A stretch of DNA of 64,000 bases from NCBI GenBank assembly GCA_019634615.1, contig JAHCAZ010000018.1, positions 1-64,000 on the forward strand. The letters run 5' to 3'. The notes beneath the pieces are model-generated. The model was given only the letters and a program-made list of their open reading frames with translations. It did not search any database and was not told the origin of the DNA. The stretch's first letter is position 1. The number at the start of each line of letters is the position of its first letter. Made by a program: the position numbers and the translations under genes. This DNA comes from Opitutaceae bacterium (lineage in GTDB: Bacteria > Verrucomicrobiota > Verrucomicrobiia > Opitutales > Opitutaceae). Positions 1-64,000 of the stretch are shown here, one piece after another.

Positions 1-867
1 AAGAAATCGCTGGAGACCGAGCAGATCTACGGTGAACGCTGGCTGCGTTTTGCGTATGAGAACCCGGTGGGTCGGGGGTTCGTCTGGCTGCTCGCGCGGC
101 GCACGCTGTTCTCGGCCTACTACGGCTGGCGGATGAACCGCGCGTATAGCGCGCAGCTCGTGATCCCCTTTATCGTAAAGTACGACCTCGACGTGGATGA
201 GTTCGCGCGGTCGGCCTTCGAGTTCAAGACGTTCAACGAGTTCTTCTGGCGCGGCCTCAAGCCGGCGGCGCGGCCCATCGCCCCGGGCGACCGCGTGGCG
301 GTGCTGCCGGCCGATGGCCGCCACCTGGCGTTCCCGGACGTGGACACGGCGGACGGCTTCTATGTCAAGGGCGCCAAGTTCACGCTCGCGGAGCTCCTGG
401 GTGACGCGGCGCTGGCCGCGCAGTTCGCGGGTGGGTCCATGCTGATCTCGCGCCTGTGCCCGGTGGATTACCACCGCTTCCATTTCCCCGTGGCCGGCGT
501 GCCCGGCGAGCCGCGGCTGATCAACGGCTGGCTGTACTCGGTGAGCCCGGTGGCCCTGCGCCGCAGCATCCGCTACCTCGTGGAGAACAAGCGCGTGGTC
601 ACGCTGCTGCGGTCACCGGATTTCGGCACCGTGGCCATGATCGAGGTGGGCGCCACCAACGTGGGCACCATCAAGCAGACGCACGTGGCCGACCGGGCTG
701 TCGCCAAGGGCGAGGAGAAGGGTGTGTTCAAGTTCGGCGGCTCCTGCGTGATCACGCTGTTTGAGCGCGGGCGCATCCGGTTCGACGCCGACCTCGTGCA
801 GCAAAGCACGCAGCACGTCGAAACCTACGCCCGCATGGGCGACCGTCTCGGCGAGGCGACCGGCTGA
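1..867 (+). CDS. psd: Phosphatidylserine decarboxylase proenzyme (5' end outside window)
   Basis: Decarboxylates phosphatidylserine to phosphatidylethanolamine at the inner membrane. The frame is open from base 1, so the gene starts upstream; residues before the first in-window ATG (67) still read like the family (GERWLRFAYENPVGRG), so 67 is not the true start. Visible family motifs are DGRHLAFPD, the histidine motif CPVDYHRFHFP and the self-cleavage site in FKFGGSCV (GGS codons 736-744), where the serine becomes the pyruvoyl group. GGS rather than LGST is typical of the Clostridium/Chlamydia-type enzymes. About 288 residues are visible, close to full family length. It is followed after 5 bp by the amidase gene on the same strand. 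Confidence 0.93.
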   Translation, partial: KKSLETEQIYGERWLRFAYENPVGRGFVWLLARRTLFSAYYGWRMNRAYSAQLVIPFIVKYDLDVDEFARSAFEFKTFNEFFWRGLKPAARPIAPGDRVAVLPADGRHLAFPDVDTADGFYVKGAKFTLAELLGDAALAAQFAGGSMLISRLCPVDYHRFHFPVAGVPGEPRLINGWLYSVSPVALRRSIRYLVENKRVVTLLRSPDFGTVAMIEVGATNVGTIKQTHVADRAVAKGEEKGVFKFGGSCVITLFERGRIRFDADLVQQSTQHVETYARMGDRLGEATG

Positions 868-872
868 ACCCC

Positions 873-2495
873 ATGCACCTCAACCGTCGCCGATTCATCC
901 GGGATGCGATGGTTGCGGGGGCCGTGCTGGCCGCTTGGCGGATGCCGCTCGGGGCCCGGGTCGCGGATACGGAGGTGCGGGTGGCCGGGAGTGATTTTCC
1001 TTGGCTCGAGGCGACGATTGACCAGTTGCAGGCGACGATGGCGCGCGGCGAGCTGACCGCGGTGGCACTGACGCAGGCCTACCTCGAGCGCATCGCGGCC
1101 ATCGATCAGGCAGGGCCGACGCTGCGGGCGGTGATCGAGGTCAATCCTGAGGCCTTGGCGATCGCGGCGGAAGCTGACCGGGAACGGGCGGCTGGCCGGG
1201 TACACGGGCCGCTGCACGGCATCCCGGTCCTCGTGAAGGACAACATCGACACGGCGGACCGCATGCGCACGACCGCGGGTTCGCTGGCCCTGCTCGAGGC
1301 GAAGCCGGCGCGCGACGCCACCGTGGTGGCCCGGCTGCGGGCGGGTGGGGCGGTGCTCCTCGGCAAGACCAACCTCAGCGAATGGGCCAATTTCCGCTCG
1401 ACGCGATCCATCAGCGGCTGGAGCGGTCGCGGCGGGCAGACGCGCAATCCCTACGCGCTCGACCGCAACCCCTCGGGCTCGAGTTCGGGCTCGGCGGCGG
1501 CCGTCGCGGCGAATCTCTGCGCGGTGGCGGTGGGAACCGAGACAGACGGATCGATCGTCTCGCCGGCGTCTGTCTGCGGCCTCGTGGGCGTGAAGCCGAC
1601 GGTCGGGCTGATCAGCCGCGCCGGCATCATCCCCATCTCGGCGTCGCAGGACACGGCGGGCCCGATGGCGCGGACGGTCAAGGATGCGGCCCTGCTGCTG
1701 GGGGTGCTGGCATCCGCCGATGCGCGCGATGCGGCCACGCAGGCGCGGCCGGCGGACCTGCCGACGGATTTCACGACGGGGCTCGGGCAGCCGGCGCTGA
1801 GCGGGGCGCGCTTGGGGATTTTCCGTGGCGGTATGGCCCTCAACCCGAAGACCGAGGCAGTGCTGGCGGATGCGATCGCCGCGTTGCGCGCCGCCGGGGC
1901 GGAGATCGTGGATCCGGTGGAGGTCGCGGGAATGAAGGAGCTGGGCGACGCGGAGTTCGAGGTGCTGCTCTACGAATTCAAGGACGGGCTCAACGCCTAT
2001 TTCGCCACGTTGGGACCGGCGGCGCCGATTCGGTCACTCGAGCAATTGATTGCGTTCAACCGCGCCCACGCCGACCGCGAGATGCCGTACTTCGGCCAGG
2101 AACTGCTGGAACAGGCGCAGGCCAAGGGTCCGCTCACCGAGCAAGCCTATCTTGACGCGCTCGCGACCTGCCGGCGCCTGGCGCGGGCCGAGGGCATCGA
2201 TGCCGCGCTCGCGTCGCATCGGCTCGATGCGCTGGTGACGCTCACCAACGGCCCGGCCTGGCCGATCGATCCGGTGAGCGGTGACAGCTACACGGGCGGC
2301 AGTTCGTCGCTCGCGGCGGTCGCGGGGTATCCGTCGGTCACGGTCCCGGCCGGCCAGATCATGGGCCTGCCGGTGGGACTCTCGTTCACGGGCAAGGCCT
2401 GGAGTGAATTGCGCCTGCTGCAGCTGGCGGCCGATTTCGAGCGCCGCACGGCGGCGCGAACCCCGCCGCAGTTTTTACCCTCAGTGAAGTGGTAG
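873..2495 (+). CDS. Tat-exported amidase (amidase signature family)
   Basis: Amide hydrolase of the GatA/FAAH-like family, 540 aa; the substrate cannot be told. The N-terminus NRRRFIRDAMVAGAVLAA looks like a twin-arginine signal, so the enzyme probably works outside the cytoplasm, which argues against a role in tRNA amidation. The Ser-cisSer-Lys triad is visible: Lys122 in VLVKDNID, the cis-serine in SGSSSGSAAA (around 201-210) and nucleophile Ser227 in GTETDGSIVSPA. It starts 5 bp after psd and may be co-transcribed with it. A tatA-like gene lies elsewhere in the window (51,021-51,293). Confidence 0.9.
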   Translation: MHLNRRRFIRDAMVAGAVLAAWRMPLGARVADTEVRVAGSDFPWLEATIDQLQATMARGELTAVALTQAYLERIAAIDQAGPTLRAVIEVNPEALAIAAEADRERAAGRVHGPLHGIPVLVKDNIDTADRMRTTAGSLALLEAKPARDATVVARLRAGGAVLLGKTNLSEWANFRSTRSISGWSGRGGQTRNPYALDRNPSGSSSGSAAAVAANLCAVAVGTETDGSIVSPASVCGLVGVKPTVGLISRAGIIPISASQDTAGPMARTVKDAALLLGVLASADARDAATQARPADLPTDFTTGLGQPALSGARLGIFRGGMALNPKTEAVLADAIAALRAAGAEIVDPVEVAGMKELGDAEFEVLLYEFKDGLNAYFATLGPAAPIRSLEQLIAFNRAHADREMPYFGQELLEQAQAKGPLTEQAYLDALATCRRLARAEGIDAALASHRLDALVTLTNGPAWPIDPVSGDSYTGGSSSLAAVAGYPSVTVPAGQIMGLPVGLSFTGKAWSELRLLQLAADFERRTAARTPPQFLPSVKW

Positions 2496-2565
2496 CAGGT
2501 TAGGGGCGCGGGTTCGCCCTTGCCCTCGGCGGGCGTCCGTAGATCGTCTCCGTACCCCCACACCC

Positions 2566-3405
2566 ATGCCCGACCCCATGCTTTCCCCGCAGCAGCTGAC
2601 GTTTTTCAAGACCTTTGGCTTTCTCGCCTTCCCGGGCCTGCTCAAGGATCGGATCGAGGAGATCACCCGCGAGTTCGAGGCGATCTTTGCCCGGCGCGGC
2701 GGCGGCCATGCCGGGCAGGCGCACACGGGCAAGCAGCGCTCGTGCATCGTGCCCTTTCTCGACCAGAGCGAGGTGCTTTGCTCGCTGCTCGACGACCCGC
2801 GCATCCACGGCATCGCGACCTCCCTTCTCGGCGACGATTTCAACTACATGCCGAGTGACGGCAATTACTACGCGGGTGACACGGGCTGGCATTCCGACGG
2901 CTGGCACCGGGAGACCCTGCATGTGAAAATCGCCTTCTATCTCGATCCGCTCACGCGCGACACCGGCTGCCTGCGGGTCATCCCTGGCAGCCACCGGATC
3001 GGCGACACCTTTGCCGAGGCGCTCAAGGATGAGATATTCGCCAGCGAGGAAACATGGGCGCTGAAGGGCCGCGAGGTTCCGGCCGTGGCGCTGGAGACCG
3101 TTCCGGGCGACATCTTGGTATTCAACCACAACCTCAAGCATGCGGCCTTCGGCGGCAGCGGCTGGCGGCGCATGTTCACGATGAACCTGTGCCAACGTTA
3201 CCCCGAGGCGCGCCTGCCGGAGTTGCGGGAGTATCTCAGCGGGGTCTCGCGCTTCTGGGTCGAGCGGGCCTACGGCGAGATCATGATGCGCACGGCCGGC
3301 CCGCAGCGTCGGCGTCACCTGGAGCAGGTGATGGCCAACGACGGGCATATCGCGGAGTTGTCGCGGCAGGCCCGGGCCAAGATGGCCGAGCCGTCGCGGG
3401 GCTGA
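2566..3405 (+). CDS. Phytanoyl-CoA dioxygenase (PhyH) family protein
   Basis: Predicted Fe(II)/2-oxoglutarate-dependent oxygenase of 279 aa; substrate unknown. The facial triad is visible: the HxD pair in GWHSDGWHRE and the distal histidine in HNLKHAAFGG, followed by an arginine-containing segment (GWRRMF) suited to 2-oxoglutarate binding. The ATG at 2566 was chosen; a second ATG at 2578 would also work. The start follows a C-rich stretch without a Shine-Dalgarno. It stands alone, with 70 bp of featureless sequence before it and a tRNA gene after it. A second, only distantly similar PhyH-family gene is at 52,250. Confidence 0.9.
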   Translation: MPDPMLSPQQLTFFKTFGFLAFPGLLKDRIEEITREFEAIFARRGGGHAGQAHTGKQRSCIVPFLDQSEVLCSLLDDPRIHGIATSLLGDDFNYMPSDGNYYAGDTGWHSDGWHRETLHVKIAFYLDPLTRDTGCLRVIPGSHRIGDTFAEALKDEIFASEETWALKGREVPAVALETVPGDILVFNHNLKHAAFGGSGWRRMFTMNLCQRYPEARLPELREYLSGVSRFWVERAYGEIMMRTAGPQRRRHLEQVMANDGHIAELSRQARAKMAEPSRG

Positions 3406-3486
3406 CAGGAGGTCGGGGACCCACCGCCGCGCCAATCGGCGCTTGCCACCCCAATTCGCCCGGCGGCAAGCTCCCCCAACAACCCC

Positions 3487-3570
3487 GCCCGGGTGGTGGA
3501 ATGGCAGACACGCCGGTCTTAGAAGCCGGTGCCGAAAGGCGTGAAGGTTCGAGTCCTTTCCCGGGCACCA
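3487..3570 (+). tRNA. tRNA-Leu (anticodon UAG)
   Basis: An 84-nt cloverleaf with acceptor arms GCCCGGG and CCCGGGC, encoded ACCA end, a GGTTCGAGTCC T-arm and the long variable arm expected of a class II leucine tRNA (GTGCCGAAAGGCG). The anticodon loop is CTTAGAA, giving anticodon UAG after U33. It sits between the PhyH gene and purK with no tandem tRNAs. No integrase or att-like duplication of the tRNA 3' end was seen nearby. Confidence 0.97.
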
Positions 3571-3671
3571 GCCTTCGCCGGGCTTGCGGCTGGCAGGCCG
3601 GAACCGATGGTGATGCGGCTTTGACCTGCGCGCCAGCTTGCCAACGGCGGCAGAATCTCTTCCGTCCTGCG

Positions 3672-4880
3672 ATGCACGTGGAAAACGACGCGGATACCTC
3701 GAGCAAAGCGGCCCGCCCGCCGGGACGCCCCGCCATTGGTCCCCGCATCGGCATCATCGGCGGCGGCCAACTGGCCCGCATGATAGCCATCGCCGCGCAG
3801 CCCCTTGGCAACGACATCGTCGTACTGGAGCGCACGCCACACTACCCGGCGTCCGCCGTCGCCACCCAGGCGCTGGTCGGTGACTGGAACTCGCTGGCGC
3901 CGCTGCAGGACCTCGCGGCGCGGGTGGACCTCGTGACGCTGGAGAACGAGTTCGTGGACGCCGGCCTGCTGGCGGAGCTGGAAAAGGCCGGCCACACGGT
4001 GCTGCCCTCGGCCCGCACGCTCGGGCTCGTGCAGGACAAGCTGATCCAAAAGCAAACCCTGCAGGCGGCAGGCCTACCGGTGCCGCAACTGCTCGACACG
4101 CCCGACCTCAAAACCCTCGGTGCCGCCGCCCAAGCCTTTGGTTTCCCCTTTCTCCTCAAGGCCCGGCGCAACGGCTATGACGGCAAGGGCAATGTCACCG
4201 TCCGCGCGGCATCCGAATTGGAAGGCGCCTGGCAGAAACTCGGCGGTGACCGTGGCAACGCCCTGTTCGCTGAGGCCTGGTGTCCATTCGTCCGCGAGCT
4301 GGCCGTCATCATCACCCGCGGACGCCGGGGCGAGTCGGCGGTCTACCCCGTTGTCGAGACCGTGCAGCGCGACCACATCTGCCACATCGTGCGCGCGCCG
4401 GCGACCGGCGCACCCGAGGTGCTGGCGAGGGCCGGCGACGTGGCCAACCGCGCCGTCGCCGCCGTGGGGGCCGTCGGCAGCTTCGGCGTCGAGCTCTTCC
4501 AACTGGCCGACGGGAGCATCGTCGTGAACGAGCTCGCCCCGCGCGTGCACAACTCCGGACACTACACGATCGAGGGCTGCGTGTGCTCGCAGTTCGAGAA
4601 CCACGTGCGGGCCGTGCTGGGCCTGCCCCTGGGTTCGCCGCGCCTGATCGCCCCGGCCGTCATGGTCAATCTGATCGGCACCGCCAAGGCGGCGGGCCAC
4701 CCACAGGGGCTGGAACGGGCGCTTGCGGTGCCTGGGGCGCATGTGCATCTCTACGGCAAGGCCGTGAGCGCCGCGGGTCGGAAGATGGGGCATGTCACCG
4801 CCGTCGCCGACACGCTCGCCGCGGCTGAGGAAACCGCCGTCCGCGCCGCCAACCATATCGTCTTTGGAGGACCCGCATGA
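3672..4880 (+). CDS. purK: 5-(carboxyamino)imidazole ribonucleotide synthase PurK
   Basis: ATP-grasp enzyme that uses ATP and bicarbonate to turn AIR into N5-CAIR in purine synthesis (402 aa). The Rossmann-like start [12 protein letters not shown] lies around residue 34, after an extra N-terminal tail of about 30 residues rich in Ala, Pro and Arg. ATP-grasp signatures [15 protein letters not shown] and [14 protein letters not shown] are present. The frame is open far upstream through the tRNA gene, which cannot be coding; ATG 3672 is the first start after it. Its last codon overlaps purE by 4 bp (ATGA), so the two are translationally coupled. Confidence 0.95.
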
Positions 4881-5395
4881 AAAAGAACGCCCCACCGATC
4901 GCCATCATCATGGGCAGTGACTCCGACTGGCCCACGCTCAAGCCCGCGGCCGACGTCTGCGCCGAGTTCGGCGTGGCCTGCGAGGTGCGCGTGGTGTCGG
5001 CCCATCGCACGCCGCTCGACATGGTGCGCTATGCCCGCCAGGCGCATCGTCGCGGCCTCCGCGTGATCATCGCCGGCGCCGGCGGGGCGGCGCACCTGCC
5101 GGGCATGGTGGCGAGCCTCACGCCGCTGCCGGTCGTGGGCGTGCCGGTCGAGAGCAAGGCGCTCAAGGGCCTCGATTCGCTCCTTTCCATCGTGCAGATG
5201 CCGGGCGGGATCCCTGTCGCGACCGTGGCCATCGGCGGCGGGCGCAACGCGGGCCTGATGGCGCTGCGCATCCTCGGCGTCGGCTCGGCGGCCCTGCTCA
5301 CGCGCATGGCGAGCTTCCAGGCCAAGCTCGCGGCGGAGATTCGCGGCCGCGACCGCAAGCTCCAGGCCGAGATCAAGCCGGCCGCGAAGCGCTGA
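4877..5395 (+). CDS. purE: N5-CAIR mutase PurE (class I)
   Basis: Moves the carboxyl group of N5-CAIR to give CAIR, the step after PurK (172 aa). Class I signatures are intact: [20 protein letters not shown] (catalytic His), [13 protein letters not shown] and [29 protein letters not shown]-type residues, plus a charged C-terminal tail rich in Lys and Arg. The start overlaps the purK stop and has one of the few clear ribosome binding sites in the window (GGAGG, 7 bp upstream). It is followed after 10 bp by the bicarbonate transporter gene, so all four genes from purK to sbtB probably form one operon. Confidence 0.97.
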
Positions 5396-5405
5396 CCACC
5401 GCGCC

Positions 5406-6377
5406 GTGCTCGAAGCCATCCAGGCCAACCTCCTGTCGCCGGCGGTGCTGTTCTTCGCGCTCGGGCTCGTGGCGGCGCTGCTGCGCAGCGAGCTGAAGTT
5501 TCCCGAGCCGCTCTACGCCGCGCTGACGATCTACCTGCTGGTCGCCATCGGCTTCAAGGGCGGCGTCGCCATCGCCGAGGCCGGCCTCGGCCGGATCTGG
5601 CTGCCGGGATTGGCGGCGATCGTGCTGGGGTGCGTCATCCCGCTGTGGACCTATCCGGTGCTGCGGTTCGGCGGCCGCCTGCCGGCCGTGGATGCCGCGG
5701 CGATCGCGGCCCACTACGGCTCCGTGAGCGCCGTGACCTTCATCGCGGCCACCAACTACCTCAAGTCGATCGGACAGCCGTACGAGAGTTACGCGATCGC
5801 CTTCCTTGCGGTGATGGAATCGCCGGCGATTCTGGTCGGCGTGGTCCTGGGCAAGCTGGCGACGAGCCGGAGCGGCTCGTCCGCGATTCCGCTGCGCACC
5901 GTGGTGCACGAGGCGTTGTTTGGCCGCAGCATCTTTCTCCTGCTTGGCGCGCTCGTGATCGGGGCGATCTGCGGCCCGGCCGGCATGGACAAGGTCGGGC
6001 CGTTCTTCGTGACACCGTTTCAGGGCGTGCTGGCGCTGTTCCTCCTCGAGATGGGCATCGTCGCGGGCCGGCGCCTCGAGGACCTGCGCAAGGTCGGGCC
6101 CTTCCTCCTGGCCTTCGGCATCGTGGTGCCGATGGTCAACGGCGCGATCGGCGTCGCGCTCGGCCAGGTGACGGGCCTGGAGCTCGGGGGCGCGACCTTG
6201 CTCGGGGTGCTCGCGGCGAGCGCGTCCTACATCGCGGCGCCGGCGGCCATCCGCCTGTCATTGCCCGAGGCCAATCCGACCCTCTACCTGACGGCATCGC
6301 TGGCCGTGACGTTCCCCTTCAATATCGCGCTGGGGATTCCCCTCTACTTCGCGATCGCCCGCCACCTCTACGCTTGA
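5406..6377 (+). CDS. sbtA: SbtA-family sodium-dependent bicarbonate transporter
   Basis: Membrane protein of 323 aa with about ten hydrophobic segments, matching the SbtA/DUF897 family that imports bicarbonate with sodium in cyanobacteria. Family features are the N-terminal segment with [15 protein letters not shown], the IGFKGGVAI motif, [13 protein letters not shown] in the first half and [13 protein letters not shown] in the second half (inverted-repeat core). The start is GTG at 5406, 10 bp after purE. The next gene, 4 bp downstream, is the matching PII-like regulator, which supports the call. The physiological substrate in this organism is inferred. Confidence 0.9.
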
Positions 6378-6381
6378 AGCC

Positions 6382-6684
6382 ATGAACACGCACCCGATGA
6401 AACTCGTCACGATCGTCTGCGAGGCCTACGCGAAGGAGGCGGTCACGAAGCTGCTGGGCGAGGTTGGCGCCGTGGGTTACACCCTGTTCCCGGTCGAGGG
6501 CAGCGGCGCGCGCGGCCGGCGGCCGGCGGATATCCCCGAGTATGCCAACATCCAGGTCGAGGTGATCACGCGGCCGGAGGTGGCCACCCAACTGCTGCAG
6601 CGACTCGAGCAGGAGTTTTTCCCGCGCTACGGGATGGTGGCCTTCGAGTCCGACGTGCGCGTGCTGCGGCCGGCGAAGTTCTAG
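6382..6684 (+). CDS. sbtB: SbtB-like PII-family regulator of the bicarbonate transporter
   Basis: A 100-aa protein with the PII-like ferredoxin fold pattern, resembling cyanobacterial SbtB, which binds adenine nucleotides including cAMP and docks on SbtA. The core VTIVCEAYAKEAVTKLLGEVGAVGYTLFPV, with the glycine-rich turn EGSGARGRR in place of a long T-loop, fits SbtB. The C-terminal CG...C redox extension of many cyanobacterial SbtB proteins is absent; the protein ends RVLRPAKF. It lies 4 bp after sbtA. Its TAG stop shares the palindrome CTAG (6681-6684) with the stop of the opposite-strand dehydratase gene. Confidence 0.82.
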   Translation: MNTHPMKLVTIVCEAYAKEAVTKLLGEVGAVGYTLFPVEGSGARGRRPADIPEYANIQVEVITRPEVATQLLQRLEQEFFPRYGMVAFESDVRVLRPAKF

Positions 6685-7634
6685 CCGAGCAACCCCGGGG
6701 GCAGGGCGGCGAGGTCAACGTTGCCGCCGGAGAGGATGATGCCGACCCGGCGACCCGCGACCGGGATTTTTCCTTCCTGGATCGCCGCAAACGGCACGGC
6801 GGCGGAGGGCTCGACGACGACCTTGAGCTCGTCCCAGAGCGCGCGCATCGCGGTGACGATGCCGGCTTCGGATACGGTCACGATGTCGTCCACGTGCCGC
6901 TGGATCAGCGGGAAATTGTTCGCCCCGATGGTCGTGCGCAGGCCGTCGGCGATGGTCGCGACCTTTTCCGCGGGCACGATGCGGCCGGCCCGGAACGAAC
7001 GGGCGGCATCGTCGGCGCCGGCGGGCTCGGCAGCGATCACGCGGATGCCGGGGCGCAGGGTCTTGGCGGCCACGGCGGTGCCGCAGAGCAGGCCGCCGCC
7101 GCCGACCGGGCAGAGGATGAGGTCGAGGTCCGCGACGTCCTCGAGCAGCTCGACGGCCGCGGTGCCTTGGCCGGCCATGACCTGGAAATCGTTGTACGGA
7201 TGGATGAGCCGTGCACCGGTGTCGGCCAGGATCCGGGCGCAGGCGGCCTCGCGGGCGGCGGTGGTCGGCTCGCAGAACGTGATGCGACCGCCGAGGCGCT
7301 CGACGTTGGCGACCTTGGTCCGCGCGGAGTTTGCCGGCATCACGATGTAGGCGGGCACACCGCGCAGGCGCGCGGCGCGCGCCACGGCGGCGGCGTGGTT
7401 GCCGGACGAATGGGTGGCGACACCGCGGGCGGCATCGGCCGCGGAGAGGGCGAAGATGGCATTCGTCGCCCCGCGGGCCTTGAAGGCGCCGACGTGCTGG
7501 AGGTTCTCGCATTTGAACCAGAGCTGGCCACCGCCGACTGCATCGAGCCAGTCGCTGCGCAGCACCGGCGTGGGGACGACGTGCGGCCGGATGCGGTCGT
7601 GCGCGATGCGGATGGCGGCGAGGTCGAGGGACAT
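6681..7634 (-). CDS. PLP-dependent threonine/serine dehydratase
   Basis: Fold-type II PLP enzyme of 317 aa, probably deaminating threonine (to 2-oxobutyrate) and serine; a serine racemase role cannot be excluded. The PLP lysine is in HVGAFKARGA (about residue 52), with SSGNHAAAVA next and the phosphate-binding glycine loop PVGGGGLLCG. There is no C-terminal ACT domain, so it is a short catabolic-type enzyme rather than full-length IlvA. ATG 7634 was preferred to a TTG at 7652 that lies inside the upstream heptad repeat. It converges on sbtB with the stop codons overlapping by 4 bp. Confidence 0.88.
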   Translation of the reverse strand: MSLDLAAIRIAHDRIRPHVVPTPVLRSDWLDAVGGGQLWFKCENLQHVGAFKARGATNAIFALSAADAARGVATHSSGNHAAAVARAARLRGVPAYIVMPANSARTKVANVERLGGRITFCEPTTAAREAACARILADTGARLIHPYNDFQVMAGQGTAAVELLEDVADLDLILCPVGGGGLLCGTAVAAKTLRPGIRVIAAEPAGADDAARSFRAGRIVPAEKVATIADGLRTTIGANNFPLIQRHVDDIVTVSEAGIVTAMRALWDELKVVVEPSAAVPFAAIQEGKIPVAGRRVGIILSGGNVDLAALPPGLLG

Positions 7635-7642
7635 GGGAGGAA

Positions 7643-7677
7643 GAACGCTCAACGCTGAACGTTTAACGCTGAACGCT
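7643..7677. repeat. Tandem heptad repeat (NAACGYT x5)
   Basis: Five consecutive 7-nt units, GAACGCT, CAACGCT, GAACGTT, TAACGCT and GAACGCT, followed by a partial CAAG. The array lies in the gap between the divergent dehydratase and VOC genes, just upstream of the dehydratase ATG. Two other 7-nt arrays with different unit sequences occur at 11,413-11,454 and 12,421-12,478. Confidence 0.85.
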
Positions 7678-7731
7678 CAAGTGCGGGGAGCGGGCGCTTG
7701 CAGAACGTGCTGGGACGAGCAGAATACGCCC

Positions 7732-8112
7732 ATGGTCAAGAAGCTCCTCCACACCCGCATGCGCGTGAACGATCTGGCGCGCACCGTTAAGTTTTATCAG
7801 GACGCCCTCGGGCTGAAGCTCTCCCGGCAGCACACGTCCCCCCGCGGGGCGCAGCTCGCCTTCCTGCAGACGCCCAACAGCGACGAGGAGATCGAGATCT
7901 GCCAGATGCCGCCCGGTGCGCCGGCGGTGCAGGTCCAGCCGGATCTCATGCACCTCGCCTTCGAGGTGGACGATCTCGAGGCCTTCGCCGCCGAGTTGAA
8001 AAAGAAAGGCTTCGCCCTGAGCGACGGCCCCACCAAGACCGGCAGCGGCTCGGTCATCGCCTTCATCGACGCGCCGGAAGGCTACGAGGTCGAACTGATC
8101 CAGCGGAAGTGA
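7732..8112 (+). CDS. VOC-family glyoxalase-like protein
   Basis: A single-module vicinal-oxygen-chelate protein of 126 aa resembling lactoylglutathione lyase (glyoxalase I), which converts the hemithioacetal of methylglyoxal and a thiol to a lactoyl thioester. Two beta-alpha-beta-beta-beta motifs are visible: LLHTRMRVNDLARTVKFYQ with QLAFLQ, then LMHLAFEVDDLEAF with VIAFIDAPEGYEVELIQR. Likely metal ligands are His near residue 6, a Glu in the NSDEEIEI segment, His in LMHLAF and Glu in YEVELI. ATG 7732 is the first start after the repeat region; a longer in-frame reading upstream runs through the repeat and is rejected. The true substrate is unknown. Confidence 0.88.
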   Translation: MVKKLLHTRMRVNDLARTVKFYQDALGLKLSRQHTSPRGAQLAFLQTPNSDEEIEICQMPPGAPAVQVQPDLMHLAFEVDDLEAFAAELKKKGFALSDGPTKTGSGSVIAFIDAPEGYEVELIQRK

Positions 8113-8124
8113 GCGGCAAGGCCC

Positions 8125-9054
8125 TCACCCCTGGCTTCGTTCCCAGGCGAAGAGGTATTGCTGGGCCAGACCGGCGAACGGGCCGAAGTGCATGCGGCCA
8201 AAGTGGGCGATCTGGTCCGCCGACCAGCCGGTGAGGCCGTAGTGGCGGGCCATGGCCTTGAGAATCCACGTGTCGACCGGGAACGCCTCCAGCTGGCCCG
8301 CGCCGAAAAGCAGGACGCAGTCGGCGACCTTTTCACCGACGCCTGGGAGTTCCAGCAGGCGAGCCTTGGCGGCGGCGTAGGGTAGGCGCTCGGTTTCCTC
8401 GAGCCAGCCGGGGCGCGCGGCCAGGAACTGGGCGGTCGCATGGATATAGCGCGCCCGGAAGCCGAGCAGGCAGGCGCGCAGGTCGGCCTCGCTCACGCGG
8501 GCGAGTTCCGTCCACGTCGGCAGGCGGTGCCCGAGGGCCGGTGGCATGGTTGATTGCGGGGCAAGCACGGCGCGGCCGTGACGCTCGGCGAGGAGTGCGA
8601 CCATCTGGCGGATCTGGACGATCTGCTTCGTCGCGCTGCAGAGGAAACAAAGCAGAGTCTCGCCGAACGGCTGGCGCGGGATCGATAGCCCGGGAAAAGC
8701 AGCGATGCAACGGGCGAGGTGAGCGTCGCTGCGCCACGGCAGCGAATCCGTCAGCGCGGCGAAATTGCGTCCGCCGGTCAGGTAAGTCGGCAAGGCCGAG
8801 GCGACGCGCTCGCGCAGCGAGATCGGTGCGGACCACTCGATCCGTCCAGCGCCGGGCGGGCCGGCCAGGCGAAGGCGGACGAGGTGGTCGCCCCAGATGC
8901 CCTGCCAGGTGTCGTCCGCCTGCCGGTGCCAGCGGAACGACTGGCCGCCGTCGAGGATCTCGGCGAGGACGCGCCGCGTGAGCGGCGGGAAATCGACCAA
9001 CTCCTGCCAGTCGGTCCAGAGGGGGGATTTAGCCACGGATTTCACGGATGGCAC
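8125..9054 (-). CDS. OGG1-like 8-oxoguanine DNA glycosylase
   Basis: HhH-GPD base-excision repair enzyme of about 309 aa. The helix-hairpin-helix LLELPGVGEKVADCVLLFGAG contains the expected catalytic lysine (VGEKVAD, compare GVGTKVAD in OGG1), and FPVDTWILK carries the catalytic aspartate. The N-terminal domain has QSFRWHR as in OGG1. In the stretch equivalent to OGG1 SNNN this protein has CSATKQ, so the asparagines that read the opposite base are missing. The first ten residues (PSVKSVAKS) are encoded by the end of an intergenic repeat, and the possible GTG starts (9054, 9045, 9036) all lie in that repeat. Confidence 0.85.
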   Translation of the reverse strand: MPSVKSVAKSPLWTDWQELVDFPPLTRRVLAEILDGGQSFRWHRQADDTWQGIWGDHLVRLRLAGPPGAGRIEWSAPISLRERVASALPTYLTGGRNFAALTDSLPWRSDAHLARCIAAFPGLSIPRQPFGETLLCFLCSATKQIVQIRQMVALLAERHGRAVLAPQSTMPPALGHRLPTWTELARVSEADLRACLLGFRARYIHATAQFLAARPGWLEETERLPYAAAKARLLELPGVGEKVADCVLLFGAGQLEAFPVDTWILKAMARHYGLTGWSADQIAHFGRMHFGPFAGLAQQYLFAWERSQG

Positions 9055-9218
9055 GGATTGGCTTCAGGCGGATGAAACGTGGTTGAATGGCCACAAAAGG
9101 CACAAAAAGCACAAGACAAGGCATTCTGATCCTGTGCCTTATGTGCCTTTTGTGGCCATCCTCTCATGCGCCATTCGCCATAAAGCAAAGCCGTGCCATC
9201 CGTGAAATCCGTGGTTAA
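9029..9218. repeat. Nested inverted repeat built from 9-nt units
   Basis: Outer arms 9029-9056 and 9191-9218 are complementary at 27 of 28 positions and consist of three NNCACGGAT nonamers. Inner arms at about 9086-9115 and 9131-9160 are complementary at roughly 26 of 30 positions and consist of NNCACAAAA-type nonamers. The transcript could fold into one long hairpin in either direction. It carries no ORF of its own that looks real; the 93-codon frame across it was rejected. The left outer arm extends into the 5' end of the glycosylase gene. No transposase or clear target duplication is visible. Confidence 0.85.
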
Positions 9219-9250
9219 GAAATCCCCGGGAGCGATGGCCGCGGCCGACG

Positions 9251-9724
9251 TTATTTGCTCCAGAGAAAACTCTGGCCGCTGCCGAGTTCGCGGCCGTCGG
9301 CGGCGAGCAGGCGCAGTTGCCACGCGACGGGCTGCGTGTCTTTGCCGGGCCAGTCGGCTCCGGTGAGACCCAGGTTGAAGACGTGGCCGCCCGCCGGCAC
9401 CGTGGCGGCGAAGGTGTAGGTTCGGGCCTCGGGTGAGTCAGGCTTGATGACCTTGAGCTCAAACCGCGCCCCGGCGATGGCTGAGCCGGGGTTGTCGGTG
9501 CGCACGAGGAAATAGAAACCGCCGCGCTGGTCGGCTTGGGTACGAACCACAGACTGGCGGCCGGTGTTCTCCTTGCCCCCGAAATACTCGGAAATGCGCT
9601 CGAACGAGGCCGCCTCCCGCCAGGCCGGCCAGATGCGGACAAACGTGACCTCAGCCGCGGAGAGTGCGGAGGAAAGTGCGGCGAGCGTCAGAACGAGCAG
9701 GAGGGCCTTGAGGGACTTGGTCAC
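9251..9724 (-). CDS. Secreted protein of unknown function
   Basis: A 157-aa protein not recognised by family. The N-terminus KSLKALLLVLTLAALSSALSAAE is a clear Sec signal peptide with cleavage likely after ALSA or SAA. The mature part has WPAWREAASFERISEYFGGKE, then alternating hydrophobic beta-type segments (FYFLVRTDNPGS, RFELKVIKPDS, TYTFAATVPAGGHVFNLGL, VAWQLRLLAADG) that suggest a small beta-sandwich. GTG 9724 was chosen because it directly precedes the signal peptide; GTG 9751 is possible and the far-upstream frame is not credible. It stands between two repeat elements, with no operon partner. Confidence 0.62.
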   Translation of the reverse strand: MTKSLKALLLVLTLAALSSALSAAEVTFVRIWPAWREAASFERISEYFGGKENTGRQSVVRTQADQRGGFYFLVRTDNPGSAIAGARFELKVIKPDSPEARTYTFAATVPAGGHVFNLGLTGADWPGKDTQPVAWQLRLLAADGRELGSGQSFLWSK

Positions 9725-9787
9725 GGATGAGGAGGGATAAACAGGGTTCACGTGTTTTGGGCAATCAATTCGGAGCGCGCTGACTTT

Positions 9788-9844
9788 CGTAGGCCAGCCC
9801 GCTCGCGGGCGCGGTTCGGGCGCGCGCAAGCGCGCTGACCTACG
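9788..9844. repeat. REPIN-like pair of REP hairpins
   Basis: Two inverted units, each beginning with CGTAGG and followed by a GC-rich hairpin. The left unit (from 9788) has stem GCCCGC/GCGGGC (9797-9802/9805-9810); the right unit, read on the minus strand from 9844, has stem GCGCGC/GCGCGC around an AA loop (9822-9827/9830-9835). A GTAG-type head plus hairpin in opposing pairs is the known architecture of REP elements mobilised by RAYT transposases. No RAYT gene is in the window. The TAG stop codon of the downstream oppA-like gene (9840-9842) is the TAG of the right-hand CGTAGG. Confidence 0.75.
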
Positions 9845-11468
9845 GTTGGCTGACGGACTTGAGATAGACCTTCTTGTATTGGTGGAATCCCAGCAGCGCC
9901 GGTTCCCAGCCATGGACGGCGGGATGGATGAGGTAGGTGCGGGTGCCCCAGAAGACCGGCGTGATGGGGGCCTCGCTGAGCAGTCGGGCCTCGGCCTGCT
10001 GGAAGAGTTCGAGGCGCGCGGCGGGATCAGCCGCGGTCGCGGCCCGGGCGATGAAGTCGTCGTAGGCGGCATCCGCCCAGCCGGTCCAGTTGTTGCCGCC
10101 TTGGCTGACGAACAGGTCGAGGAAGGTCACCGGGTCGGCGAAGTCCCCGATCCAGCCGGCGCCGGAGATCATATAGTCGAGGCTCTGCTGGTTCTGCACC
10201 CAGGTCTTTTGCTCAAGCGTGCGGATCTCGAGTTGCACGCCGAGTACCTTCGCCCAGCGGGCCTGGAGGACCTCGCCCATGCCGGGCTGCTGGCCGTCGT
10301 TGCGCACTTGCAGGCCGATCACGGGCAGGCCGCGACCGCCCGGGAAGCCGGCGTCGGCGAGCAGCGCGCGGGCCTGGTCGAAATCGGCGGCGACACCCGC
10401 CCGCGCCGTGTACCCGGCGAGATCCGGCGGCGTGAAATGGGCCGCGGGTGGATTGGCCCCGCGCAGGACGCTGCGGGCGATCGCCGGGCGGTCGATCGCC
10501 AGGGCCAGGGCGCGGCGGACGCGCGGGTCGGTGAAAGGCGGCTTCGTGGTGTTGAATCGCAGGAAAATAGTCTGGAGGAACGGGTCCACGCGCAGGGCCG
10601 CGGGGTCCTGCTCGCGGTAGGTGGCGAGCTTGGTCGAGGGCAGGGCGTGCGTGAGGTGCACCTGGCCGGCGCGAAAGTTGCGCTCCTCGGTCTCGGGGCT
10701 CTCGGTGGGGAGGAAGACGATGCCCTGCAGGCGTACGGCGGCGACGTCCCAGTAATGGAGATTGCGGGTGACCTTCACGTGGGCGTTGGGCCGCCACTCT
10801 GCGAAGGCAAACGGGCCGTTGCCGACGAGATGTTCGCGCGTCCAGTCGTTCGCGCGATCGGTCGCGGCACCCGTGGCGGCGAGGGCACGCGGGTTGAGCG
10901 GGAACCAGACGGGGTTGGCCGTGAGGGCGGGCAGGTAGGGTGTGGGCCGCTCGAGCGTCAGGCGCAGGGTGCGGTCATCGAGGGCCTCGGCGCCAAGGGC
11001 CTCAGGGTCGGTCACGGTGCCGGCGTTGAGGGCCGCGGCGTTCTTCAGCGGGTGCAGGAGATAGGCATATTCGGCGCCGAGGGCGGGCGCCAGGGCGCGA
11101 CGCCAGGCGAAGACGAAGTCACCGGCGACCAGGGGCTCGCCGTTGGACCACGTGAGGCCGTCGCGGAGATGGAAGGTGTAGACGAGGCCGTCATCCGAGA
11201 CGTCCCACCGCCCGGCGGCCGCGGGGACGGCGCGCGAGGTGGTTTCATCCAGCGCGCACAGGCCCTCGAAGAGCGCGAGCAGGATGTTCTGGTCGGTGTA
11301 GGCCGTGACCAGGTGCGGGTCGAGGGACTGGGGTTCGGCGCCGTTGCCGAGGAGGAGGGTCTGCGTGCGGACGCCCGCGTCGGCCGGCGTCGTGCGCTGG
11401 CCGCAGCCGGCGGCCAGGAGGCAGAGGACCGAGGTCAGAAGGCGGAAGTAGACGTGAGATCGGCGCAT
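9840..11468 (-). CDS. OppA-type peptide-binding lipoprotein
   Basis: Extracytoplasmic solute-binding protein of family 5 (oligopeptide/dipeptide ABC import), 542 aa. The N-terminus has a lipoprotein signal with lipobox LAAGC (cysteine near residue 22). Family segments include LLLGNGAEPQSLDPHLVTAY, YTFHLRDGLTWSNGEPLVAGDFVFAWRR and YDDFIARAA near the C-terminus. No permease or ATPase genes of an Opp system are adjacent, so the gene is an orphan here. Two oddities: the hydrophobic core of the signal peptide is encoded by a 7-nt repeat (11,413-11,454), and the stop codon lies in a REP-like repeat. Confidence 0.9.
   Translation of the reverse strand: MRRSHVYFRLLTSVLCLLAAGCGQRTTPADAGVRTQTLLLGNGAEPQSLDPHLVTAYTDQNILLALFEGLCALDETTSRAVPAAAGRWDVSDDGLVYTFHLRDGLTWSNGEPLVAGDFVFAWRRALAPALGAEYAYLLHPLKNAAALNAGTVTDPEALGAEALDDRTLRLTLERPTPYLPALTANPVWFPLNPRALAATGAATDRANDWTREHLVGNGPFAFAEWRPNAHVKVTRNLHYWDVAAVRLQGIVFLPTESPETEERNFRAGQVHLTHALPSTKLATYREQDPAALRVDPFLQTIFLRFNTTKPPFTDPRVRRALALAIDRPAIARSVLRGANPPAAHFTPPDLAGYTARAGVAADFDQARALLADAGFPGGRGLPVIGLQVRNDGQQPGMGEVLQARWAKVLGVQLEIRTLEQKTWVQNQQSLDYMISGAGWIGDFADPVTFLDLFVSQGGNNWTGWADAAYDDFIARAATAADPAARLELFQQAEARLLSEAPITPVFWGTRTYLIHPAVHGWEPALLGFHQYKKVYLKSVSQP
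11413..11454. repeat. Heptad repeat inside the OppA signal-peptide region
   Basis: Six consecutive 7-nt units of the form GNCNGAR on the plus strand: GCCAGGA, GGCAGAG, GACCGAG, GTCAGAA, GGCGGAA and the weaker GTAGACG. On the coding (minus) strand these give RLLTSVLCLLA of the lipoprotein signal. A 7-nt period is unexpected in coding sequence, where periods are multiples of three. Confidence 0.65.
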
Positions 11469-11533
11469 CGTTGGGGAAGTTTGTTTGGATTCGCCCCTAA
11501 AGGCAAAATGTCATCCCGGCCGTTCGTCGCCTG

Positions 11534-11606
11534 GTAGCTACGAGCGTGAGCGAGTGGCGGTTTGGCCGACGCTGCGCGTGCTCCACTCGCTCACGCTCGT
11601 AGCCAC
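11534..11606. repeat. Inverted repeat with 24-nt arms
   Basis: Arms 11,534-11,557 and 11,583-11,606 are complementary at 23 of 24 positions; the core reads TACGAGCGTGAGCGAG on the plus strand. The spacer is 25 nt and there is no T-tract on either strand, so this is probably a dispersed repeat and not a standard terminator. It lies 3 bp beyond the stop of the exporter gene, between it and the start of the OppA-like gene (both minus strand). Confidence 0.8.
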
Positions 11607-11609
11607 GGC

Positions 11610-13520
11610 CTACGCCGCGGAGGAGTCGGCGAGGGCGGCCTCCTCCCGCTCGCGGCGGAACTGGTTCATGTAGAGATCATAGTAGTGGCCACGCTGGCGC
11701 AGCAGTTCCTCGTGCGTCCCGCTCTCCTCGATCCGACCCTTGGTGATGACGAGGATGCGGTCCGCGCCGCGGATCGTGCTCAGGCGGTGCGCGATCACAA
11801 AGCTAATGCGGCCGGCGAAGATCGTCTCGAGTCCGCGCTGGATGAGCTGCTCGGTCTCGGTGTCGATGGATGACGTGGCCTCGTCCATGACGAAGATCTG
11901 CGGGTCGGCCAGCAGCGCCCGGGCGAAGGAGACCAGCTGGCGCTGGCCGGTGGAGAGGCGGTTGCCGCCCTCGCCGACGGACGAGTCGTAGCCCTGCTCC
12001 GTCTGCGTGATGAACTCGTGGGCGTTGACCAGCTTGGCGGCCTGCTCGACCTCGGCGTCGGTGGCCGTGAGGCGGCCGTAGCGGATGTTCTCGCGGACGG
12101 AGCCCTTGAACAGGTGGGGCGTCTGCAGGACGATGCCGAGTTGCGACTGCAGCCAGGCGAGCGAGCGCTCGCGGTAATCGACCCCGTTGATGAGGATCGA
12201 CCCCGAGGTGGGCTCGTAGAAACGGCAGACGAGGGAAACGATCGTGCTCTTGCCCCCGCCGGAGGGACCGACGAGGGCGATCGTCTGGCCGGCCTGGACG
12301 GTGAGGTTGAAATCCTGCAGGACGACCGGTCCGTTCTCGTAGCGGAACGTGACATTGCGGAACTCGATCGTCTCGATGCGCGCAGGGTAGCCGTCCGGAG
12401 CGAGGGTAATTTCGGATTGGGGAGACCGGATACCGGATAGGTCTGAACCATTCCGGTCTCCGGTTTCCGCTTTCCGGTATTGTTCGAGTCGCTTGAGCAC
12501 GGCCGGGCTGTCCTTGATCTGCGGGTCGGTGGCGAGCAGGCCCATCACGCGTTCGCCGGCGGCCTGGGCGCCCTGCATCTCGGTGAGCTTCTGGGCGAGG
12601 GAGTTGATGGGATTGAAGAACATGCCCGCGAAGTTCACGAACGCGACGAGGGTGCCGAGCGTCATGCTGTCGTTGAGCGTGAGCCAGCCGCCGCGCCAGA
12701 GGGCGAGGCCGGCGGCGACGCTGCTGAGCGTGGTGACGATGGGGTAGAAGAGGGCGTTCTGCTTCGCGTTGAGCACCGACGCGGCGAGCATGGCGGTCGA
12801 GAGCTCCTGGAACTCGCCGAGGTTTTCGCGCTCGCGGACAAGGGTCTTGGTGGTGCGGACGCCTTGGATGGACTCGTTGTAGCTGGCGGTGATCTGGGAG
12901 TTGTATTTCCGGATGTCGCGGGCGCTCATGAGCATCCGCTTCTGGAAGAACTTGGCGATGACGGCCAGCGGCGGGACGACGGCGAGGACAATGAGGCCGA
13001 GGCGCCAGTTCATGATGAGCAGGCTGACGGCGATCATGCACACGAGGCTCAGGCCCCAGACGATGTCGAGGAAACCCCAGGAGATGACGCGGGCAAGGCG
13101 GTCGCAGTCGGACGTGAGCCGGCTGATCAGCCAGCCGACGGGCCGCGTGTCGAAGAACGCAAACTCGAGCTGCTGGAGGCGCTCGAAGCTGTCGCGGCGG
13201 ATGTCGTGGGCGAGGCGGTTGGAGAGGTTGCCGGCCATCTCGATGAACACCCAGATGCCGGTGCAGATCGCGAGCGTGATGCCGAGGTACACGGCAATGT
13301 AGTGCACGAAGGGCGCGTTGGCCCCATCACGCATCACGCCGTCGATGACCCAGCGGGTGACGAGGGCGTAGGCGGCGTCGCACATCGCGATCGTGACGGC
13401 GGCGATGGCGAGCGGGATCAGGTAGCGCTTCATGCCGAGCGCGCGGCGGAAAATCTTCCACCACAGCCCGGCGTCGAGCTTGGCCTTGAAGTCGTCCTCT
13501 TGGTGAAATTGGGCGGACAT
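11610..13520 (-). CDS. ABC exporter half-transporter, second subunit (canonical Walker B, altered signature)
   Basis: Membrane-domain plus ATPase fusion, 636 aa, of the multidrug/lipid exporter type. Six hydrophobic helices occupy about residues 35-320, then the nucleotide-binding domain from about 380. Walker A is GPSGGGKST, Q-loop LGIVLQTPHLF, Walker B IFVMDEATSSID with the catalytic glutamate, and the H-loop is in IAHRLST. The signature is LSTGQ instead of LSGGQ. Residues about 347-370, the linker between the domains, are encoded by a heptad repeat, making the protein longer than usual. It starts 9 bp after the partner exporter gene; together they should form a heterodimer. Confidence 0.92.
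   Translation of the reverse strand: MSAQFHQEDDFKAKLDAGLWWKIFRRALGMKRYLIPLAIAAVTIAMCDAAYALVTRWVIDGVMRDGANAPFVHYIAVYLGITLAICTGIWVFIEMAGNLSNRLAHDIRRDSFERLQQLEFAFFDTRPVGWLISRLTSDCDRLARVISWGFLDIVWGLSLVCMIAVSLLIMNWRLGLIVLAVVPPLAVIAKFFQKRMLMSARDIRKYNSQITASYNESIQGVRTTKTLVRERENLGEFQELSTAMLAASVLNAKQNALFYPIVTTLSSVAAGLALWRGGWLTLNDSMTLGTLVAFVNFAGMFFNPINSLAQKLTEMQGAQAAGERVMGLLATDPQIKDSPAVLKRLEQYRKAETGDRNGSDLSGIRSPQSEITLAPDGYPARIETIEFRNVTFRYENGPVVLQDFNLTVQAGQTIALVGPSGGGKSTIVSLVCRFYEPTSGSILINGVDYRERSLAWLQSQLGIVLQTPHLFKGSVRENIRYGRLTATDAEVEQAAKLVNAHEFITQTEQGYDSSVGEGGNRLSTGQRQLVSFARALLADPQIFVMDEATSSIDTETEQLIQRGLETIFAGRISFVIAHRLSTIRGADRILVITKGRIEESGTHEELLRQRGHYYDLYMNQFRREREEAALADSSAA
12421..12478. repeat. Palindromic heptad repeat within the exporter gene
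   Basis: On the plus strand, four 7-nt units TTCCGGT, CTCCGGT, TTCCGCT, TTCCGGT (12,451-12,478) face inverted units GACCGGA and TACCGGA (12,424-12,437). A perfect 10-bp inverted repeat, GGAGACCGGA/TCCGGTCTCC (12,421-12,430/12,452-12,461), joins the halves. It is in frame and encodes a Gly/Ser/Arg-rich linker (AETGDRNGSDLSGIRS) between the membrane and ATPase domains. Confidence 0.8.
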
Positions 13521-13529
13521 GGGCGGGGT

Positions 13530-15368
<1,839 letters not shown>

Positions 15369-15395
15369 GAAAGGGAGGAGGGACGAAGGTGAATA

Positions 15396-15426
15396 AAACG
15401 CAAAACCCGCTCGGGGAGGAGCGGGT
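15396..15426 (-). terminator. Intrinsic terminator in the exporter leader
   Basis: On the minus strand, ACCCGCTC / CTCCCC loop / GAGCGGGT forms a perfect 8-bp GC-rich stem (15,426-15,419 with 15,412-15,405) followed by TTTTGCGTTTT. It lies between the leader ORF and the exporter start codon, so it would stop transcription before the operon unless prevented. Confidence 0.82.
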
Positions 15427-15477
15427 CAGGAGGCAAGGGATTCGCTTTGCCTGGGAGCCCGCTCTTTCGACGCGGGC
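15405..15477 (-). promoter_or_regulatory. Attenuator with mutually exclusive hairpins
   Basis: Read on the minus strand, four segments follow the leader ORF: 1 = GCCCGC (15,477-15,472), 2 = GAGCGGGC (15,464-15,457), 3 = ACCCGCTC (15,426-15,419), 4 = GAGCGGGT (15,412-15,405). Segment 1 can pair with 2 (6 bp), 2 with 3 (7 bp, antiterminator enclosing a small GGCAA/TTGCC hairpin) and 3 with 4 (8 bp, terminator). This is the classic arrangement in which a ribosome paused at the end of the leader covers segment 1 and frees 2 to block the terminator. Pairings were checked base by base; regulation itself is inferred. Confidence 0.7.
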
Positions 15478-15488
15478 GGTGCTTTCCT

Positions 15489-15551
15489 TCAGAAATTCAA
15501 GGTGCCCGCCGGCGCGACGAGGGAAATATCGGAAAGGTCGCGGTGATTCAT
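15489..15551 (-). CDS. Candidate 20-aa leader peptide of the exporter operon
   Basis: Short ORF encoding MNHRDLSDISLVAPAGTLNF and ending in TGA 11 nt before attenuator segment 1. It has no Shine-Dalgarno, like most operon-head genes in this window; the ATG follows a C-rich stretch. The composition shows no run of a single amino acid, so it does not resemble an amino-acid-biosynthesis leader. In B. subtilis, leader peptide BmrB controls the heterodimeric exporter BmrCD by ribosome-mediated attenuation, and this would be an analogous arrangement. Translation is not proven; the support is the position relative to the alternative hairpins. Confidence 0.6.
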   Translation of the reverse strand: MNHRDLSDISLVAPAGTLNF

Positions 15552-15665
15552 AGTTGGGCGGGTGGAAGGAGGACAGGCGCAGGAAAGAAGCTCGTCACGC
15601 CGCTGGCAAGCGGGGATTTTCCTAATAAATCGCCCGATCGTCCGTCTTACCCACTGCCGCAACCC
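15552..15665. promoter_or_regulatory. Divergent promoter region (exporter leader / ECF sigma gene)
   Basis: This 114-bp gap must hold promoters for both the minus-strand exporter leader and the plus-strand sigma gene. It contains a short AT-rich island (GGGGATTTTCCTAATAAAT, 15,612-15,630) that could serve as a -10 region in either direction. No confident promoter consensus could be assigned. Confidence 0.35.
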
Positions 15666-16208
15666 ATGGCCAACGATCAACCCACTGGAAAGGCAGCGCC
15701 GGACGATGCAGACGTCGGATTCCTCGAACGCACTTTCAAGGAGCAGCAGGCCCCGCTCACCCGCTACGCCGCGCGCCTCCTCGGCGACGCGGATCGGGCG
15801 CGTGACGTGGTGCAGGATGTGTTCCTCCGCCTCATGCGGCAGGACCACGCGGAGGTGGCCGGCCACGCGGTGGAGTGGCTGTTCACCGTCTGCCGCCACC
15901 GCGCGCTCGACCTGCTGCGCAAGGAGGGCCGCATGAAACGCTTTGAGGAGGGCGAGATGGAGCGCGTGACGGCGCCCGAGGCGCGACCCGGCCACGCGAT
16001 CGAGGTCGCCGAGACGCAGGCCTCGGTGCTTGAGCTCATCGGCCAGCTGACCCCGCAGCAGCAGGAGGTCGTCCGGCTCAAGTTCCAGAACGGATTCAGC
16101 TACAAGGAAATCAGCCGCATCACCGATCTCTCGGTGACCAATGTCGGCTTCATCATTCACACGGCCGTGGCGCGCCTGCGCACGGCGATGGCCGCCCAGC
16201 GGCCCTGA
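15666..16208 (+). CDS. ECF-type RNA polymerase sigma factor
   Basis: A 180-aa sigma-70 family protein with only regions 2 and 4. Region 2 includes LGDADRARDVVQDVFLRLMR and WLFTVCRHRALDLLRKEGR; region 4 is LTPQQQEVVRLKFQNGFSYKEISRITDLSVTNVGFIIHTAVARLR-type sequence (helix-turn-helix around 140-175). The ATG at 15,666 was chosen because earlier in-frame starts run through the leader region on the other strand. It is followed after 7 bp by a gene whose N-terminus looks like an anti-sigma domain, so the pair probably forms a sigma/anti-sigma module. Confidence 0.93.
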   Translation: MANDQPTGKAAPDDADVGFLERTFKEQQAPLTRYAARLLGDADRARDVVQDVFLRLMRQDHAEVAGHAVEWLFTVCRHRALDLLRKEGRMKRFEEGEMERVTAPEARPGHAIEVAETQASVLELIGQLTPQQQEVVRLKFQNGFSYKEISRITDLSVTNVGFIIHTAVARLRTAMAAQRP

Positions 16209-16215
16209 GGACACC

Positions 16216-18339
16216 ATGAGCACCCAACCCTTTTCCCCCGACGATCCCCAACTCACCGCCTACGCCCTGGGCGAACTCGAAGCCGCCGAGCGCGCCGCCG
16301 TCGAGGCCCGCCTGCGCGATGATCCCGCCGCCCGTGCGGCCGTGGAGGCGATCCGCGCCACGGCCCGGCAGCTGGAGACGGCGCTGGCCGCCGAGCCGCT
16401 GCCGGAGGTGGCGCCGGTGCGGGTCGCCCCGCGGCGAAGCCTGGGACGGATCCTCCGGCTGCCGCAGTTCTACTATGCGACGGCGACGCTGGCGGCCGCG
16501 TGCCTGGTCGTGCTGGTGGCGGTGCGCGGACCGGAGGCGAATCGCCTGGCGGTGGCTCCGCCAGTCGAGCCCGCGGTGTTGGCGGAGGAGACCGCGGTGA
16601 TGGCCAAGCGCGAGCGCGCTGAACCGGCGCCCGCGCCGGCCCCGGCAGCGCTGGCGCGACCAGCGGAAGCGCCGCAGCTGCAGGAGATCTCGGCGGCTGC
16701 GGTCGTGCGGGAAAACGAGGCCCGTGCGGCCGGGGCCCGGGCGAAGCGAGCCCAGATCGCCGAGTTCAAGGTCGATGCCGAAAAGGATCACGCGACCCTC
16801 CTGGGGAACGCGGGATCGGCCGCCCGCATCGGGATGAAGGCTCAGCGTGCGCCGGTCGCGTATGGCACGAAGGCGACCTTTGGCCTCGTCGCCGACCCGG
16901 GCATGAACACCGAGACCTACGCCTACCAGGCGGAGACCGGTTTCGTCGAAGCGGCACAGAACCCGCTTTCGACCTTCGCGATCGACGTGGACACGGCGAG
17001 CTACGCCAACGTGCGTCGCTTCCTCAACCAGGGTCGGCTGCCGCCCGCGGACGCGGTGCGCATCGAGGAACTGCTGAACTATTTCCCCTACCGCTACACG
17101 CCGCCGGCGGGCTCCGATCCCGTCGGGATCACGCTGGAAGTCGCCGCGGCGCCCTGGGCGCCGGATCGCCGGCTCGTGCGCGTCGGCCTGAAGGGGCGCG
17201 AGGTCACCACCGGCGAGCGGCCGGCGGCCAACCTGGTGTTCCTGCTCGATGTGTCCGGCTCGATGAACCACCCCAACAAGCTCCCGCTGGTGCAGGAGTC
17301 GCTGCGCCTGCTCGTGGCCCGGCTGCGCCCGGACGACCGGGTGGCCATCGTGACCTATGCGGGCAGTTCCGGCCTGGCCCTGCCGTCGACGCCCGTGGTG
17401 CGCGCCGCGGAGATCCTGGCGGCCGTGGCCGACCTGCGCCCGGGCGGTTCCACCAACGGCGCCATGGGTATCCAACTCGCGTACGACATAGCGAAGGCGA
17501 ATTTCGTGACCGGCGGCCTGAACCGCGTGATCCTGTGCACCGACGGCGACTTCAACGTCGGCGTCACCAGCGAGGGCGACCTCGTGCGCCTGATCGAGGA
17601 GAAGGCGAAGTCCGGCGTGTTTCTCACCGTGCTCGGCTTTGGCATGGGCAACTACAAGGATGCGACCCTCGAGCGCCTCGCCGACAAGGGCAACGGGCAC
17701 TACGGGTACATCGATGGGAAGCGCGAGGCGGAGAAGCTGCTCGTGGCGCAGGTCAACGGCACGCTGGTGACGGTGGCCAAGGACGTGAAGGTGCAAGTGG
17801 AGTTCAACCCGGCGCGCGTCGCGGCCTACCGGCTGATCGGCTATGAGAATCGGCGGCTGGCCAAGGAGGACTTCAACAACGACGCGGTGGACGCGGGCGA
17901 GCTCGGGGCCGGGCACACGGTCACGGCGCTGTACGAGATCGTGCCGGCGGGCCAGGTGCCGCCGGGTGGCGCGGCGGTGGATGACTTGAAGTACGGGCGG
18001 ACGGAGACGGGCGCGGCGCCGCCGGCGGCGAGCGACGAGCTGCTCAACGTGAAGGTGCGCTTCAAGGCCCCGGCGGCGGAGGCCAGCGAGCGCCGGGAAT
18101 TCCCCCTGCGGGACGCCGGCCTCGGCTTCGCGGCGGCCAGCGCCGACTTCAAGTTCGCGGCGGCGGTGACGAGCTTCGGCCAGCTGCTCCGGGACTCATC
18201 CTACCGCGGCGCGGCCACCTGGGCCGACGTGACGGCCTGGGCGCGGGCCGGGCTGGGGGACGACGCCGGCGGCTATCGCAGCGAGTTCCTGGCGCTCGTG
18301 GCGCAGGCCGCGGAGCTCAATCGCGCGAACGCGCAATGA
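16216..18339 (+). CDS. Anti-sigma-like / von Willebrand factor A membrane protein
   Basis: A 707-aa protein joining three parts. Residues 1-60 (LTAYALGELEAAERAAVEARL) resemble anti-sigma N-termini of the zinc-free kind; there is no HxxxCxxC motif. A transmembrane helix follows at about residues 92-112 (YYATATLAAACLVVLVAV). The periplasmic part has the family segment PLSTFAIDVDTASYANVRRFL, a VWA domain with the MIDAS motif FLLDVSGSMN (about residue 345) and a C-terminal DUF3520-like region, as in E. coli YfbK. It probably holds the upstream ECF factor and may sense an extracytoplasmic state through the VWA domain. The stop is 1 bp from the convergent gene's stop. Confidence 0.9.
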   Translation: MSTQPFSPDDPQLTAYALGELEAAERAAVEARLRDDPAARAAVEAIRATARQLETALAAEPLPEVAPVRVAPRRSLGRILRLPQFYYATATLAAACLVVLVAVRGPEANRLAVAPPVEPAVLAEETAVMAKRERAEPAPAPAPAALARPAEAPQLQEISAAAVVRENEARAAGARAKRAQIAEFKVDAEKDHATLLGNAGSAARIGMKAQRAPVAYGTKATFGLVADPGMNTETYAYQAETGFVEAAQNPLSTFAIDVDTASYANVRRFLNQGRLPPADAVRIEELLNYFPYRYTPPAGSDPVGITLEVAAAPWAPDRRLVRVGLKGREVTTGERPAANLVFLLDVSGSMNHPNKLPLVQESLRLLVARLRPDDRVAIVTYAGSSGLALPSTPVVRAAEILAAVADLRPGGSTNGAMGIQLAYDIAKANFVTGGLNRVILCTDGDFNVGVTSEGDLVRLIEEKAKSGVFLTVLGFGMGNYKDATLERLADKGNGHYGYIDGKREAEKLLVAQVNGTLVTVAKDVKVQVEFNPARVAAYRLIGYENRRLAKEDFNNDAVDAGELGAGHTVTALYEIVPAGQVPPGGAAVDDLKYGRTETGAAPPAASDELLNVKVRFKAPAAEASERREFPLRDAGLGFAAASADFKFAAAVTSFGQLLRDSSYRGAATWADVTAWARAGLGDDAGGYRSEFLALVAQAAELNRANAQ

Positions 18340-18340
18340 C

Positions 18341-21300
18341 TCAGCGCCGCCGGCGGCGCCACGCCGACCAGGCGACCACGCCGAGGCCCAGGCCGAGGAG
18401 CGCGTAGGTGGAGGGCTCGGGGACCGGCACGAAATTGAGCATCAGCGATTCGCCGTATTCGCCGCCGAGCGACAAGGTGAACGTGCCGTTCCGCCCGTCG
18501 AGCTCGGTGCTGTTGGCGAACTGGCTGAAATCCACGCTGAACTTCGCCGGGTCGAATCCGACGGTGCTGTACGACTCGATCACCATCCAGCTGTAGGCCT
18601 GGCTGGGATCGAAGTTGGCCGCCTGGCCGGCGGTGCCGTTGGCCTGCAGCGTGATGATCTTGATGCTGAAGCGCTCATCGGACGTGGCCGTGATGTAAAG
18701 CGTCGTGTCGGCGACGATCGAGATCAGGTCCCAGCCTGCCGGGCCCTCCCCGCTGGCGTCGCGCAGGTTCCACTCCAGCGTGCCGCCGGAGGCGAGGGTC
18801 AGCTCGTCGAAGCGCAGGCGGCCGATCGGGCCCTCGTTCGCCAAGCCAGGGGCGACGGTCACGTTGGCCCCGATGACGGGGTGCGAGGCGAACGTGCCGT
18901 GGCCGGCGAGGCGGCCCGACTCGGCGATGATGTCGTTCCCCAGGGTGGTGTCGTGGTTGACCGCGAGCGTGCCGCCCTTGAGCAGGACCGAATCGTAGCC
19001 GAGCTGGACGTAGCTGTACGAGTACTCGTAGCTGCTGTACTCGCCGCCGTACGCATTGCCCGAGACGATCAGCGTGCCGGCGCGGATCTCGGCGCTGATG
19101 GCGGCCTCCCGGCCCTGGTCGCCGATGCCGTAGAAATCCATGTCCCCGTAGACCCGGAGCGTGCCCGGTCCGTCCTTGACGAAGGTCGCCGTGCCCCAGC
19201 CCTCGCCGGTATCGGTGTGGATGTTGCCAACGAACTTGGTGTCGGTGCCCTCGGGCTGCACGACCTTGAACACCGTCGCGTCCTGCAAGAGGTGGAACGT
19301 GGCGTAGTCGCTGTCCTCCCGGCTGTCCAGGCCGTGGATGACCGGGGCGTTCGTCTGGACATACACATCGCTGTAGGAACCGCCGCCAAAACCCAGCCGG
19401 CCGACGCCGGTGGCCGTGGGGGAGGCGATCGTCAGCTGGGCATAGGGTCGGAGGTAGACGCCGCCGGAGAACGTATTGTCGCCGGAGAGCTCGAGCGAGG
19501 CGTCCTCCAGCAGATCGAGGCCGCCCGTGCCGGAGATCGTGCCGCCCAGTCGGAACGGCTCGAAATCGTTAATGCTCAGGCTGGCGTTGAGCTGGATGGG
19601 ATTGTTGACGGTGAAGAGGCCTTCACCCGTCGGCTCGGACACACCGAGCTCGGCGTAGAGCTCGGAGCTGGCTTCACCCGGAACCGTGATGTTGTGGGGC
19701 TGGACCACCAGGGCGCCGCCGCCGAGGGCCTGCTCGTTCCCGAGGAGCAGGCGGCCGGCGTAGAGCGTCGTCGCGCCGCCATGGGAATTTTGACCCGAGA
19801 GCAGGACGGTGGAATACTCCTCCTTGTTCGGGTCGCCCATGGTCCCGAGCGTGTTCGGCTCGCCGATGAAGACCTGGGCGGAGGCGCCGGAGAGGGTGCT
19901 GGCGACCTCGAGGGCGCCGCCCTTGTAGGCCGCGAACCGGTAGTTCCCGTCCTGGCCCGGGGTGAGGTTGCCCGTCAGGCGGAGGCCGGGTCCATTGATC
20001 TCGCCGTAGGTGTCATACACCGCCGAGGCGGTGCCGACGTACACGCCGTTGGTGAAGGCGCTGAGATTCAGGTCGGCGATCACGCGGGTCGTGTTGACGT
20101 TGGGGCCGAGGTCGAAGCCAATGATGCCCTGGGTCGCGGGGCTGAAGTGCGGCAGGAGGTCGGCCGGCAGCAACTCCGGGTCCTCGGTGCCGATGTAGCT
20201 GCCGCGGTCCATCGTGTAGGTCCCGCCGGGGAGCGCCACGCCGTCACCGAAGATCAGCGCCGAGTTGCTCACGTTCACCGTCCCGCTGAAATCGTTGGTC
20301 GTGTTCATCAGGCGCACGGTGAGCGGCAGCTCGGCCGGGGAGCTGACGTCGAGGTTGCGGGCGCCGGTCAGCGGGCTCGCGACCGCCAGCGTGCCGCCGC
20401 CGCCGCCGAAGCGGTAGGTCGAGCCGAAGGGCGTGATCACCGCCGCCGGATCGAGGACCGCGCCGGTGGCGCTGCCGAGGCGCACCGTGCCGTTGAGGCC
20501 GGTGAGCGAGATCGGCGTGTCGAAATGATCGAGGCCGACCGAGAGATCCGAGTCGAAGCCGATCGTGCCGGCGGAGGCGGCATCGATCTCGCTGAGGAAG
20601 AGGCCGACGTTGTTGTCGACGCCGATGCCCGCGTAACCATCCGAGCGGACCAAAATGCCGCCGGTGATGCCGGGCGTGTTGTCCTCGCCGCCGAAGATCA
20701 GGACGCCCTTGGTCACGTCCGTGCCGCCGGTCCAGCCGCTGCTGCCGGTGACGATGACGGCGCCCTCGGCGTCGATCGTGAGCTTGCGGGCGCCGCCGGT
20801 CTCGCTGATCCCGCCCTCGATGAACAGCGGGCGGCCCGTTGGCGCGATGATCGTGTCCGCCGCGAGCATCACCAGGCCCTCGAAACTGAGCTCATCGTCG
20901 TTTTCGGTGCGGATCGTGCCGTTGCTGACAACGGGGTTGCCCACGCGCACGTCGCTCTCGCTGTAGTAGCCGTCAACGAGCTTGGACGAGGCGATCAGCG
21001 TGCCGCCGTTGAACACGAGCGTGCCCGTCCCCAGGGAGGTGGAGGCCCCCGACCCGATGGCGACCCGGCCGCCCGACAGGACCAGCCCGCCGCTCCACCC
21101 CTCGTTGTAGGATTCCTGGAGCATCAGGGTGCCGCTGCCGGTCTTGGTGATCTGGCCGATGCCGGAGACGTAGTATTCGAGGGCGAGCCCGCCGCTCTGG
21201 ATGTCCCAGGTCTGGTTCTGCGGCACGTAGACGCGGTAGGCGCCGATCTGCGAGAACAGGGGCTGAGCCGGCGCATAGACGAGGCCGTCGGCGCCGATGG

Positions 21301-21598
21301 TCAGGTCGCCGTAATCGTCGTCGAGGTGATAGGGCCGCGTGATGCCGGTGATCGAGAGCCGGCGGGCATTGATGTCCGTGTAGAAGGTGACGGAGTGCCG
21401 GGCCGAGTCGCCGAAGATAAACTCCTCGGTGCCATCGTTGAGCGGCAGGACATCGCCGAGCCAGTTCTCCGCCACGTCCGTGCCATCGTAGCTGCCCAAG
21501 CCGGTCCAGGTGACCGAGACCTGGGCGCCAGCCGTGAGGATACTGCCGAGAATGATGCCGATGGCCAGAAGGGTGTGGGTTCCACGCGGGCGTTTCAT
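18341..21598 (-). CDS. PEP-CTERM protein with autotransporter-type beta-strand repeats
   Basis: Secreted surface or matrix protein of 1,085 aa. It has a signal peptide (TLLAIGIILGSILTAGAQ), then many glycine-rich beta-helix repeats (such as TKTGSGTLMLQESYNEGWSG and LVFNGGTLIA), typical of the autotransporter-associated beta-strand repeat. The C-terminus carries the sorting tag VPEPSTYALLGLGLG, a hydrophobic helix and a basic tail RRRRR. Such tags are removed by an exosortase, usually encoded with exopolysaccharide genes; none is in this window. Function beyond a structural or adhesive role is unknown. A 926-codon frame on the opposite strand is only its shadow. Confidence 0.93.
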   Translation of the reverse strand: MKRPRGTHTLLAIGIILGSILTAGAQVSVTWTGLGSYDGTDVAENWLGDVLPLNDGTEEFIFGDSARHSVTFYTDINARRLSITGITRPYHLDDDYGDLTIGADGLVYAPAQPLFSQIGAYRVYVPQNQTWDIQSGGLALEYYVSGIGQITKTGSGTLMLQESYNEGWSGGLVLSGGRVAIGSGASTSLGTGTLVFNGGTLIASSKLVDGYYSESDVRVGNPVVSNGTIRTENDDELSFEGLVMLAADTIIAPTGRPLFIEGGISETGGARKLTIDAEGAVIVTGSSGWTGGTDVTKGVLIFGGEDNTPGITGGILVRSDGYAGIGVDNNVGLFLSEIDAASAGTIGFDSDLSVGLDHFDTPISLTGLNGTVRLGSATGAVLDPAAVITPFGSTYRFGGGGGTLAVASPLTGARNLDVSSPAELPLTVRLMNTTNDFSGTVNVSNSALIFGDGVALPGGTYTMDRGSYIGTEDPELLPADLLPHFSPATQGIIGFDLGPNVNTTRVIADLNLSAFTNGVYVGTASAVYDTYGEINGPGLRLTGNLTPGQDGNYRFAAYKGGALEVASTLSGASAQVFIGEPNTLGTMGDPNKEEYSTVLLSGQNSHGGATTLYAGRLLLGNEQALGGGALVVQPHNITVPGEASSELYAELGVSEPTGEGLFTVNNPIQLNASLSINDFEPFRLGGTISGTGGLDLLEDASLELSGDNTFSGGVYLRPYAQLTIASPTATGVGRLGFGGGSYSDVYVQTNAPVIHGLDSREDSDYATFHLLQDATVFKVVQPEGTDTKFVGNIHTDTGEGWGTATFVKDGPGTLRVYGDMDFYGIGDQGREAAISAEIRAGTLIVSGNAYGGEYSSYEYSYSYVQLGYDSVLLKGGTLAVNHDTTLGNDIIAESGRLAGHGTFASHPVIGANVTVAPGLANEGPIGRLRFDELTLASGGTLEWNLRDASGEGPAGWDLISIVADTTLYITATSDERFSIKIITLQANGTAGQAANFDPSQAYSWMVIESYSTVGFDPAKFSVDFSQFANSTELDGRNGTFTLSLGGEYGESLMLNFVPVPEPSTYALLGLGLGVVAWSAWRRRRR

Positions 21599-21718
21599 GG
21601 CGCAATTCTGCTCCGCGGGTGGGCCCGCCTCAAGGCGATTGTTGCAATCCTGTGTCGCTAGTAGCCTGCAGGTATCGGCCGGGCCCTGACCAGCACCCGC
21701 GTTGCCGTCGGCGGGAGG

Positions 21719-23458
21719 TCAAGGCCGGGCGGGGTCGGACAAGAGCTTGTGGATCAATACTTCACCCGCGCGGCCCTTGACCTTCACGGAGCCGAGAGGG
21801 AGGGTCCGCCACGGGCGGGTGGCGGCCCGCAGCGTGGCGTCGCTGACGATCACATCAGTCGCATGGGCGGGATCGCGGGTCAGGGCCTGCAGGCGGGCGG
21901 CGACGTTCACGCCGTCGCCGATGACCGAGTAGTTGAGACGGCGGTGCGAGCCGATGTTGCCGGCGACGACGCGGGCGGTATTGATGCCGATGCCGAACGC
22001 GAGCGGTGGGCGACCTTCGGCGGCGAGCACGGTGTTGAGCTGCGCCAGGGCGTGCCGCATCGCCTGGGCGGCCGCCAAGGCGCGGTCGGCGGCGTCCGGC
22101 TGGGCGAGCGGGGCGCCGAACAGGGCCATGATCGCATCGCCGATGAACTTGTCGATGACCCCGCCTTCGGCCTCGATCGCCTGGCTCATCGCGTCCAGGT
22201 ACCGGTTGAGCAGCGCGATCAGCTCGCGCGGCGCCAGCGACTCGCTGAGCGTCGTGAAGCCCCGCAGGTCCACGAACAGGATCGTCACCGGGCGCTCCTC
22301 ACCGCCGAGCGCGGCGCCGTCGCGGAGGAGTTGGGCTGCGACGGCGGGCGACACGTTCTTGTCCAGGAGATCGCGGACCCGGTCGCGCTCAGCCAGGCCG
22401 GCGCTCATGCGGTTGAAGCTGGCGGCGAGTTGGCCAAGCTCGTCGGCGCGATCAAGCTCGATCCGGGCGTTGTAGTCGCCGCGGGCGATGACCTCGGTGT
22501 GCGCGGCCAGGGCCTGCACGGGGCGGCTGACGCTGCGGGCGGCGCCGAGGGCCACCACGGACGCCGCCACCAGCGCGGCCACCGCGATGAGCGCGATCAC
22601 GTGCTCTAGCTCGCGAGCGGGGGCCAGCTCGGCCGCGAGCGAGCGCTGCAACGCGATGCGCGCCGGATCGTCACCGAGTAGGCCGAGCGGGGTGAAGAGG
22701 GTGACGAAGGGCTCGTCATCGAGGTCGACGACCGTCGTGCCGGCCGTGGCCCGCGTATCGGGCGTCATCTGGGCCGCGACGGTCTGCGCGCGCGCCGGAG
22801 GCAGGGTGGTGGCCAGGACCCGGCGGGCGGCCTCGCCGGGACCGCTGACGAAGGTGACCTCGGCCTGCGTGGTCAGGCGCAGCGCCTGGGCGAAGGAATC
22901 GTCGATGGGAAACGCTGCGCCGAACCAGCCGATGATGTTGGGCCGCGGCGCGTAGAGCGGGACCACGACGAGCACGTGCAGCCGGCCCGCGAGGTAGGCG
23001 AAGTCGCCGGCCTGGTCGGCGTTGCCCGCCTCGGCCTGCTGCACGAGGTGGCGGAACGGGCCGCAGGCCTCGTCGTCGAGCTCGTCCATGGTCGTGGCCA
23101 GCATGTGCCCCTCCGGATCGAAGGCCGCCACGACGGGCACCTCGAGCCGCTCGGCGTAGCTCAGGAGGGTCGAGCGCAGCGTGTGGCGGTCGAGCACGTC
23201 CTGCAGGTAGAGGGTGCGCATCGGCCAGTCGGCGCTGACGACCTTTGCGCTCTGGGCCAGGCGGTCCTGGCGAAGCTCGACGGAGAACCGGAACACGCGC
23301 AGGGCCCCGGCCAGGTTCTGCTCGATGTGCGCGATCGCGTTCGCCCGGTTGGCGCGGGTGACGAGAACGTACGCCCCACCCAGCGCCGCCGCCAGCAGGC
23401 CGAGGATGAGCACGAGCAGGCGGGTCCGAAAGCGCCGGAAGGAAAGCAACCCGGCCAT
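21719..23458 (-). CDS. Membrane adenylate cyclase with extracytoplasmic sensor and HAMP domains
   Basis: Class III nucleotide cyclase of 579 aa. TM1 is at 12-34, a periplasmic sensor domain at about 35-285, TM2 at 287-307, HAMP at 308-360 and the cyclase domain at about 390-570. Metal-binding Asp397 (FVDLRGF) and Asp441 (IGDAIMALFG) are present, as are Lys437 and an aspartate in VIGDGVNVAARL that favour ATP over GTP. The ATG at 23,458 was chosen: it lies 2 bp after the upstream gene's stop, and the longer frame is not credible. It is third in an operon behind an outer-membrane-type protein and a cupredoxin, whose state it may sense. Confidence 0.9.
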   Translation of the reverse strand: MAGLLSFRRFRTRLLVLILGLLAAALGGAYVLVTRANRANAIAHIEQNLAGALRVFRFSVELRQDRLAQSAKVVSADWPMRTLYLQDVLDRHTLRSTLLSYAERLEVPVVAAFDPEGHMLATTMDELDDEACGPFRHLVQQAEAGNADQAGDFAYLAGRLHVLVVVPLYAPRPNIIGWFGAAFPIDDSFAQALRLTTQAEVTFVSGPGEAARRVLATTLPPARAQTVAAQMTPDTRATAGTTVVDLDDEPFVTLFTPLGLLGDDPARIALQRSLAAELAPARELEHVIALIAVAALVAASVVALGAARSVSRPVQALAAHTEVIARGDYNARIELDRADELGQLAASFNRMSAGLAERDRVRDLLDKNVSPAVAAQLLRDGAALGGEERPVTILFVDLRGFTTLSESLAPRELIALLNRYLDAMSQAIEAEGGVIDKFIGDAIMALFGAPLAQPDAADRALAAAQAMRHALAQLNTVLAAEGRPPLAFGIGINTARVVAGNIGSHRRLNYSVIGDGVNVAARLQALTRDPAHATDVIVSDATLRAATRPWRTLPLGSVKVKGRAGEVLIHKLLSDPARP

Positions 23459-23460
23459 GG

Positions 23461-24105
23461 CTAGTAGGCGCCGGTCCGGGTCTCGGGGGCGCGGCGGATG
23501 CGCCGGTCGGGCTTCAGCGTGAGCGCCACGGTCTCGGCGGCCGCGGCACCGGCGGTGAGGACCAGCTCCCGCGACACGGGCCGGGCCAGGCGGGGATGCC
23601 AGATCTCGAGGCGGTAACGCCCGGGCGGGGCTCCGACCAGCCGGGCGGAACCATCGGTGCCGGTCTTCGCGAACCACGGGGTGGGGAGGACCACCACGTA
23701 GGCGATCATCCAGTCGTGGATGTTGCATCCGAGCGCGACGACACCGGGGAGGTCGAACAGGACGGACTCCGAGGCGCCGCTGGCGTAGAGCGGTTTCTCG
23801 AAGCGCTTGGGCTTCGAGAGCGAGTAGATGTGGTGCTGGACCGTGTCGCGATTGGGGAAATTCACCCGTGTGCCGACGGCGACCGGCGTGACGTACGGGT
23901 CGAATTCCTTGTCCTCCTGCGCCACGACGGCCTCGACCGGGGCGGGCGCGGGGGCCGGCGCATCGAGGGGCACGAGCGAGACCACGGCGTCGGCGACCGG
24001 GAGTTCGCCGTGGATGACCCGCACCGCGAGCGCCGCCTCCTGCGCGGCCAAGGTGGCGGCAAACAGCAGGGCGGCGGCGGCGATGAGGCGGTGGGTGAGC
24101 GGCAT
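23461..24105 (-). CDS. Periplasmic cupredoxin-like protein
   Basis: Secreted 214-aa protein. A signal peptide occupies about residues 1-21 (RLIAAAALLFAATLAAQ). The cupredoxin region has FPNRDTVQHHIYS, with His91 or His92, and LGCNIHDWM, with Cys127, His130 and Met133, the usual type-1 copper ligand pattern. After about residue 150 a beta-sandwich-like stretch follows (GSARLVGAPPGRYRLEIWHP). Databases often call such proteins methylamine utilization proteins, but no methylamine dehydrogenase genes are present, so that name is not supported here. It is spaced 2 bp from both neighbours, showing tight operon organisation. Confidence 0.85.
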   Translation of the reverse strand: MPLTHRLIAAAALLFAATLAAQEAALAVRVIHGELPVADAVVSLVPLDAPAPAPAPVEAVVAQEDKEFDPYVTPVAVGTRVNFPNRDTVQHHIYSLSKPKRFEKPLYASGASESVLFDLPGVVALGCNIHDWMIAYVVVLPTPWFAKTGTDGSARLVGAPPGRYRLEIWHPRLARPVSRELVLTAGAAAAETVALTLKPDRRIRRAPETRTGAY

Positions 24106-24107
24106 CG

Positions 24108-25010
24108 TCAGAAGCGATGGACCAGACTGAGGGTCCAGGTTGAGGTGTCGTACTCGATGCCGATGGCGTTGGTCACCCGCACGGCGCCATAACGCACGGC
24201 CAGCGCGGTGCGGTCGGTCAGCGCCGGCGCGAGTTCCGCCCACCACGAGTCTGCCCGGCTGTCGCGGACCCGGTAGGCCACCCAGCCGGGCCCGTAGGTA
24301 TCGGTCACCGCCCAGGCCAGCGTGTTGTAGTGATTGAAGATCACGGGGCCGAGGCCCCCGCCGATGGCTTGCGCCCAGATGGCCCCGGCCGCATTGGCGG
24401 TGAACTCGCCCCACTGCCGGGCTGCGCCGACGCCGACCTGCCAGCCGTCGGCCACGTCGTGGTGCAGCTCGAGGAACAGCCGGCGGGTCGTGACATCGTA
24501 CGGCTCCTCTCGCGCCACGAGACGCGTCCAGCCGGCCCCGGCCGCCGCGCGCCAGCTCTCGGCCAGGCGCTGGCCGAAGCGGACGGTCACGTCCGGCTGC
24601 CAGCCGTTGCGGCCGGATTCGCGGTACGCGTGCCCCGCCAGCGAGCCGCTGGCCTCGACGATGGGCGCGTAGGGCCCGAGCCCGAACTTGCGCCGCAGGG
24701 TCAGTTGCCCGGTCGCACCGGCGCGGTCGAGGGCGTCGAAGCGGTCCACGTGCTGCAGCGAAGCTCCGGCCTCGGTGAACAGGAGCCAGTCGCGCGCGAG
24801 CTGGCGGGCGGTGGTGAAACGGACGGCAATCTCGTCGACGCGGGCCGATTTCTGCGTGGGCCCGTGCGAGGTGCGACTGAGGTTGTCGACCCAGGCGGTC
24901 GAGGCCTGGACGCTGGACGCGGCGGCCGCCGCCGGGATCAGGCCCAAGCCGAGGCCGAGGCCTCCGAGCAACGCGCGGCCCAGGTTCCGCAATCGACGGG
25001 GGTGAGTCAT
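24108..25010 (-). CDS. Predicted outer-membrane beta-barrel protein
   Basis: A 300-aa protein not assigned to a named family. A signal sequence covers about residues 1-32 (LLGGLGLGLGLIPAAAAAS). The rest alternates aromatic and polar residues in short strands (RDWLLFTEAGASLQHV, LELHHDVADGWQVGVGAARQW, ALAVRYGAVRV) and ends in SLVHRF, a terminal phenylalanine as expected of an outer-membrane barrel. Its ATG overlaps the stop of the TesA-like gene by 4 bp, and the cupredoxin gene follows after 2 bp. It could be the channel or receptor part of the barrel/cupredoxin/cyclase set. Confidence 0.75.
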   Translation of the reverse strand: MTHPRRLRNLGRALLGGLGLGLGLIPAAAAASSVQASTAWVDNLSRTSHGPTQKSARVDEIAVRFTTARQLARDWLLFTEAGASLQHVDRFDALDRAGATGQLTLRRKFGLGPYAPIVEASGSLAGHAYRESGRNGWQPDVTVRFGQRLAESWRAAAGAGWTRLVAREEPYDVTTRRLFLELHHDVADGWQVGVGAARQWGEFTANAAGAIWAQAIGGGLGPVIFNHYNTLAWAVTDTYGPGWVAYRVRDSRADSWWAELAPALTDRTALAVRYGAVRVTNAIGIEYDTSTWTLSLVHRF

Positions 25011-25633
25011 TGCAGCAGCGACCTTAGGTGCCCCCAGACGGTGCCCGCAATGACAGACTGGCCCTGGGCGGTCGGATGGATGAGGTCGGCCTGGTTGAGC
25101 TCCGGCACGGCGCCGACGCCCTCGAGCAGGAAGGGGATGAGCGTGGCGCCGTTGCGCGCGGCGAGCTCCGGGAAGACGGCCTGGTATTGCCGGCGGAAAT
25201 CCTCGCTCATGTTGGCGGGCATTTGCATGCCGGCGAGCACGATGCGGATGGCGGGCTGCTTGCGGCGGGCGCGGTCGATGATGCCCTGCAGGTTGGCGCG
25301 GGTGACGGTGGGGTCGATGCCGCGCAGGCCGTCGTTGCCGCCGAGCGCGACGACGAGGATGTCCACGGGCTGGCGCAGGATCCAGTCGATCCGGCGCAAC
25401 CCGCCCGCGGTCGTGTCGCCGCTGATGCCGGCATTGACCACGCGCCAGCCGAGGCCGGCCGCGTCGATCCGGGCCTGGATCAGGGCGGGGTAGGCCTCCG
25501 CGGCCGGGGACTCGAGCCCGTAGCCGGCCGTGATGCTGTCGCCGACGAAGACCACGGTCCGCGGCTCGCCGGCGGCGAGGGCGGAAAGGGTGGAAACGAG
25601 GAGGAGGCAGGCCAGCAGGGGACGGACAAACAT
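25007..25633 (-). CDS. SGNH/GDSL esterase (TesA-like)
   Basis: Exported lipolytic esterase of 208 aa, similar to E. coli TesA (acyl-thioesterase I / lysophospholipase L1). A signal peptide is at about residues 1-20. The four SGNH blocks are present: VFVGDSITAGYG (nucleophile Ser), the glycine in NAGISGDTT, GGND, and DLIHPTAQG (Asp-His). It is divergent from a YbbA/YbbP-like ABC system, the same layout as tesA-ybbA-ybbP in E. coli, which supports a shared role. Its stop overlaps the start of the barrel gene, so it heads that operon. Confidence 0.9.
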   Translation of the reverse strand: MFVRPLLACLLLVSTLSALAAGEPRTVVFVGDSITAGYGLESPAAEAYPALIQARIDAAGLGWRVVNAGISGDTTAGGLRRIDWILRQPVDILVVALGGNDGLRGIDPTVTRANLQGIIDRARRKQPAIRIVLAGMQMPANMSEDFRRQYQAVFPELAARNGATLIPFLLEGVGAVPELNQADLIHPTAQGQSVIAGTVWGHLRSLLQ

Positions 25634-25698
25634 GGGGAAAATCGACCGCTCAAACTAGTCTTCGTGCGTTTTTTCGCTTTGTATGGGTGCTTCGCAAC

Positions 25699-26391
25699 AT
25701 GACTGATGACAATATGCTGAAAGTCGAGCGGCTCACGAAGATCTACGGCCCGGCCACCGGCGCGGGGGCGTTGACGGTGCTGCGCGAGGTGAGCTTCACG
25801 CTCGCGACGGGTTCGAGCCTCGCGGTCGTCGGCCCGAGCGGCAGCGGCAAGACCACGCTGCTTGGCCTGTGCGCGGGCCTCGACACGGCCACCCACGGCG
25901 ACGTGACCCTCGCCGGGGCGCGACTCGGGGCGCTGGACGAGGATGCCCGCGCCCGGGTGCGCAATGAGCACGTGGGTTTCGTGTTCCAGAATTTCCAGCT
26001 CATCCCGACCCTGACGGCCCTGGAGAACGTGCTCGTCCCCGTGGAGCTGAGGGGCGAGGGCGGACGCGAGGTCGAGGCGCGCGAGCTGCTCACCCGCGTC
26101 GGCCTCGGCGAGCGCTGCGACCACTACCCGGTGCAGCTTTCCGGCGGCGAACAGCAGCGGGTGGCGCTGGCCCGGGCGTTCATGAACCGGCCGAAGGTGC
26201 TGTTCTGCGACGAGCCGACGGGCAACCTCGACCACGACACGGCCACGGCCATGGCCGAGCTGATCTTCGGCCTCAACCGGGAGCGCGGCACCACGCTGGT
26301 CCTCGTGACCCATGATCTGGAGCTTGCGAAGCGCTGCCAGCGGATCATCCGCCTGCGCGGCGGCGCCGTCGTGAGTGATTCGACGCCATGA
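25699..26391 (+). CDS. ABC transporter ATPase (YbbA/LolD-like)
   Basis: A 230-aa ATPase of the MacB/LolD/FtsE group. Walker A is GPSGSGKTT, signature LSGGEQQRVALARA, Walker [12 protein letters not shown] and the H-loop sits in LVTHDLELAKRC. ATG 25,699 is preferred over GTG 25,687 and ATG 25,714; none has a good ribosome binding site. The permease gene overlaps its end by 4 bp. Similar pairs are thought to move hydrophobic molecules out of the inner membrane; the substrate here is unknown. Confidence 0.92.
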   Translation: MTDDNMLKVERLTKIYGPATGAGALTVLREVSFTLATGSSLAVVGPSGSGKTTLLGLCAGLDTATHGDVTLAGARLGALDEDARARVRNEHVGFVFQNFQLIPTLTALENVLVPVELRGEGGREVEARELLTRVGLGERCDHYPVQLSGGEQQRVALARAFMNRPKVLFCDEPTGNLDHDTATAMAELIFGLNRERGTTLVLVTHDLELAKRCQRIIRLRGGAVVSDSTP

Positions 26392-28922
26392 ATTTCGTCC
26401 TGCGCATGGCCTGGAAGGATTCGCGGGCGTCGCGGCGCCGGCTGGCGCTGTTTTCGCTCTCGGTCGTGCTCGGCATCGCCGCGCTCGTGGCGATCGGCTC
26501 GTTCGGGGCCAACCTGCGCGTGGCCATCGACGACCAGGCCCGGGGCCTGCTGGGCGCCGATCTCGTCATCACCTCGCGGCAGACGATCCCGCGGGCGGTC
26601 TGGGACCACCTGGCGACCGTGGGCGGCGAGCAGGCGAAGGAGGTGGCGTTCTCCTCGATGATGGTCTTTCCCGGCGCGGACGGCATCAACCGCACGCGGC
26701 TGGTGCAGGTGCGGGCGATCGAGGGCCGGTTCCCGTTCTATGGCGAGTTCCTGACGCAGCCGGCCGACGCCGCGGCGCGGCTGGCCGGCGGCGAGGCCGT
26801 GGTCGTGCTCGAGGAGACGCTGCTAAACCAATACGGGGTGAAGCCCGGCGACACCGTGCGGCTGGGCAAGGTGGACTTCACCGTGCTCGGCGCGGTGCTC
26901 AAGGTGCCCGGGGAGTCGGTGGCGGTGACCCAGCTCGCGCCGCGCGCCTTCATCCCGCTGGCGCAACTGGCGGCGACGCAGCTGGCGGGCCCGGGCAGCC
27001 TCGTGCGCCACCGCATCGCGCTCAAGCTGCCGGCCGACGTGGACCCGCTGGCGATCGAGCGGGCGATGCGCGAGAAGTTCCGCACGGAGCGCCTGGGCTA
27101 CGACACTGTCGAGGAACGTAAGCGCGACTTCGGGCGGGTGCTCGACAACGTGAACGCGTTCCTGAGCCTGGTCGGCTTCGTGGCGCTTTTCCTCGGGGCG
27201 ATCGGCGTCGCGAGCGCGATCCACGTGTACGTGCGGCAGAAGATCACGACCGTCGCGGTGCTGCGCTGCCTCGGGGCCAGCGCGCGGCAGAGTTTCGCCG
27301 TCTACCTCGTGCAGGGACTGGGCCTCGGGGTGTTCGGCGCCACGCTGGGCGCGGCGCTGGGCATCGGCGTGCAATTGCTGCTGCCGCTTCTGCTGGCGGA
27401 TTTGCTGCCGTTCGACGTCAATTTCTTCATCGCCTGGCCGGCGGTGGCGCGGGGCGTGGGCGCGGGGCTGGTGATCTGCCTCCTGTTCACGCTGCTGCCG
27501 CTGCTGACCGTGCGGCGGGTGTCGCCGCTCGTGGCCCTGCGCTCCGCCTTCGCGGAGCGGGTGGGCGGGCCCGACCCCTGGCGGGTGGCGCTCGGGGTCC
27601 TGATCGTGCTCGCCGTGGTGGGCTTCGCCATCTGGCAGACGCGGAGCCTGCCGCTCGGCCTCGGCTTCTCCGGCGCGCTTGGCGTGGGTTTCGGCGTGCT
27701 GGCGTCCCTCGCCCACGCGGTGGCCTGGGCGGCGCGGCGTTGGTGCCCGCGCGGCCTGCCCTATGTCGTGCGGCAGGGCGTGGCCAATCTCTACCGCCCG
27801 AACAACCGCACCGTGCTGCTCCTGCTGGCCCTCGGCCTGGGCACGTTTTTGATGCTCACGCTCTACCTGACGCGCACGACGCTGCTGGGCCAGATACAGG
27901 GGACCGGCGGCAACGGCCGCTCGAACCTGCTGTTCTTCGACATCCAGGACGACCAGATCGAGCCGCTCAACGCCCTGCTCGAGCGCGAGGGCGTCACGAC
28001 CCGCCAGCAGGCGCCGATCGTCACCATGCGCATCAAGGGCCTGCAGGGCCGGACCGTGGATGAGATCCTGGCCGACCGCGGCTCCGGCATCCCGGGCTGG
28101 ACGCTGCGGCGCGAGTACCGGTCGACCTTCCGCGGCGAGCTCACCGGCACCGAGACCCTGATCGGGGGCACCTTCACCGGGCGCGTGCCCGAGGGCACGG
28201 AGACGATCCCGGTCTCCATCGAGGAGGGCCTCGCCCGCGACATGCGGCTCAAGCTGGGCGACGAGCTGCAGTTCGACGTGCAGGGCGTCACGCTGGCGGC
28301 GCGCGTCGGCAGCATCCGCAAGGTCGACTGGCAGCGCCTGCAGCCGAACTTCTTCATCGTCTTCCCGGAGGGCGTGCTGGAGGCGGCGCCCAAGTTCTAC
28401 GTGATGGCGATGCGGGCGGAGACGCCGGCGGACTCGGCCCGGCTGCAGCAGGCGGTGGTGCGCGATTTCCCAAACGTGTCGGCCATCGACCTGACGCTGC
28501 TCCTGCAGACCTTCGACGGCATCTTCGCCAAGGTCTCGCTGGTGGTGCGCTTCATGGCGCTGTTCACTGTCGCGACCGGCGTGATCGTGCTCGTGGGGGC
28601 GGTGCTCACCGGGCGCTACCAGCGCATCCGCGAGACGGTCCTGTTGCGCACCCTGGGCGCGACGCGGCGACAGCTCACACAGATCCAGCTGGTCGAGTAT
28701 GCGATCCTGGGTGTGCTGGCGGCGGCGGTCGGGTGCATCCTCGCGGTGGCGGCGAACGCCTTGCTCGCCCATTTCGTGTTCAAGACCGCGGCGGCCTTCC
28801 CGGTCGGTTTCCTGGTCTTGACGGTGCTCGCGGTGACGGCCGTCACGCTGCTCACAGGCTTGCTTTCGAACCGCGGGGTGACCGACCATCCGCCCCTGGC
28901 GGTGCTCCGCCAGGAAACATGA
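26388..28922 (+). CDS. FtsX-like ABC permease (YbbP-like)
   Basis: Large membrane protein of 844 aa with the duplicated FtsX/YbbP arrangement: TM near residues 20-40, a periplasmic MacB-type core domain, three TM helices at about 255-380, further TM segments at about 400-490, a second periplasmic domain, and three terminal TM helices (about 710-830). Segments such as VAVLRCLGASARQSF and TVLLRTLGATRRQL are the conserved FtsX motifs that contact the ATPase. It overlaps both neighbours by 4 bp (ATGA), including the SlyD-like gene after it. Confidence 0.92.
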   Translation: MNFVLRMAWKDSRASRRRLALFSLSVVLGIAALVAIGSFGANLRVAIDDQARGLLGADLVITSRQTIPRAVWDHLATVGGEQAKEVAFSSMMVFPGADGINRTRLVQVRAIEGRFPFYGEFLTQPADAAARLAGGEAVVVLEETLLNQYGVKPGDTVRLGKVDFTVLGAVLKVPGESVAVTQLAPRAFIPLAQLAATQLAGPGSLVRHRIALKLPADVDPLAIERAMREKFRTERLGYDTVEERKRDFGRVLDNVNAFLSLVGFVALFLGAIGVASAIHVYVRQKITTVAVLRCLGASARQSFAVYLVQGLGLGVFGATLGAALGIGVQLLLPLLLADLLPFDVNFFIAWPAVARGVGAGLVICLLFTLLPLLTVRRVSPLVALRSAFAERVGGPDPWRVALGVLIVLAVVGFAIWQTRSLPLGLGFSGALGVGFGVLASLAHAVAWAARRWCPRGLPYVVRQGVANLYRPNNRTVLLLLALGLGTFLMLTLYLTRTTLLGQIQGTGGNGRSNLLFFDIQDDQIEPLNALLEREGVTTRQQAPIVTMRIKGLQGRTVDEILADRGSGIPGWTLRREYRSTFRGELTGTETLIGGTFTGRVPEGTETIPVSIEEGLARDMRLKLGDELQFDVQGVTLAARVGSIRKVDWQRLQPNFFIVFPEGVLEAAPKFYVMAMRAETPADSARLQQAVVRDFPNVSAIDLTLLLQTFDGIFAKVSLVVRFMALFTVATGVIVLVGAVLTGRYQRIRETVLLRTLGATRRQLTQIQLVEYAILGVLAAAVGCILAVAANALLAHFVFKTAAAFPVGFLVLTVLAVTAVTLLTGLLSNRGVTDHPPLAVLRQET

Positions 28923-29398
28923 CCCGCCACGTCGTCACCTTCCACTACACGCTGCGCGACCCCTCGGGCCGCGTCCTCGACACCTCCGCGGGCGGCGATC
29001 CGATCGTCTACCTCGAGGGTGCGGGCCAGATCATCGACGGCCTCGACGAACAGCTGCGCGGCGTCGCCGCCGGGACCAAGACCCGGGTGCAGGTGCCGGC
29101 GGCCCGCGCTTACGGCGACCATGACCCGGCGCAGGTGCAGCAGGTCCGGCGGGCGCAGCTGCCCGTCGACGGTGAGTTGAAGGTCGGCGACCAGTTCCAG
29201 GCGGGGGCCGACCGCTTCGCCCCGGTGGTCACGGTTGTCGCCATCGACGGCGACAAGGTCACCCTCGATGCAAACCATCCCCTGGCGGGCACGGACCTGA
29301 CCTTCGACGTCGAGATCGTCGCGGTCCGGGCGGCCACGGGGGAGGAGATTCAGCATGGGCATGCGCATGGCCGCGACGGACACGGGCATTGCCATTGA
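28919..29398 (+). CDS. SlyD-like FKBP peptidyl-prolyl isomerase
   Basis: Proline isomerase/chaperone of 159 aa. The FKBP core ([34 protein letters not shown]) is interrupted at about residues 65-130 by the insert-in-flap domain typical of SlyD. The C-terminus is histidine-rich ([15 protein letters not shown]), a nickel/zinc-binding tail as in SlyD. The start overlaps the stop of the permease gene, so it is probably translated with the ABC system; why the two are linked is not clear. Confidence 0.9.
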
Positions 29399-29425
29399 GC
29401 GCCGGCTGGGCTTGCGTGGGCGGGC

Positions 29426-30163
29426 ATGAAGGCCCTCGGGATCGACATCGGCGGTTCGGCGATCAAGGGCGCGCCGGTCGACGTGCGCACGGGCCGGCTC
29501 CTGGCCGAGCGCCATCGGATCGCGACGCCGAGGCGCCTTTCGCCCGTCCAGATGGCGGGCGCGGTGCGCGAGATCGTCCGCCATTTCGAGTGGCAGGGTC
29601 CGGTCGGCATCGGCTTTCCCGGCGTGATCGCGGGTCGTCGGATCCTGACGTCGGCGAACCTGCACCCCAAATTCATCGGTTGTGACGGGGTCCGCTTGTT
29701 CTCCCGCGCGGCCGGCGGCCCGGTCGCCCTGATCAACGATGCCGCGGCCGCGGCCCATGCCGAGATGACCTGCGGCGCCGGCCGCGGCTTCACGGGCAAG
29801 ACGCTGCTGGTCACCCTGGGCACCGGGGTGGGGACGGCGCTGGCGCAGGACGGCGTGGTGTTTGCCTGCGAGCTCGGGCACTTCCCGTGGGAGGGCAAGT
29901 CGGCGGAGAAGTTCGTCGGCGCGGCCGCCCGTGGCCGCGAGGACCTGTCGTGGGTGCAATGGGGCAAGCGGCTGGGCCGGTATCTGCGCCAGCTCGAGGC
30001 CCTGCTCTGGCCAGAGCGGATCATCATCGGCGGCGGCGCCAGCGCCAAGCACCGCAAGTTCTTCCCGCACCTGAAGACGAGGGCCGAGGTGGTGCCGGCG
30101 CAGCTGCGCAACGGCGCCGGCATCGTCGGCGCCGCCCTCTGGGCGGCGCGGGACCGGGCCTGA
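29426..30163 (+). CDS. ppgK: Polyphosphate glucokinase (ROK family)
   Basis: Phosphorylates glucose with polyphosphate and possibly ATP; 245 aa, the normal length for the family. The phosphate loop [11 protein letters not shown] is at residues 5-15, and the catalytic aspartate lies in [12 protein letters not shown], where actinobacterial enzymes have [19 protein letters not shown] and the glucose-binding ELGHFPWEG follow, then [16 protein letters not shown]. It starts 27 bp after the slyD-like gene. Assignment to the polyphosphate-using subgroup rests on overall motif similarity, not on a diagnostic residue. Confidence 0.85.
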
Positions 30164-30215
30164 CCCGCGGGTGGCGACCGCCGGCCCCGCCCATCCCTCC
30201 CCGGGGCCATTCATC

Positions 30216-30233
30216 AAAGTTTCATGTAACTTT
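30216..30233. promoter_or_regulatory. AT-rich 18-bp palindrome, possible operator
   Basis: AAAGTT-T-CATG-T-AACTTT is symmetric at 16 of 18 positions. It is a rare AT-rich island in this GC-rich segment, lying between the polyphosphate glucokinase stop and the candidate leader RNA of the efflux operon. A dimeric regulator site is a reasonable guess; no binding protein is suggested by proximity. Confidence 0.45.
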
Positions 30234-30239
30234 TCCTGG

Positions 30240-30439
30240 GAGAGGGTGTTGTCGGTGCATGTCAGCAAGCTGCCTTCCGGCCCTGCCTCCCGTCCCCGTT
30301 CGTCGGCGCCCCCGCGCCGGCCACCGGGCGGTGGCGGTGATCGGACCGGGCGGATTGCTGGTATCGACAGCGCAAGAGTCAGTTCGTAGTGTCAGTTGTG
30401 TGTTGTGGAGGGGCTGTTGTGGGCCCCTCCACAATTTTT
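30240..30439 (+). ncRNA. Candidate structured leader RNA or small RNA before the efflux operon
   Basis: The 343-bp gap 30,164-30,506 has no convincing gene but strong RNA structure. TGTCG (30,250-30,254) pairs with CGACA (30,365-30,369) and CAGCAA (30,263-30,268) with TTGCTG (30,355-30,360), closing a domain. Inside it are two tetraloop hairpins: CGGCGC/GCGCCG (30,304-30,319) and CCACC/GGTGG (30,321-30,334). A terminator ends the element 67 nt before the efflux start codon. It could be a riboswitch-like attenuator or a stand-alone small RNA. It matches no RNA family I recognise. A 62-codon frame through it was not accepted as coding. Confidence 0.4.
30403..30439 (+). terminator. Strong intrinsic terminator
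   Basis: Perfect 12-bp stem TTGTGGAGGGGC (30,403-30,414) with GCCCCTCCACAA (30,423-30,434), 8-nt loop, then TTTTT. It lies 240 bp after the polyphosphate glucokinase stop and 67 bp before the efflux operon, so it ends either a read-through transcript or the leader RNA. Confidence 0.92.
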
Positions 30440-30506
30440 CGTGATCCCGTGATTCCTTTCCGCCGGCGCTGATCGGTGCCAATCTCCTCCCTTTCCTCCG
30501 AGTCCC

Positions 30507-31883
30507 ATGAACCAAGCCCCCTCCTCCGCTTCCGCTCCCGCCGGCGTACCGCGCCGCAAGTCCAAGAAAAAATGGATCATCATCGGCGCCTCCGTGCTCC
30601 TCGTCGTCCTCGTCGCCGCCGGCGTGATGAAGGGCCGCAACAAGGACCACGGCATCGTGGTCAGCACGGAAAAGGCCTTCGTGAAGACCATCACGCAGGT
30701 CGTGACCGCCACGGGCAAGGTCCAGCCCGAGGTCGAGGTCAAGATCTCGCCCGAGGTGGCCGGTGAGATCATCGAGCTGCCGGTCAAGGAGGGTAACCTC
30801 GTAAAGAAGGGCGACGTGCTCGTGCGCATCAAGCCCGACTACTATCAGGCCCAGCTCGAGCAGCAGGAGGCCTCGCTCCTCTCCGCCAAGGCCAGCAGCG
30901 TCCTGAGCAAGGCGCGGCTCCTCAAGGCCGAGCAGGACCTCAAGCAGGCCCAGGACCTCTACGCGAAGCAGCTCATCTCCGATGCCGACTACCTGAACGC
31001 CAAGACGAACCTCGACGTCGCCCAGGCCGAGTACGAGTCCTCCCTGGCCCAGATCCGCCGCACCGAGGGCTCGGTCGACCAGGCGCGCGACCAGCTGAGC
31101 AAGACCACCATCTACGCCCCGATCGACGGCAGCATCAGCTCGCTGACGAGCGAGGTCGGCGAGCGCGTCGTCGGCACCGGCCAGTTCGAGGGCACCGAGA
31201 TCATGCGCGTCGCCGACCTCAGCAACATGGAGGTGCGCGTGAAGGTGAACGAGAACGACATCGTCAACGTGAAGCTCGGCGACAAGGCTGTGCTCGCGGT
31301 CGATGCGCTGCCGGGCCGCAAGCTCGCCGGCACCGTCAAGGAGATCAGCTCCTCCGCCCAGGGCATCTCCTCCGCCAATTCCCAGACCACCGCTTCCGCC
31401 TCCGACGAGGTGGCCAACTTCCTCGTCAAGATCCGCATCGCCGAGCGCGACACCAAGCTGCGTCCCGGCATGAGCGCCACGGGTGACATCGAGACCCAGA
31501 CCGTCGAGAACGTCGTGGCCGTGCCGATCCAGAGCGTCACCGTCCGCGCCGAGGGCGGCAAGACCACCGAGGAGCTGCAGCAGCAGAAGGCCAAGGAGGC
31601 CCGCGAGAAGTCCGGCAACGAGCTCGAGGTCGCCGACGAGCGCATGGAGGCGCGCCGGCAGCGCGACCAGCTCAAGCGCGTCGTCTTCATCAAGGAGGGC
31701 GACAAGGTCCGGCTGCAGGCCGTCGAGACCGGCATCGCCGACAACACCCACATCGAGGTCAAGTCCGGCGTGAAGGCGGGCGACGAGGTGGTCTCCGGCA
31801 GCTATGCCGCCATCAGCCGCCGCCTGAAGGATGGGGCCAAGGTGCAGCTGGAGAAGCCGAAGAAGGAAGAGGAAAAGAAGTAA
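30507..31883 (+). CDS. MacA-like periplasmic adaptor of an efflux system
   Basis: Membrane-fusion (HlyD/RND adaptor family) protein of 458 aa. A cytoplasmic basic stretch RRKSKKK precedes one membrane anchor ([19 protein letters not shown], about 28-46). The biotinyl-lipoyl half motifs ([19 protein letters not shown] and [17 protein letters not shown]) flank a long coiled-coil hairpin (about 110-195), followed by beta-barrel and membrane-proximal domains. The C-terminus has an unusual charged insert rich in Lys, Glu and Gln (about 350-390). It heads an operon with an ATPase and two permeases, a split version of MacAB. No outer-membrane TolC partner is nearby. Confidence 0.92.
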
Positions 31884-31912
31884 GGCCGCCGCCGCGTCCA
31901 ACGCCCGCCGCC

Positions 31913-32650
31913 ATGACCCCTCCTCCCGCTCCCGCCGTCGCGCGCACCGTGCGCCCCCCCGGCCCCCTCGTCATCGAGATCGAGGGCGTGACGAAGCTCT
32001 ACAAGATGGGCTCGGAAACCATCCACGCCCTCCTCGGCGTGGCGTTGAAGATCCATCGCAACGAGTACCTTGCCATCATGGGCCCCTCGGGCTCCGGCAA
32101 GTCCACGCTGATGAACATGCTGGGCTGCCTCGATACCCCGACGGCCGGCCGCTACGAGTTCAACGGCAAGCACGTGGCCGCCATGTCCGACGACGAGCTG
32201 GCCGAGATCCGCAACAAGGAGATCGGCTTCGTCTTCCAGACCTTCAACCTCCTCCCGCGCTCGACCGCCCTGGCCAACGTCGAGCTGCCGCTGATCTACG
32301 CCGGGTACGCGGCGCACGAGCGCCGCGCCCGGGCCATCGAGGCGCTGGAGAACGTCGGCCTGGGCAACCGCATGCACCACAAGCCCAACGAGCTCTCCGG
32401 CGGCCAGCGCCAGCGCGTCGCCATCGCGCGCGCCCTGGTGAACCGGCCCTCGATCATCCTGGCCGACGAGCCCACCGGCAATCTCGACTCCCGCACCGGC
32501 GTGGAGATCATGGAGCTGTTCGAGCAGCTCTACGACCAGGGCAACACGATGATTGTCGTCACCCACGAGGAGGATATCGCCCGGCACGCCCGCCGCATCG
32601 TGCGGCTGCGCGACGGCCTGATCGAAAGCGACCGCCCCGCCGGCGATTGA
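31913..32650 (+). CDS. MacB/LolD-type ABC ATPase
   Basis: ATPase subunit of 245 aa with about 25 extra N-terminal residues rich in Pro and Ala. Walker A is GPSGSGKST, signature [14 protein letters not shown], Walker [13 protein letters not shown] and the H-loop is in [12 protein letters not shown]. It lies 29 bp after the adaptor gene and 19 bp before the first permease gene. In E. coli this domain is fused to the permease as MacB; here it is separate. Confidence 0.93.
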
Positions 32651-32669
32651 CGCGCGGCCGCCCCGCCCC

Positions 32670-33923
32670 ATGCAGCGCATCCTGTACGAGATCTCGGAAT
32701 CCTTCCGCATCGCCTTCGCCCAGATCCGGGCGAACAAGATGCGCTCGGTGCTGACCGCCCTCGGCGTCATCATCGGCATCGTGGCCGTCACGCTCATGGG
32801 CACGGCCATCAACGGCATCGACCGCGGCTTCCAGAACAGCCTCGCGATGCTCGGCGACGACGTGCTCTACGTGCAGAAATGGCCGTGGGGCCCGGTCGAG
32901 GATTGGTGGAATTACCAGAACCGGCCGATCATCCGGCCCGAGCAGGCCGACCGGCTCAACCAGATCATCGAGGACACCCCGGGCTCGCTCCTGGAGGTCG
33001 CCGCGCCGGTCGCGGGCCGCGGCGCCTCGGTCAAGGCCGGCGCCAACCAGATCAACGGCGTGACCGTGTTCGGCACGACCGGCAACTACGCCCGGATGAT
33101 GTCGGCGGATTTCAAGGACGGCCGGCTCTTCAACGACGCCGAGGCGGCCGGCGGCCGCCAGGTCTGCGTGCTGGGCTTCGACGTGGCCGAGGCGCTGTTC
33201 CCGGCGGTATCGCCCCTCGATCAGACGGTGCTGATCCGGGGCCAGCCCTTCACGGTGATCGGCGTGCTCGCCAAGCAGGGGTCCTTCCTGGGCCTTTTCA
33301 GCTTCGACTCGCAGGTCATCATGCCGCTGAACGCCTACCGCAAGTATTTCGGCCTGAGCACCAACAGCGCCCAGCTGCGCGTCAAGGTGCGGGACAAGAA
33401 CCGCATGGACGAGGCCAAGGAGGAGCTGATCGGTGCCATGCGCCGCGTGCGCGGGCAGCTCCCGGGCGAACGCGACAACTTTTCCATCAACCAGCAGCAG
33501 GCCTTCCGCGAGCAGCTGGAGCCGGTCAAGTCGGGCATCGCGCTCGCGGGCCTGTTCATCACGGGCCTGTCCCTCTTCGTCGGCGCCATCGGCATCATGA
33601 ACATCACCTTCGTCTCCGTGAAGGAGCGCACGAAGGAGATCGGCACGCGCAAGGCGCTCGGTGCCCGTCGGCGCACGATCCTCCTGCAGTTCCTGATCGA
33701 GGCCGTCTCGATCTGCCTCATCGGCGGGGCCGTGGGCCTCTCGCTCACGTTCGGCTTGTGCCTGCTGCTGCAGGCGACGATGCCGAGCCTCCCGGTGGTC
33801 TTCTCCTTCAACCTCGTCATCGTCAGCATGATCGTCGCCGTCGCCACCGGCATCGTGTCCGGCTTCGCCCCCGCGTGGGGCGCGTCGCGCCTCGATCCCG
33901 TCGTCGCCCTGCGCTACGAGTGA
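32670..33923 (+). CDS. MacB-like ABC permease, first copy
   Basis: Membrane protein of 417 aa. One TM helix near residue 22-45 (SVLTALGVIIGIVAVTLMG), a periplasmic MacB core domain of about 220 residues, then three TM helices (about 285-310, 340-365, 370-395) within the FtsX domain. FVSVKERTKEIGTRKALGARRRTI is the conserved motif region. It ends LDPVVALRYE, as is common in the family. With the next gene it likely forms a heterodimeric permease served by the preceding ATPase. Confidence 0.92.
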   Translation: MQRILYEISESFRIAFAQIRANKMRSVLTALGVIIGIVAVTLMGTAINGIDRGFQNSLAMLGDDVLYVQKWPWGPVEDWWNYQNRPIIRPEQADRLNQIIEDTPGSLLEVAAPVAGRGASVKAGANQINGVTVFGTTGNYARMMSADFKDGRLFNDAEAAGGRQVCVLGFDVAEALFPAVSPLDQTVLIRGQPFTVIGVLAKQGSFLGLFSFDSQVIMPLNAYRKYFGLSTNSAQLRVKVRDKNRMDEAKEELIGAMRRVRGQLPGERDNFSINQQQAFREQLEPVKSGIALAGLFITGLSLFVGAIGIMNITFVSVKERTKEIGTRKALGARRRTILLQFLIEAVSICLIGGAVGLSLTFGLCLLLQATMPSLPVVFSFNLVIVSMIVAVATGIVSGFAPAWGASRLDPVVALRYE

Positions 33924-33935
33924 GGACCCTTCCCG

Positions 33936-35177
<1,242 letters not shown>

Positions 35178-35181
35178 GGCG

Positions 35182-35206
35182 CCGCCCGGGCGATGCGCCC
35201 GGGCGG
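35182..35206. terminator. GC-rich hairpin between convergent genes
   Basis: Perfect 11-bp stem CCGCCCGGGCG / CGCCCGGGCGG with a 3-nt loop (ATG). No T-tract on either strand, so it is not a typical intrinsic terminator, but it sits 4 bp after the efflux operon stop and 13 bp from the convergent gene's stop. Confidence 0.5.
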
Positions 35207-35219
35207 GGATTCCAACCGG

Positions 35220-35561
35220 TCAGGTCCGGACCGGCGCGGTGTAGGTCGCGGCACCGAAGCCCAGGATCGGGTAGAAGATGAACCCGAGCAGGGCCAGCCC
35301 GATGCCGAAGCCGGCCCCCTTGCCGAACGCCTTGGCCACGTCGATCGCGACCACGACGGCGATGACGATGTTGACCAGCGGGATCAGGAAGAGCAGCAGC
35401 CACCACCACGGGCGCGCGGCGATCTTCAGCAGGATGTAGACGTTGTAGATCGGGATGATGGCGGCCCAGCCGGGCTGGCCGGCCTTGGCGAACGTTTGCC
35501 AGAGACCGGCGATGACGAGGACGATAAGCGCCAGTTCGACGAGCAGGATCAGGAATGCCAT
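35220..35561 (-). CDS. DUF5684-type small membrane protein
   Basis: A 113-aa membrane protein with three to four hydrophobic helices. The motif FAKAGQPGWAAIIPIYNVYILLKIAARPWWW is characteristic of DUF5684 proteins, followed by VAKAFGKGAGFGIGLALLGFIFYPILGFG. ATG 35,561 begins directly at the first helix (MAFLILLVELALIVLV); an upstream frame adds an implausible basic tail. The family has no established function. It lies alone, downstream of the adenylate-kinase gene's 3' end on the opposite side of the efflux operon. Confidence 0.85.
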   Translation of the reverse strand: MAFLILLVELALIVLVIAGLWQTFAKAGQPGWAAIIPIYNVYILLKIAARPWWWLLLFLIPLVNIVIAVVVAIDVAKAFGKGAGFGIGLALLGFIFYPILGFGAATYTAPVRT

Positions 35562-35670
35562 GGGGATGTGGGGTTGAGTTGAAGCATGGACCCGGCGGGT
35601 CCGGACGTCCCTTTCCCTAGCGGCGTCCCGGGTCCGCCGCAAGCTGCATCCCGGGAGAGGGCGTCCGCCC

Positions 35671-36897
35671 TCAGCCGCGGCGGATCTCGGAACCCTGGAA
35701 ACGGATCTGGATGCGGTAGACCTTCTTGACGCGGTTCGTGATGACGCCCGTGGCGAGGTCGAACTTCTCCGGCACCTCGATGCGATGGATGTCCACGACG
35801 GCGTGATAGCCGCGCTCCGAGAAGATATCGATCAGCATGGCCAGCGCGAGCGGGTCATCGAGCAGGACATGCTCGGTGTTCATCAAGGCCACGCCGGAGA
35901 TGGCGTGCTTGAGCACGATGGGCATGATCTTGGTTTCGACGAAGCTCGCGACCTTGGCGAAGATGGCGGTGTGCTCGAGCTCGTAGCTGTCGAGCCGCTT
36001 CACGAGTTCCTGGCGGGCGTGGACGATGATCTCGCTGGCGACCGGGATCCCCCGCAGGCGGTCGTAGGTCCGCGGGTCCAGCTCGAGCGTGCTCTGGTAC
36101 TGCAGCTCCTTGAGGATGTTCTGCTCCACCTCGGCGATCGGCCCCTGGGCGTCGATGAAGTGGTAGTGGAAGATCTCCTTCAGCGACTGGAGCGCGTCCC
36201 ACGTCTGCTCCTTGAACACCCGGTAGCGCCGGCGCGCCAGGGCCTCGTCGTGGTCGGTGGGGCGGTCCTCCCAGAGCGTGCCCACGCCGGTGCGGCGGAC
36301 CTCCTCGTTGTGAACCTCGGTCTCGCGGCCGCGCTTGAGCTGGCGGACGACGGACTCCTTCTCGTCCACGAAGAGCACCATGATGTGGATCGTGGGCTGG
36401 CGGAAATGGATGCTGAGCGGCGTGCCGTAGTACTCGCGCCGCAGCTGGTGCATGCGGTCGACCAGCAGCTTGAGGCACTCGACCTGCACCTGCGTGCGGG
36501 GGAAGCCGTCGAGGATGACGCCGTCGCGGAACTCCGGCTTGAGCAGCTCGCGGAGCAGGAGGCTCACGACCTCGCGGTCGCCGACCATGTTGCCGGAGTC
36601 CTTGAGCCGCTTGGCCTCCGGGGAGTCGAGGAGGGCGCTCATCACGATGGGCGGGCAGGTGAGGCCGCGGGTCTTCGCGATGAAGGCGGTGTTGGTGCCC
36701 TTGCCGGCGCCCGGCGCGCCGCCGAGCAAAATGATCTCCTTGGGGAAGCGCAGGTTGTCGCGGCCGATGTCGGTCACCACGTCGTCCCACGCCGAGTTGA
36801 AGATCAGCTGGGCGTCCTTGATCTCGAGGTCGGTGAGCTTCGCCGAGTTGGCGGCGCTGGTGGAAGCCGAAGGCTGGGTGGGGTTGACGGAAGACAT
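35671..36897 (-). CDS. Adenylate kinase-family protein with a C-terminal extension
   Basis: Nucleoside-monophosphate kinase of 408 aa, nearly twice the usual length. Residues about 40-240 match adenylate kinase: P-loop LLGGAPGAGKGT, GNMVGDREVV (NMP-binding region), VILDGFPRT and a lid/arginine region RPTDHDEALARRRYRVF. The zinc-finger-type lid is absent. Residues about 245-408 form an extra domain of unknown function (HARQELVKRLDSYELEHTAIFAKVASFVETK and KFDLATGVITNRVKKVYRIQIRF). Start ATG 36,897 avoids an upstream frame that reads through the promoter region. A role other than adenine-nucleotide balance is possible. Confidence 0.85.
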   Translation of the reverse strand: MSSVNPTQPSASTSAANSAKLTDLEIKDAQLIFNSAWDDVVTDIGRDNLRFPKEIILLGGAPGAGKGTNTAFIAKTRGLTCPPIVMSALLDSPEAKRLKDSGNMVGDREVVSLLLRELLKPEFRDGVILDGFPRTQVQVECLKLLVDRMHQLRREYYGTPLSIHFRQPTIHIMVLFVDEKESVVRQLKRGRETEVHNEEVRRTGVGTLWEDRPTDHDEALARRRYRVFKEQTWDALQSLKEIFHYHFIDAQGPIAEVEQNILKELQYQSTLELDPRTYDRLRGIPVASEIIVHARQELVKRLDSYELEHTAIFAKVASFVETKIMPIVLKHAISGVALMNTEHVLLDDPLALAMLIDIFSERGYHAVVDIHRIEVPEKFDLATGVITNRVKKVYRIQIRFQGSEIRRG

Positions 36898-37044
36898 GGT
36901 GTGAGACCGTGTCGCCTGATTCCATCGCCGAATATTGCCCGGGCAAAACAATTCGCCGCGGAACCGCGGCCGGGCCGGCCGGTCGAAGGAGATGCAAGTC
37001 ACCGCCGGCCCCGGCTGGCGGCCTTGCAAGTTGAAGCTGGACCT

Positions 37045-37079
37045 GGCGGGGCCGCGCGAGCGGCCCCGCCTTGGCTTTT
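37045..37079 (+). terminator. GC-rich hairpin upstream of the response regulator
   Basis: Perfect 10-bp stem GGCGGGGCCG (37,045-37,054) with CGGCCCCGCC (37,061-37,070), 6-nt loop, then TTGGCTTTT. On the plus strand it looks like a weak intrinsic terminator 46 bp before the regulator's start, with no plus-strand gene upstream for it to serve. The rest of the 36,898-37,124 gap shows nothing convincing. Confidence 0.5.
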
Positions 37080-37124
37080 GAGATTGGCCCGGCGTGGGCC
37101 CGCCACTATCCCCACACCACCATC

Positions 37125-38459
<1,335 letters not shown>

Positions 38460-38465
38460 CCCGCC

Positions 38466-40250
38466 ATGCTGCGCACCCGCCTGCTGCTCGGCTTTTTCCT
38501 CCTCCTCGTGCTGCTGTCGGCCGTGGGGGCCTATGCGGTGTGGACGACGCGCGAGCTCGGGCGCTCCGTGGCCACGGCCATCGCCGCCAACGCCCGCGGG
38601 CTCGCCGCGGCCCAGCAGCTCAAGGCCGAGGTCAACCGCCTCGGCTCGGCCCTGCGGCAGTTGCGCGGCGCCGACACGCCGGGCGGCCGGGCCGAGTTCG
38701 CGGCGCAGCAGGCGGCCTGCCGGGCCTTCCTGCGCGAGCGCCTCGCCGCTCCCGCCGGGGGCGCCGAGCGCGCCCGGTTGATCGCGGGGGTCGATGCCGC
38801 CCTGGTGCGGCTCGCCGACCTCGCGGCCTCGCCTGCGGCGGCCGACCTGCGCCCACTCGAGCTCATGAAGGCGGACGAGGGCGCCCTTTTCGCGATTCTC
38901 CAGGGCATCGATGCCCTGGCGGCACGCGATGCGGCGGAAGTCCAGCAGGCGGAGGCAAAGGCGCAGCGGCTCACCGCCCGCACCACGGCCGTCTTCGGCG
39001 CGGGTGTCGTGGTGGCCGTCCTGCTCGCCCTGGTCTTCGGCTGGGCGCTGGGGCGGGCGCTGCTCGATCCCATCCGCCAGCTCACCGCCTCGGCGGCGGC
39101 GCTGGGGGAGGGCAACCTGGATCGCGACGTGCCCGTGACCTCGCGCGACGAGCTCGGTGAGCTGGCCCGCACCTTCAACACCATGGCGGCCCGGTTGCGC
39201 CAGTACCGCGACGCCTTGGCGGCGAAGGCCCTCCGGGCGCAGCGGGCGATGGAGGCGACCCTCACCTCCGCGCCGGACCCGCTGTGGCTGGTGGCGCGCG
39301 ACGGCACACCCGAGGTCGCCAACCCCGCCGCGGCGGCCTTGGCCGCGGGCCCCGAGCTCGCCGGCGGCCTGCCCGAGGTGCTGCGCCCGCCGCTGCGGGA
39401 GGTCCTGGCCACGGGAAATCACTATCTGCCGACCGACTACCAGCGGGCGATCACGCTGGGCGGGCGCCATTACCTGCCGCGCATCCTCGCGATCGGCGAT
39501 CCGCTGGCGGATTTCCGCGGGGCGGCGATCGTGCTCCAGGATGTCACGAAGTTCCGGCTGCTCGACGACGCCAAGACGAACCTCGTCGGCACCGTCAGCC
39601 ACGAGCTCAAGACCCCGCTGACCAGCCTGCGCCTGGCGGTTTACCTCCTGCTCGAGGCGCCGCCGGAGGCACTGACGCCGCGGCAGCGCGAACTGCTGGA
39701 GCAGGCGCGGGAGGACGCCGACCGGCTGCTGCGGATCCTCGACACGCTGCTCGATCTCAGCCGGATCGAGGGCGGCGTGGCGGCCCCGCAACTCGAGACC
39801 GTGCCGGTCGCCGCCCTGCTCGAGGGCGTGGCGCAGGAGGCCCGGGTGCTCTACACCGCCTCCGGGCATCGGTTGCGCGTCGAGCACGCCCTCGCCGGCG
39901 CCGCCGTGCGGGCGGATCCCGCCGGCATCCGGCACGTCTTCATGAACCTGCTGACGAATGCCGCGAAATACTCGCCGCCCGGGAGCGAGGTCCTGCTCTA
40001 TGCGGGCCGGGCCGATGAGGGCTTCCTGCGCTTCGGCGTGCGCGACGGCGGGCCGGGGATCGAGCCGGAGCACCGGCAGCGGGTCTTCGAGAAATTCTAC
40101 CGGGTGCCTGGGCAAACCGCGAAAGGGGCCGGGCTCGGCCTGGCCATCTGCCGCGAGATCGTCGTCGCCCACGGCGGGAGCATCGCCTGCGACAGCGCGC
40201 CGGGCGCGGGAAGTGACTTCCATTTCCTCCTGCCGGTGGCGATCGGCTGA
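38466..40250 (+). CDS. Sensor histidine kinase (KinB-like)
   Basis: Membrane kinase of 594 aa. TM1 at about 5-27, a helical periplasmic domain, TM2 at about 178-202, HAMP (PIRQLTASAAALGEGNLDRD), a PAS-like region (about 260-360), HisKA with VSHELKTPLTSL (phosphorylated His about 379) and HATPase with N (NLLTNAAKYSPPG), G1 (VRDGGPGI) and G2 (GAGLGLAI) boxes. The four-helix periplasmic domain and overall plan fit KinB. It is the partner of the preceding response regulator. The signal sensed is unknown. Confidence 0.93.
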   Translation: MLRTRLLLGFFLLLVLLSAVGAYAVWTTRELGRSVATAIAANARGLAAAQQLKAEVNRLGSALRQLRGADTPGGRAEFAAQQAACRAFLRERLAAPAGGAERARLIAGVDAALVRLADLAASPAAADLRPLELMKADEGALFAILQGIDALAARDAAEVQQAEAKAQRLTARTTAVFGAGVVVAVLLALVFGWALGRALLDPIRQLTASAAALGEGNLDRDVPVTSRDELGELARTFNTMAARLRQYRDALAAKALRAQRAMEATLTSAPDPLWLVARDGTPEVANPAAAALAAGPELAGGLPEVLRPPLREVLATGNHYLPTDYQRAITLGGRHYLPRILAIGDPLADFRGAAIVLQDVTKFRLLDDAKTNLVGTVSHELKTPLTSLRLAVYLLLEAPPEALTPRQRELLEQAREDADRLLRILDTLLDLSRIEGGVAAPQLETVPVAALLEGVAQEARVLYTASGHRLRVEHALAGAAVRADPAGIRHVFMNLLTNAAKYSPPGSEVLLYAGRADEGFLRFGVRDGGPGIEPEHRQRVFEKFYRVPGQTAKGAGLGLAICREIVVAHGGSIACDSAPGAGSDFHFLLPVAIG

Positions 40251-40254
40251 TGCC

Positions 40255-42813
40255 TCAGCCCTTGCGCAGGATCACCTGCGGGGCGGCCTCCATCTGGCCG
40301 CGGGTCACGCCGAGCTGGTTCAGCAGCTTGAGCTCACGCCACAGCTCGGCCCCGGCGATCTCGCCGCGCAGCAGCTGGCCGTAGCGGGCGAGGGTGCGCC
40401 CGACCTCGTCGGGCGCCTCGTCGACGAATTCCACGCGGAAACTCCGCGCGCCCAGCTCGAGCAGCCGGGCGACGTACTCGGCGCCCGTCTGGGCGCGATT
40501 GTTGAACACCGTGTTGCGGCACCCGGCGTCGGCGCGCAGGGGCAGGTCGGCGCCGATGCGGTCGCGGAGCGCGACCTTGTGGTGGTCGCAGGGCCGGCCG
40601 CAGTCGCGGTAGTCGCGCCCGGTGGAGAGGAACGCGCAGAACACGCAGTGCTCCATGTGAAACATCGGCATGTGCTGGTGGATCGTGATGTCGAACCAGG
40701 TGCCGGGCGCGCCCTGCAGCAGGGCCTCCAGTTGCGTGATGTTCAGGTCGTAGCTGGCCGTGACCCGCTCGAGGCCGTAGCGGGAAAGGAAATACTCGGC
40801 CGTCAGGGGATTGGCGGCGTTCAGCGAGAAATCGCCGCGGCGCCGTTCGCCGGCAAAGTAGGCGAGGTGCTCGTGGTTGCGCACGAGGTAGCCGTCGGCG
40901 GCGCTGGACCGCACCTGGTCCAGGATCCAGGTCTCGCCCGGCTTGAAGATGCGCGGCGGTGCAACCCAGATCGTGGCGTCGGCACCCGGGCCGGCGGCCT
41001 GCAGCTCGCGAAACCGCGCGACGGCGCTGCGGTAATGCTTGGGATTCTCGAACTCGCAGTAGATCGTGCGGGCGCCGGCGGTCCAGGCGGCATCGAGCTG
41101 CGGGAGGTCGCGGATCACCGCGATGAGCTCGGGCGCCCGGGAGTCCGCGGCGCGCGGCGCCGCGGGCGGCAGGCGGTAGTCGGTCAGGGTCCACCGCTTG
41201 GGGGCCGTGCGGCGCGCGTCGAGCGCCGCGGCCACTTCGCGCCGGAGGCGGTTGAGCTCGGAGACGGGCAGGATGACCTCGCCCTCGAGCATCGAGCGGA
41301 GGTGGCCCAGCCGGTACGGCGTGCCGCCCAGGCGGCCCAGCTGCTCGCCGAGCCGCGCCGGCGTGAGCGGTTGCCTCTCGGCCGGCGCCAGCGGCACGCC
41401 GGACTCGAGTCGCACCACGTGGCCTTCGCCGTCGTTGGCGACAAGGGTCAGCGGTGTCCCGGCCCGGCCGTGGACCTCGAGGTCGATCGGACGCTGGAAA
41501 CGGACCTTGTCGCCGGCAAAGGTCGCGCGCAGCTCGCGGTCCAGCGCCGGGTCGTTGGTTTTCCACACGTGGTTGCCGGGATGGACGCGGTGGAAATCGA
41601 TGTCGCCCTCGCCGAAGCGGAGGACGGTCTCCGCGCCGTGGGTCTCGACCTGGTAGACGCGGCCGCCTTCCTCGCCCTTCTCGGGTGCGCCGGCGTCGAA
41701 GACAATGCCGTCGCCCGGCTTCACCGGGGCGGCGAGGCGGAGGTGAACCCCGAGGCCGCGGCCGGTGCCGCTGACGCGAGCCACCTCCCCGAGATAGACG
41801 CCGCGCTTGGTGCCGAAGCGGCCGTGCGCGAGCGTCTGGTTGTCGATGCCACGGAACCAGCCCGTGTAGAGGCCGCGCGAGAAACTCATCTCGAGTTCAT
41901 AACGCGCGACCTTGGGCGCGAAGGGCGGGACCGGCGTGCCGGTGAGCTCCGCCATCACCCGGTCGAGGGCCTGGCGATAGACACGGGTGATGCTGGCGAC
42001 GTATTCCGGCGACTTGAGCCGGCCCTCGATCTTGAGCGAGGCGACGCCGGCCCGAACCAGGTCCGGCAGCACCTCGAGGCCCGAGAGGTCCTGCGGGCTC
42101 AGCAGGTAGCGGCGGTCGCCGAGCTCCACCTTGCGGCCGTCGGCGATGAGGTCGTAGGGCATCCGGCAGGCCTGGGCGCATTCGCCGCGGTTGGCGGAAC
42201 GGCCGCCGAGGGACTCGCTGGTGAGGCACTGGCCGGAGTAGGCGACGCACAGCGCGCCATGGACAAAGACCTCGAGCGGCAGGTTGGCGCCGGACTCGCG
42301 GAGCACGGCCTGCATCGCGTCGATTTCCTTGAGCGAATTTTCGCGGGCGAGCACGACCAGCTGGGCGTCGAGGTCGCGCACGAACTGCACGCCCGCCGCG
42401 CTGGTGACCGTCATCTGCGTGGAGGCGTGGATGGGGAAATCGGGCGACAGCCGCCGGATGAGCCGGCAGATGCCGACGTCCTGCACAATGGCGGCGTCGA
42501 CGCCGCTCGCGATGATCGTGCGCAGGTAGTCGGCGGCGTCCTCGAGCTCGTTGGTGAAGACCAGCGTGTTGAACGTGACGTAGCCTTTCACGCCGCGGCG
42601 GTGAAGAAACGCCATGAGCGCGGGCAGGTCGGCCTGCGTGATGTTCTTCGCCCGCATGCGGGCGTTGAAGCGCTCGAGGCCGAAGTAGATCGCATCGGCC
42701 CCGTTCTCGACGGCAGCCCGGGCGCACTCCCAGTCCCCCGCGGGCGCCAACAACTCCGGCCGGCGGAAGGCCGGGGCGGCGGGCGGGGCGGCGATTTGGG
42801 CGGCGGTCTGCAT
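40255..42813 (-). CDS. U32 family protein with DUF3656 (RlhA/TrhP group)
   Basis: An 852-aa member of family U32, called peptidases but now known in part as RNA-modifying enzymes (E. coli RlhA hydroxylates 23S rRNA; TrhP acts on tRNA U34). The N-terminal part has PELLAPAGDWECARAAVENGADAIYFGL; the conserved block GALCVAYSGQCLTSESLGG with ECAQACRMPY gives cysteines for a likely iron-sulfur site, and a second cluster HCVFCAFLSTGRDYRDCGRPCDHHK lies near residue 720. DUF3656 occupies the centre. Start ATG 42,813 avoids overlap with the MFS gene. Which RNA it modifies cannot be told. Confidence 0.88.
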   Translation of the reverse strand: MQTAAQIAAPPAAPAFRRPELLAPAGDWECARAAVENGADAIYFGLERFNARMRAKNITQADLPALMAFLHRRGVKGYVTFNTLVFTNELEDAADYLRTIIASGVDAAIVQDVGICRLIRRLSPDFPIHASTQMTVTSAAGVQFVRDLDAQLVVLARENSLKEIDAMQAVLRESGANLPLEVFVHGALCVAYSGQCLTSESLGGRSANRGECAQACRMPYDLIADGRKVELGDRRYLLSPQDLSGLEVLPDLVRAGVASLKIEGRLKSPEYVASITRVYRQALDRVMAELTGTPVPPFAPKVARYELEMSFSRGLYTGWFRGIDNQTLAHGRFGTKRGVYLGEVARVSGTGRGLGVHLRLAAPVKPGDGIVFDAGAPEKGEEGGRVYQVETHGAETVLRFGEGDIDFHRVHPGNHVWKTNDPALDRELRATFAGDKVRFQRPIDLEVHGRAGTPLTLVANDGEGHVVRLESGVPLAPAERQPLTPARLGEQLGRLGGTPYRLGHLRSMLEGEVILPVSELNRLRREVAAALDARRTAPKRWTLTDYRLPPAAPRAADSRAPELIAVIRDLPQLDAAWTAGARTIYCEFENPKHYRSAVARFRELQAAGPGADATIWVAPPRIFKPGETWILDQVRSSAADGYLVRNHEHLAYFAGERRRGDFSLNAANPLTAEYFLSRYGLERVTASYDLNITQLEALLQGAPGTWFDITIHQHMPMFHMEHCVFCAFLSTGRDYRDCGRPCDHHKVALRDRIGADLPLRADAGCRNTVFNNRAQTGAEYVARLLELGARSFRVEFVDEAPDEVGRTLARYGQLLRGEIAGAELWRELKLLNQLGVTRGQMEAAPQVILRKG

Positions 42814-42874
42814 CCTGGCTATGGGCTCATGCGGGATGATATCCCTGGCGACGTAAAGCCCCAAGAGGGCGGCG

Positions 42875-44125
42875 TCAGGCGCGCCCGGCCAGCGGCGAGG
42901 CTGGGTTGCGGGCGGCATGGGGCGCACCGGCCCGCAGCCAGGCGGCCAGGGCCACGGTCAGGAGGAAGGCCGCCAGCGAAACATAACCGGCGCGCGCGTA
43001 GCCGACGAGGTGGCCGGCTGGGTCGCGGTGGATCAGCAGGCCCGCGGCGACGTTGGCGAGGGCCCCCGCGGCCTGCTGCAGGGCGGAGTTCACGCTCATG
43101 AACCCGCCGCGGTAGCGCGCCTCGATCGCGTTGGTCACGAGCGCCATGGCCGGCGCGAAACGACCGGACATCGCGACGAAGAAGAGGGTCGTGACAACCA
43201 GGGTGACCGGCAGCGGGGTCACGCCGAGATTCGTCACGATCGGGGCCACGATCATGGCGACAATCGAGAGGCTGGTCAGGACGTGCAGCTTGTCGTGGCG
43301 GTCGGTCAGGCGTCCGATCCACGGGGTCGTGAAGAACGTGCAGGCCCCGCCGAAAAAGTAGATCAGGGGCAGCTGGCTTTCGCTGAGGCCGACGTTGGCG
43401 ACCATCGAGGGGGCCATGAAGGGGATGATCACCGCGCCGGCAAAGACCAGGACCACGCTGAGGAGGAAGGCGCGCAGGTGGATGCGGTGGGTCAGGATCT
43501 CATACATCTGCCGGAGCGGGTGGTTGTCGCTGCGCTGGGTGGACACGTGCGGCAAAATGCGAATCGCGACTGCGAGGATGATGGCGCTCAGGGCGGCGAG
43601 CAGGAAAAACGCCGCGTGCCACTCGATCCAGGTGGCGAGGGCGAGGCCCAGGGGAACGCCCAGCACCGAGGCCAGCGGAAATGCGGTCATGACGGTGCCC
43701 ATGGCGCGCCCCCGGCGCTCCGGCGGGATGGCGTCGCCGACCATGGCCGGCACCAGCGAACCCGCGACGCCGCCAAACGCGCCCGCGGCGAGGCGGGCGC
43801 CGATCAGGAAGGCGTAACTCGGGGCCAAAGCGCAGGCGAGGGTGGCCAGGCCAAAGCCGGTGTAGAGGGTGAGCAGGGCGGTGCGGCGTTCAAAGCGGTC
43901 GAGCACGAACCCGCCGAGGAAACCCGTGACGGCGGCGGCGAGGCCGTAGGAGGCGACCAGCAGGCTGAACTGCCCGGGCGTGATGTCGAAGACCCGCATG
44001 AGGCTCGCCCCCAGCGGCATCATGATCATGAAATCCAGGATGTGCGTGAACTGGATAGCCGCGAGGGTCATGAGCAACGTGCGCTCATGAGCGGTGGAGA
44101 GGGCGGCGCGGGAACCGGACGGCAT
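42875..44125 (-). CDS. Major facilitator superfamily transporter
   Basis: Membrane transporter of 416 aa with 12 predicted helices. Typical features are the MFS loop motif FVLDRFERRTALL between helices 2 and 3, RLAAGAFGGVAGSLVPAMVGD, and the repeated loop GRLTDRHDKLHVL in the second half. Substrate unknown; similarity is to drug/sugar efflux (AraJ-like) members. ATG 44,125 was chosen; a TTG at 44,161 preceded directly by GGAGGG is possible. It lies 52 bp after the LysR-type gene on the same strand and may be co-transcribed with it. Confidence 0.87.
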   Translation of the reverse strand: MPSGSRAALSTAHERTLLMTLAAIQFTHILDFMIMMPLGASLMRVFDITPGQFSLLVASYGLAAAVTGFLGGFVLDRFERRTALLTLYTGFGLATLACALAPSYAFLIGARLAAGAFGGVAGSLVPAMVGDAIPPERRGRAMGTVMTAFPLASVLGVPLGLALATWIEWHAAFFLLAALSAIILAVAIRILPHVSTQRSDNHPLRQMYEILTHRIHLRAFLLSVVLVFAGAVIIPFMAPSMVANVGLSESQLPLIYFFGGACTFFTTPWIGRLTDRHDKLHVLTSLSIVAMIVAPIVTNLGVTPLPVTLVVTTLFFVAMSGRFAPAMALVTNAIEARYRGGFMSVNSALQQAAGALANVAAGLLIHRDPAGHLVGYARAGYVSLAAFLLTVALAAWLRAGAPHAARNPASPLAGRA

Positions 44126-44176
44126 GGGCGTCCACGATTGGTCCGAACCGGCAAAGGGCAACCCTCCGGACCGAAA

Positions 44177-45070
44177 TCAGGGCAACAGGTGCTGTTGCAC
44201 GCTCTCGTGCAGGAGTTTGAGGAACTGCCCGGCGCCGCGGCTCTGGTAGCGTTGGAGGTGTCGGATGACCACGAGTTCGCGGGTCGGCGAGCCGTCGGCC
44301 AGCTCGATGTAGGCCAGAGTCCCGGCGTCCTCGCGCGCCCGCGTGACCCGCGGCAGGATCGAGATGCCGGCACCGATCGCGACCAGCGACTTCACGGTGG
44401 CCACCTGGGCGCAGCGGAAACCGACCCGCGGGTCGATGTGATGGTCGCCGCAGAAATTCTGCACCTGTTCCGCGACCGAGCTGGCGTTGCCCAACAGGAC
44501 AAAGGTCTCGTGGCCGAGGTCGGCGGAAGTGACACGTTCCTGTCGGGCCAAGGGATGCTGGCAGCCGACCACGAGGAGGAGCGGTTCGCTCATGAGGGGC
44601 TCGACCGAGACTTGGCGATTGGTCACAGGCTGTGCGGTGATGGCCAAGTCGAGCTCGCCTTCGAGCACACCGCGCACGAGCTGGGGTCGGAAGTCCTCGC
44701 GCACGCTGATCTGCAGGTTGGGATGTAGCTCGCGACAAAGCGCTATCAATGAGGGCAATAGATAGGGAGCCACGGTCGGGATCGCCCCGATGTTGATCCG
44801 GCGCTCGAGGCCGGGGTCGTCTTTGAGTTCCTTGGCCGCATTGTCGGCCTCAAAGAGAATCCGACGCGCGCGCTCGAGAAAGATGTTGCCGGCCTCCGTC
44901 AGGACCGCCTTACGACCCAACCGATGGAACAGTTTGTGCCCCAACTCCCGTTCAAGGTTTATTATCTGTTGGCTTAGAGTCGGTTGAGTGATGAATAGGC
45001 GCTCGGCGGCCCGCGTGAAATTTCCCGTATCGGCCACGGCGACCAGGTAGCGCAGCTGGTATAGTTCCAT
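44177..45070 (-). CDS. OxyR-like LysR-family regulator
   Basis: DNA-binding regulator of 297 aa. The N-terminal HTH reads LVAVADTGNFTRAAERLFITQPTLSQQI; the effector domain starts near residue 90. Overall it resembles OxyR. Cysteines occur at VVGCQHP, NFCGDHH and FRCAQV; the second aligns with the resolving-cysteine region of OxyR, but the stretch matching the peroxidatic cysteine (HCLR in E. coli) reads NASSVAEQ and lacks it. An ATAG-N7-CTAT site lies 21 bp upstream of its ATG, consistent with autoregulation. Divergent small membrane protein gene at 45,170 is the likely second target. Confidence 0.88.
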   Translation of the reverse strand: MELYQLRYLVAVADTGNFTRAAERLFITQPTLSQQIINLERELGHKLFHRLGRKAVLTEAGNIFLERARRILFEADNAAKELKDDPGLERRINIGAIPTVAPYLLPSLIALCRELHPNLQISVREDFRPQLVRGVLEGELDLAITAQPVTNRQVSVEPLMSEPLLLVVGCQHPLARQERVTSADLGHETFVLLGNASSVAEQVQNFCGDHHIDPRVGFRCAQVATVKSLVAIGAGISILPRVTRAREDAGTLAYIELADGSPTRELVVIRHLQRYQSRGAGQFLKLLHESVQQHLLP

Positions 45071-45091
45071 AGGAAAAGATTATAAGAAGAA

Positions 45092-45106
45092 TAGAGAATC
45101 ACTATT
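45092..45106. promoter_or_regulatory. Predicted OxyR-type binding site
   Basis: ATAG-AGAATCA-CTAT matches the ATAG-N7-CTAT half of the OxyR consensus exactly. A second half-site at the right distance is only poorly conserved (ATTG...CGGT near 45,114-45,128). It sits in the AT-rich gap between the divergent LysR-type gene and the small membrane protein gene, so it could control both. Confidence 0.6.
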
Positions 45107-45169
45107 TTTATTATTGTAAAGATCGGTTATCCTTGGAGCTGTCGATTCACACCAAACGACAATAAAGCT

Positions 45170-45355
45170 ATGAATAACAAATACATCCTTATCTCGGCCA
45201 TTGCCATCAGCCTGATCGTGGCCGGCTTGTTCCTTTACAACGTGCGCCTCCCGATCGAAGCCGACAGCCTGATTGGTTTCGGGACTGTCCTGACGATTGC
45301 CGGGGTCGGTGCCATCGAGTACCGCCTCCACGGGCGCCGCCGGTTGAGCGAATAA
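45170..45355 (+). CDS. Small two-helix membrane protein
   Basis: A 61-aa protein of unknown function. Two hydrophobic helices (about 5-23, ILISAIAISLIVAGLFLY, and about 35-50, GFGTVLTIAGVGAIEY) are joined by a short loop with acidic residues; the C-terminus is basic (RLHGRRRLSE). It is lower in GC than its neighbours near its start. It is divergent from the OxyR-like gene, shares the predicted binding site, and is followed by a very strong terminator, so it is a single-gene transcript. Confidence 0.8.
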   Translation: MNNKYILISAIAISLIVAGLFLYNVRLPIEADSLIGFGTVLTIAGVGAIEYRLHGRRRLSE

Positions 45356-45383
45356 GCCTCTCAGTGTAGTTATAGGGGAAACC

Positions 45384-45415
45384 AAGCCCGGGATCGCGAG
45401 ATCCCGGGCTTTTTT
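45384..45415 (+). terminator. Strong intrinsic terminator
   Basis: Perfect 12-bp stem AAGCCCGGGATC / GATCCCGGGCTT with GCGA tetraloop, then TTTT. Located 28 bp after the stop of the small membrane protein gene. Confidence 0.95.
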
Positions 45416-45443
45416 GTGCGCGGATGGCGGCCGACGCCGGGCT

Positions 45444-45470
45444 GGGAAACTTTTCCGCGGCGATCTAGAC
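45444..45470 (+). promoter_or_regulatory. Possible ECF-type promoter
   Basis: GGGAAACTTTT (45,444-45,454) and GATCTAGAC (45,462-45,470) resemble the -35 AAC motif and -10 region of ECF-dependent promoters, placed upstream of an ECF sigma gene as expected for autoregulation. The spacing is shorter than usual, so this is tentative. Confidence 0.33.
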
Positions 45471-45523
45471 AAAAAGGGACCCCGATGGCGCTTCCATGGC
45501 ATACGTCCCGCACCCCGCCACGA

Positions 45524-46039
45524 ATGGAGGCAATCAGCCATGATGAATCCTGGAAGAGTTGGTTTCGACTTCACGGTCCGAAGCTCCTGCTCTGCGCCCG
45601 CCAATGGACGCGGTCGCTGGCCGATGCCGAGGACGTGGTCCAGGACGCCTTCGTCCGTTATTGGCGGCGGCAACGTTCGCTCGGCGGCGATCCCCAGGCG
45701 CTGCTGCTCACGTCGATCCGCCGCGCTGCGTTCGACCTGGCTCGCCGCAACCAGCGCCGCACCGGCCGCGAAATGCGGGCCGAGGGCGGCGGCGAGGCGG
45801 CCGAGTTCCTTTTCGAGCCCTTGGCCGAGGCCGATGACCGCCGCCGCGCCATCGAGGCTGCGCTGCAGCGGCTCCCGGCCGAGCAGCGCGAGGTGCTCGT
45901 GCTCAAGATCTGGGGCGAGCTCACGTTCGACGAGATCGCCCGCCAGCTGGACATCCCCCTCAACACCGCCGCCTCGCGGTACCGCTACGCGCTCGCGGCC
46001 CTGCGCCGCGAATTGAGCGCCGCCGATTGCCATGGATGA
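45524..46039 (+). CDS. ECF-type RNA polymerase sigma factor
   Basis: Sigma factor of about 171 aa with regions 2 and 4 only. Region 2: LLLCARQWTRSLADAEDVVQDAFVRYWRR and LLTSIRRAAFDLARRN; region 4: RLPAEQREVLVLKIWGELTFDEIARQLDIPLNTAASRYRYALAALR-type sequence. ATG 45,524 is preferred because it starts just before the conserved region; ATG 45,485 is possible. It overlaps the next gene by 8 bp. It differs clearly from the other ECF factor in this window (15,666), so it is a separate regulon. Confidence 0.92.
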   Translation: MEAISHDESWKSWFRLHGPKLLLCARQWTRSLADAEDVVQDAFVRYWRRQRSLGGDPQALLLTSIRRAAFDLARRNQRRTGREMRAEGGGEAAEFLFEPLAEADDRRRAIEAALQRLPAEQREVLVLKIWGELTFDEIARQLDIPLNTAASRYRYALAALRRELSAADCHG

Positions 46040-46490
46040 AGAAAACCTCCAACTCGAAGCCGAACTGAAGCGCCTGCGCCCGCGCGCCCTCGCGCCGGCC
46101 GTGGAGGCCCGCGTGGCGGCCCGCCTGGCCACCCGCCGAAGGGTCGCCATCGGCTGGTGGGTCGCGTTGCCCTTGGCCGCGGCCCTCGCCCTTGTTGTGG
46201 TGCCCTGGCGGCCCGCACCGGAGCCCGAGCGCGTGCCGCTGGGTGCGGCGATCGCCCCGGATCCTTTGCCCGCAACGAAGCCTGACGAGTACAAGCCGGT
46301 CGCCGCGGAAAACCTGCTCTACGCCGCGCGGGACGAGGGCGTCGTCACGCTCGCCGACGGCGTGCAGGCCCGCCGGCTGCGGCGGTCCTATGTCGACACG
46401 ATCACGTGGCGCAACCCGCGGACGAATGCCTCGCTCACCTGGTCGGTGCCCCGCGACGAGGTGCGCGTGGTCCCGGTCAATTTCCAGTAG
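46032..46490 (+). CDS. Probable membrane anti-sigma factor
   Basis: A 152-aa single-pass membrane protein. The N-terminal 40 residues are charged and helical (ENLQLEAELKRLRPRALAPAVEARVAARL), followed by one TM helix at about 43-60 (WWVALPLAAALALVVVP) and a periplasmic tail with VVTLADGVQARRLRRSYVDTITWRNP. There is no zinc-binding motif. Position overlapping the ECF gene by 8 bp is the main evidence for an anti-sigma role. The periplasmic tail could be the target of a protease or of the next gene's PDZ protein. Confidence 0.7.
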   Translation: MDEENLQLEAELKRLRPRALAPAVEARVAARLATRRRVAIGWWVALPLAAALALVVVPWRPAPEPERVPLGAAIAPDPLPATKPDEYKPVAAENLLYAARDEGVVTLADGVQARRLRRSYVDTITWRNPRTNASLTWSVPRDEVRVVPVNFQ

Positions 46491-46513
46491 TCCATCCAAC
46501 CCCTCCAACACCC

Positions 46514-47539
46514 ATGAAATCCACCCTGAGTCAGATCATCCCCATCGCCGGCTTCGTGCTGGCCATGCCCGTGCTGCCGCTCGAAGCGGGCGAAGCCGCG
46601 GCGCCAAAGCAGGAGGTCAAGCGCGAGATCCGCGTCGTGACCAAGGACGCGGCCGGCGCGCCGGTCGCCCCCGAGACGCATCGTCGCATGAAGTTCATCC
46701 ACGCCGGCGGTCCGGCCGAGCTCGAGCAAGTCGCGTTCCTCGGCGTGCAGACGGCTCCCGCCGACCCGGCGCTCGCCGCCCAGCTGGGGCTCCCGCGCGG
46801 CACGGGCCTGGTGGTGACGGACGTCGTGCCCGAGAGTCCGGCGGCCAGCGTGCTCAAGGTGCACGATGTCCTGGTCAAGCTCGACGACCAGTTGCTCATC
46901 GACCCGCACCAGTTCAGCGTGCTCGTGCGCAACCGCCAGAAGGGCGACGAGGTCACGCTCACCTACCTGCGCGCCGGCAAGGAGGCCACCGCCAAGGTCG
47001 CGTTGGGCGAGCATGAAGTCCCGAAGCTGGCCACCTTCAACCTGCGGACCGGCGGTCCCGGTCCCATGACCTGGGTCGGGGCGCACGCTCCGGTGGCGCG
47101 CGAGGAAGTCGACCGCGTGCTCGGCCTGATCGACCTCGGCAAGGATGGCGCCCCGCACATCGTCCGACACAACGAGCTCGCCGGCGACCGCGTGATCTCC
47201 GTCACGGTCAACACCGGCGACAGCAACATGAGCTACAGCGACGACAAGGGGTCGCTGGAACTCGCCATCAAGGACGGGAAGAAGGAGCTCATCGCCAAGG
47301 ACCCCAAGGGCGCGACGGTCTTTTCCGGCCCGATCAACACGGACGAGGAGCGCAAGGACCTGCCGGCCGACGTGGCCGAGCGCCTCAAGAAGATCGAGCA
47401 CATGCAGGGCTTCTCCTTCAAGACCGGCGATGACTTTGAAGGCGGCGAAGTGAAGGTCGTCCGCCCGCTCGGGCAGGGCATCTCGCTGCCCGCGCCGGTC
47501 CGGGCACCGAAGGCCGCCCCCGGGTTGCGCGCACTCTGA
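46514..47539 (+). CDS. Exported PDZ-domain protein
   Basis: A 341-aa protein with a signal peptide (IIPIAGFVLAMPVLPLEAGEA, about 6-26) and one PDZ domain at about 70-165 (FLGVQTAPADPALAAQLGLPRGTGLVVTDVV-type, with the carboxylate-binding loop near GLPRGTG). There is no trypsin-like or metalloprotease domain, so unlike DegS or RseP it is not itself a protease. It lies 23 bp after the anti-sigma gene and ends at a strong terminator, giving a sigma/anti-sigma/PDZ operon. Confidence 0.85.
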   Translation: MKSTLSQIIPIAGFVLAMPVLPLEAGEAAAPKQEVKREIRVVTKDAAGAPVAPETHRRMKFIHAGGPAELEQVAFLGVQTAPADPALAAQLGLPRGTGLVVTDVVPESPAASVLKVHDVLVKLDDQLLIDPHQFSVLVRNRQKGDEVTLTYLRAGKEATAKVALGEHEVPKLATFNLRTGGPGPMTWVGAHAPVAREEVDRVLGLIDLGKDGAPHIVRHNELAGDRVISVTVNTGDSNMSYSDDKGSLELAIKDGKKELIAKDPKGATVFSGPINTDEERKDLPADVAERLKKIEHMQGFSFKTGDDFEGGEVKVVRPLGQGISLPAPVRAPKAAPGLRAL

Positions 47540-47560
47540 GTCCCAGCCGTCCGGTCACAA

Positions 47561-47592
47561 AAAAAGCGGCGCCCACACGGGTGCCGCTTTTT
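47561..47592. terminator. Bidirectional intrinsic terminator
   Basis: AAAAAGCGGCGCCC / ACAC / GGGTGCCGCTTTTT: about 14 bp of pairing including one G-T, with A and T tracts flanking it so that it can work in both directions. It separates the PDZ gene from the convergent DUF4199 gene. Confidence 0.93.
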
Positions 47593-47609
47593 CATGGGTC
47601 GAAAACTGG

Positions 47610-48158
47610 TCAGGCCGTGGTCGCGGGGGGCACCGGGGCGCCGGTATCCGGGCGGGCCTTCACAAAGGCGGCCACGATGAGCGAGATCACGAGATTCCAG
47701 ATGAAGGACATGACCGCGCCGGTGGCCGTCATCGCGCCGGGGCTCAGCCACGGGCGAATGTAGGGTTCAGCCTGCTCGATCTGCGCGGGCGAGAGGTTCT
47801 TGGCCTCGAGCCCGGCGATCTGCGCCTGCATCACCACCTCGCGGAAGTTGGGGTCGATGAACGCAAAATAGCAGTAATTGTAAACCGCGCTGAAGATGGT
47901 CGCGAACAGGCCGATCATGACGCCTGTGCCCAGGGCGGAGCCATAGCCCCACGGCTTGTCGGCAGGCGTGTTCGCACGCTTCTCGCGCATGCCCAGCAGG
48001 GTGCAGGCCACGCTGATGATCACGCCCAGGACCAGGCCGACGGTCTGGGCCAGCTTGAGCTTGTCGGGATCGGAGTGAAGGCCGCTGAAATACAGCCCGA
48101 GGCTGACAAACGCCCCGCAGAGCGTCATGATGAAACCGTAGGTGAGGGAGGTTTTCAT
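47610..48158 (-). CDS. DUF4199 membrane protein
   Basis: A 182-aa membrane protein with four predicted helices (about 5-25, 32-55, 75-100 and 145-170). The start MKTSLTYGFIMTLCGAFVSLGLYF and the loop IDPNFREVVMQAQI, followed by a pair of helices, fit the DUF4199 family, which has no known function. ATG 48,158 was chosen over an upstream frame with a cysteine-rich tail. It is a single gene ending at the shared terminator. Confidence 0.85.
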   Translation of the reverse strand: MKTSLTYGFIMTLCGAFVSLGLYFSGLHSDPDKLKLAQTVGLVLGVIISVACTLLGMREKRANTPADKPWGYGSALGTGVMIGLFATIFSAVYNYCYFAFIDPNFREVVMQAQIAGLEAKNLSPAQIEQAEPYIRPWLSPGAMTATGAVMSFIWNLVISLIVAAFVKARPDTGAPVPPATTA

Positions 48159-48257
48159 TCCCGGGCAGCATGGGAGTCTCCGGGCAAAAAACAATCGCGC
48201 AATGATCGACGGCGCTGCGACCTGAGCAGCGGCCTTGACCCGGCCGCGAATGGCCGC

Positions 48258-49088
48258 TCAGGAGTTGTCGCCGTCGACCAGGCGGCCGAGGCCGCCCAGC
48301 ACGGAGCCCTCTTCGCGTCCGCCCCGGCCGGTCTTGGGCGCGGCGGCGACGATGCGGCCGGCGAGGCGCGAGAACGGCAGGGACTGGAGCCAGATGCGGC
48401 CCGGCCCACGCAGCGTCGCGAAGAACAGGCCCTCGCCACCGAAGAGGGCGGTCTTGATGCCGCCGACAAACTGGATGTCGTAGTCGACGCTTGGCTGGAA
48501 GGCGACGATGCAGCCGGTATCGACCCGCAGGGTCTCGCCCGCGGCGAGCTGGCGCTCGTGCAGCGTGCCGCCGGCGTGGACGAAGGCGAAGCCGTCCCCC
48601 GTGAGGCGCTGCATGATGAAACCCTCGCCGCCGAAGAGCCCCGTGCCGAGCCGGCGCTGGAAGGCGATGCCGATGCTCACGCCCTTGGCGGCGCAGAGAA
48701 AGGAGTCCTTTTGGGTGATGAGCTCGCCGCCCAGCTCGGACAGGTGGACCGGGATGATTTTGCCCGGGTAAGGCGCGCCGAAGGCGACGGTGCGCTTCGT
48801 GGCGGCCTGGTTCTGGAAGACCGTCATGAACAGCGACTCGCCGGTGAGCAGGCGTTTGCCCGCGCCGAGGAGGGCGCCCATGAGCCCGGAGCTTTTGGCC
48901 GAGCCGTCGCCGAAGACCGTTTCCATGGCGATGCCGTCGTCCATGTACATCATCCCGCCGGCCTCGGCCACCGTGGCCTCGCCGGGATCGAGCCCGATCT
49001 CCACATACTGCATGTCGTCACCGTGGATCCGGTAATCGATCTCATGCATGGCGGGCACGGGTTTCAGGATGGGCGGAGGTTGGCTCAT
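48258..49088 (-). CDS. AIM24 / TIGR00266 family protein
   Basis: A 276-aa protein of the widespread AIM24 family (double-stranded beta-helix core; function unknown in bacteria). Diagnostic segments are [76 protein letters not shown] and [32 protein letters not shown]. The C-terminal 35 residues are glycine-rich and less conserved. It lies alone, 27 bp from a small membrane protein gene on the same strand. Confidence 0.9.
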
Positions 49089-49115
49089 GGCCCCAAGGCT
49101 TTGGCGGGGATCGAC

Positions 49116-49391
49116 TCAGGCGGCAAGGCTGCCCGCCGCGCGACGATGGCGAATCACGTGGGCGCGACCCGGGAACCGGGCCAGGCCGAGGCGTCGGCTG
49201 GGCTCCCAGTTCGGGCGGCGCGGGGAGTAGTCGCGCACGACGCCCTTGATGAAGAGCGTGCCGGCGAGCGCGGCGTAGGTCGCGGTCGAGTCGAGACCGA
49301 GCGCGAGGCTGAGGGTGAAGACGCCCAACCCGAGGAGGGCGGCGGCGGCGGTGTAGGTGAGAAGTTTCATGGCAGGCGTGGTGCGGTTCAT
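49116..49391 (-). CDS. Small membrane protein, unknown function
   Basis: A 91-aa protein with one or two N-terminal hydrophobic helices (LLTYTAAAALLGLGVFTLSLALG, about 10-32, and ATYAALAGTLFIKGVV) followed by a basic C-terminal half rich in Arg. ATG 49,391 or ATG 49,370 may be used. Not recognised. It is 27 bp upstream of the AIM24-family gene and probably shares its transcript. Confidence 0.6.
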   Translation of the reverse strand: MNRTTPAMKLLTYTAAAALLGLGVFTLSLALGLDSTATYAALAGTLFIKGVVRDYSPRRPNWEPSRRLGLARFPGRAHVIRHRRAAGSLAA

Positions 49392-49436
49392 GATGGGTTG
49401 TTTGATGCCACTAGAACGCCGCCCGACCCGGGAAGT

Positions 49437-49469
49437 TACAAAAAAACCGCTCCGGTTGGGGGAGCGGTT
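49437..49469 (-). terminator. Intrinsic terminator of the phosphodiesterase operon
   Basis: On the minus strand, AACCGCTCC / GGAGCGGTT forms a 9-bp stem (49,469-49,461 with 49,453-49,445), followed by a run of seven or more T. It lies 27 bp after the stop of the phosphodiesterase gene. Confidence 0.92.
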
Positions 49470-49495
49470 CGAAGCCGTGATGAATGGCGCCGAGC

Positions 49496-50740
49496 TCAGC
49501 GCCGCAGCACGGTGCGCACCAGCCGGTCGTCGCCGTCATTGGCGGCGGGATCCAGGCCCAGGGCCGCGCAGAGCAGATTGTAGAGGTGGATGTTTTCGAA
49601 CTCCTCGACCACGACGCCCGATACGAACGAGGGACCATGGGCGATGAAGACCGCGCCCATGTCTGGCAGACGCGGGTCGTAGCCGTGGTCACCCCGGAGG
49701 AAGCGGTTCTGGTTGCGCTCGTACTCGGCGCGGCGGAGGACGTGCCAGCCCTGGTCAGGCAGGATCCAGATGTCCGGCGTGCGCGGCGTGGCCGTGACAT
49801 GTAGGTGCGGCGGCAGGTCGGCGGTGGCGAAGGTCCGCGCATGCGGCATGGCCGCGAGCCGGGCGACCGTGGCGGCCAAGTCGCCCTGGAGGACGCGGAG
49901 GCCGGCCACAGCGCCGGTGAAATCGACCTGCACGGTCGCGGGGTCGATCCAGTCCTCCAGGATCAGCACATCCTCCTTGGTGCAGGGCGTCATGCCGTGG
50001 TCGGACACGATCACGAGGTTCGCCGCGATGCCCTCGGCCTCCAGCCGCTCGACCATCGTGCCGACGCAGCGGTCCATGAGCGCGACGGCGGCGGCCAGCT
50101 CAGGCGAGTCCGGCCCGTGGGCATGCCCGGCGCTGTTGGTTTCCTCGAGGTAGAACGCGATGATCGCCGGCCGCTCGGCGGCAGGGAGCTTGAGCCACGA
50201 GACGACCGTCTCGAGGCGCTGGTCGAAGGACACGCGGTAGTCGTACGGATACCAGCGCGACGGGCGCAGGCCATGGTTCTCCGTCTCCGAGCCGACCCAG
50301 AAATAGCAGGCGCTGCGGCGGCCCTGCCGCTCGGCGGTGATCCAGATCGGTTCGCCGCCCCACCAGCGCGGATTCCGGTTGGCGGCGGAATTGCGGTAGT
50401 GAAACACGTCACCCGTCGCCGCGTCGGTCATGTCGTTGTTGACCATCCCGTGGTGGGGTGGGCGGAGTCCCGTGACCAGGGTGTAGTGGTTGGGAAAGGT
50501 GTTGGAGGGGAAGGCCGGGATCATGCGCTTGGCCTGCACGCCCTCGGCCGCAAGCCGCCGCAGGTGCGGGGTTTCCGCCGGATATTTCGCGCAGTAATCC
50601 CAGCGGAATCCGTCCATCGAGATCAGGATCAGGGGCGGAATGTCTTTTGGCTCCTGACTGACGCCAGTCGAAACGAGACTGAGGCCGAGCAGCAGCGACG
50701 TCAGGGTTCCAAGGCGGAGAATTGGATTCGGTGTTCTCAT
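49496..50740 (-). CDS. NPP-type alkaline phosphodiesterase/nucleotide pyrophosphatase
   Basis: Exported hydrolase of 414 aa from the alkaline phosphatase superfamily. A signal peptide covers about 1-28. Metal and catalytic motifs: ILISMDGFRWDY (first Asp), nucleophile Thr in FPSNTFPNHYTLVTG, VSDHGM (Asp, His) and RGDHGYDP (His). The motif EEPDxxGHxxGP of classic NPPs reads EETNSAGHAHGP here, so one zinc-ligand Asp is Asn. ATG 50,740 overlaps the stop of the Smr gene (ATGA) and was preferred to a start 30 bp upstream. Last gene of a TatA-Smr-NPP chain. Confidence 0.88.
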   Translation of the reverse strand: MRTPNPILRLGTLTSLLLGLSLVSTGVSQEPKDIPPLILISMDGFRWDYCAKYPAETPHLRRLAAEGVQAKRMIPAFPSNTFPNHYTLVTGLRPPHHGMVNNDMTDAATGDVFHYRNSAANRNPRWWGGEPIWITAERQGRRSACYFWVGSETENHGLRPSRWYPYDYRVSFDQRLETVVSWLKLPAAERPAIIAFYLEETNSAGHAHGPDSPELAAAVALMDRCVGTMVERLEAEGIAANLVIVSDHGMTPCTKEDVLILEDWIDPATVQVDFTGAVAGLRVLQGDLAATVARLAAMPHARTFATADLPPHLHVTATPRTPDIWILPDQGWHVLRRAEYERNQNRFLRGDHGYDPRLPDMGAVFIAHGPSFVSGVVVEEFENIHLYNLLCAALGLDPAANDGDDRLVRTVLRR

Positions 50741-51024
50741 GATCGCAAAGTGACGAGGGTTGCGCCCCAACTGCCGCTGGTCTCGTCGCCGGAGCGGTAG
50801 CGGAGCACCCGGGGCGAGCGCTGCAGGAGCCGATGCACGGTGGTGCGCAGGGTGCCCGTGCCTTTACCGTGGATGATGCGCACCTCGTGCAGGCCCTTGG
50901 CGGCGCAGGCCTCCAAATAGGCGGGAATGAGTTCGCCGAGGTCCTGGGGCCGAAACGTGTGCAGGTCCAGTTCACCCGTGATGGGCAGCGCCACCGGCGG
51001 GTGATCTGCATCCGGCGCGCTCAC
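50737..51024 (-). CDS. Stand-alone Smr domain protein
   Basis: A 95-aa protein consisting of one Smr domain, the small MutS-related domain with nuclease activity in some homologues. The two diagnostic motifs are present: [10 protein letters not shown] and [11 protein letters not shown]. It overlaps both neighbours by 4 bp: the TatA-like gene before it and the phosphodiesterase gene after it. The partner of the domain here is unknown. Confidence 0.88.
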
Positions 51025-51293
51025 GTGTGCGGCGGCTCCTGGCGCTCGGGGGCGGATTTCGGCCGCGCCGGCGGTGGAGCCGGCGTTTCCGGGGTTTCCT
51101 CGATCGCGCGCTTGAACTCCTCCTCGACGCCGCTGGCCGCCTTCTTGAACTCGCGGAGCGACTTGCCGAGCCCCTTGGCCAGCTCGGGCAGCTTCTGGCC
51201 GCCGAACAGGAGCAGCACCACGAACATGATCATCAGCAGCTCGGGGCCGCCGATGCCCTCGATGAAGGCCAGGGTGCTGTGGCAGGTGCTCAT
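51021..51293 (-). CDS. tatA: TatA/TatE-like translocase subunit
   Basis: A 90-aa protein with a short N-terminal helix and the TatA hinge: [40 protein letters not shown], a TM helix at about 15-32 followed by the amphipathic helix. The C-terminal tail is rich in Pro and charged residues. It is the first gene of a chain with overlaps to smr and the phosphodiesterase gene. The Tat signal seen on the amidase (873) is a possible substrate. tatB/tatC are not in the window. Confidence 0.9.
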
Positions 51294-51345
51294 GGGTTCA
51301 TCTTGAGGAAGTCGCGTGGCGAATGTAACGGAGAAAAACCGCGAT

Positions 51346-52176
51346 TCAACCCCGGCCCGCCTGTCGCTGGCGCCACTCGCGCGGGCTCGCCCCGAGGTGG
51401 CGGCGGAACCGCAGCGTGAAATAGAACGGGTTCTCGAACCCGACCTGCCGGGCGATCGTCGACACGGGCTCCTGCGTGAACTCCAGCAGCTGACGGGCGC
51501 GGTTCAGGCGCTGAAGCTCAAGGTAGCGCTGCGGGGTCTGCCCCGTCTGCACGCGGAAGAGGTGGGCGAAACGGGAAGGGGACAGGGCGCATTGCGCGGC
51601 GATCTTCGGCACGGTCAGCGGCCCGGCGAAGTTGTCGCAGATATAGGCGAGCGAGCGGGCGATCCGGCTGTCCAGGCCCGCGGCTGCGCCGCGCGGATTG
51701 GCCTGCTCGCAGCGCAGCAGGATCTCCTCGAGGGCGTTCAGGGCCAGCGGCTCGCGCAGGCGGCTGGGGCCGGCGTTGAGCCGCACGAGCTCGCGGAACC
51801 GGCGCACGATGCGGTAGCGCGACTCGTCGCCGGCCAGGGTCAGGTGCAGCAGGCCCGGCGCGATCTCGGGCCACTCGAGCCACTCGAGCCAGGCCGGCTT
51901 GGGGATGAAATGCGCCCAGAAGGGTTCCCACTGGCGCTGGCCGCGGGCCGTGCCGTAGTCGTGCAGCACGCCGGGCTTGAGCAGCGTCATGTCGCCGGGG
52001 TTCGTCACGAGCTCGCCGCCCGCATGGCCGAAGCGCCCGTGCCCGCTCGCCGTGTAGACCAGCAGCCAGTCGTGCGTGCCGCGCTCGCGGTAGGTCGCGT
52101 AGCGCGGTCCCTTGACGAAATGGCCGGTCACAAGCGAGCCGGCGGGCGGGGCGGGGGTCTCGGGGAGGCGGGGCAT
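51346..52176 (-). CDS. AraC-family transcription regulator
   Basis: A 276-aa regulator. The N-terminal 165 residues form a cupin-type sensing domain ([41 protein letters not shown]); the C-terminal 100 residues are the paired HTH domain, with [28 protein letters not shown] and [29 protein letters not shown]. Residues WLEWLEW come from a small tandem duplication. It is divergent from the PhyH gene at 52,250 and probably controls it; the ligand is unknown. Confidence 0.92.
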
Positions 52177-52249
52177 CGCAGGAGAATGTTATAGGTATTC
52201 GGTGGCCCGCTTTATGGCTGAGCGGGGTAAACTATGCTAGGATATTTGC
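52177..52249. promoter_or_regulatory. Divergent promoter region (araC-type gene / PhyH gene)
   Basis: This 73-bp gap is AT-richer than its surroundings and must carry promoters in both directions. AACTATGCTAGGATATTT (52,231-52,247) provides a plausible -10 element toward the PhyH gene. No clear regulator repeats were recognised. Confidence 0.35.
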
Positions 52250-53080
52250 ATGGTGATCGACACTGCCCCAATTGCTGATGCCAAGATCTCGGCCCTGGCC
52301 GACCAATTTGCCCGGGACGGCTTTGCCCTGGCCCGCGGCCTTTTCTCGGCGGCGGAGGTCGAGGAGATCCGCGCGCTGTTCGCCAAGATGCACGCCGAGG
52401 GCGTGCCCGGCCATTACGAGCCGACGAAGCCGCACGACGGCGTCGAGAATCCCGACGACCCGCTTTATCAGTATCCGCGGGTGATGATGCCGCACCGGTT
52501 CAATGCCCGTGCGCGTCACTACATGCTCCACGCGGGCGTCGCCGCCCACCTGCGCGCCTTCTTCGGCCAGGAACCGGTCGCGGCGCAGAGCATGTTCTAC
52601 TTCAAGCCGCCCGGCGCCCGCGGCCAGGCGTTGCATCAGGACCAGTTCTACCTGCTCGTCGAGCCGGGCACCTGCATCGCGGCCTGGACCGCGATCGACG
52701 ACTGTGATGTCGAGAATGGCGGGATGTATATCGTGCCGAAGACGCACGACGCCCCGATCGTCTGCCCCGACACGGCGGACCGCGGCGAAAGCTACACGTC
52801 GCACTTCGTGCCGGTCCCCAAGGGCCTCAAGCCCCAGATCGTGAACATGAAGGCGGGCGACACGCTGTTCTTCAACGGCAGCCTGATCCACGGCTCGGGC
52901 CCGAATCGCTCCAAGACGCGTTTCCGTCGTTCCTTCATCTGCCACTACACGGGCAGCGATGTGCGCAAGATTTCCGGCGGCTATCATCCGCTCACGCGGA
53001 TGGACGGCACCTCCTACGAGGTGACCCCGCAGACTTCGGGTGGCCCCTGCGGCGAAGGCTGGAAGGGCTCGCTCCACTGA
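52250..53080 (+). CDS. Phytanoyl-CoA dioxygenase (PhyH) family protein
   Basis: Fe(II)/2-oxoglutarate oxygenase of 276 aa, substrate unknown. The triad is visible: ALHQDQFYLL (His, Asp) and NGSLIHGSGPN (His), followed by RFRRSFICHY for 2-oxoglutarate. A glycine/proline-rich C-terminus (TSGGPCGEGWKGSLH) is distinctive. It is under a divergent AraC regulator, which suggests an inducible catabolic enzyme. It is followed by a strong terminator and is transcribed alone. It is not close in sequence to the other PhyH gene (2,566). Confidence 0.9.
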   Translation: MVIDTAPIADAKISALADQFARDGFALARGLFSAAEVEEIRALFAKMHAEGVPGHYEPTKPHDGVENPDDPLYQYPRVMMPHRFNARARHYMLHAGVAAHLRAFFGQEPVAAQSMFYFKPPGARGQALHQDQFYLLVEPGTCIAAWTAIDDCDVENGGMYIVPKTHDAPIVCPDTADRGESYTSHFVPVPKGLKPQIVNMKAGDTLFFNGSLIHGSGPNRSKTRFRRSFICHYTGSDVRKISGGYHPLTRMDGTSYEVTPQTSGGPCGEGWKGSLH

Positions 53081-53111
53081 GCGGGCTGAGGCCTTCGTCC
53101 CCTCATCACCC

Positions 53112-53141
53112 AAAACCGGCGGCCCACCCCGCCGGTTTTTT
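53112..53141. terminator. Bidirectional intrinsic terminator
   Basis: AAAACCGGCGG / CCCACC / CCGCCGGTTTT: a perfect 11-bp stem with a following T run on the plus strand and a matching A run that serves the minus strand. It separates the PhyH gene from the convergent Rieske gene, whose stop codon touches its right edge. Confidence 0.95.
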
Positions 53142-53449
53142 CATGCCTCCACTTCGACCGTGTTGCCGTTCACGAAGACCGGGAACCGGCGCACCGGGTC
53201 GAGATTCTTCGGGCAGACCGCGGCGCCGTTCGTGACGTCGAAGGCGATGCCGTGCAGCGGGCACGTCAGCGTCGTGCCGCGCAGCGGTCCGGCCGCGAGC
53301 GAGGCACCGGCGTGCGGACACACGTCGTCGATCGCGTGCAGCTGGCCGTCGACATTGCAGATGGCGATGCGTTGGTCGCCGACCTTGAAGGCTTTCTTGG
53401 CGCCGGGCGGAAGAGCGTCGAGGGTCGTGACAGGATGACGTTGGGGCAT
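53141..53449 (-). CDS. Rieske-type [2Fe-2S] ferredoxin
   Basis: Small electron-transfer protein of 102 aa. The Rieske ligands are present as CPHAG (Cys44, His46) and CPLHG (Cys63, His66). There is no signal or membrane segment, so it is a soluble dioxygenase-type ferredoxin (like NirD or BphF). It lies between a PhyH dioxygenase and an aldose-epimerase relative. No oxygenase of the Rieske type is adjacent; its electron acceptor is unknown. Confidence 0.93.
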   Translation of the reverse strand: MPQRHPVTTLDALPPGAKKAFKVGDQRIAICNVDGQLHAIDDVCPHAGASLAAGPLRGTTLTCPLHGIAFDVTNGAAVCPKNLDPVRRFPVFVNGNTVEVEA

Positions 53450-53470
53450 GGGGCAGGGAGTCGGTCGTCG

Positions 53471-54391
53471 TTACTTGATGGCGATCGTGACGGTGAATGT
53501 CTGTGTCAGGCCCGGCGGCACGAAATGCAGGCCGGTCTTGTGCTCGGGCGCGTTGGGCGGGCCCATCCAGGGTTCGACGCAGTAGTAAGGCGCCGTGGCG
53601 GACTCGCTCCACGTGACGAAAGTGGCGTCGGGCGGCGGCACCTTGGCGGTGCCGAGGCGCATCACGACGTCGCCGGCGTGGCCCCGCTCGCCGAAGATCA
53701 CGGTGTTGTCCTTCAGCCCGAGGTGGATCGCGTCGATCAGCTCCGGGTTGTCGAGCGGCTCGATCTCCTTGAGTGCCGGGCCGGGCCCCAGCTGTCCCTT
53801 GGCGTCCTGCCGCACGCGGCGCGTGGCGGGCAGGCGGATCGAGTAGTCGCCGCGGCCGAGGCCCTCGGACCACGGCAGCGTGAAGTAGAAGTGGTGGCCG
53901 GCGCTCCAGGGCAGGGGCACGGTGCCGCGATTCTGCAGGCTCAGCTCGCACACGAGGCCGAGCGGCTCGAAACGGTAGCGCACGGTGAATTCGTAATCGT
54001 AGGGATAACAGGCGCGGGCGGCCTCGTCCGGCTGGTACAGCGCGGTGAAGCCGGCGGCGTCGCTGCTGACGACCTTGAAGTCGCCCTGACGGGCCAGCCC
54101 GTGCATGGGCATCGCGCGGCGCACGCCGTCGGCGGCGCGCCAGAAATGGATGTCGCCCTGGTCGAAGACGCGGGCATTGAAAGGAAACAGGATCGGATTG
54201 CCGCCGCGCACGCGGTGGAAGTCGTCGAGGTTCTTGAGCTCGGGCCAGTAGAGCACGTCGCGCACGGAACCATCCCCGAGCGTGAGATTCCAGTTCATGA
54301 GGCGCGCGCCCTTTTCCGGCCACGCGAGGAACGTGGATTGACCGACCCGCCAGCGCGTGAGCGTCGCCCCGAGATAGGAGACCTTTTCCAT
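53471..54391 (-). CDS. Aldose 1-epimerase / hexose-phosphate mutarotase-like protein
   Basis: A 306-aa protein of the galactose-mutarotase fold, closest by eye to the YeaD (glucose-6-phosphate 1-epimerase) group. Candidate catalytic residues: His in PMHGLARQGDF, His in SAGHHFYFTLP and Glu in CVEPWMGPPNAPEH. ATG 54,391 was used; the opposite-strand NfeD gene starts 103 bp away in divergent orientation. Likely speeds the alpha/beta equilibrium of a sugar or sugar phosphate in the cytoplasm. Confidence 0.88.
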   Translation of the reverse strand: MEKVSYLGATLTRWRVGQSTFLAWPEKGARLMNWNLTLGDGSVRDVLYWPELKNLDDFHRVRGGNPILFPFNARVFDQGDIHFWRAADGVRRAMPMHGLARQGDFKVVSSDAAGFTALYQPDEAARACYPYDYEFTVRYRFEPLGLVCELSLQNRGTVPLPWSAGHHFYFTLPWSEGLGRGDYSIRLPATRRVRQDAKGQLGPGPALKEIEPLDNPELIDAIHLGLKDNTVIFGERGHAGDVVMRLGTAKVPPPDATFVTWSESATAPYYCVEPWMGPPNAPEHKTGLHFVPPGLTQTFTVTIAIK

Positions 54392-54494
54392 GCCTGCCGT
54401 GAAATCAGCCCCGCCCGCGGCGCGCAATGGGTTTCTGGAAAAGTTTGGTGCGGATTCCAGTGCCGCGGCGCTTGCAGGTTGCCGACCGCATCCT

Positions 54495-55931
54495 ATGCTG
54501 CCCGTCATGGCATCCCTCGTTCGTCTCCTCCTGCTGGCCCTCATGGCGACCGGCATGCTGCGGGCCGAGGCGGAGAGCCCGGCCCCGGCGGTTCGGGCGG
54601 CCGCGCCCGCTCCCCGCAAGCAGGTGGTGGTGATTCCGGTGCGCGAGCAGATCGCCAAGCCCGTCCTCTACATCCTGCGCCGCGGCCTGAAGGAGGCAAT
54701 CGAGCAGAAGGCGGACGTGGTGATCCTCGACATGAAGACGCCGGGCGGTGCGCTCGATGTGACCTTCGACATCATGGAGGCGCTGGACAAGTTTCCGGGC
54801 GAGACCATCACGTTCGTCAACACCGAGGCCATCTCGGCCGGGGCGTTCATCTCGGCGGTGACCGACGAGATCTATTTTGCCCCCGACGGCGTGATCGGCG
54901 CGGCGGCCCCGGTCCTGGCCACGGGCGCCGAACTCGACAAGTCGATGAAGCTGAAAATCGTCAGCTACCTCAAGGCGCGCGTCCGCGCGATCTCCGAGGG
55001 CAAGGGCTACCGCGGCAAGGTCATCTCCGCGATGATCGACGAGGACTACGAGCTCAAGATCGACGGCGCCGTCATCAAGGAAAAGGGCGAGCTGCTGTCG
55101 CTGACCGCTAGCGAGGCGAGCAAGACCTACGGCGACCCCGCCCAGCCCCTGCTGGCTGCCGGCATCGCCAAGGACGTGGATGAACTGCTCAAGACGAAGT
55201 TCGGCTCCGATCCCTATACGATCCGCACCTTGTCGGTCACGTGGTCCGAGCAGCTGGCCGTCTGGCTCAACGCCATGTCGCCGGTGCTCCTCGGGCTCGG
55301 CCTGCTCGCGCTGTTCATCGAGTTCAAGACCCCGGGCTTCGGCATCTTCGGCATCACCGGGATCACGCTGCTGGCGGTCGTCTTCCTGGGCAATTTCGTC
55401 GCGGGCCTTTCCGGGCACGAGCCGATGCTCGTCTTTGCGCTCGGGGTGCTGCTGGTGTTCGTCGAGATCTTCTTCCTTCCCGGCATCGTCGTGATGGCCT
55501 TGACGGGCGTGATGCTGATGCTGGGCTCGCTGCTGTGGTCGATGGCGGACATCTGGCCCAACGAGCCGATCCGGATTTCCGGCGACCTGCTGCTCGCCCC
55601 CGCGCAGAACCTGCTGCTCGGCCTCGCCCTGGCGGTGGTGCTGGCCGTGGCCGTGGCGCGGTTCCTGCCCAAGGGCTGGTTCTGGTCGCGCCTCGCCGTC
55701 GGTGGCGCCGTGCAGGGCACCGGCGTCGCGCCGGTGGTGGCGGAGGTGCTGCTTTCGCTGGTCGGCCGCGAGGGCGTCGCCGCGACGAGCCTGTTTCCGA
55801 GCGGCCAGGTGGAGATCGACGGCCGGCGTTACGAGGCGCGGCTCGAGGTCGGTTCCGCCCCGGCCGGCGCGCGGGTGCGCGTTCTGCGTCACAATGAGTT
55901 CAGCCTGACCGTGGAGGTCATTGCGTCATGA
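54495..55931 (+). CDS. NfeD1-type membrane serine protease
   Basis: A long NfeD protein, 478 aa: signal/TM segment at about 5-22, a ClpP-like domain at about 45-230 with the probable nucleophile serine in TEAISAGAFISAV, four to five TM helices at about 270-430, and a C-terminal OB-fold NfeD domain (about 430-478). ATG 54,495 was chosen; ATG 54,507 is possible. It overlaps the next nfeD gene by 4 bp. Such proteins are usually encoded with a flotillin or stomatin gene, as here, and are thought to act in membrane-domain organisation. Confidence 0.92.
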   Translation: MLPVMASLVRLLLLALMATGMLRAEAESPAPAVRAAAPAPRKQVVVIPVREQIAKPVLYILRRGLKEAIEQKADVVILDMKTPGGALDVTFDIMEALDKFPGETITFVNTEAISAGAFISAVTDEIYFAPDGVIGAAAPVLATGAELDKSMKLKIVSYLKARVRAISEGKGYRGKVISAMIDEDYELKIDGAVIKEKGELLSLTASEASKTYGDPAQPLLAAGIAKDVDELLKTKFGSDPYTIRTLSVTWSEQLAVWLNAMSPVLLGLGLLALFIEFKTPGFGIFGITGITLLAVVFLGNFVAGLSGHEPMLVFALGVLLVFVEIFFLPGIVVMALTGVMLMLGSLLWSMADIWPNEPIRISGDLLLAPAQNLLLGLALAVVLAVAVARFLPKGWFWSRLAVGGAVQGTGVAPVVAEVLLSLVGREGVAATSLFPSGQVEIDGRRYEARLEVGSAPAGARVRVLRHNEFSLTVEVIAS

Positions 55932-56407
55932 CGGCGATCATCATCCTGTTTGCCATCGGCATCGTGCTGGTGGCGGTCGAAATCCTGGTGCCGGGCGGAT
56001 TGCTGGGCCTCGTCGGCGGCCTCTGCCTGCTGGCCGGCGTGGTTGCCGCGTTCAACCAGTTCGGTGCTTCCGGCGGGGCGATCGCATCCGGTCTGGCCCT
56101 GCTCATCGGCGCCACCACGATTTACGCGGAGTTCGTCATTTTGCCCAAGACGAGGCTCGCGAAGAAGTTCACCATGTCCGAGACCGTCGCCGGGCGCAGC
56201 CAGCCCGAGGTCGCCGATCGGGCGGCGGTGATCGGCCGCGAAGTCGTCGCGGTCACCAAACTCGCGCCCAGCGGCGTCGTCACGCTCGACGGCCGCCGTT
56301 ACGAGGCATTCAGCCAGTCCGGCCTCGCCGAGGTGGGCAGCCGGCTCAAGGTCGTTGATACCGATACCTTTCGTCTGATTGTAACCCAAATCAAGGAAAC
56401 CTCATGA
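55928..56407 (+). CDS. Short NfeD-like membrane protein
   Basis: A 159-aa short NfeD with three or four TM helices (about 3-22, 25-50, 55-80) and a C-terminal OB-fold domain (about 100-159; [28 protein letters not shown]). It overlaps both nfeD1 and floA by 4 bp. It likely works as a partner of FloA. Having a long and a short NfeD together with a flotillin is a known arrangement. Confidence 0.9.
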
Positions 56408-57405
56408 ACCTGACCCTCATCGCACTCGTATTCGCCGCCATCGTCCTGCTGGTGATCGGCGCCATCGTCTTCAGCCTGATCGGAGCCTGGGTGAAGGCGC
56501 TCTTCAACGGGGCGTCCGTGTCCATGTCGAAGCTCGTGGCCCTCAAGCTCGCCAGTATCCCCTACAGCCTGGTCGTTGATGCTCGCATCACCGCGGTGCG
56601 CGCCGGCATCGACATCTCGGCCGACCAGATCGCCTCGCACTTCCAGGCCGGCGGCAATGTCGTCCCGACCGTGCAGGCGCTGATCGCCGCGCAGAAGGCC
56701 GGCATCGTGCTGCCCTGGGATCGCGCCTGCGCCATCGACCTCGCGACCAAGGGTTCCGGCAAGAGCGTCGTCGAGGCGGTGCGCACCTCGGTTGACCCCA
56801 AGGTCATCGATTGCCCGAATCCGGAAGGCGGCCGCACCACGATCGACGGCGTCGCGAAGGACGGCATCCAGGTGAAGGTGAAGGCCCGCGTCACGGTCCG
56901 CACCAACCTCGACCGCTTCGTCGGCGGCGCCAAGGAGGAGACGATCATCGCCCGCGTGGGCGAGGGCATCGTCACGACCATCGGCTCGGCTGAGACCTAC
57001 AAGTCGGTGCTCGAGTCCCCCGACAGCATTTCCAAGACCGTGCTGGCCCGCGGCCTCGACGTGGGTTCCGCGTTCGAGATCCTCTCGATCGACATCGCCG
57101 ACGTGGACGTCGGTGAGAACGTGGGCGCCAAGCTCCAGGAGGCGCAGGCCGAGGCGAACAAGAACATGGCCCAGGCGCAGGCGGAAATCCGCCGCGCGGC
57201 CGCGGTCGCGCTCGAGCAGGAAATGAAGGCCAAGGTGCAGGAGATGCAGGCCAAGGTCGTCGAGGCCCAGTCACAGGTGCCGCTCGCCATGGCCGAGGCC
57301 TTCCGCAGCGGTCGTTTGGGCGTCATGGATTACTTCCGCATGGAGAACGTCCAGGCCGACACCGGCATGCGCAAGTCGATCGCCGATCCCGAGCACAAGA
57401 AGTAA
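56404..57405 (+). CDS. floA: Flotillin-like protein FloA
   Basis: SPFH/UPF0365 protein of 333 aa that organises functional membrane microdomains. One N-terminal membrane hairpin ([25 protein letters not shown]), then the PHB region ([31 protein letters not shown] and [14 protein letters not shown]), ending in a long helix with Ala/Glu-rich coiled coil ([22 protein letters not shown], about 240-300). Strong match to FloA (YqfA) of Bacillus. It is the third gene of the NfeD-NfeD-FloA operon. Confidence 0.94.
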
Positions 57406-57420
57406 GCCGGATCCACCGTC

Positions 57421-58035
57421 ATGGAATGGATCTTTGACCATCTGCAGATCATCATCGCGGTCGCCGCCGCGATCGCCTACTGGCTGAACCAACGCCGGCA
57501 GGCGCAGATGGGTGAGGGCGATGAGGACGAGCGGTCGGAGTCGCCGATGCGCGACTTCAACGCCGATCCCGAGGAGGCGGAGCGGACGCGGCGGATTCAG
57601 GAAGAGATCCGCCGCAAGATCGCCGAGCGGGCCGGAGGCGGGCCGATCCAGGTGCCGCCGCCGGCGCCCGAGCCGCCGCCCTTGTTCCGGACTGAAACCT
57701 CGGCACCGCGTCCCGTAGCGTCGCCCCTGCCGCAGCGCGAGTTCACCCGCCAGGCCGAGTCGCCGCCGATGGCCCAGCCGCCACCGTTCCAGGCGACGGC
57801 GGCCGCGATCCTGGAGCGGCAGCGCCAGCTGGAGGAGCAGATGCGCGAGCTGGAAGCCGCCCGCAAGGCGGCGCAGCGCAAGGCCGCGGCCGTTGCGGCC
57901 CAAGCGGTGGCATTTGCCCCGGCGGCCACGACCGAGCGCCGCGGCGACCTGTTGGCCGATCTGCGCGGTGCCGGCAACCTGCGTCGCGCGATCGTGCTGC
58001 GCGAGGTGCTGGGTCCGCCGGTGGGACTGCGCTGA
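57421..58035 (+). CDS. Membrane-anchored protein of unknown function
   Basis: A 204-aa protein with one N-terminal hydrophobic helix (IFDHLQIIIAVAAAIAYWL, about 4-22), then a charged, Pro-rich region (about 60-130) and a helical stretch (ILERQRQLEEQMRELEAARKAAQRK). The end LRRAIVLREVLGPPVGLR is a short conserved-looking tail. It lies 15 bp after floA and is likely co-transcribed. No recognised domain. Confidence 0.75.
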   Translation: MEWIFDHLQIIIAVAAAIAYWLNQRRQAQMGEGDEDERSESPMRDFNADPEEAERTRRIQEEIRRKIAERAGGGPIQVPPPAPEPPPLFRTETSAPRPVASPLPQREFTRQAESPPMAQPPPFQATAAAILERQRQLEEQMRELEAARKAAQRKAAAVAAQAVAFAPAATTERRGDLLADLRGAGNLRRAIVLREVLGPPVGLR

Positions 58036-58058
58036 GATGTGCGGCCTAAGCCGCCGGC

Positions 58059-58859
58059 TCAGTTGATCTTCGCCCGGTCGTAACCCTCGAACGGCATCGG
58101 GTAGCGTTTGCCGTTGATCTCGATCTCGAGGTTCTTGCCGGCGCTGGCCGTGATGTAGAGCGCGCCCCGCTTCGGCACGACCTGGGTCTGGCCGCGGGCG
58201 AGCGTGCCTTGGAAGAGTTCCTTGTTGTCGGAGTCCTGCACGACCTTCACGCGCACGGTGTCGAGGGCGATGAGGGTCACGGTGGAGTCGGTCGTCATCT
58301 GCACCGGGGCGGCGGCCGGCGCCGGGCGGCTGGTGACCGGCGTCGGGTCGGTGACGATGGCCTTGATCACCCAGACGACGAGCAGGATCACGACGATGGC
58401 CACGAGGGCGATGCCGCCGCGGAAAATCAGCTGCGGCGGGATGGCTGGGCCGACCGGCAGGCTGCTGCCGCTGCGGCCGAGGCCGCTGGGACGGTGCGCC
58501 GGCTCGGCGGCGGGCTGGGGCTCGGGAGCGGCCGCGGCCTTCTCGGCGTTGCGCTCGTCGGCCGAGGCGATGGAAACCTCCATGCGGCCGTAGATCTCGC
58601 GGCTGGGTTGGCGGATCTTGGCATCGCTGCGGCCCAAGGCGGCGTAGTCGTTGAGGATTTTTTCCGCCGGCAGTTTCAGGAACGTGGCGTAATTGCGCAG
58701 GAAGCCCCGCACGTAGATGTCGGCGAGATTGAGGTCGAACTGGTTGCTCTCGAACTTGTGGAGGTAGTCGCTGCGGATCTTCGTGGCCTCGGCCGCTTCA
58801 CGGATCGAGATGCCTTTGCGCTTGCGGGCTTCCTCTAGGCGTTCGCCGATGTTCTGCAT
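58059..58859 (-). CDS. RodZ-like protein
   Basis: A 266-aa membrane-anchored protein. An N-terminal HTH of the Xre type (LEEARKRKGISIREAAEATKIRSDYLHKFES, about 7-40) precedes a linker rich in Pro, Ala and Glu, one TM helix (about 148-168, FRGGIALVAIVVILLVVWV) and a periplasmic DUF4115 domain (about 190-266). This is the RodZ plan: HTH binds MreB, the outer domain helps keep rod shape. The ftsK gene lies 76 bp downstream on the same strand direction. Confidence 0.88.
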   Translation of the reverse strand: MQNIGERLEEARKRKGISIREAAEATKIRSDYLHKFESNQFDLNLADIYVRGFLRNYATFLKLPAEKILNDYAALGRSDAKIRQPSREIYGRMEVSIASADERNAEKAAAAPEPQPAAEPAHRPSGLGRSGSSLPVGPAIPPQLIFRGGIALVAIVVILLVVWVIKAIVTDPTPVTSRPAPAAAPVQMTTDSTVTLIALDTVRVKVVQDSDNKELFQGTLARGQTQVVPKRGALYITASAGKNLEIEINGKRYPMPFEGYDRAKIN

Positions 58860-58935
58860 GGGTGCAATCAGTTAGGGGTTTTGGCGGGGCAGGGAAAGAG
58901 TGAAATGCCAGGGCGGCGGCGAGGGCGGGGCTGCG

Positions 58936-61458
58936 TCAGGGCTTGTCGCCTTCGCCGTAGGTGTCGAGGTCCACGAGGATCTCGCGGGGCGAAGAGCCGT
59001 TCTCGGGTCCGACGATGCCCTTGTCCTCCATGATGTCCATGATGCGCGCGGCGCGGTTGTAGCCGATGCGGAGGCGGCGCTGGATCATCGAGGTGCTGGC
59101 GCGGCGGGTGGACTTGAGCACGGCCAGCGCCTGCTGGAACAGCTCCTCGTCGTTGCCGAGGTCGCCCTCGGCGCCATCGCCCTCGTCGCCGTCCTCGTCG
59201 TCCTCGGCCGCGGCGCGGTCGATCTGCTGCTGCACGGATTGCGCGTACTGGGGCGGACCGTTGCGCTTGAGGAACTCGACGATCTCCATGATCTCATCGT
59301 CGGCGACGAACGCGCCCTGGGCGCGCACCAGGCGCGACGAGCCGGGGGGCGAGAAGAGCATGTCGCCGCGCCCGATGAGCGTGTCGGCGCCCTTGACGTC
59401 GAGGATCGTGCGGGAGTCGACCTGCGAGGCGACCTGGAAGGCGATGCGCGAGGGGAGGTTGGCCTTGATGACGCCGGTGATGACGTTCACCGACGGGCGC
59501 TGCGTGGCGATGATGAGGTGGATGCCGGCGGCACGGGCGAGCTGGGCGAGGCGGGCGATCGAGTTCTCGATCTCGGCCGGGGCGACCATCATGAGGTCGG
59601 CGAGCTCGTCGATGATGGCGACGATGTACGGCAGGTGATCGGGGACCTCCATGCCCTCGGTCGCGGCGGGATCGACGCCGGCGAGCTTGGCTTGGGCTTC
59701 CTCGGCCGGGTCGGGCTTGGCGTTCTTCTTGCGGTTGTTGAACCCGAGGATGTTGCGCACGTTCACGTGGGCGAACAGCTGGTAGCGCTGCTCCATCTCG
59801 CTGAGCAGCCACTTGAGCGCGCCCGGCACCTTCTTGGGCTCGGTGACCACCGGGATGAGCATGTGCGGCAGCGGGTTGAACACCTTCAACTCGACCACCT
59901 TCGGGTCGACCATGATGAGGCGCACGTCCTTCGGGCTCTTCGAGTAGAGGATCGAGGCGACAATGGAATTGATGCAGACCGACTTGCCCGAGCCGGTCGC
60001 GCCGGCGATGAGCAGGTGGGGCATCTTGGTGAGATCCGAGATGAGGGGCTTGCCGGAGACGTCCTTGCCGAGGGCGATGGGGAGCTCAGGTTTGCCCGAG
60101 GCCCAGTCCTCGCTCTCGAGGATCTCACGCATGCCGACGGGCGTCGGCTTCTGGTTGGGCACCTCGACGCCGACGGCGGCCTTGCCGGGGATCGGCGCGA
60201 GGATGCGCACCGACTGCGCGCGCATGCCGAGGGCGATGTTCTTGTCGAGGCCGGCGATCTTTTCGACGCGCACGCCCGGGGCGGGCACGACCTCGTAGCG
60301 CGTGATGACCGGGCCGACGTGGATCTCGCCAAGGGAAACCTCGACCCCGAATTCGCCGAGGATGCGGAGGAGATTCTCGGCGTTGTGGCGGTGCTCCTCG
60401 TCGCTGTCGGCGGCGGAGGGTTTCACCTGCTCGCGCAGCAGCTTCAGGGGCGGGAATTCGTAGTTGGCATCGTCGCTTTGCGGGAGGGTGAACTTCGCCT
60501 TCTTCGTCTCCTCGGGCTTGACGATGTTGAGCTCCACCGGGCCCTTGAGGCCGGGGGTCGGCTTCGCCTCTTCGGGGACCGGGGGTTTCTCGGCCTTGGG
60601 GGCGACCTTGGCGGGCGGCGGCGGCTCGTCCGCGACCGGCAGGGCGGACCGCGACACGGGAGCCTTCGCCAAGGGATCCTCCCTCGAGGCGGGAACGATC
60701 AATTTCTTGGCGGCGGCGGGCCCGATGGGCGCGACGCCGGCGGCGGGCGTGGCCGCGGCGGGTGGCGGTGGAGCCGCGGCAGCCTTGGTGGCCTCGGCGG
60801 CTTTTTGCTTCTGGAGCAATTCGCGTTCCTTCGCCCGGGCCTCGGCGAGGGCGGCCTTGCGCGCCGCGCGCTCTTCCCGCCACGCGTGGAACAGGGCGAT
60901 GTAGCGCTCGAATTCGGCGCCGATGTCCTTCGTGAAAATGAACATTAGCCCGCAGAGATAGACGGTGCCGAACAGGAGGCCCGAGCCGAACACGCCGAGC
61001 GTGTCGCGCAGGCCGTGCTTGTAGACGATGCCGCCGAGCCAGCCGCCGGGGCCCTGCGGGAAATAATCGCTGCTGCCAAAACTCTCGAACATGGCCACGA
61101 GGCCCGAGAGGGCGGCGATGCAGATGGCCATCGCCACGAGGCGCGTGCCGGCGAGGCGGCGGGCATTGCGCACCGACACGTAGAGCAGCCACAGGATGAA
61201 GATGGGGATAAGCCAGGTGCTCAGGCCGATCGTGTACAGCAGGATCCAGATGGCGTTGGCGCCCCACAGGCCGACGAGGTTCGTGAGCGTCGGATGCGTG
61301 GTCGCGAGACTGCTCTGGTTCGGGGCGTAGTCCACCAAGGCCACGATCAGGAGCGTCCCCAAAATGAAGCAGGTGACCGCGGAGACCCAATTGGGCCGGT
61401 AACGGGGAGCCTGATAGGACGGGCCGTTATTTGGGTTTGAAGTCTCGGTCTTCGGCAT
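58936..61458 (-). CDS. ftsK: DNA translocase FtsK/SpoIIIE
   Basis: DNA pump of 840 aa acting at the division septum to clear chromosome termini. Four N-terminal TM helices (about 25-180), a variable Pro/Ala/Lys-rich linker (about 200-310), the motor domain with Walker A AGATGSGKS (about 465-490) and Walker B IVAIIDELADLM, and a C-terminal gamma domain with winged HTH (RRLRIGYNRAARIMDIMEDKGIVGP). The linker is shorter than in E. coli FtsK. Its start faces a divergent gene, manA. Confidence 0.95.
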   Translation of the reverse strand: MPKTETSNPNNGPSYQAPRYRPNWVSAVTCFILGTLLIVALVDYAPNQSSLATTHPTLTNLVGLWGANAIWILLYTIGLSTWLIPIFILWLLYVSVRNARRLAGTRLVAMAICIAALSGLVAMFESFGSSDYFPQGPGGWLGGIVYKHGLRDTLGVFGSGLLFGTVYLCGLMFIFTKDIGAEFERYIALFHAWREERAARKAALAEARAKERELLQKQKAAEATKAAAAPPPPAAATPAAGVAPIGPAAAKKLIVPASREDPLAKAPVSRSALPVADEPPPPAKVAPKAEKPPVPEEAKPTPGLKGPVELNIVKPEETKKAKFTLPQSDDANYEFPPLKLLREQVKPSAADSDEEHRHNAENLLRILGEFGVEVSLGEIHVGPVITRYEVVPAPGVRVEKIAGLDKNIALGMRAQSVRILAPIPGKAAVGVEVPNQKPTPVGMREILESEDWASGKPELPIALGKDVSGKPLISDLTKMPHLLIAGATGSGKSVCINSIVASILYSKSPKDVRLIMVDPKVVELKVFNPLPHMLIPVVTEPKKVPGALKWLLSEMEQRYQLFAHVNVRNILGFNNRKKNAKPDPAEEAQAKLAGVDPAATEGMEVPDHLPYIVAIIDELADLMMVAPAEIENSIARLAQLARAAGIHLIIATQRPSVNVITGVIKANLPSRIAFQVASQVDSRTILDVKGADTLIGRGDMLFSPPGSSRLVRAQGAFVADDEIMEIVEFLKRNGPPQYAQSVQQQIDRAAAEDDEDGDEGDGAEGDLGNDEELFQQALAVLKSTRRASTSMIQRRLRIGYNRAARIMDIMEDKGIVGPENGSSPREILVDLDTYGEGDKP

Positions 61459-61561
61459 TTGTGTGGGGACCCTCGGAAGTCTTGCGGATTTCCACGCTAA
61501 TCATCCGGGCGGTCAAATGTAAACACCCCCTGCGGGTGAGCGAAAACCAGCACTTTCACCT

Positions 61562-62506
61562 ATGCGCGAGATTCTCTGTTTTGAGCCAATTTATCAGGAG
61601 CGGGTCTGGGGCGGACAGGCCCTGGCGGCGGCCTTGGGTCGCGACCTGCCCGCGGGTCGGCCGATCGGGGAAAGCTGGGAGATTGTCGATCGGAGCGAGG
61701 CGCAATCGGTCGTGCGCGGCGGGTCCCTGGCCGGCGTCTCGCTGCGCGACCTGCTGCGCCAGCACGGTGCCAAGGTCATGGGGCCGAAGTGGCCGGCGGA
61801 AAAACCCTTCCCGATCCTCATCAAGTGGCTCGATTGCCGCGAGCGTCTCAGCCTGCAGGTGCACCCGCCGGCGGCCATCGCCGGCCAGCTCGGCGGCGAG
61901 CCGAAGACGGAGAACTGGTACATCGCCGACACCGCGCCCGGCGCCCAGCTGATCGTGGGGTTGAAGAAGGGCGTGACACGCGCCTCGTTCGAGCGCGCCA
62001 TCATCGAGCAGACGGTTGAGAACTGCGTGCACAAGTTCCGCGTGGCGGAGGGCGACTCCATCTTGGTCCACAGCGGCCAAGTGCATGCGATCGATGCCGG
62101 CAACCTCATCCTCGAGATCCAGCAGAACTCCGACACGACCTACCGCGTTTACGACTGGGGCCGCACCGGGCTGGACGGGAAGCCGCGGCCGTTGCACGTC
62201 GCCGAGTCGCTCAAGTGCATCCAGTGGGACGATTTCGAGCCGACGCCCGTCCGGGGCGCACCCACTTCCGCCGTGATCGCCGAGTGCGACGAGTTTCGCA
62301 TCCGTCGCGTGGTGCTGAGTCCCGGGGAGAAAATCGTGTTCAATCGCGACGAGCAGCCGCGGCTGCTCAGCGTGGCCAGCGGCAGTCTCGAATGCGGCGG
62401 CCGCACCCTGGGCCGCGGCGACAACGCGCTGGTGCCTTACGCCGGCGAGTTCTCGCTGGCGGCGCGCGAACCGGGCATTCTCCTCATCACGGAGAATTTC
62501 GCCTGA
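61562..62506 (+). CDS. manA: Mannose-6-phosphate isomerase, class I (short type)
   Basis: Zinc enzyme of 314 aa, the length of Bacillus ManA, that interconverts mannose-6-phosphate and fructose-6-phosphate. Zinc ligands: Gln and His in LSLQVHPP, Glu in KTENWYI and His in HSGQVHAID. The ending NFA and the second cupin domain (about 240-310) agree with the class. It is divergent from ftsK, separated by a 103-bp gap with no recognised promoter, and could be the first gene of a unit that continues with grpE. Confidence 0.93.
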   Translation: MREILCFEPIYQERVWGGQALAAALGRDLPAGRPIGESWEIVDRSEAQSVVRGGSLAGVSLRDLLRQHGAKVMGPKWPAEKPFPILIKWLDCRERLSLQVHPPAAIAGQLGGEPKTENWYIADTAPGAQLIVGLKKGVTRASFERAIIEQTVENCVHKFRVAEGDSILVHSGQVHAIDAGNLILEIQQNSDTTYRVYDWGRTGLDGKPRPLHVAESLKCIQWDDFEPTPVRGAPTSAVIAECDEFRIRRVVLSPGEKIVFNRDEQPRLLSVASGSLECGGRTLGRGDNALVPYAGEFSLAAREPGILLITENFA

Positions 62507-62639
62507 CCGCCCTCGTTCAGGCCTGGTGCCAGGCGGGCACCGGGTCGGGCGCGGCGGCCCCGGGCCGCACCCGCGGCCCGTCGGCCTGCACCGCCATGCT
62601 TGAAGAATGCGAAAGCCGTAGTTTAGTGGATGTTTTCCC
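62507..62639 (+). promoter_or_regulatory. Gap with two hairpins and possible heat-shock promoter region
   Basis: The 133-bp gap between manA and grpE contains two short hairpins, GCCTGG/CCAGGC and GGGCCGC/GCGGCCC, without a T tract. A CTTGAA element (about 62,600) and an AT-richer stretch before grpE could form a promoter, with CTTGAA resembling the -35 of heat-shock sigma-32 promoters. No CIRCE inverted repeat is present. Confidence 0.35.
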
Positions 62640-63218
62640 ATGACAAGTCCCGATCCCGAAGTCACCGACCAAGCCAACCCGGTCCAACCCGTGCCGGCCT
62701 CCGCCGCCGCGCCCGCGACCCCGGAGGCGTCGCCGGTCAGACCGGGCCCCGAGGAACAGCTGGCCGCCGCCAAAGCCGAGGCCGCGTCGAACTTCGACCG
62801 CTACATGCGGGCGATGGCCGACCTCGACAACCTCCGCAAGCGCACCGCCCGCGAGAAAGACGAGCTGCGCCAGTACGCGGCCGGCCGCGTGCTGGAGGAT
62901 CTGCTGCCCGTCCTCGACAATCTCGGCCTCGGCATCGCCGCGGCGAAGCAACCGGGCGCCGAGGTGAAGGCCCTCGTCGGGGGCGTCGAGATGGTGCTCA
63001 CCCAGCTCAAGACGGCCCTCGGCAATCACGGCCTCACCGAGATCAATCCCCTCGGCCAGCCCTTCGACGCTCACCAGCACGAGGCGATCTCGCAGCAGCC
63101 CAGCGCGGAGGTGCCGGAAGGCAGCGTGACCAACGTGATTCGCATCGGGTACGCCCTCAACGGTCGCCTGCTCCGCCCCGCCGCCGTCGTGGTTTCCAGC
63201 GGACCCGCCAAGGCCTGA
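62640..63218 (+). CDS. grpE: Nucleotide exchange factor GrpE
   Basis: Co-chaperone of DnaK, 192 aa. An acidic, disordered N-terminus (about 1-45), a long coiled-coil helix (LAAAKAEAASNFDRYMRAMADLDNLRKR, about 48-85), the four-helix region (VLEDLLPVLDNLGLGI) and the conserved beta-domain with NPLGQPFDAHQHEAI and GRLLRPAAVVVS. ATG 62,640 is preceded by GTTTTCCC and no ribosome binding site. It is followed after 12 bp by dnaJ. Confidence 0.95.
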   Translation: MTSPDPEVTDQANPVQPVPASAAAPATPEASPVRPGPEEQLAAAKAEAASNFDRYMRAMADLDNLRKRTAREKDELRQYAAGRVLEDLLPVLDNLGLGIAAAKQPGAEVKALVGGVEMVLTQLKTALGNHGLTEINPLGQPFDAHQHEAISQQPSAEVPEGSVTNVIRIGYALNGRLLRPAAVVVSSGPAKA

Positions 63219-63230
63219 TCGCGCCCCGCC

Positions 63231-64000
63231 ATGGCCACCAAGGAAGACTATTACGAGCTGCTCGGGGTCGAGCGCAGCGCCACCGCCGACGAACTGAAGA
63301 AGGCCTACCGCAAGAAGGCGGTGCAGTACCATCCGGACAAGAACCCGGGCAACAAGGCCGCGGAGGAGATGTTCAAGAAGGTATCCGAGGCGTATGACGT
63401 CCTCAGCGACGCGGACAAGCGCGCGGCCTACGACCGCTACGGCCACGCGGCCTTCCAGCAGGGCGGCATGGGTGGCGGTCCCCGCGGGGGCGGCGGTTTC
63501 CACGATCCGTTCGACATTTTCCGCGAGGTCTTCAACCAGGGCGGGGGTGGCGGCATCTTCGACGAGATGTTCGGCGGCGGCGGACGCGACGGCAGCCGCG
63601 ACGGTTCCGACCTGCGCTACGACCTCGAGATCACCCTCGAGGAGGCCGCCCGGGGGGCCGAGAAGGAGATCTCTTTTCGCAAGAACGTGACCTGCGAGCG
63701 CTGCGAGGGCTCGGGCGCGGAACCCGGCTCCAAGCGGGTCAGCTGCCCGACCTGCCGGGGCGCCGGTCAGATCCGCCGGTCCGGCGGCATCATCACCTTC
63801 ACCCAGACCTGTCCGACCTGCGGCGGCGCGGGCACCAAGATTGAGAAGCCCTGCAGCGCCTGCCGCGGCGAGGGACGGGTGCCCAAGACCACCAAGCTGC
63901 ACGTGCGCATCCCGCCCGGCGTCGACAACGGCTCGCGCCTGCGCTCGGTCGCCAACGGCGAGGCCGGCCTCGCCGGCGGCCAGGCCGGCGACCTGTACAT
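63231..64000 (+). CDS. dnaJ: Chaperone DnaJ (3' end outside window)
   Basis: The first 256 codons of DnaJ. J domain (about 2-70) with the HPD motif YHPDKNPGN, a Gly/Phe-rich region (about 75-125), and the zinc-binding domain with four CxxCxGxG repeats: [24 protein letters not shown] and CSACRGEG, all intact. The frame is open to the window end in the C-terminal client-binding domain ([16 protein letters not shown]). It follows grpE by 12 bp; dnaK is not in the window. Confidence 0.96.

Follow-up and report, generated by a model that had tools for sequence, protein, structure and literature searches.

The window, which is the whole 64,000-nucleotide stretch of Opitutaceae bacterium DNA analysed here, carries on its minus strand a two-gene ABC exporter preceded by a short leader region. 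The features of this region, in window coordinates, are as follows.

15581-15609, minus strand: promoter-like element, recognised by its recurrence in orthologues, with a -35 TTGCCA (15609-15604), a 17-nt spacer and a -10-like TTTCCT (15586-15581)
ATG 15551 to TGA 15489, minus strand: leader ORF of 20 codons, MNHRDLSDISLVAPAGTLNF, from reading the open frame
15504-15509, minus strand: segment 0, GCGGGC, the codons Ala-Gly within the leader ORF, partner of segment 1
15502-15499 and 15489-15486, minus strand: stem straddling the leader stop codon (CCTT/AAGG), nested in 0:1
15477-15472, minus strand: segment 1, GCCCGC, pairing with 0 (proposed on state) or 2 (proposed off state)
15464-15457, minus strand: segment 2, GAGCGGGC, pairing with 1 (proposed off state) or 3 (proposed on state)
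15452-15447 and 15436-15431, minus strand: apical stem between segments 2 and 3 (AGGCAA/TTGCCT), an extension of the antiterminator
15426-15419, minus strand: segment 3, ACCCGCTC, pairing with 2 (antiterminator) or 4 (terminator)
15412-15405, minus strand: segment 4, GAGCGGGT, then a T-rich tail, TTTGCGTTTT, to 15395, forming an intrinsic terminator with segment 3
13530-15368, minus strand: exporter subunit A, 612 aa, ABC membrane and ABC ATPase domains (domain matches)
11610-13520, minus strand: exporter subunit B, 636 aa, ABC membrane and ABC ATPase domains (domain matches)

Exporters such as BmrCD, TM287/288 and TmrAB are heterodimers in which one ATPase site is degenerate. Subunit A has a Walker B motif ILDDA, in which D replaces the catalytic E, together with the signature LSGGQ, and subunit B has a canonical Walker B (VMDEA) with a degenerate signature (LSTGQ), a pattern that is that of a degenerate-site heterodimeric ABC exporter, recurs in relatives and upholds the original prediction of a BmrCD-type site in this gene pair. 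Matches to BmrC and BmrD (7m33 chains) are at 3e-80 and 2e-89, those to P-gp, TmrAB and others are as good or better, and drug export by the pair may be expected from this family resemblance. On the other side of the leader are a divergent ECF sigma factor gene and then a gene for a von Willebrand/YfbK-type protein (15666-18339, plus strand), and a large protein with a repeat-rich body and a C-terminal PEP-CTERM sorting motif is encoded at 18341-21598 (minus strand). Downstream of the exporter and on the same strand is the gene for a family 5 extracellular solute-binding protein of the oligopeptide type (9840-11468, minus strand), which may be co-transcribed with it.

When the minus strand is re-read, the leader ORF, segments 1-4 and the terminator lie where they had been placed, and the mutually exclusive helices 1:2, 2:3 and 3:4 have the 6, 7 and 8 bp claimed for them, with 3:4 counting 8-9 bp. 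Three parts had been overlooked, namely segment 0, the stop-codon stem and the apical stem of the antiterminator. Segment 0 is the GCGGGC inside the leader ORF with which segment 1 pairs in the minimum free energy fold. Segment 1 begins 11 nt past the leader stop at this locus, and the terminator is 62-84 nt past the stop, i.e. outside the leader ORF. On the evidence of this single locus, which is weak, the attenuator is only mildly unusual; terminator-like sites are at chance level in the 10 kb scanned (4 vs 3.6 expected) and the fold z-score of this sequence alone is -2.2 relative to shuffles. The source genome has one copy of the attenuator. With Rfam at gathering and relaxed thresholds the leader region has no match at threshold, the best being anti-hemB (E 0.39, 15 bits), and the whole window yields one tRNA at threshold and no leader or riboswitch.

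The relatives are more informative. Orthologues of the exporter (E <= 1e-100) are encoded by 43 of 150 sampled Opitutaceae genomes, and inspection of the upstream DNA shows that the leader with its alternative pairing, expected from the original prediction to be shared by orthologous exporters, is present as such or in a reduced or altered form at about 38 of the 43. There is no recognisable leader in the upstream DNA of four of them (L026, L032, L037 and L109), and L038 is ambiguous. The leaderless orthologue pairs are L032/L110, L037/L111, L026/L112 and L109/L165 (Geminisphaera colitermitum TAV2), and the promoter-like element of L032 and L037 appears to abut the gene directly, as if the leader had been deleted. 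A covariance model (CM) of the leader has matches in 90 of 252 Opitutaceae genomes, where those with E <= 4e-6 are all directly upstream of an exporter orthologue and those weaker than this are mostly noise. The CM E-values are rough, as seen from a match outside the family but within its order (G288/L072, E 1.4e-7), which was rejected as an ordinary terminator that follows an unrelated gene. In families f21, f29 and f33, which belong to the same order or class, a leader ORF of 20-21 codons and a terminator also precede the exporter in some members, the two were not found at the 39%-identical exporter homologues of family f43, and the leader is retained among exporters down to 50-60% identity. 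Two genomes of the same genus (L024, L025) have a different upstream neighbour and keep the leader, and because the neighbour varies while the leader stays, the leader belongs to the exporter. Leader control is therefore probably old within the Verrucomicrobiota, judging from this distribution. In other phyla, a short ORF of about 20-33 codons and an intrinsic terminator also seem to lie ahead of homologous exporters of 39-50% identity, in Phycisphaera of the Planctomycetota (L162:1337-1676), Cloacimonadota (L167, about 3146-3485) and Anaerolineae (L168, about 2984-3323).

Covariation of the pairings was assessed by a partner-swap test on 44 leaders from 16 genera, in which helix partners were exchanged between genera in 5000 swaps. 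The 0:1 duplex has an energy of -22.5 kcal/mol with its own partners versus -18.1 kcal/mol when they are swapped, and none of the 5000 swaps is as good. The corresponding counts are 0/5000 for the 3:4 terminator, 7/5000 for the stop-codon stem, 62/5000 for 2:3 with its apical stem (88/5000 for the apical stem alone) and 1194/5000 for 1:2, the covariation of which is untestable because this helix is nearly invariant. The best covariation is that of 0:1, with the terminator next. Individual leaders illustrate how 0:1 is maintained, including a compensatory change to GCGGACC/GGTCCGC in L022, a helix of 12 bp in L080, and the distant genus g20, where CGAGC...TTCT pairs with AGAAGGCTCG. Across 33 sequences the stop-codon stem has two-sided changes at 5/5 aligned pairs, and in the CM alignment of 33 sequences the on-structure (0:1, stop stem and 2:3) has 34 two-sided-change cells vs 11.4 in shuffles, the off-structure (1:2 and 3:4) is 99.6% paired, and 3:4 and 2:3 taken separately are paired in 100% and 98.7% of cells. 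Because 0:1 and 3:4 were used in fitting the CM alignment, the swap test is fairer than these counts. Segments 2, 3 and 4 of L034 and L113 have their outer base changed jointly. Hence an intrinsic terminator, made of 3:4 and a T-run and covarying, separates leader and gene in these genomes, and the mutually exclusive antiterminator 2:3 is kept as a pairing and covaries as an extended helix, with weaker support. The original prediction looked to relatives for both a conserved peptide and compensating changes; the former is not seen, while the latter are found in 3:4 and more weakly in 2:3, 1:2 being near-invariant. Just 5' of segment 3, the distant members L099-L105 have a pyrimidine-rich TTTCCCTCCCATCCC that is perhaps a pause or protein site.

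The comparative evidence, consisting of the placement of the CM matches, the single genomic copy and the covarying pairings, lifts the attenuator far above chance and supports what had been predicted in general terms, a ribosome-dependent transcription attenuator upstream of the exporter that is conserved in relatives. We propose that the exporter is probably controlled by a five-segment (0-4) transcription attenuator that senses the position of the ribosome, with early arrest turning expression on. Transcription would start about 20-30 nt before the leader ORF of about 20 codons. In a healthy cell the ribosome would run to the end of the leader and mask segment 0, such that 1 pairs with 2 and 3 with 4, transcription terminates at the intrinsic terminator and the exporter is off. 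If the ribosome were held within roughly the first six codons, by arrest at the start codon or in early elongation and most likely by a translation-inhibiting drug, then segment 0 would be bare and would take 1, leaving 2 free for 3, which would prevent the terminator and let transcription proceed into the exporter. The signal would presumably be an antibiotic, and one that the exporter removes. While the attenuator itself appears well supported, its trigger comes from modelling.

The ribosome positions that would switch the attenuator were modelled thermodynamically, with a crude ribosome footprint and RNA up to just before segment 3. This state was modelled too because equilibrium folding with segment 3 included favoured 2:3 at most ribosome positions, and both set-ups shift the same way. 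With the ribosome in the last nine codons, 1:2 forms in 94-100% of the 33 close sequences, and with it no further than the fifth or sixth codon the mean P(1:2) is about 0.37 in close and about 0.32 in distant sequences, the drop being due in the folding model to 0 taking 1. P(1:2) falls from 0.76 for a ribosome at the last codon to 0.37 for one at codon 3, and shuffling the final 33 nt of the ORF brings it back to 0.71 (Wilcoxon p 2.5e-8), with a shift of >0.3 in only 26 of the 44 sequences. At this locus P(1:2) is 0.00-0.01 for early and 0.94-0.97 for late stalls. When segment 3 is included, P(2:3) in close relatives is 0.94 for an early stall and about 0.55 for a late one, with a smaller shift, from 0.96 to 0.85, in distant relatives. 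In ribosome-free RNA the mean P(1:2) is 0.58 (0.85 at this locus), an ambiguous prediction, and leader translation may therefore be needed for induction.

According to the original prediction the switch has only four segments and the polarity of bmrB, trp and vmlR, in that a ribosome stalled at the leader end covers segment 1 and frees 2 for 3, while free translation, or none, leads to termination. Segments 1-4 do exist and are conserved, bmrB (PMC4191407) and vmlR (PMC9226507) are inducible only if their leaders are translated, and folding without a ribosome predicts 1:2 for the RNA of this locus. However, the gap from stop to segment 1 is 11 nt (median) in close relatives and 17 nt in distant members, which is outside the modelled footprint, and a modelled ribosome that has the stop codon in its A site still leaves 1:2 formed in 91-100% of sequences. 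These results do not support induction by an end-of-leader stall, and four segments also leave the covarying 0:1 helix unexplained, making this an unlikely account of the switch. Because a terminating ribosome does not reach segment 1 in the model and segment 0 competes for that segment, the five-segment attenuator should have the reverse polarity, with an early stall as the on signal and late or complete translation as the off signal. Two genomes, L031 and L108, have lost segments 1 and 2, and in them a direct 0:3 pairing is possible, with a probability of 0.89-0.94 in ribosome-free RNA before segment 4 is made. Loss of both segments would keep the polarity, as the five-segment model requires, which is suggestive for what are only two genomes or genera. 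The chances seem to us about even that the element is, more broadly, an early-arrest sensor that is independent of peptide sequence, kept across much of a Verrucomicrobiota class and collapsible to a three-segment form (0:3 vs 3:4) of the same polarity.

Nearly all orthologues have, ahead of the leader, a TTGC(C), a 17-nt spacing and a T-rich hexamer, a weak match to the sigma-70 consensus that was not picked up at this locus by a promoter consensus scan. In relatives the leader ATG is 50-78 nt from the start of the -35, the frame starts at the first ATG past the -10 in 52 of 53 leaders, and in more distant relatives this ATG is preceded by a Shine-Dalgarno sequence. Leaders range from 15 to 26 codons, mostly 19-22, and end in TGA (38), TAA (10) or TAG (7) among 55 examples. 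Hence the -35 box, start codon, stop codon (of any of the three kinds) and terminator are retained despite sequence turnover. The -35 box of this locus is within a palindrome (15600-15613, CCGCTTGCCAGCGG), a possible operator, and several relatives (L018, L051, L017), not all, have similar ones.

The peptide is another matter. In the N-terminal half of the leader, differences within genera number 429/494/449 by codon position and single changes are 80 synonymous vs 195 non-synonymous; no purifying selection on the N-terminal peptide was found in this within-genus comparison of Opitutaceae. The position of the stall rather than the peptide sequence therefore seems to matter, and a generic early stall is favoured as the probable signal. 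In families f29 and f33, leaders of L118, L119 and L121 share a C-terminal SW-PG-GVV-like pattern, and peptide sequence may matter there, in contrast to the Opitutaceae.

These features also bear on other types of control. The 5' region is conserved and strongly structured, as it would be if a metabolite or an RNA-binding protein switched the structures and the ORF were incidental, but a riboswitch-like element of this kind is improbable given that the start and stop are kept in frame though the identity of the stop changes, that segment 0 lies shortly before the stop codon, within the stretch that would be masked by a terminating ribosome, and that Rfam gives no match at threshold. Even less probable is an attenuator responding to starvation for one amino acid via regulatory codons; the overall layout is alike, but neither a run of codons nor a conserved set for any one amino acid is found among the 55 leaders, extending what was originally noted for this leader alone, the N-terminal codons drift, and the downstream gene is for an exporter and is not biosynthetic. 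We likewise give very little credence to a short independent RNA with an ordinary terminator, which would suit the chance frequency of terminator-like sites in this GC-rich DNA, as across many genera the element keeps its place immediately before the exporter even though its other neighbour changes, and here the divergent sigma factor gene means that the exporter-facing terminator has no upstream gene to serve.

Classical attenuators of the trp type have alternating helices with the terminator last and the first helix overlapping the end of the leader ORF. This layout is shared by the five-segment attenuator, in which one extra segment shifts the pairing register by one and there are no regulatory codons. 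Ribosome-sensing attenuators of resistance genes are known mostly from Bacillota, with others in Actinobacteria and Proteobacteria, and the element described here would place control of the bmrB/vmlR kind, as a variant with segment 0, in the Verrucomicrobiota. The original prediction knew of no description of such a leader from this phylum and none was found in the open-access literature, in which subscription papers are mostly not covered. Analysis of premature terminators predicted attenuators (ABC-leaders) upstream of ABC transporter operons, including a lactobacilli multidrug exporter (PMC2965389), which share the placement before an ABC transporter and are not the present element, and that text names no Verrucomicrobia or Akkermansia. 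If the model is correct, the polarity of the switch is set by how many segments compete, and the model predicts which part of the leader must stall. It also provides a handle for finding inducible exporters bioinformatically in uncultured soil and water bacteria, and exporters of this type may be under leader control far more widely across phyla.

The closest parallels are in Bacillus subtilis, where bmrB is a 53-codon leader ORF of bmrCD with the terminator inside the ORF, and a start-codon mutant of it is low and uninducible, showing that induction requires leader translation (PMC4191407). The element here is of the same general type, with a leader ORF and a terminator, antiterminator and anti-antiterminator before a heterodimeric ABC multidrug exporter, and differs in having only about 20 codons, a terminator past the stop and an extra segment 0 in the ORF that competes for 1. 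In vmlR, the stalled ribosome prevents formation of an anti-antiterminator that contains the uORF (PMC9226507). In both vmlR and our model an early drug stall, predicted in our case, on a very short uORF alters the choice between anti-antiterminator, antiterminator and terminator, yet here the stalled ribosome is predicted to leave segment 0 uncovered, and the target is an exporter rather than an ABCF factor. Stalling at the start codon by several drug classes has been reported for vmlR, cplR and vga(A), and the toiL uORF of topAI in Escherichia coli is a multi-drug sensor of ribosome-targeting drugs (PMC12121999). As with toiL, the cue in our model is the position of the stall and not one specific peptide, but toiL works via translation repression and Rho (PMC12121999), whereas the leader of the Opitutaceae exporter would act through an intrinsic terminator.
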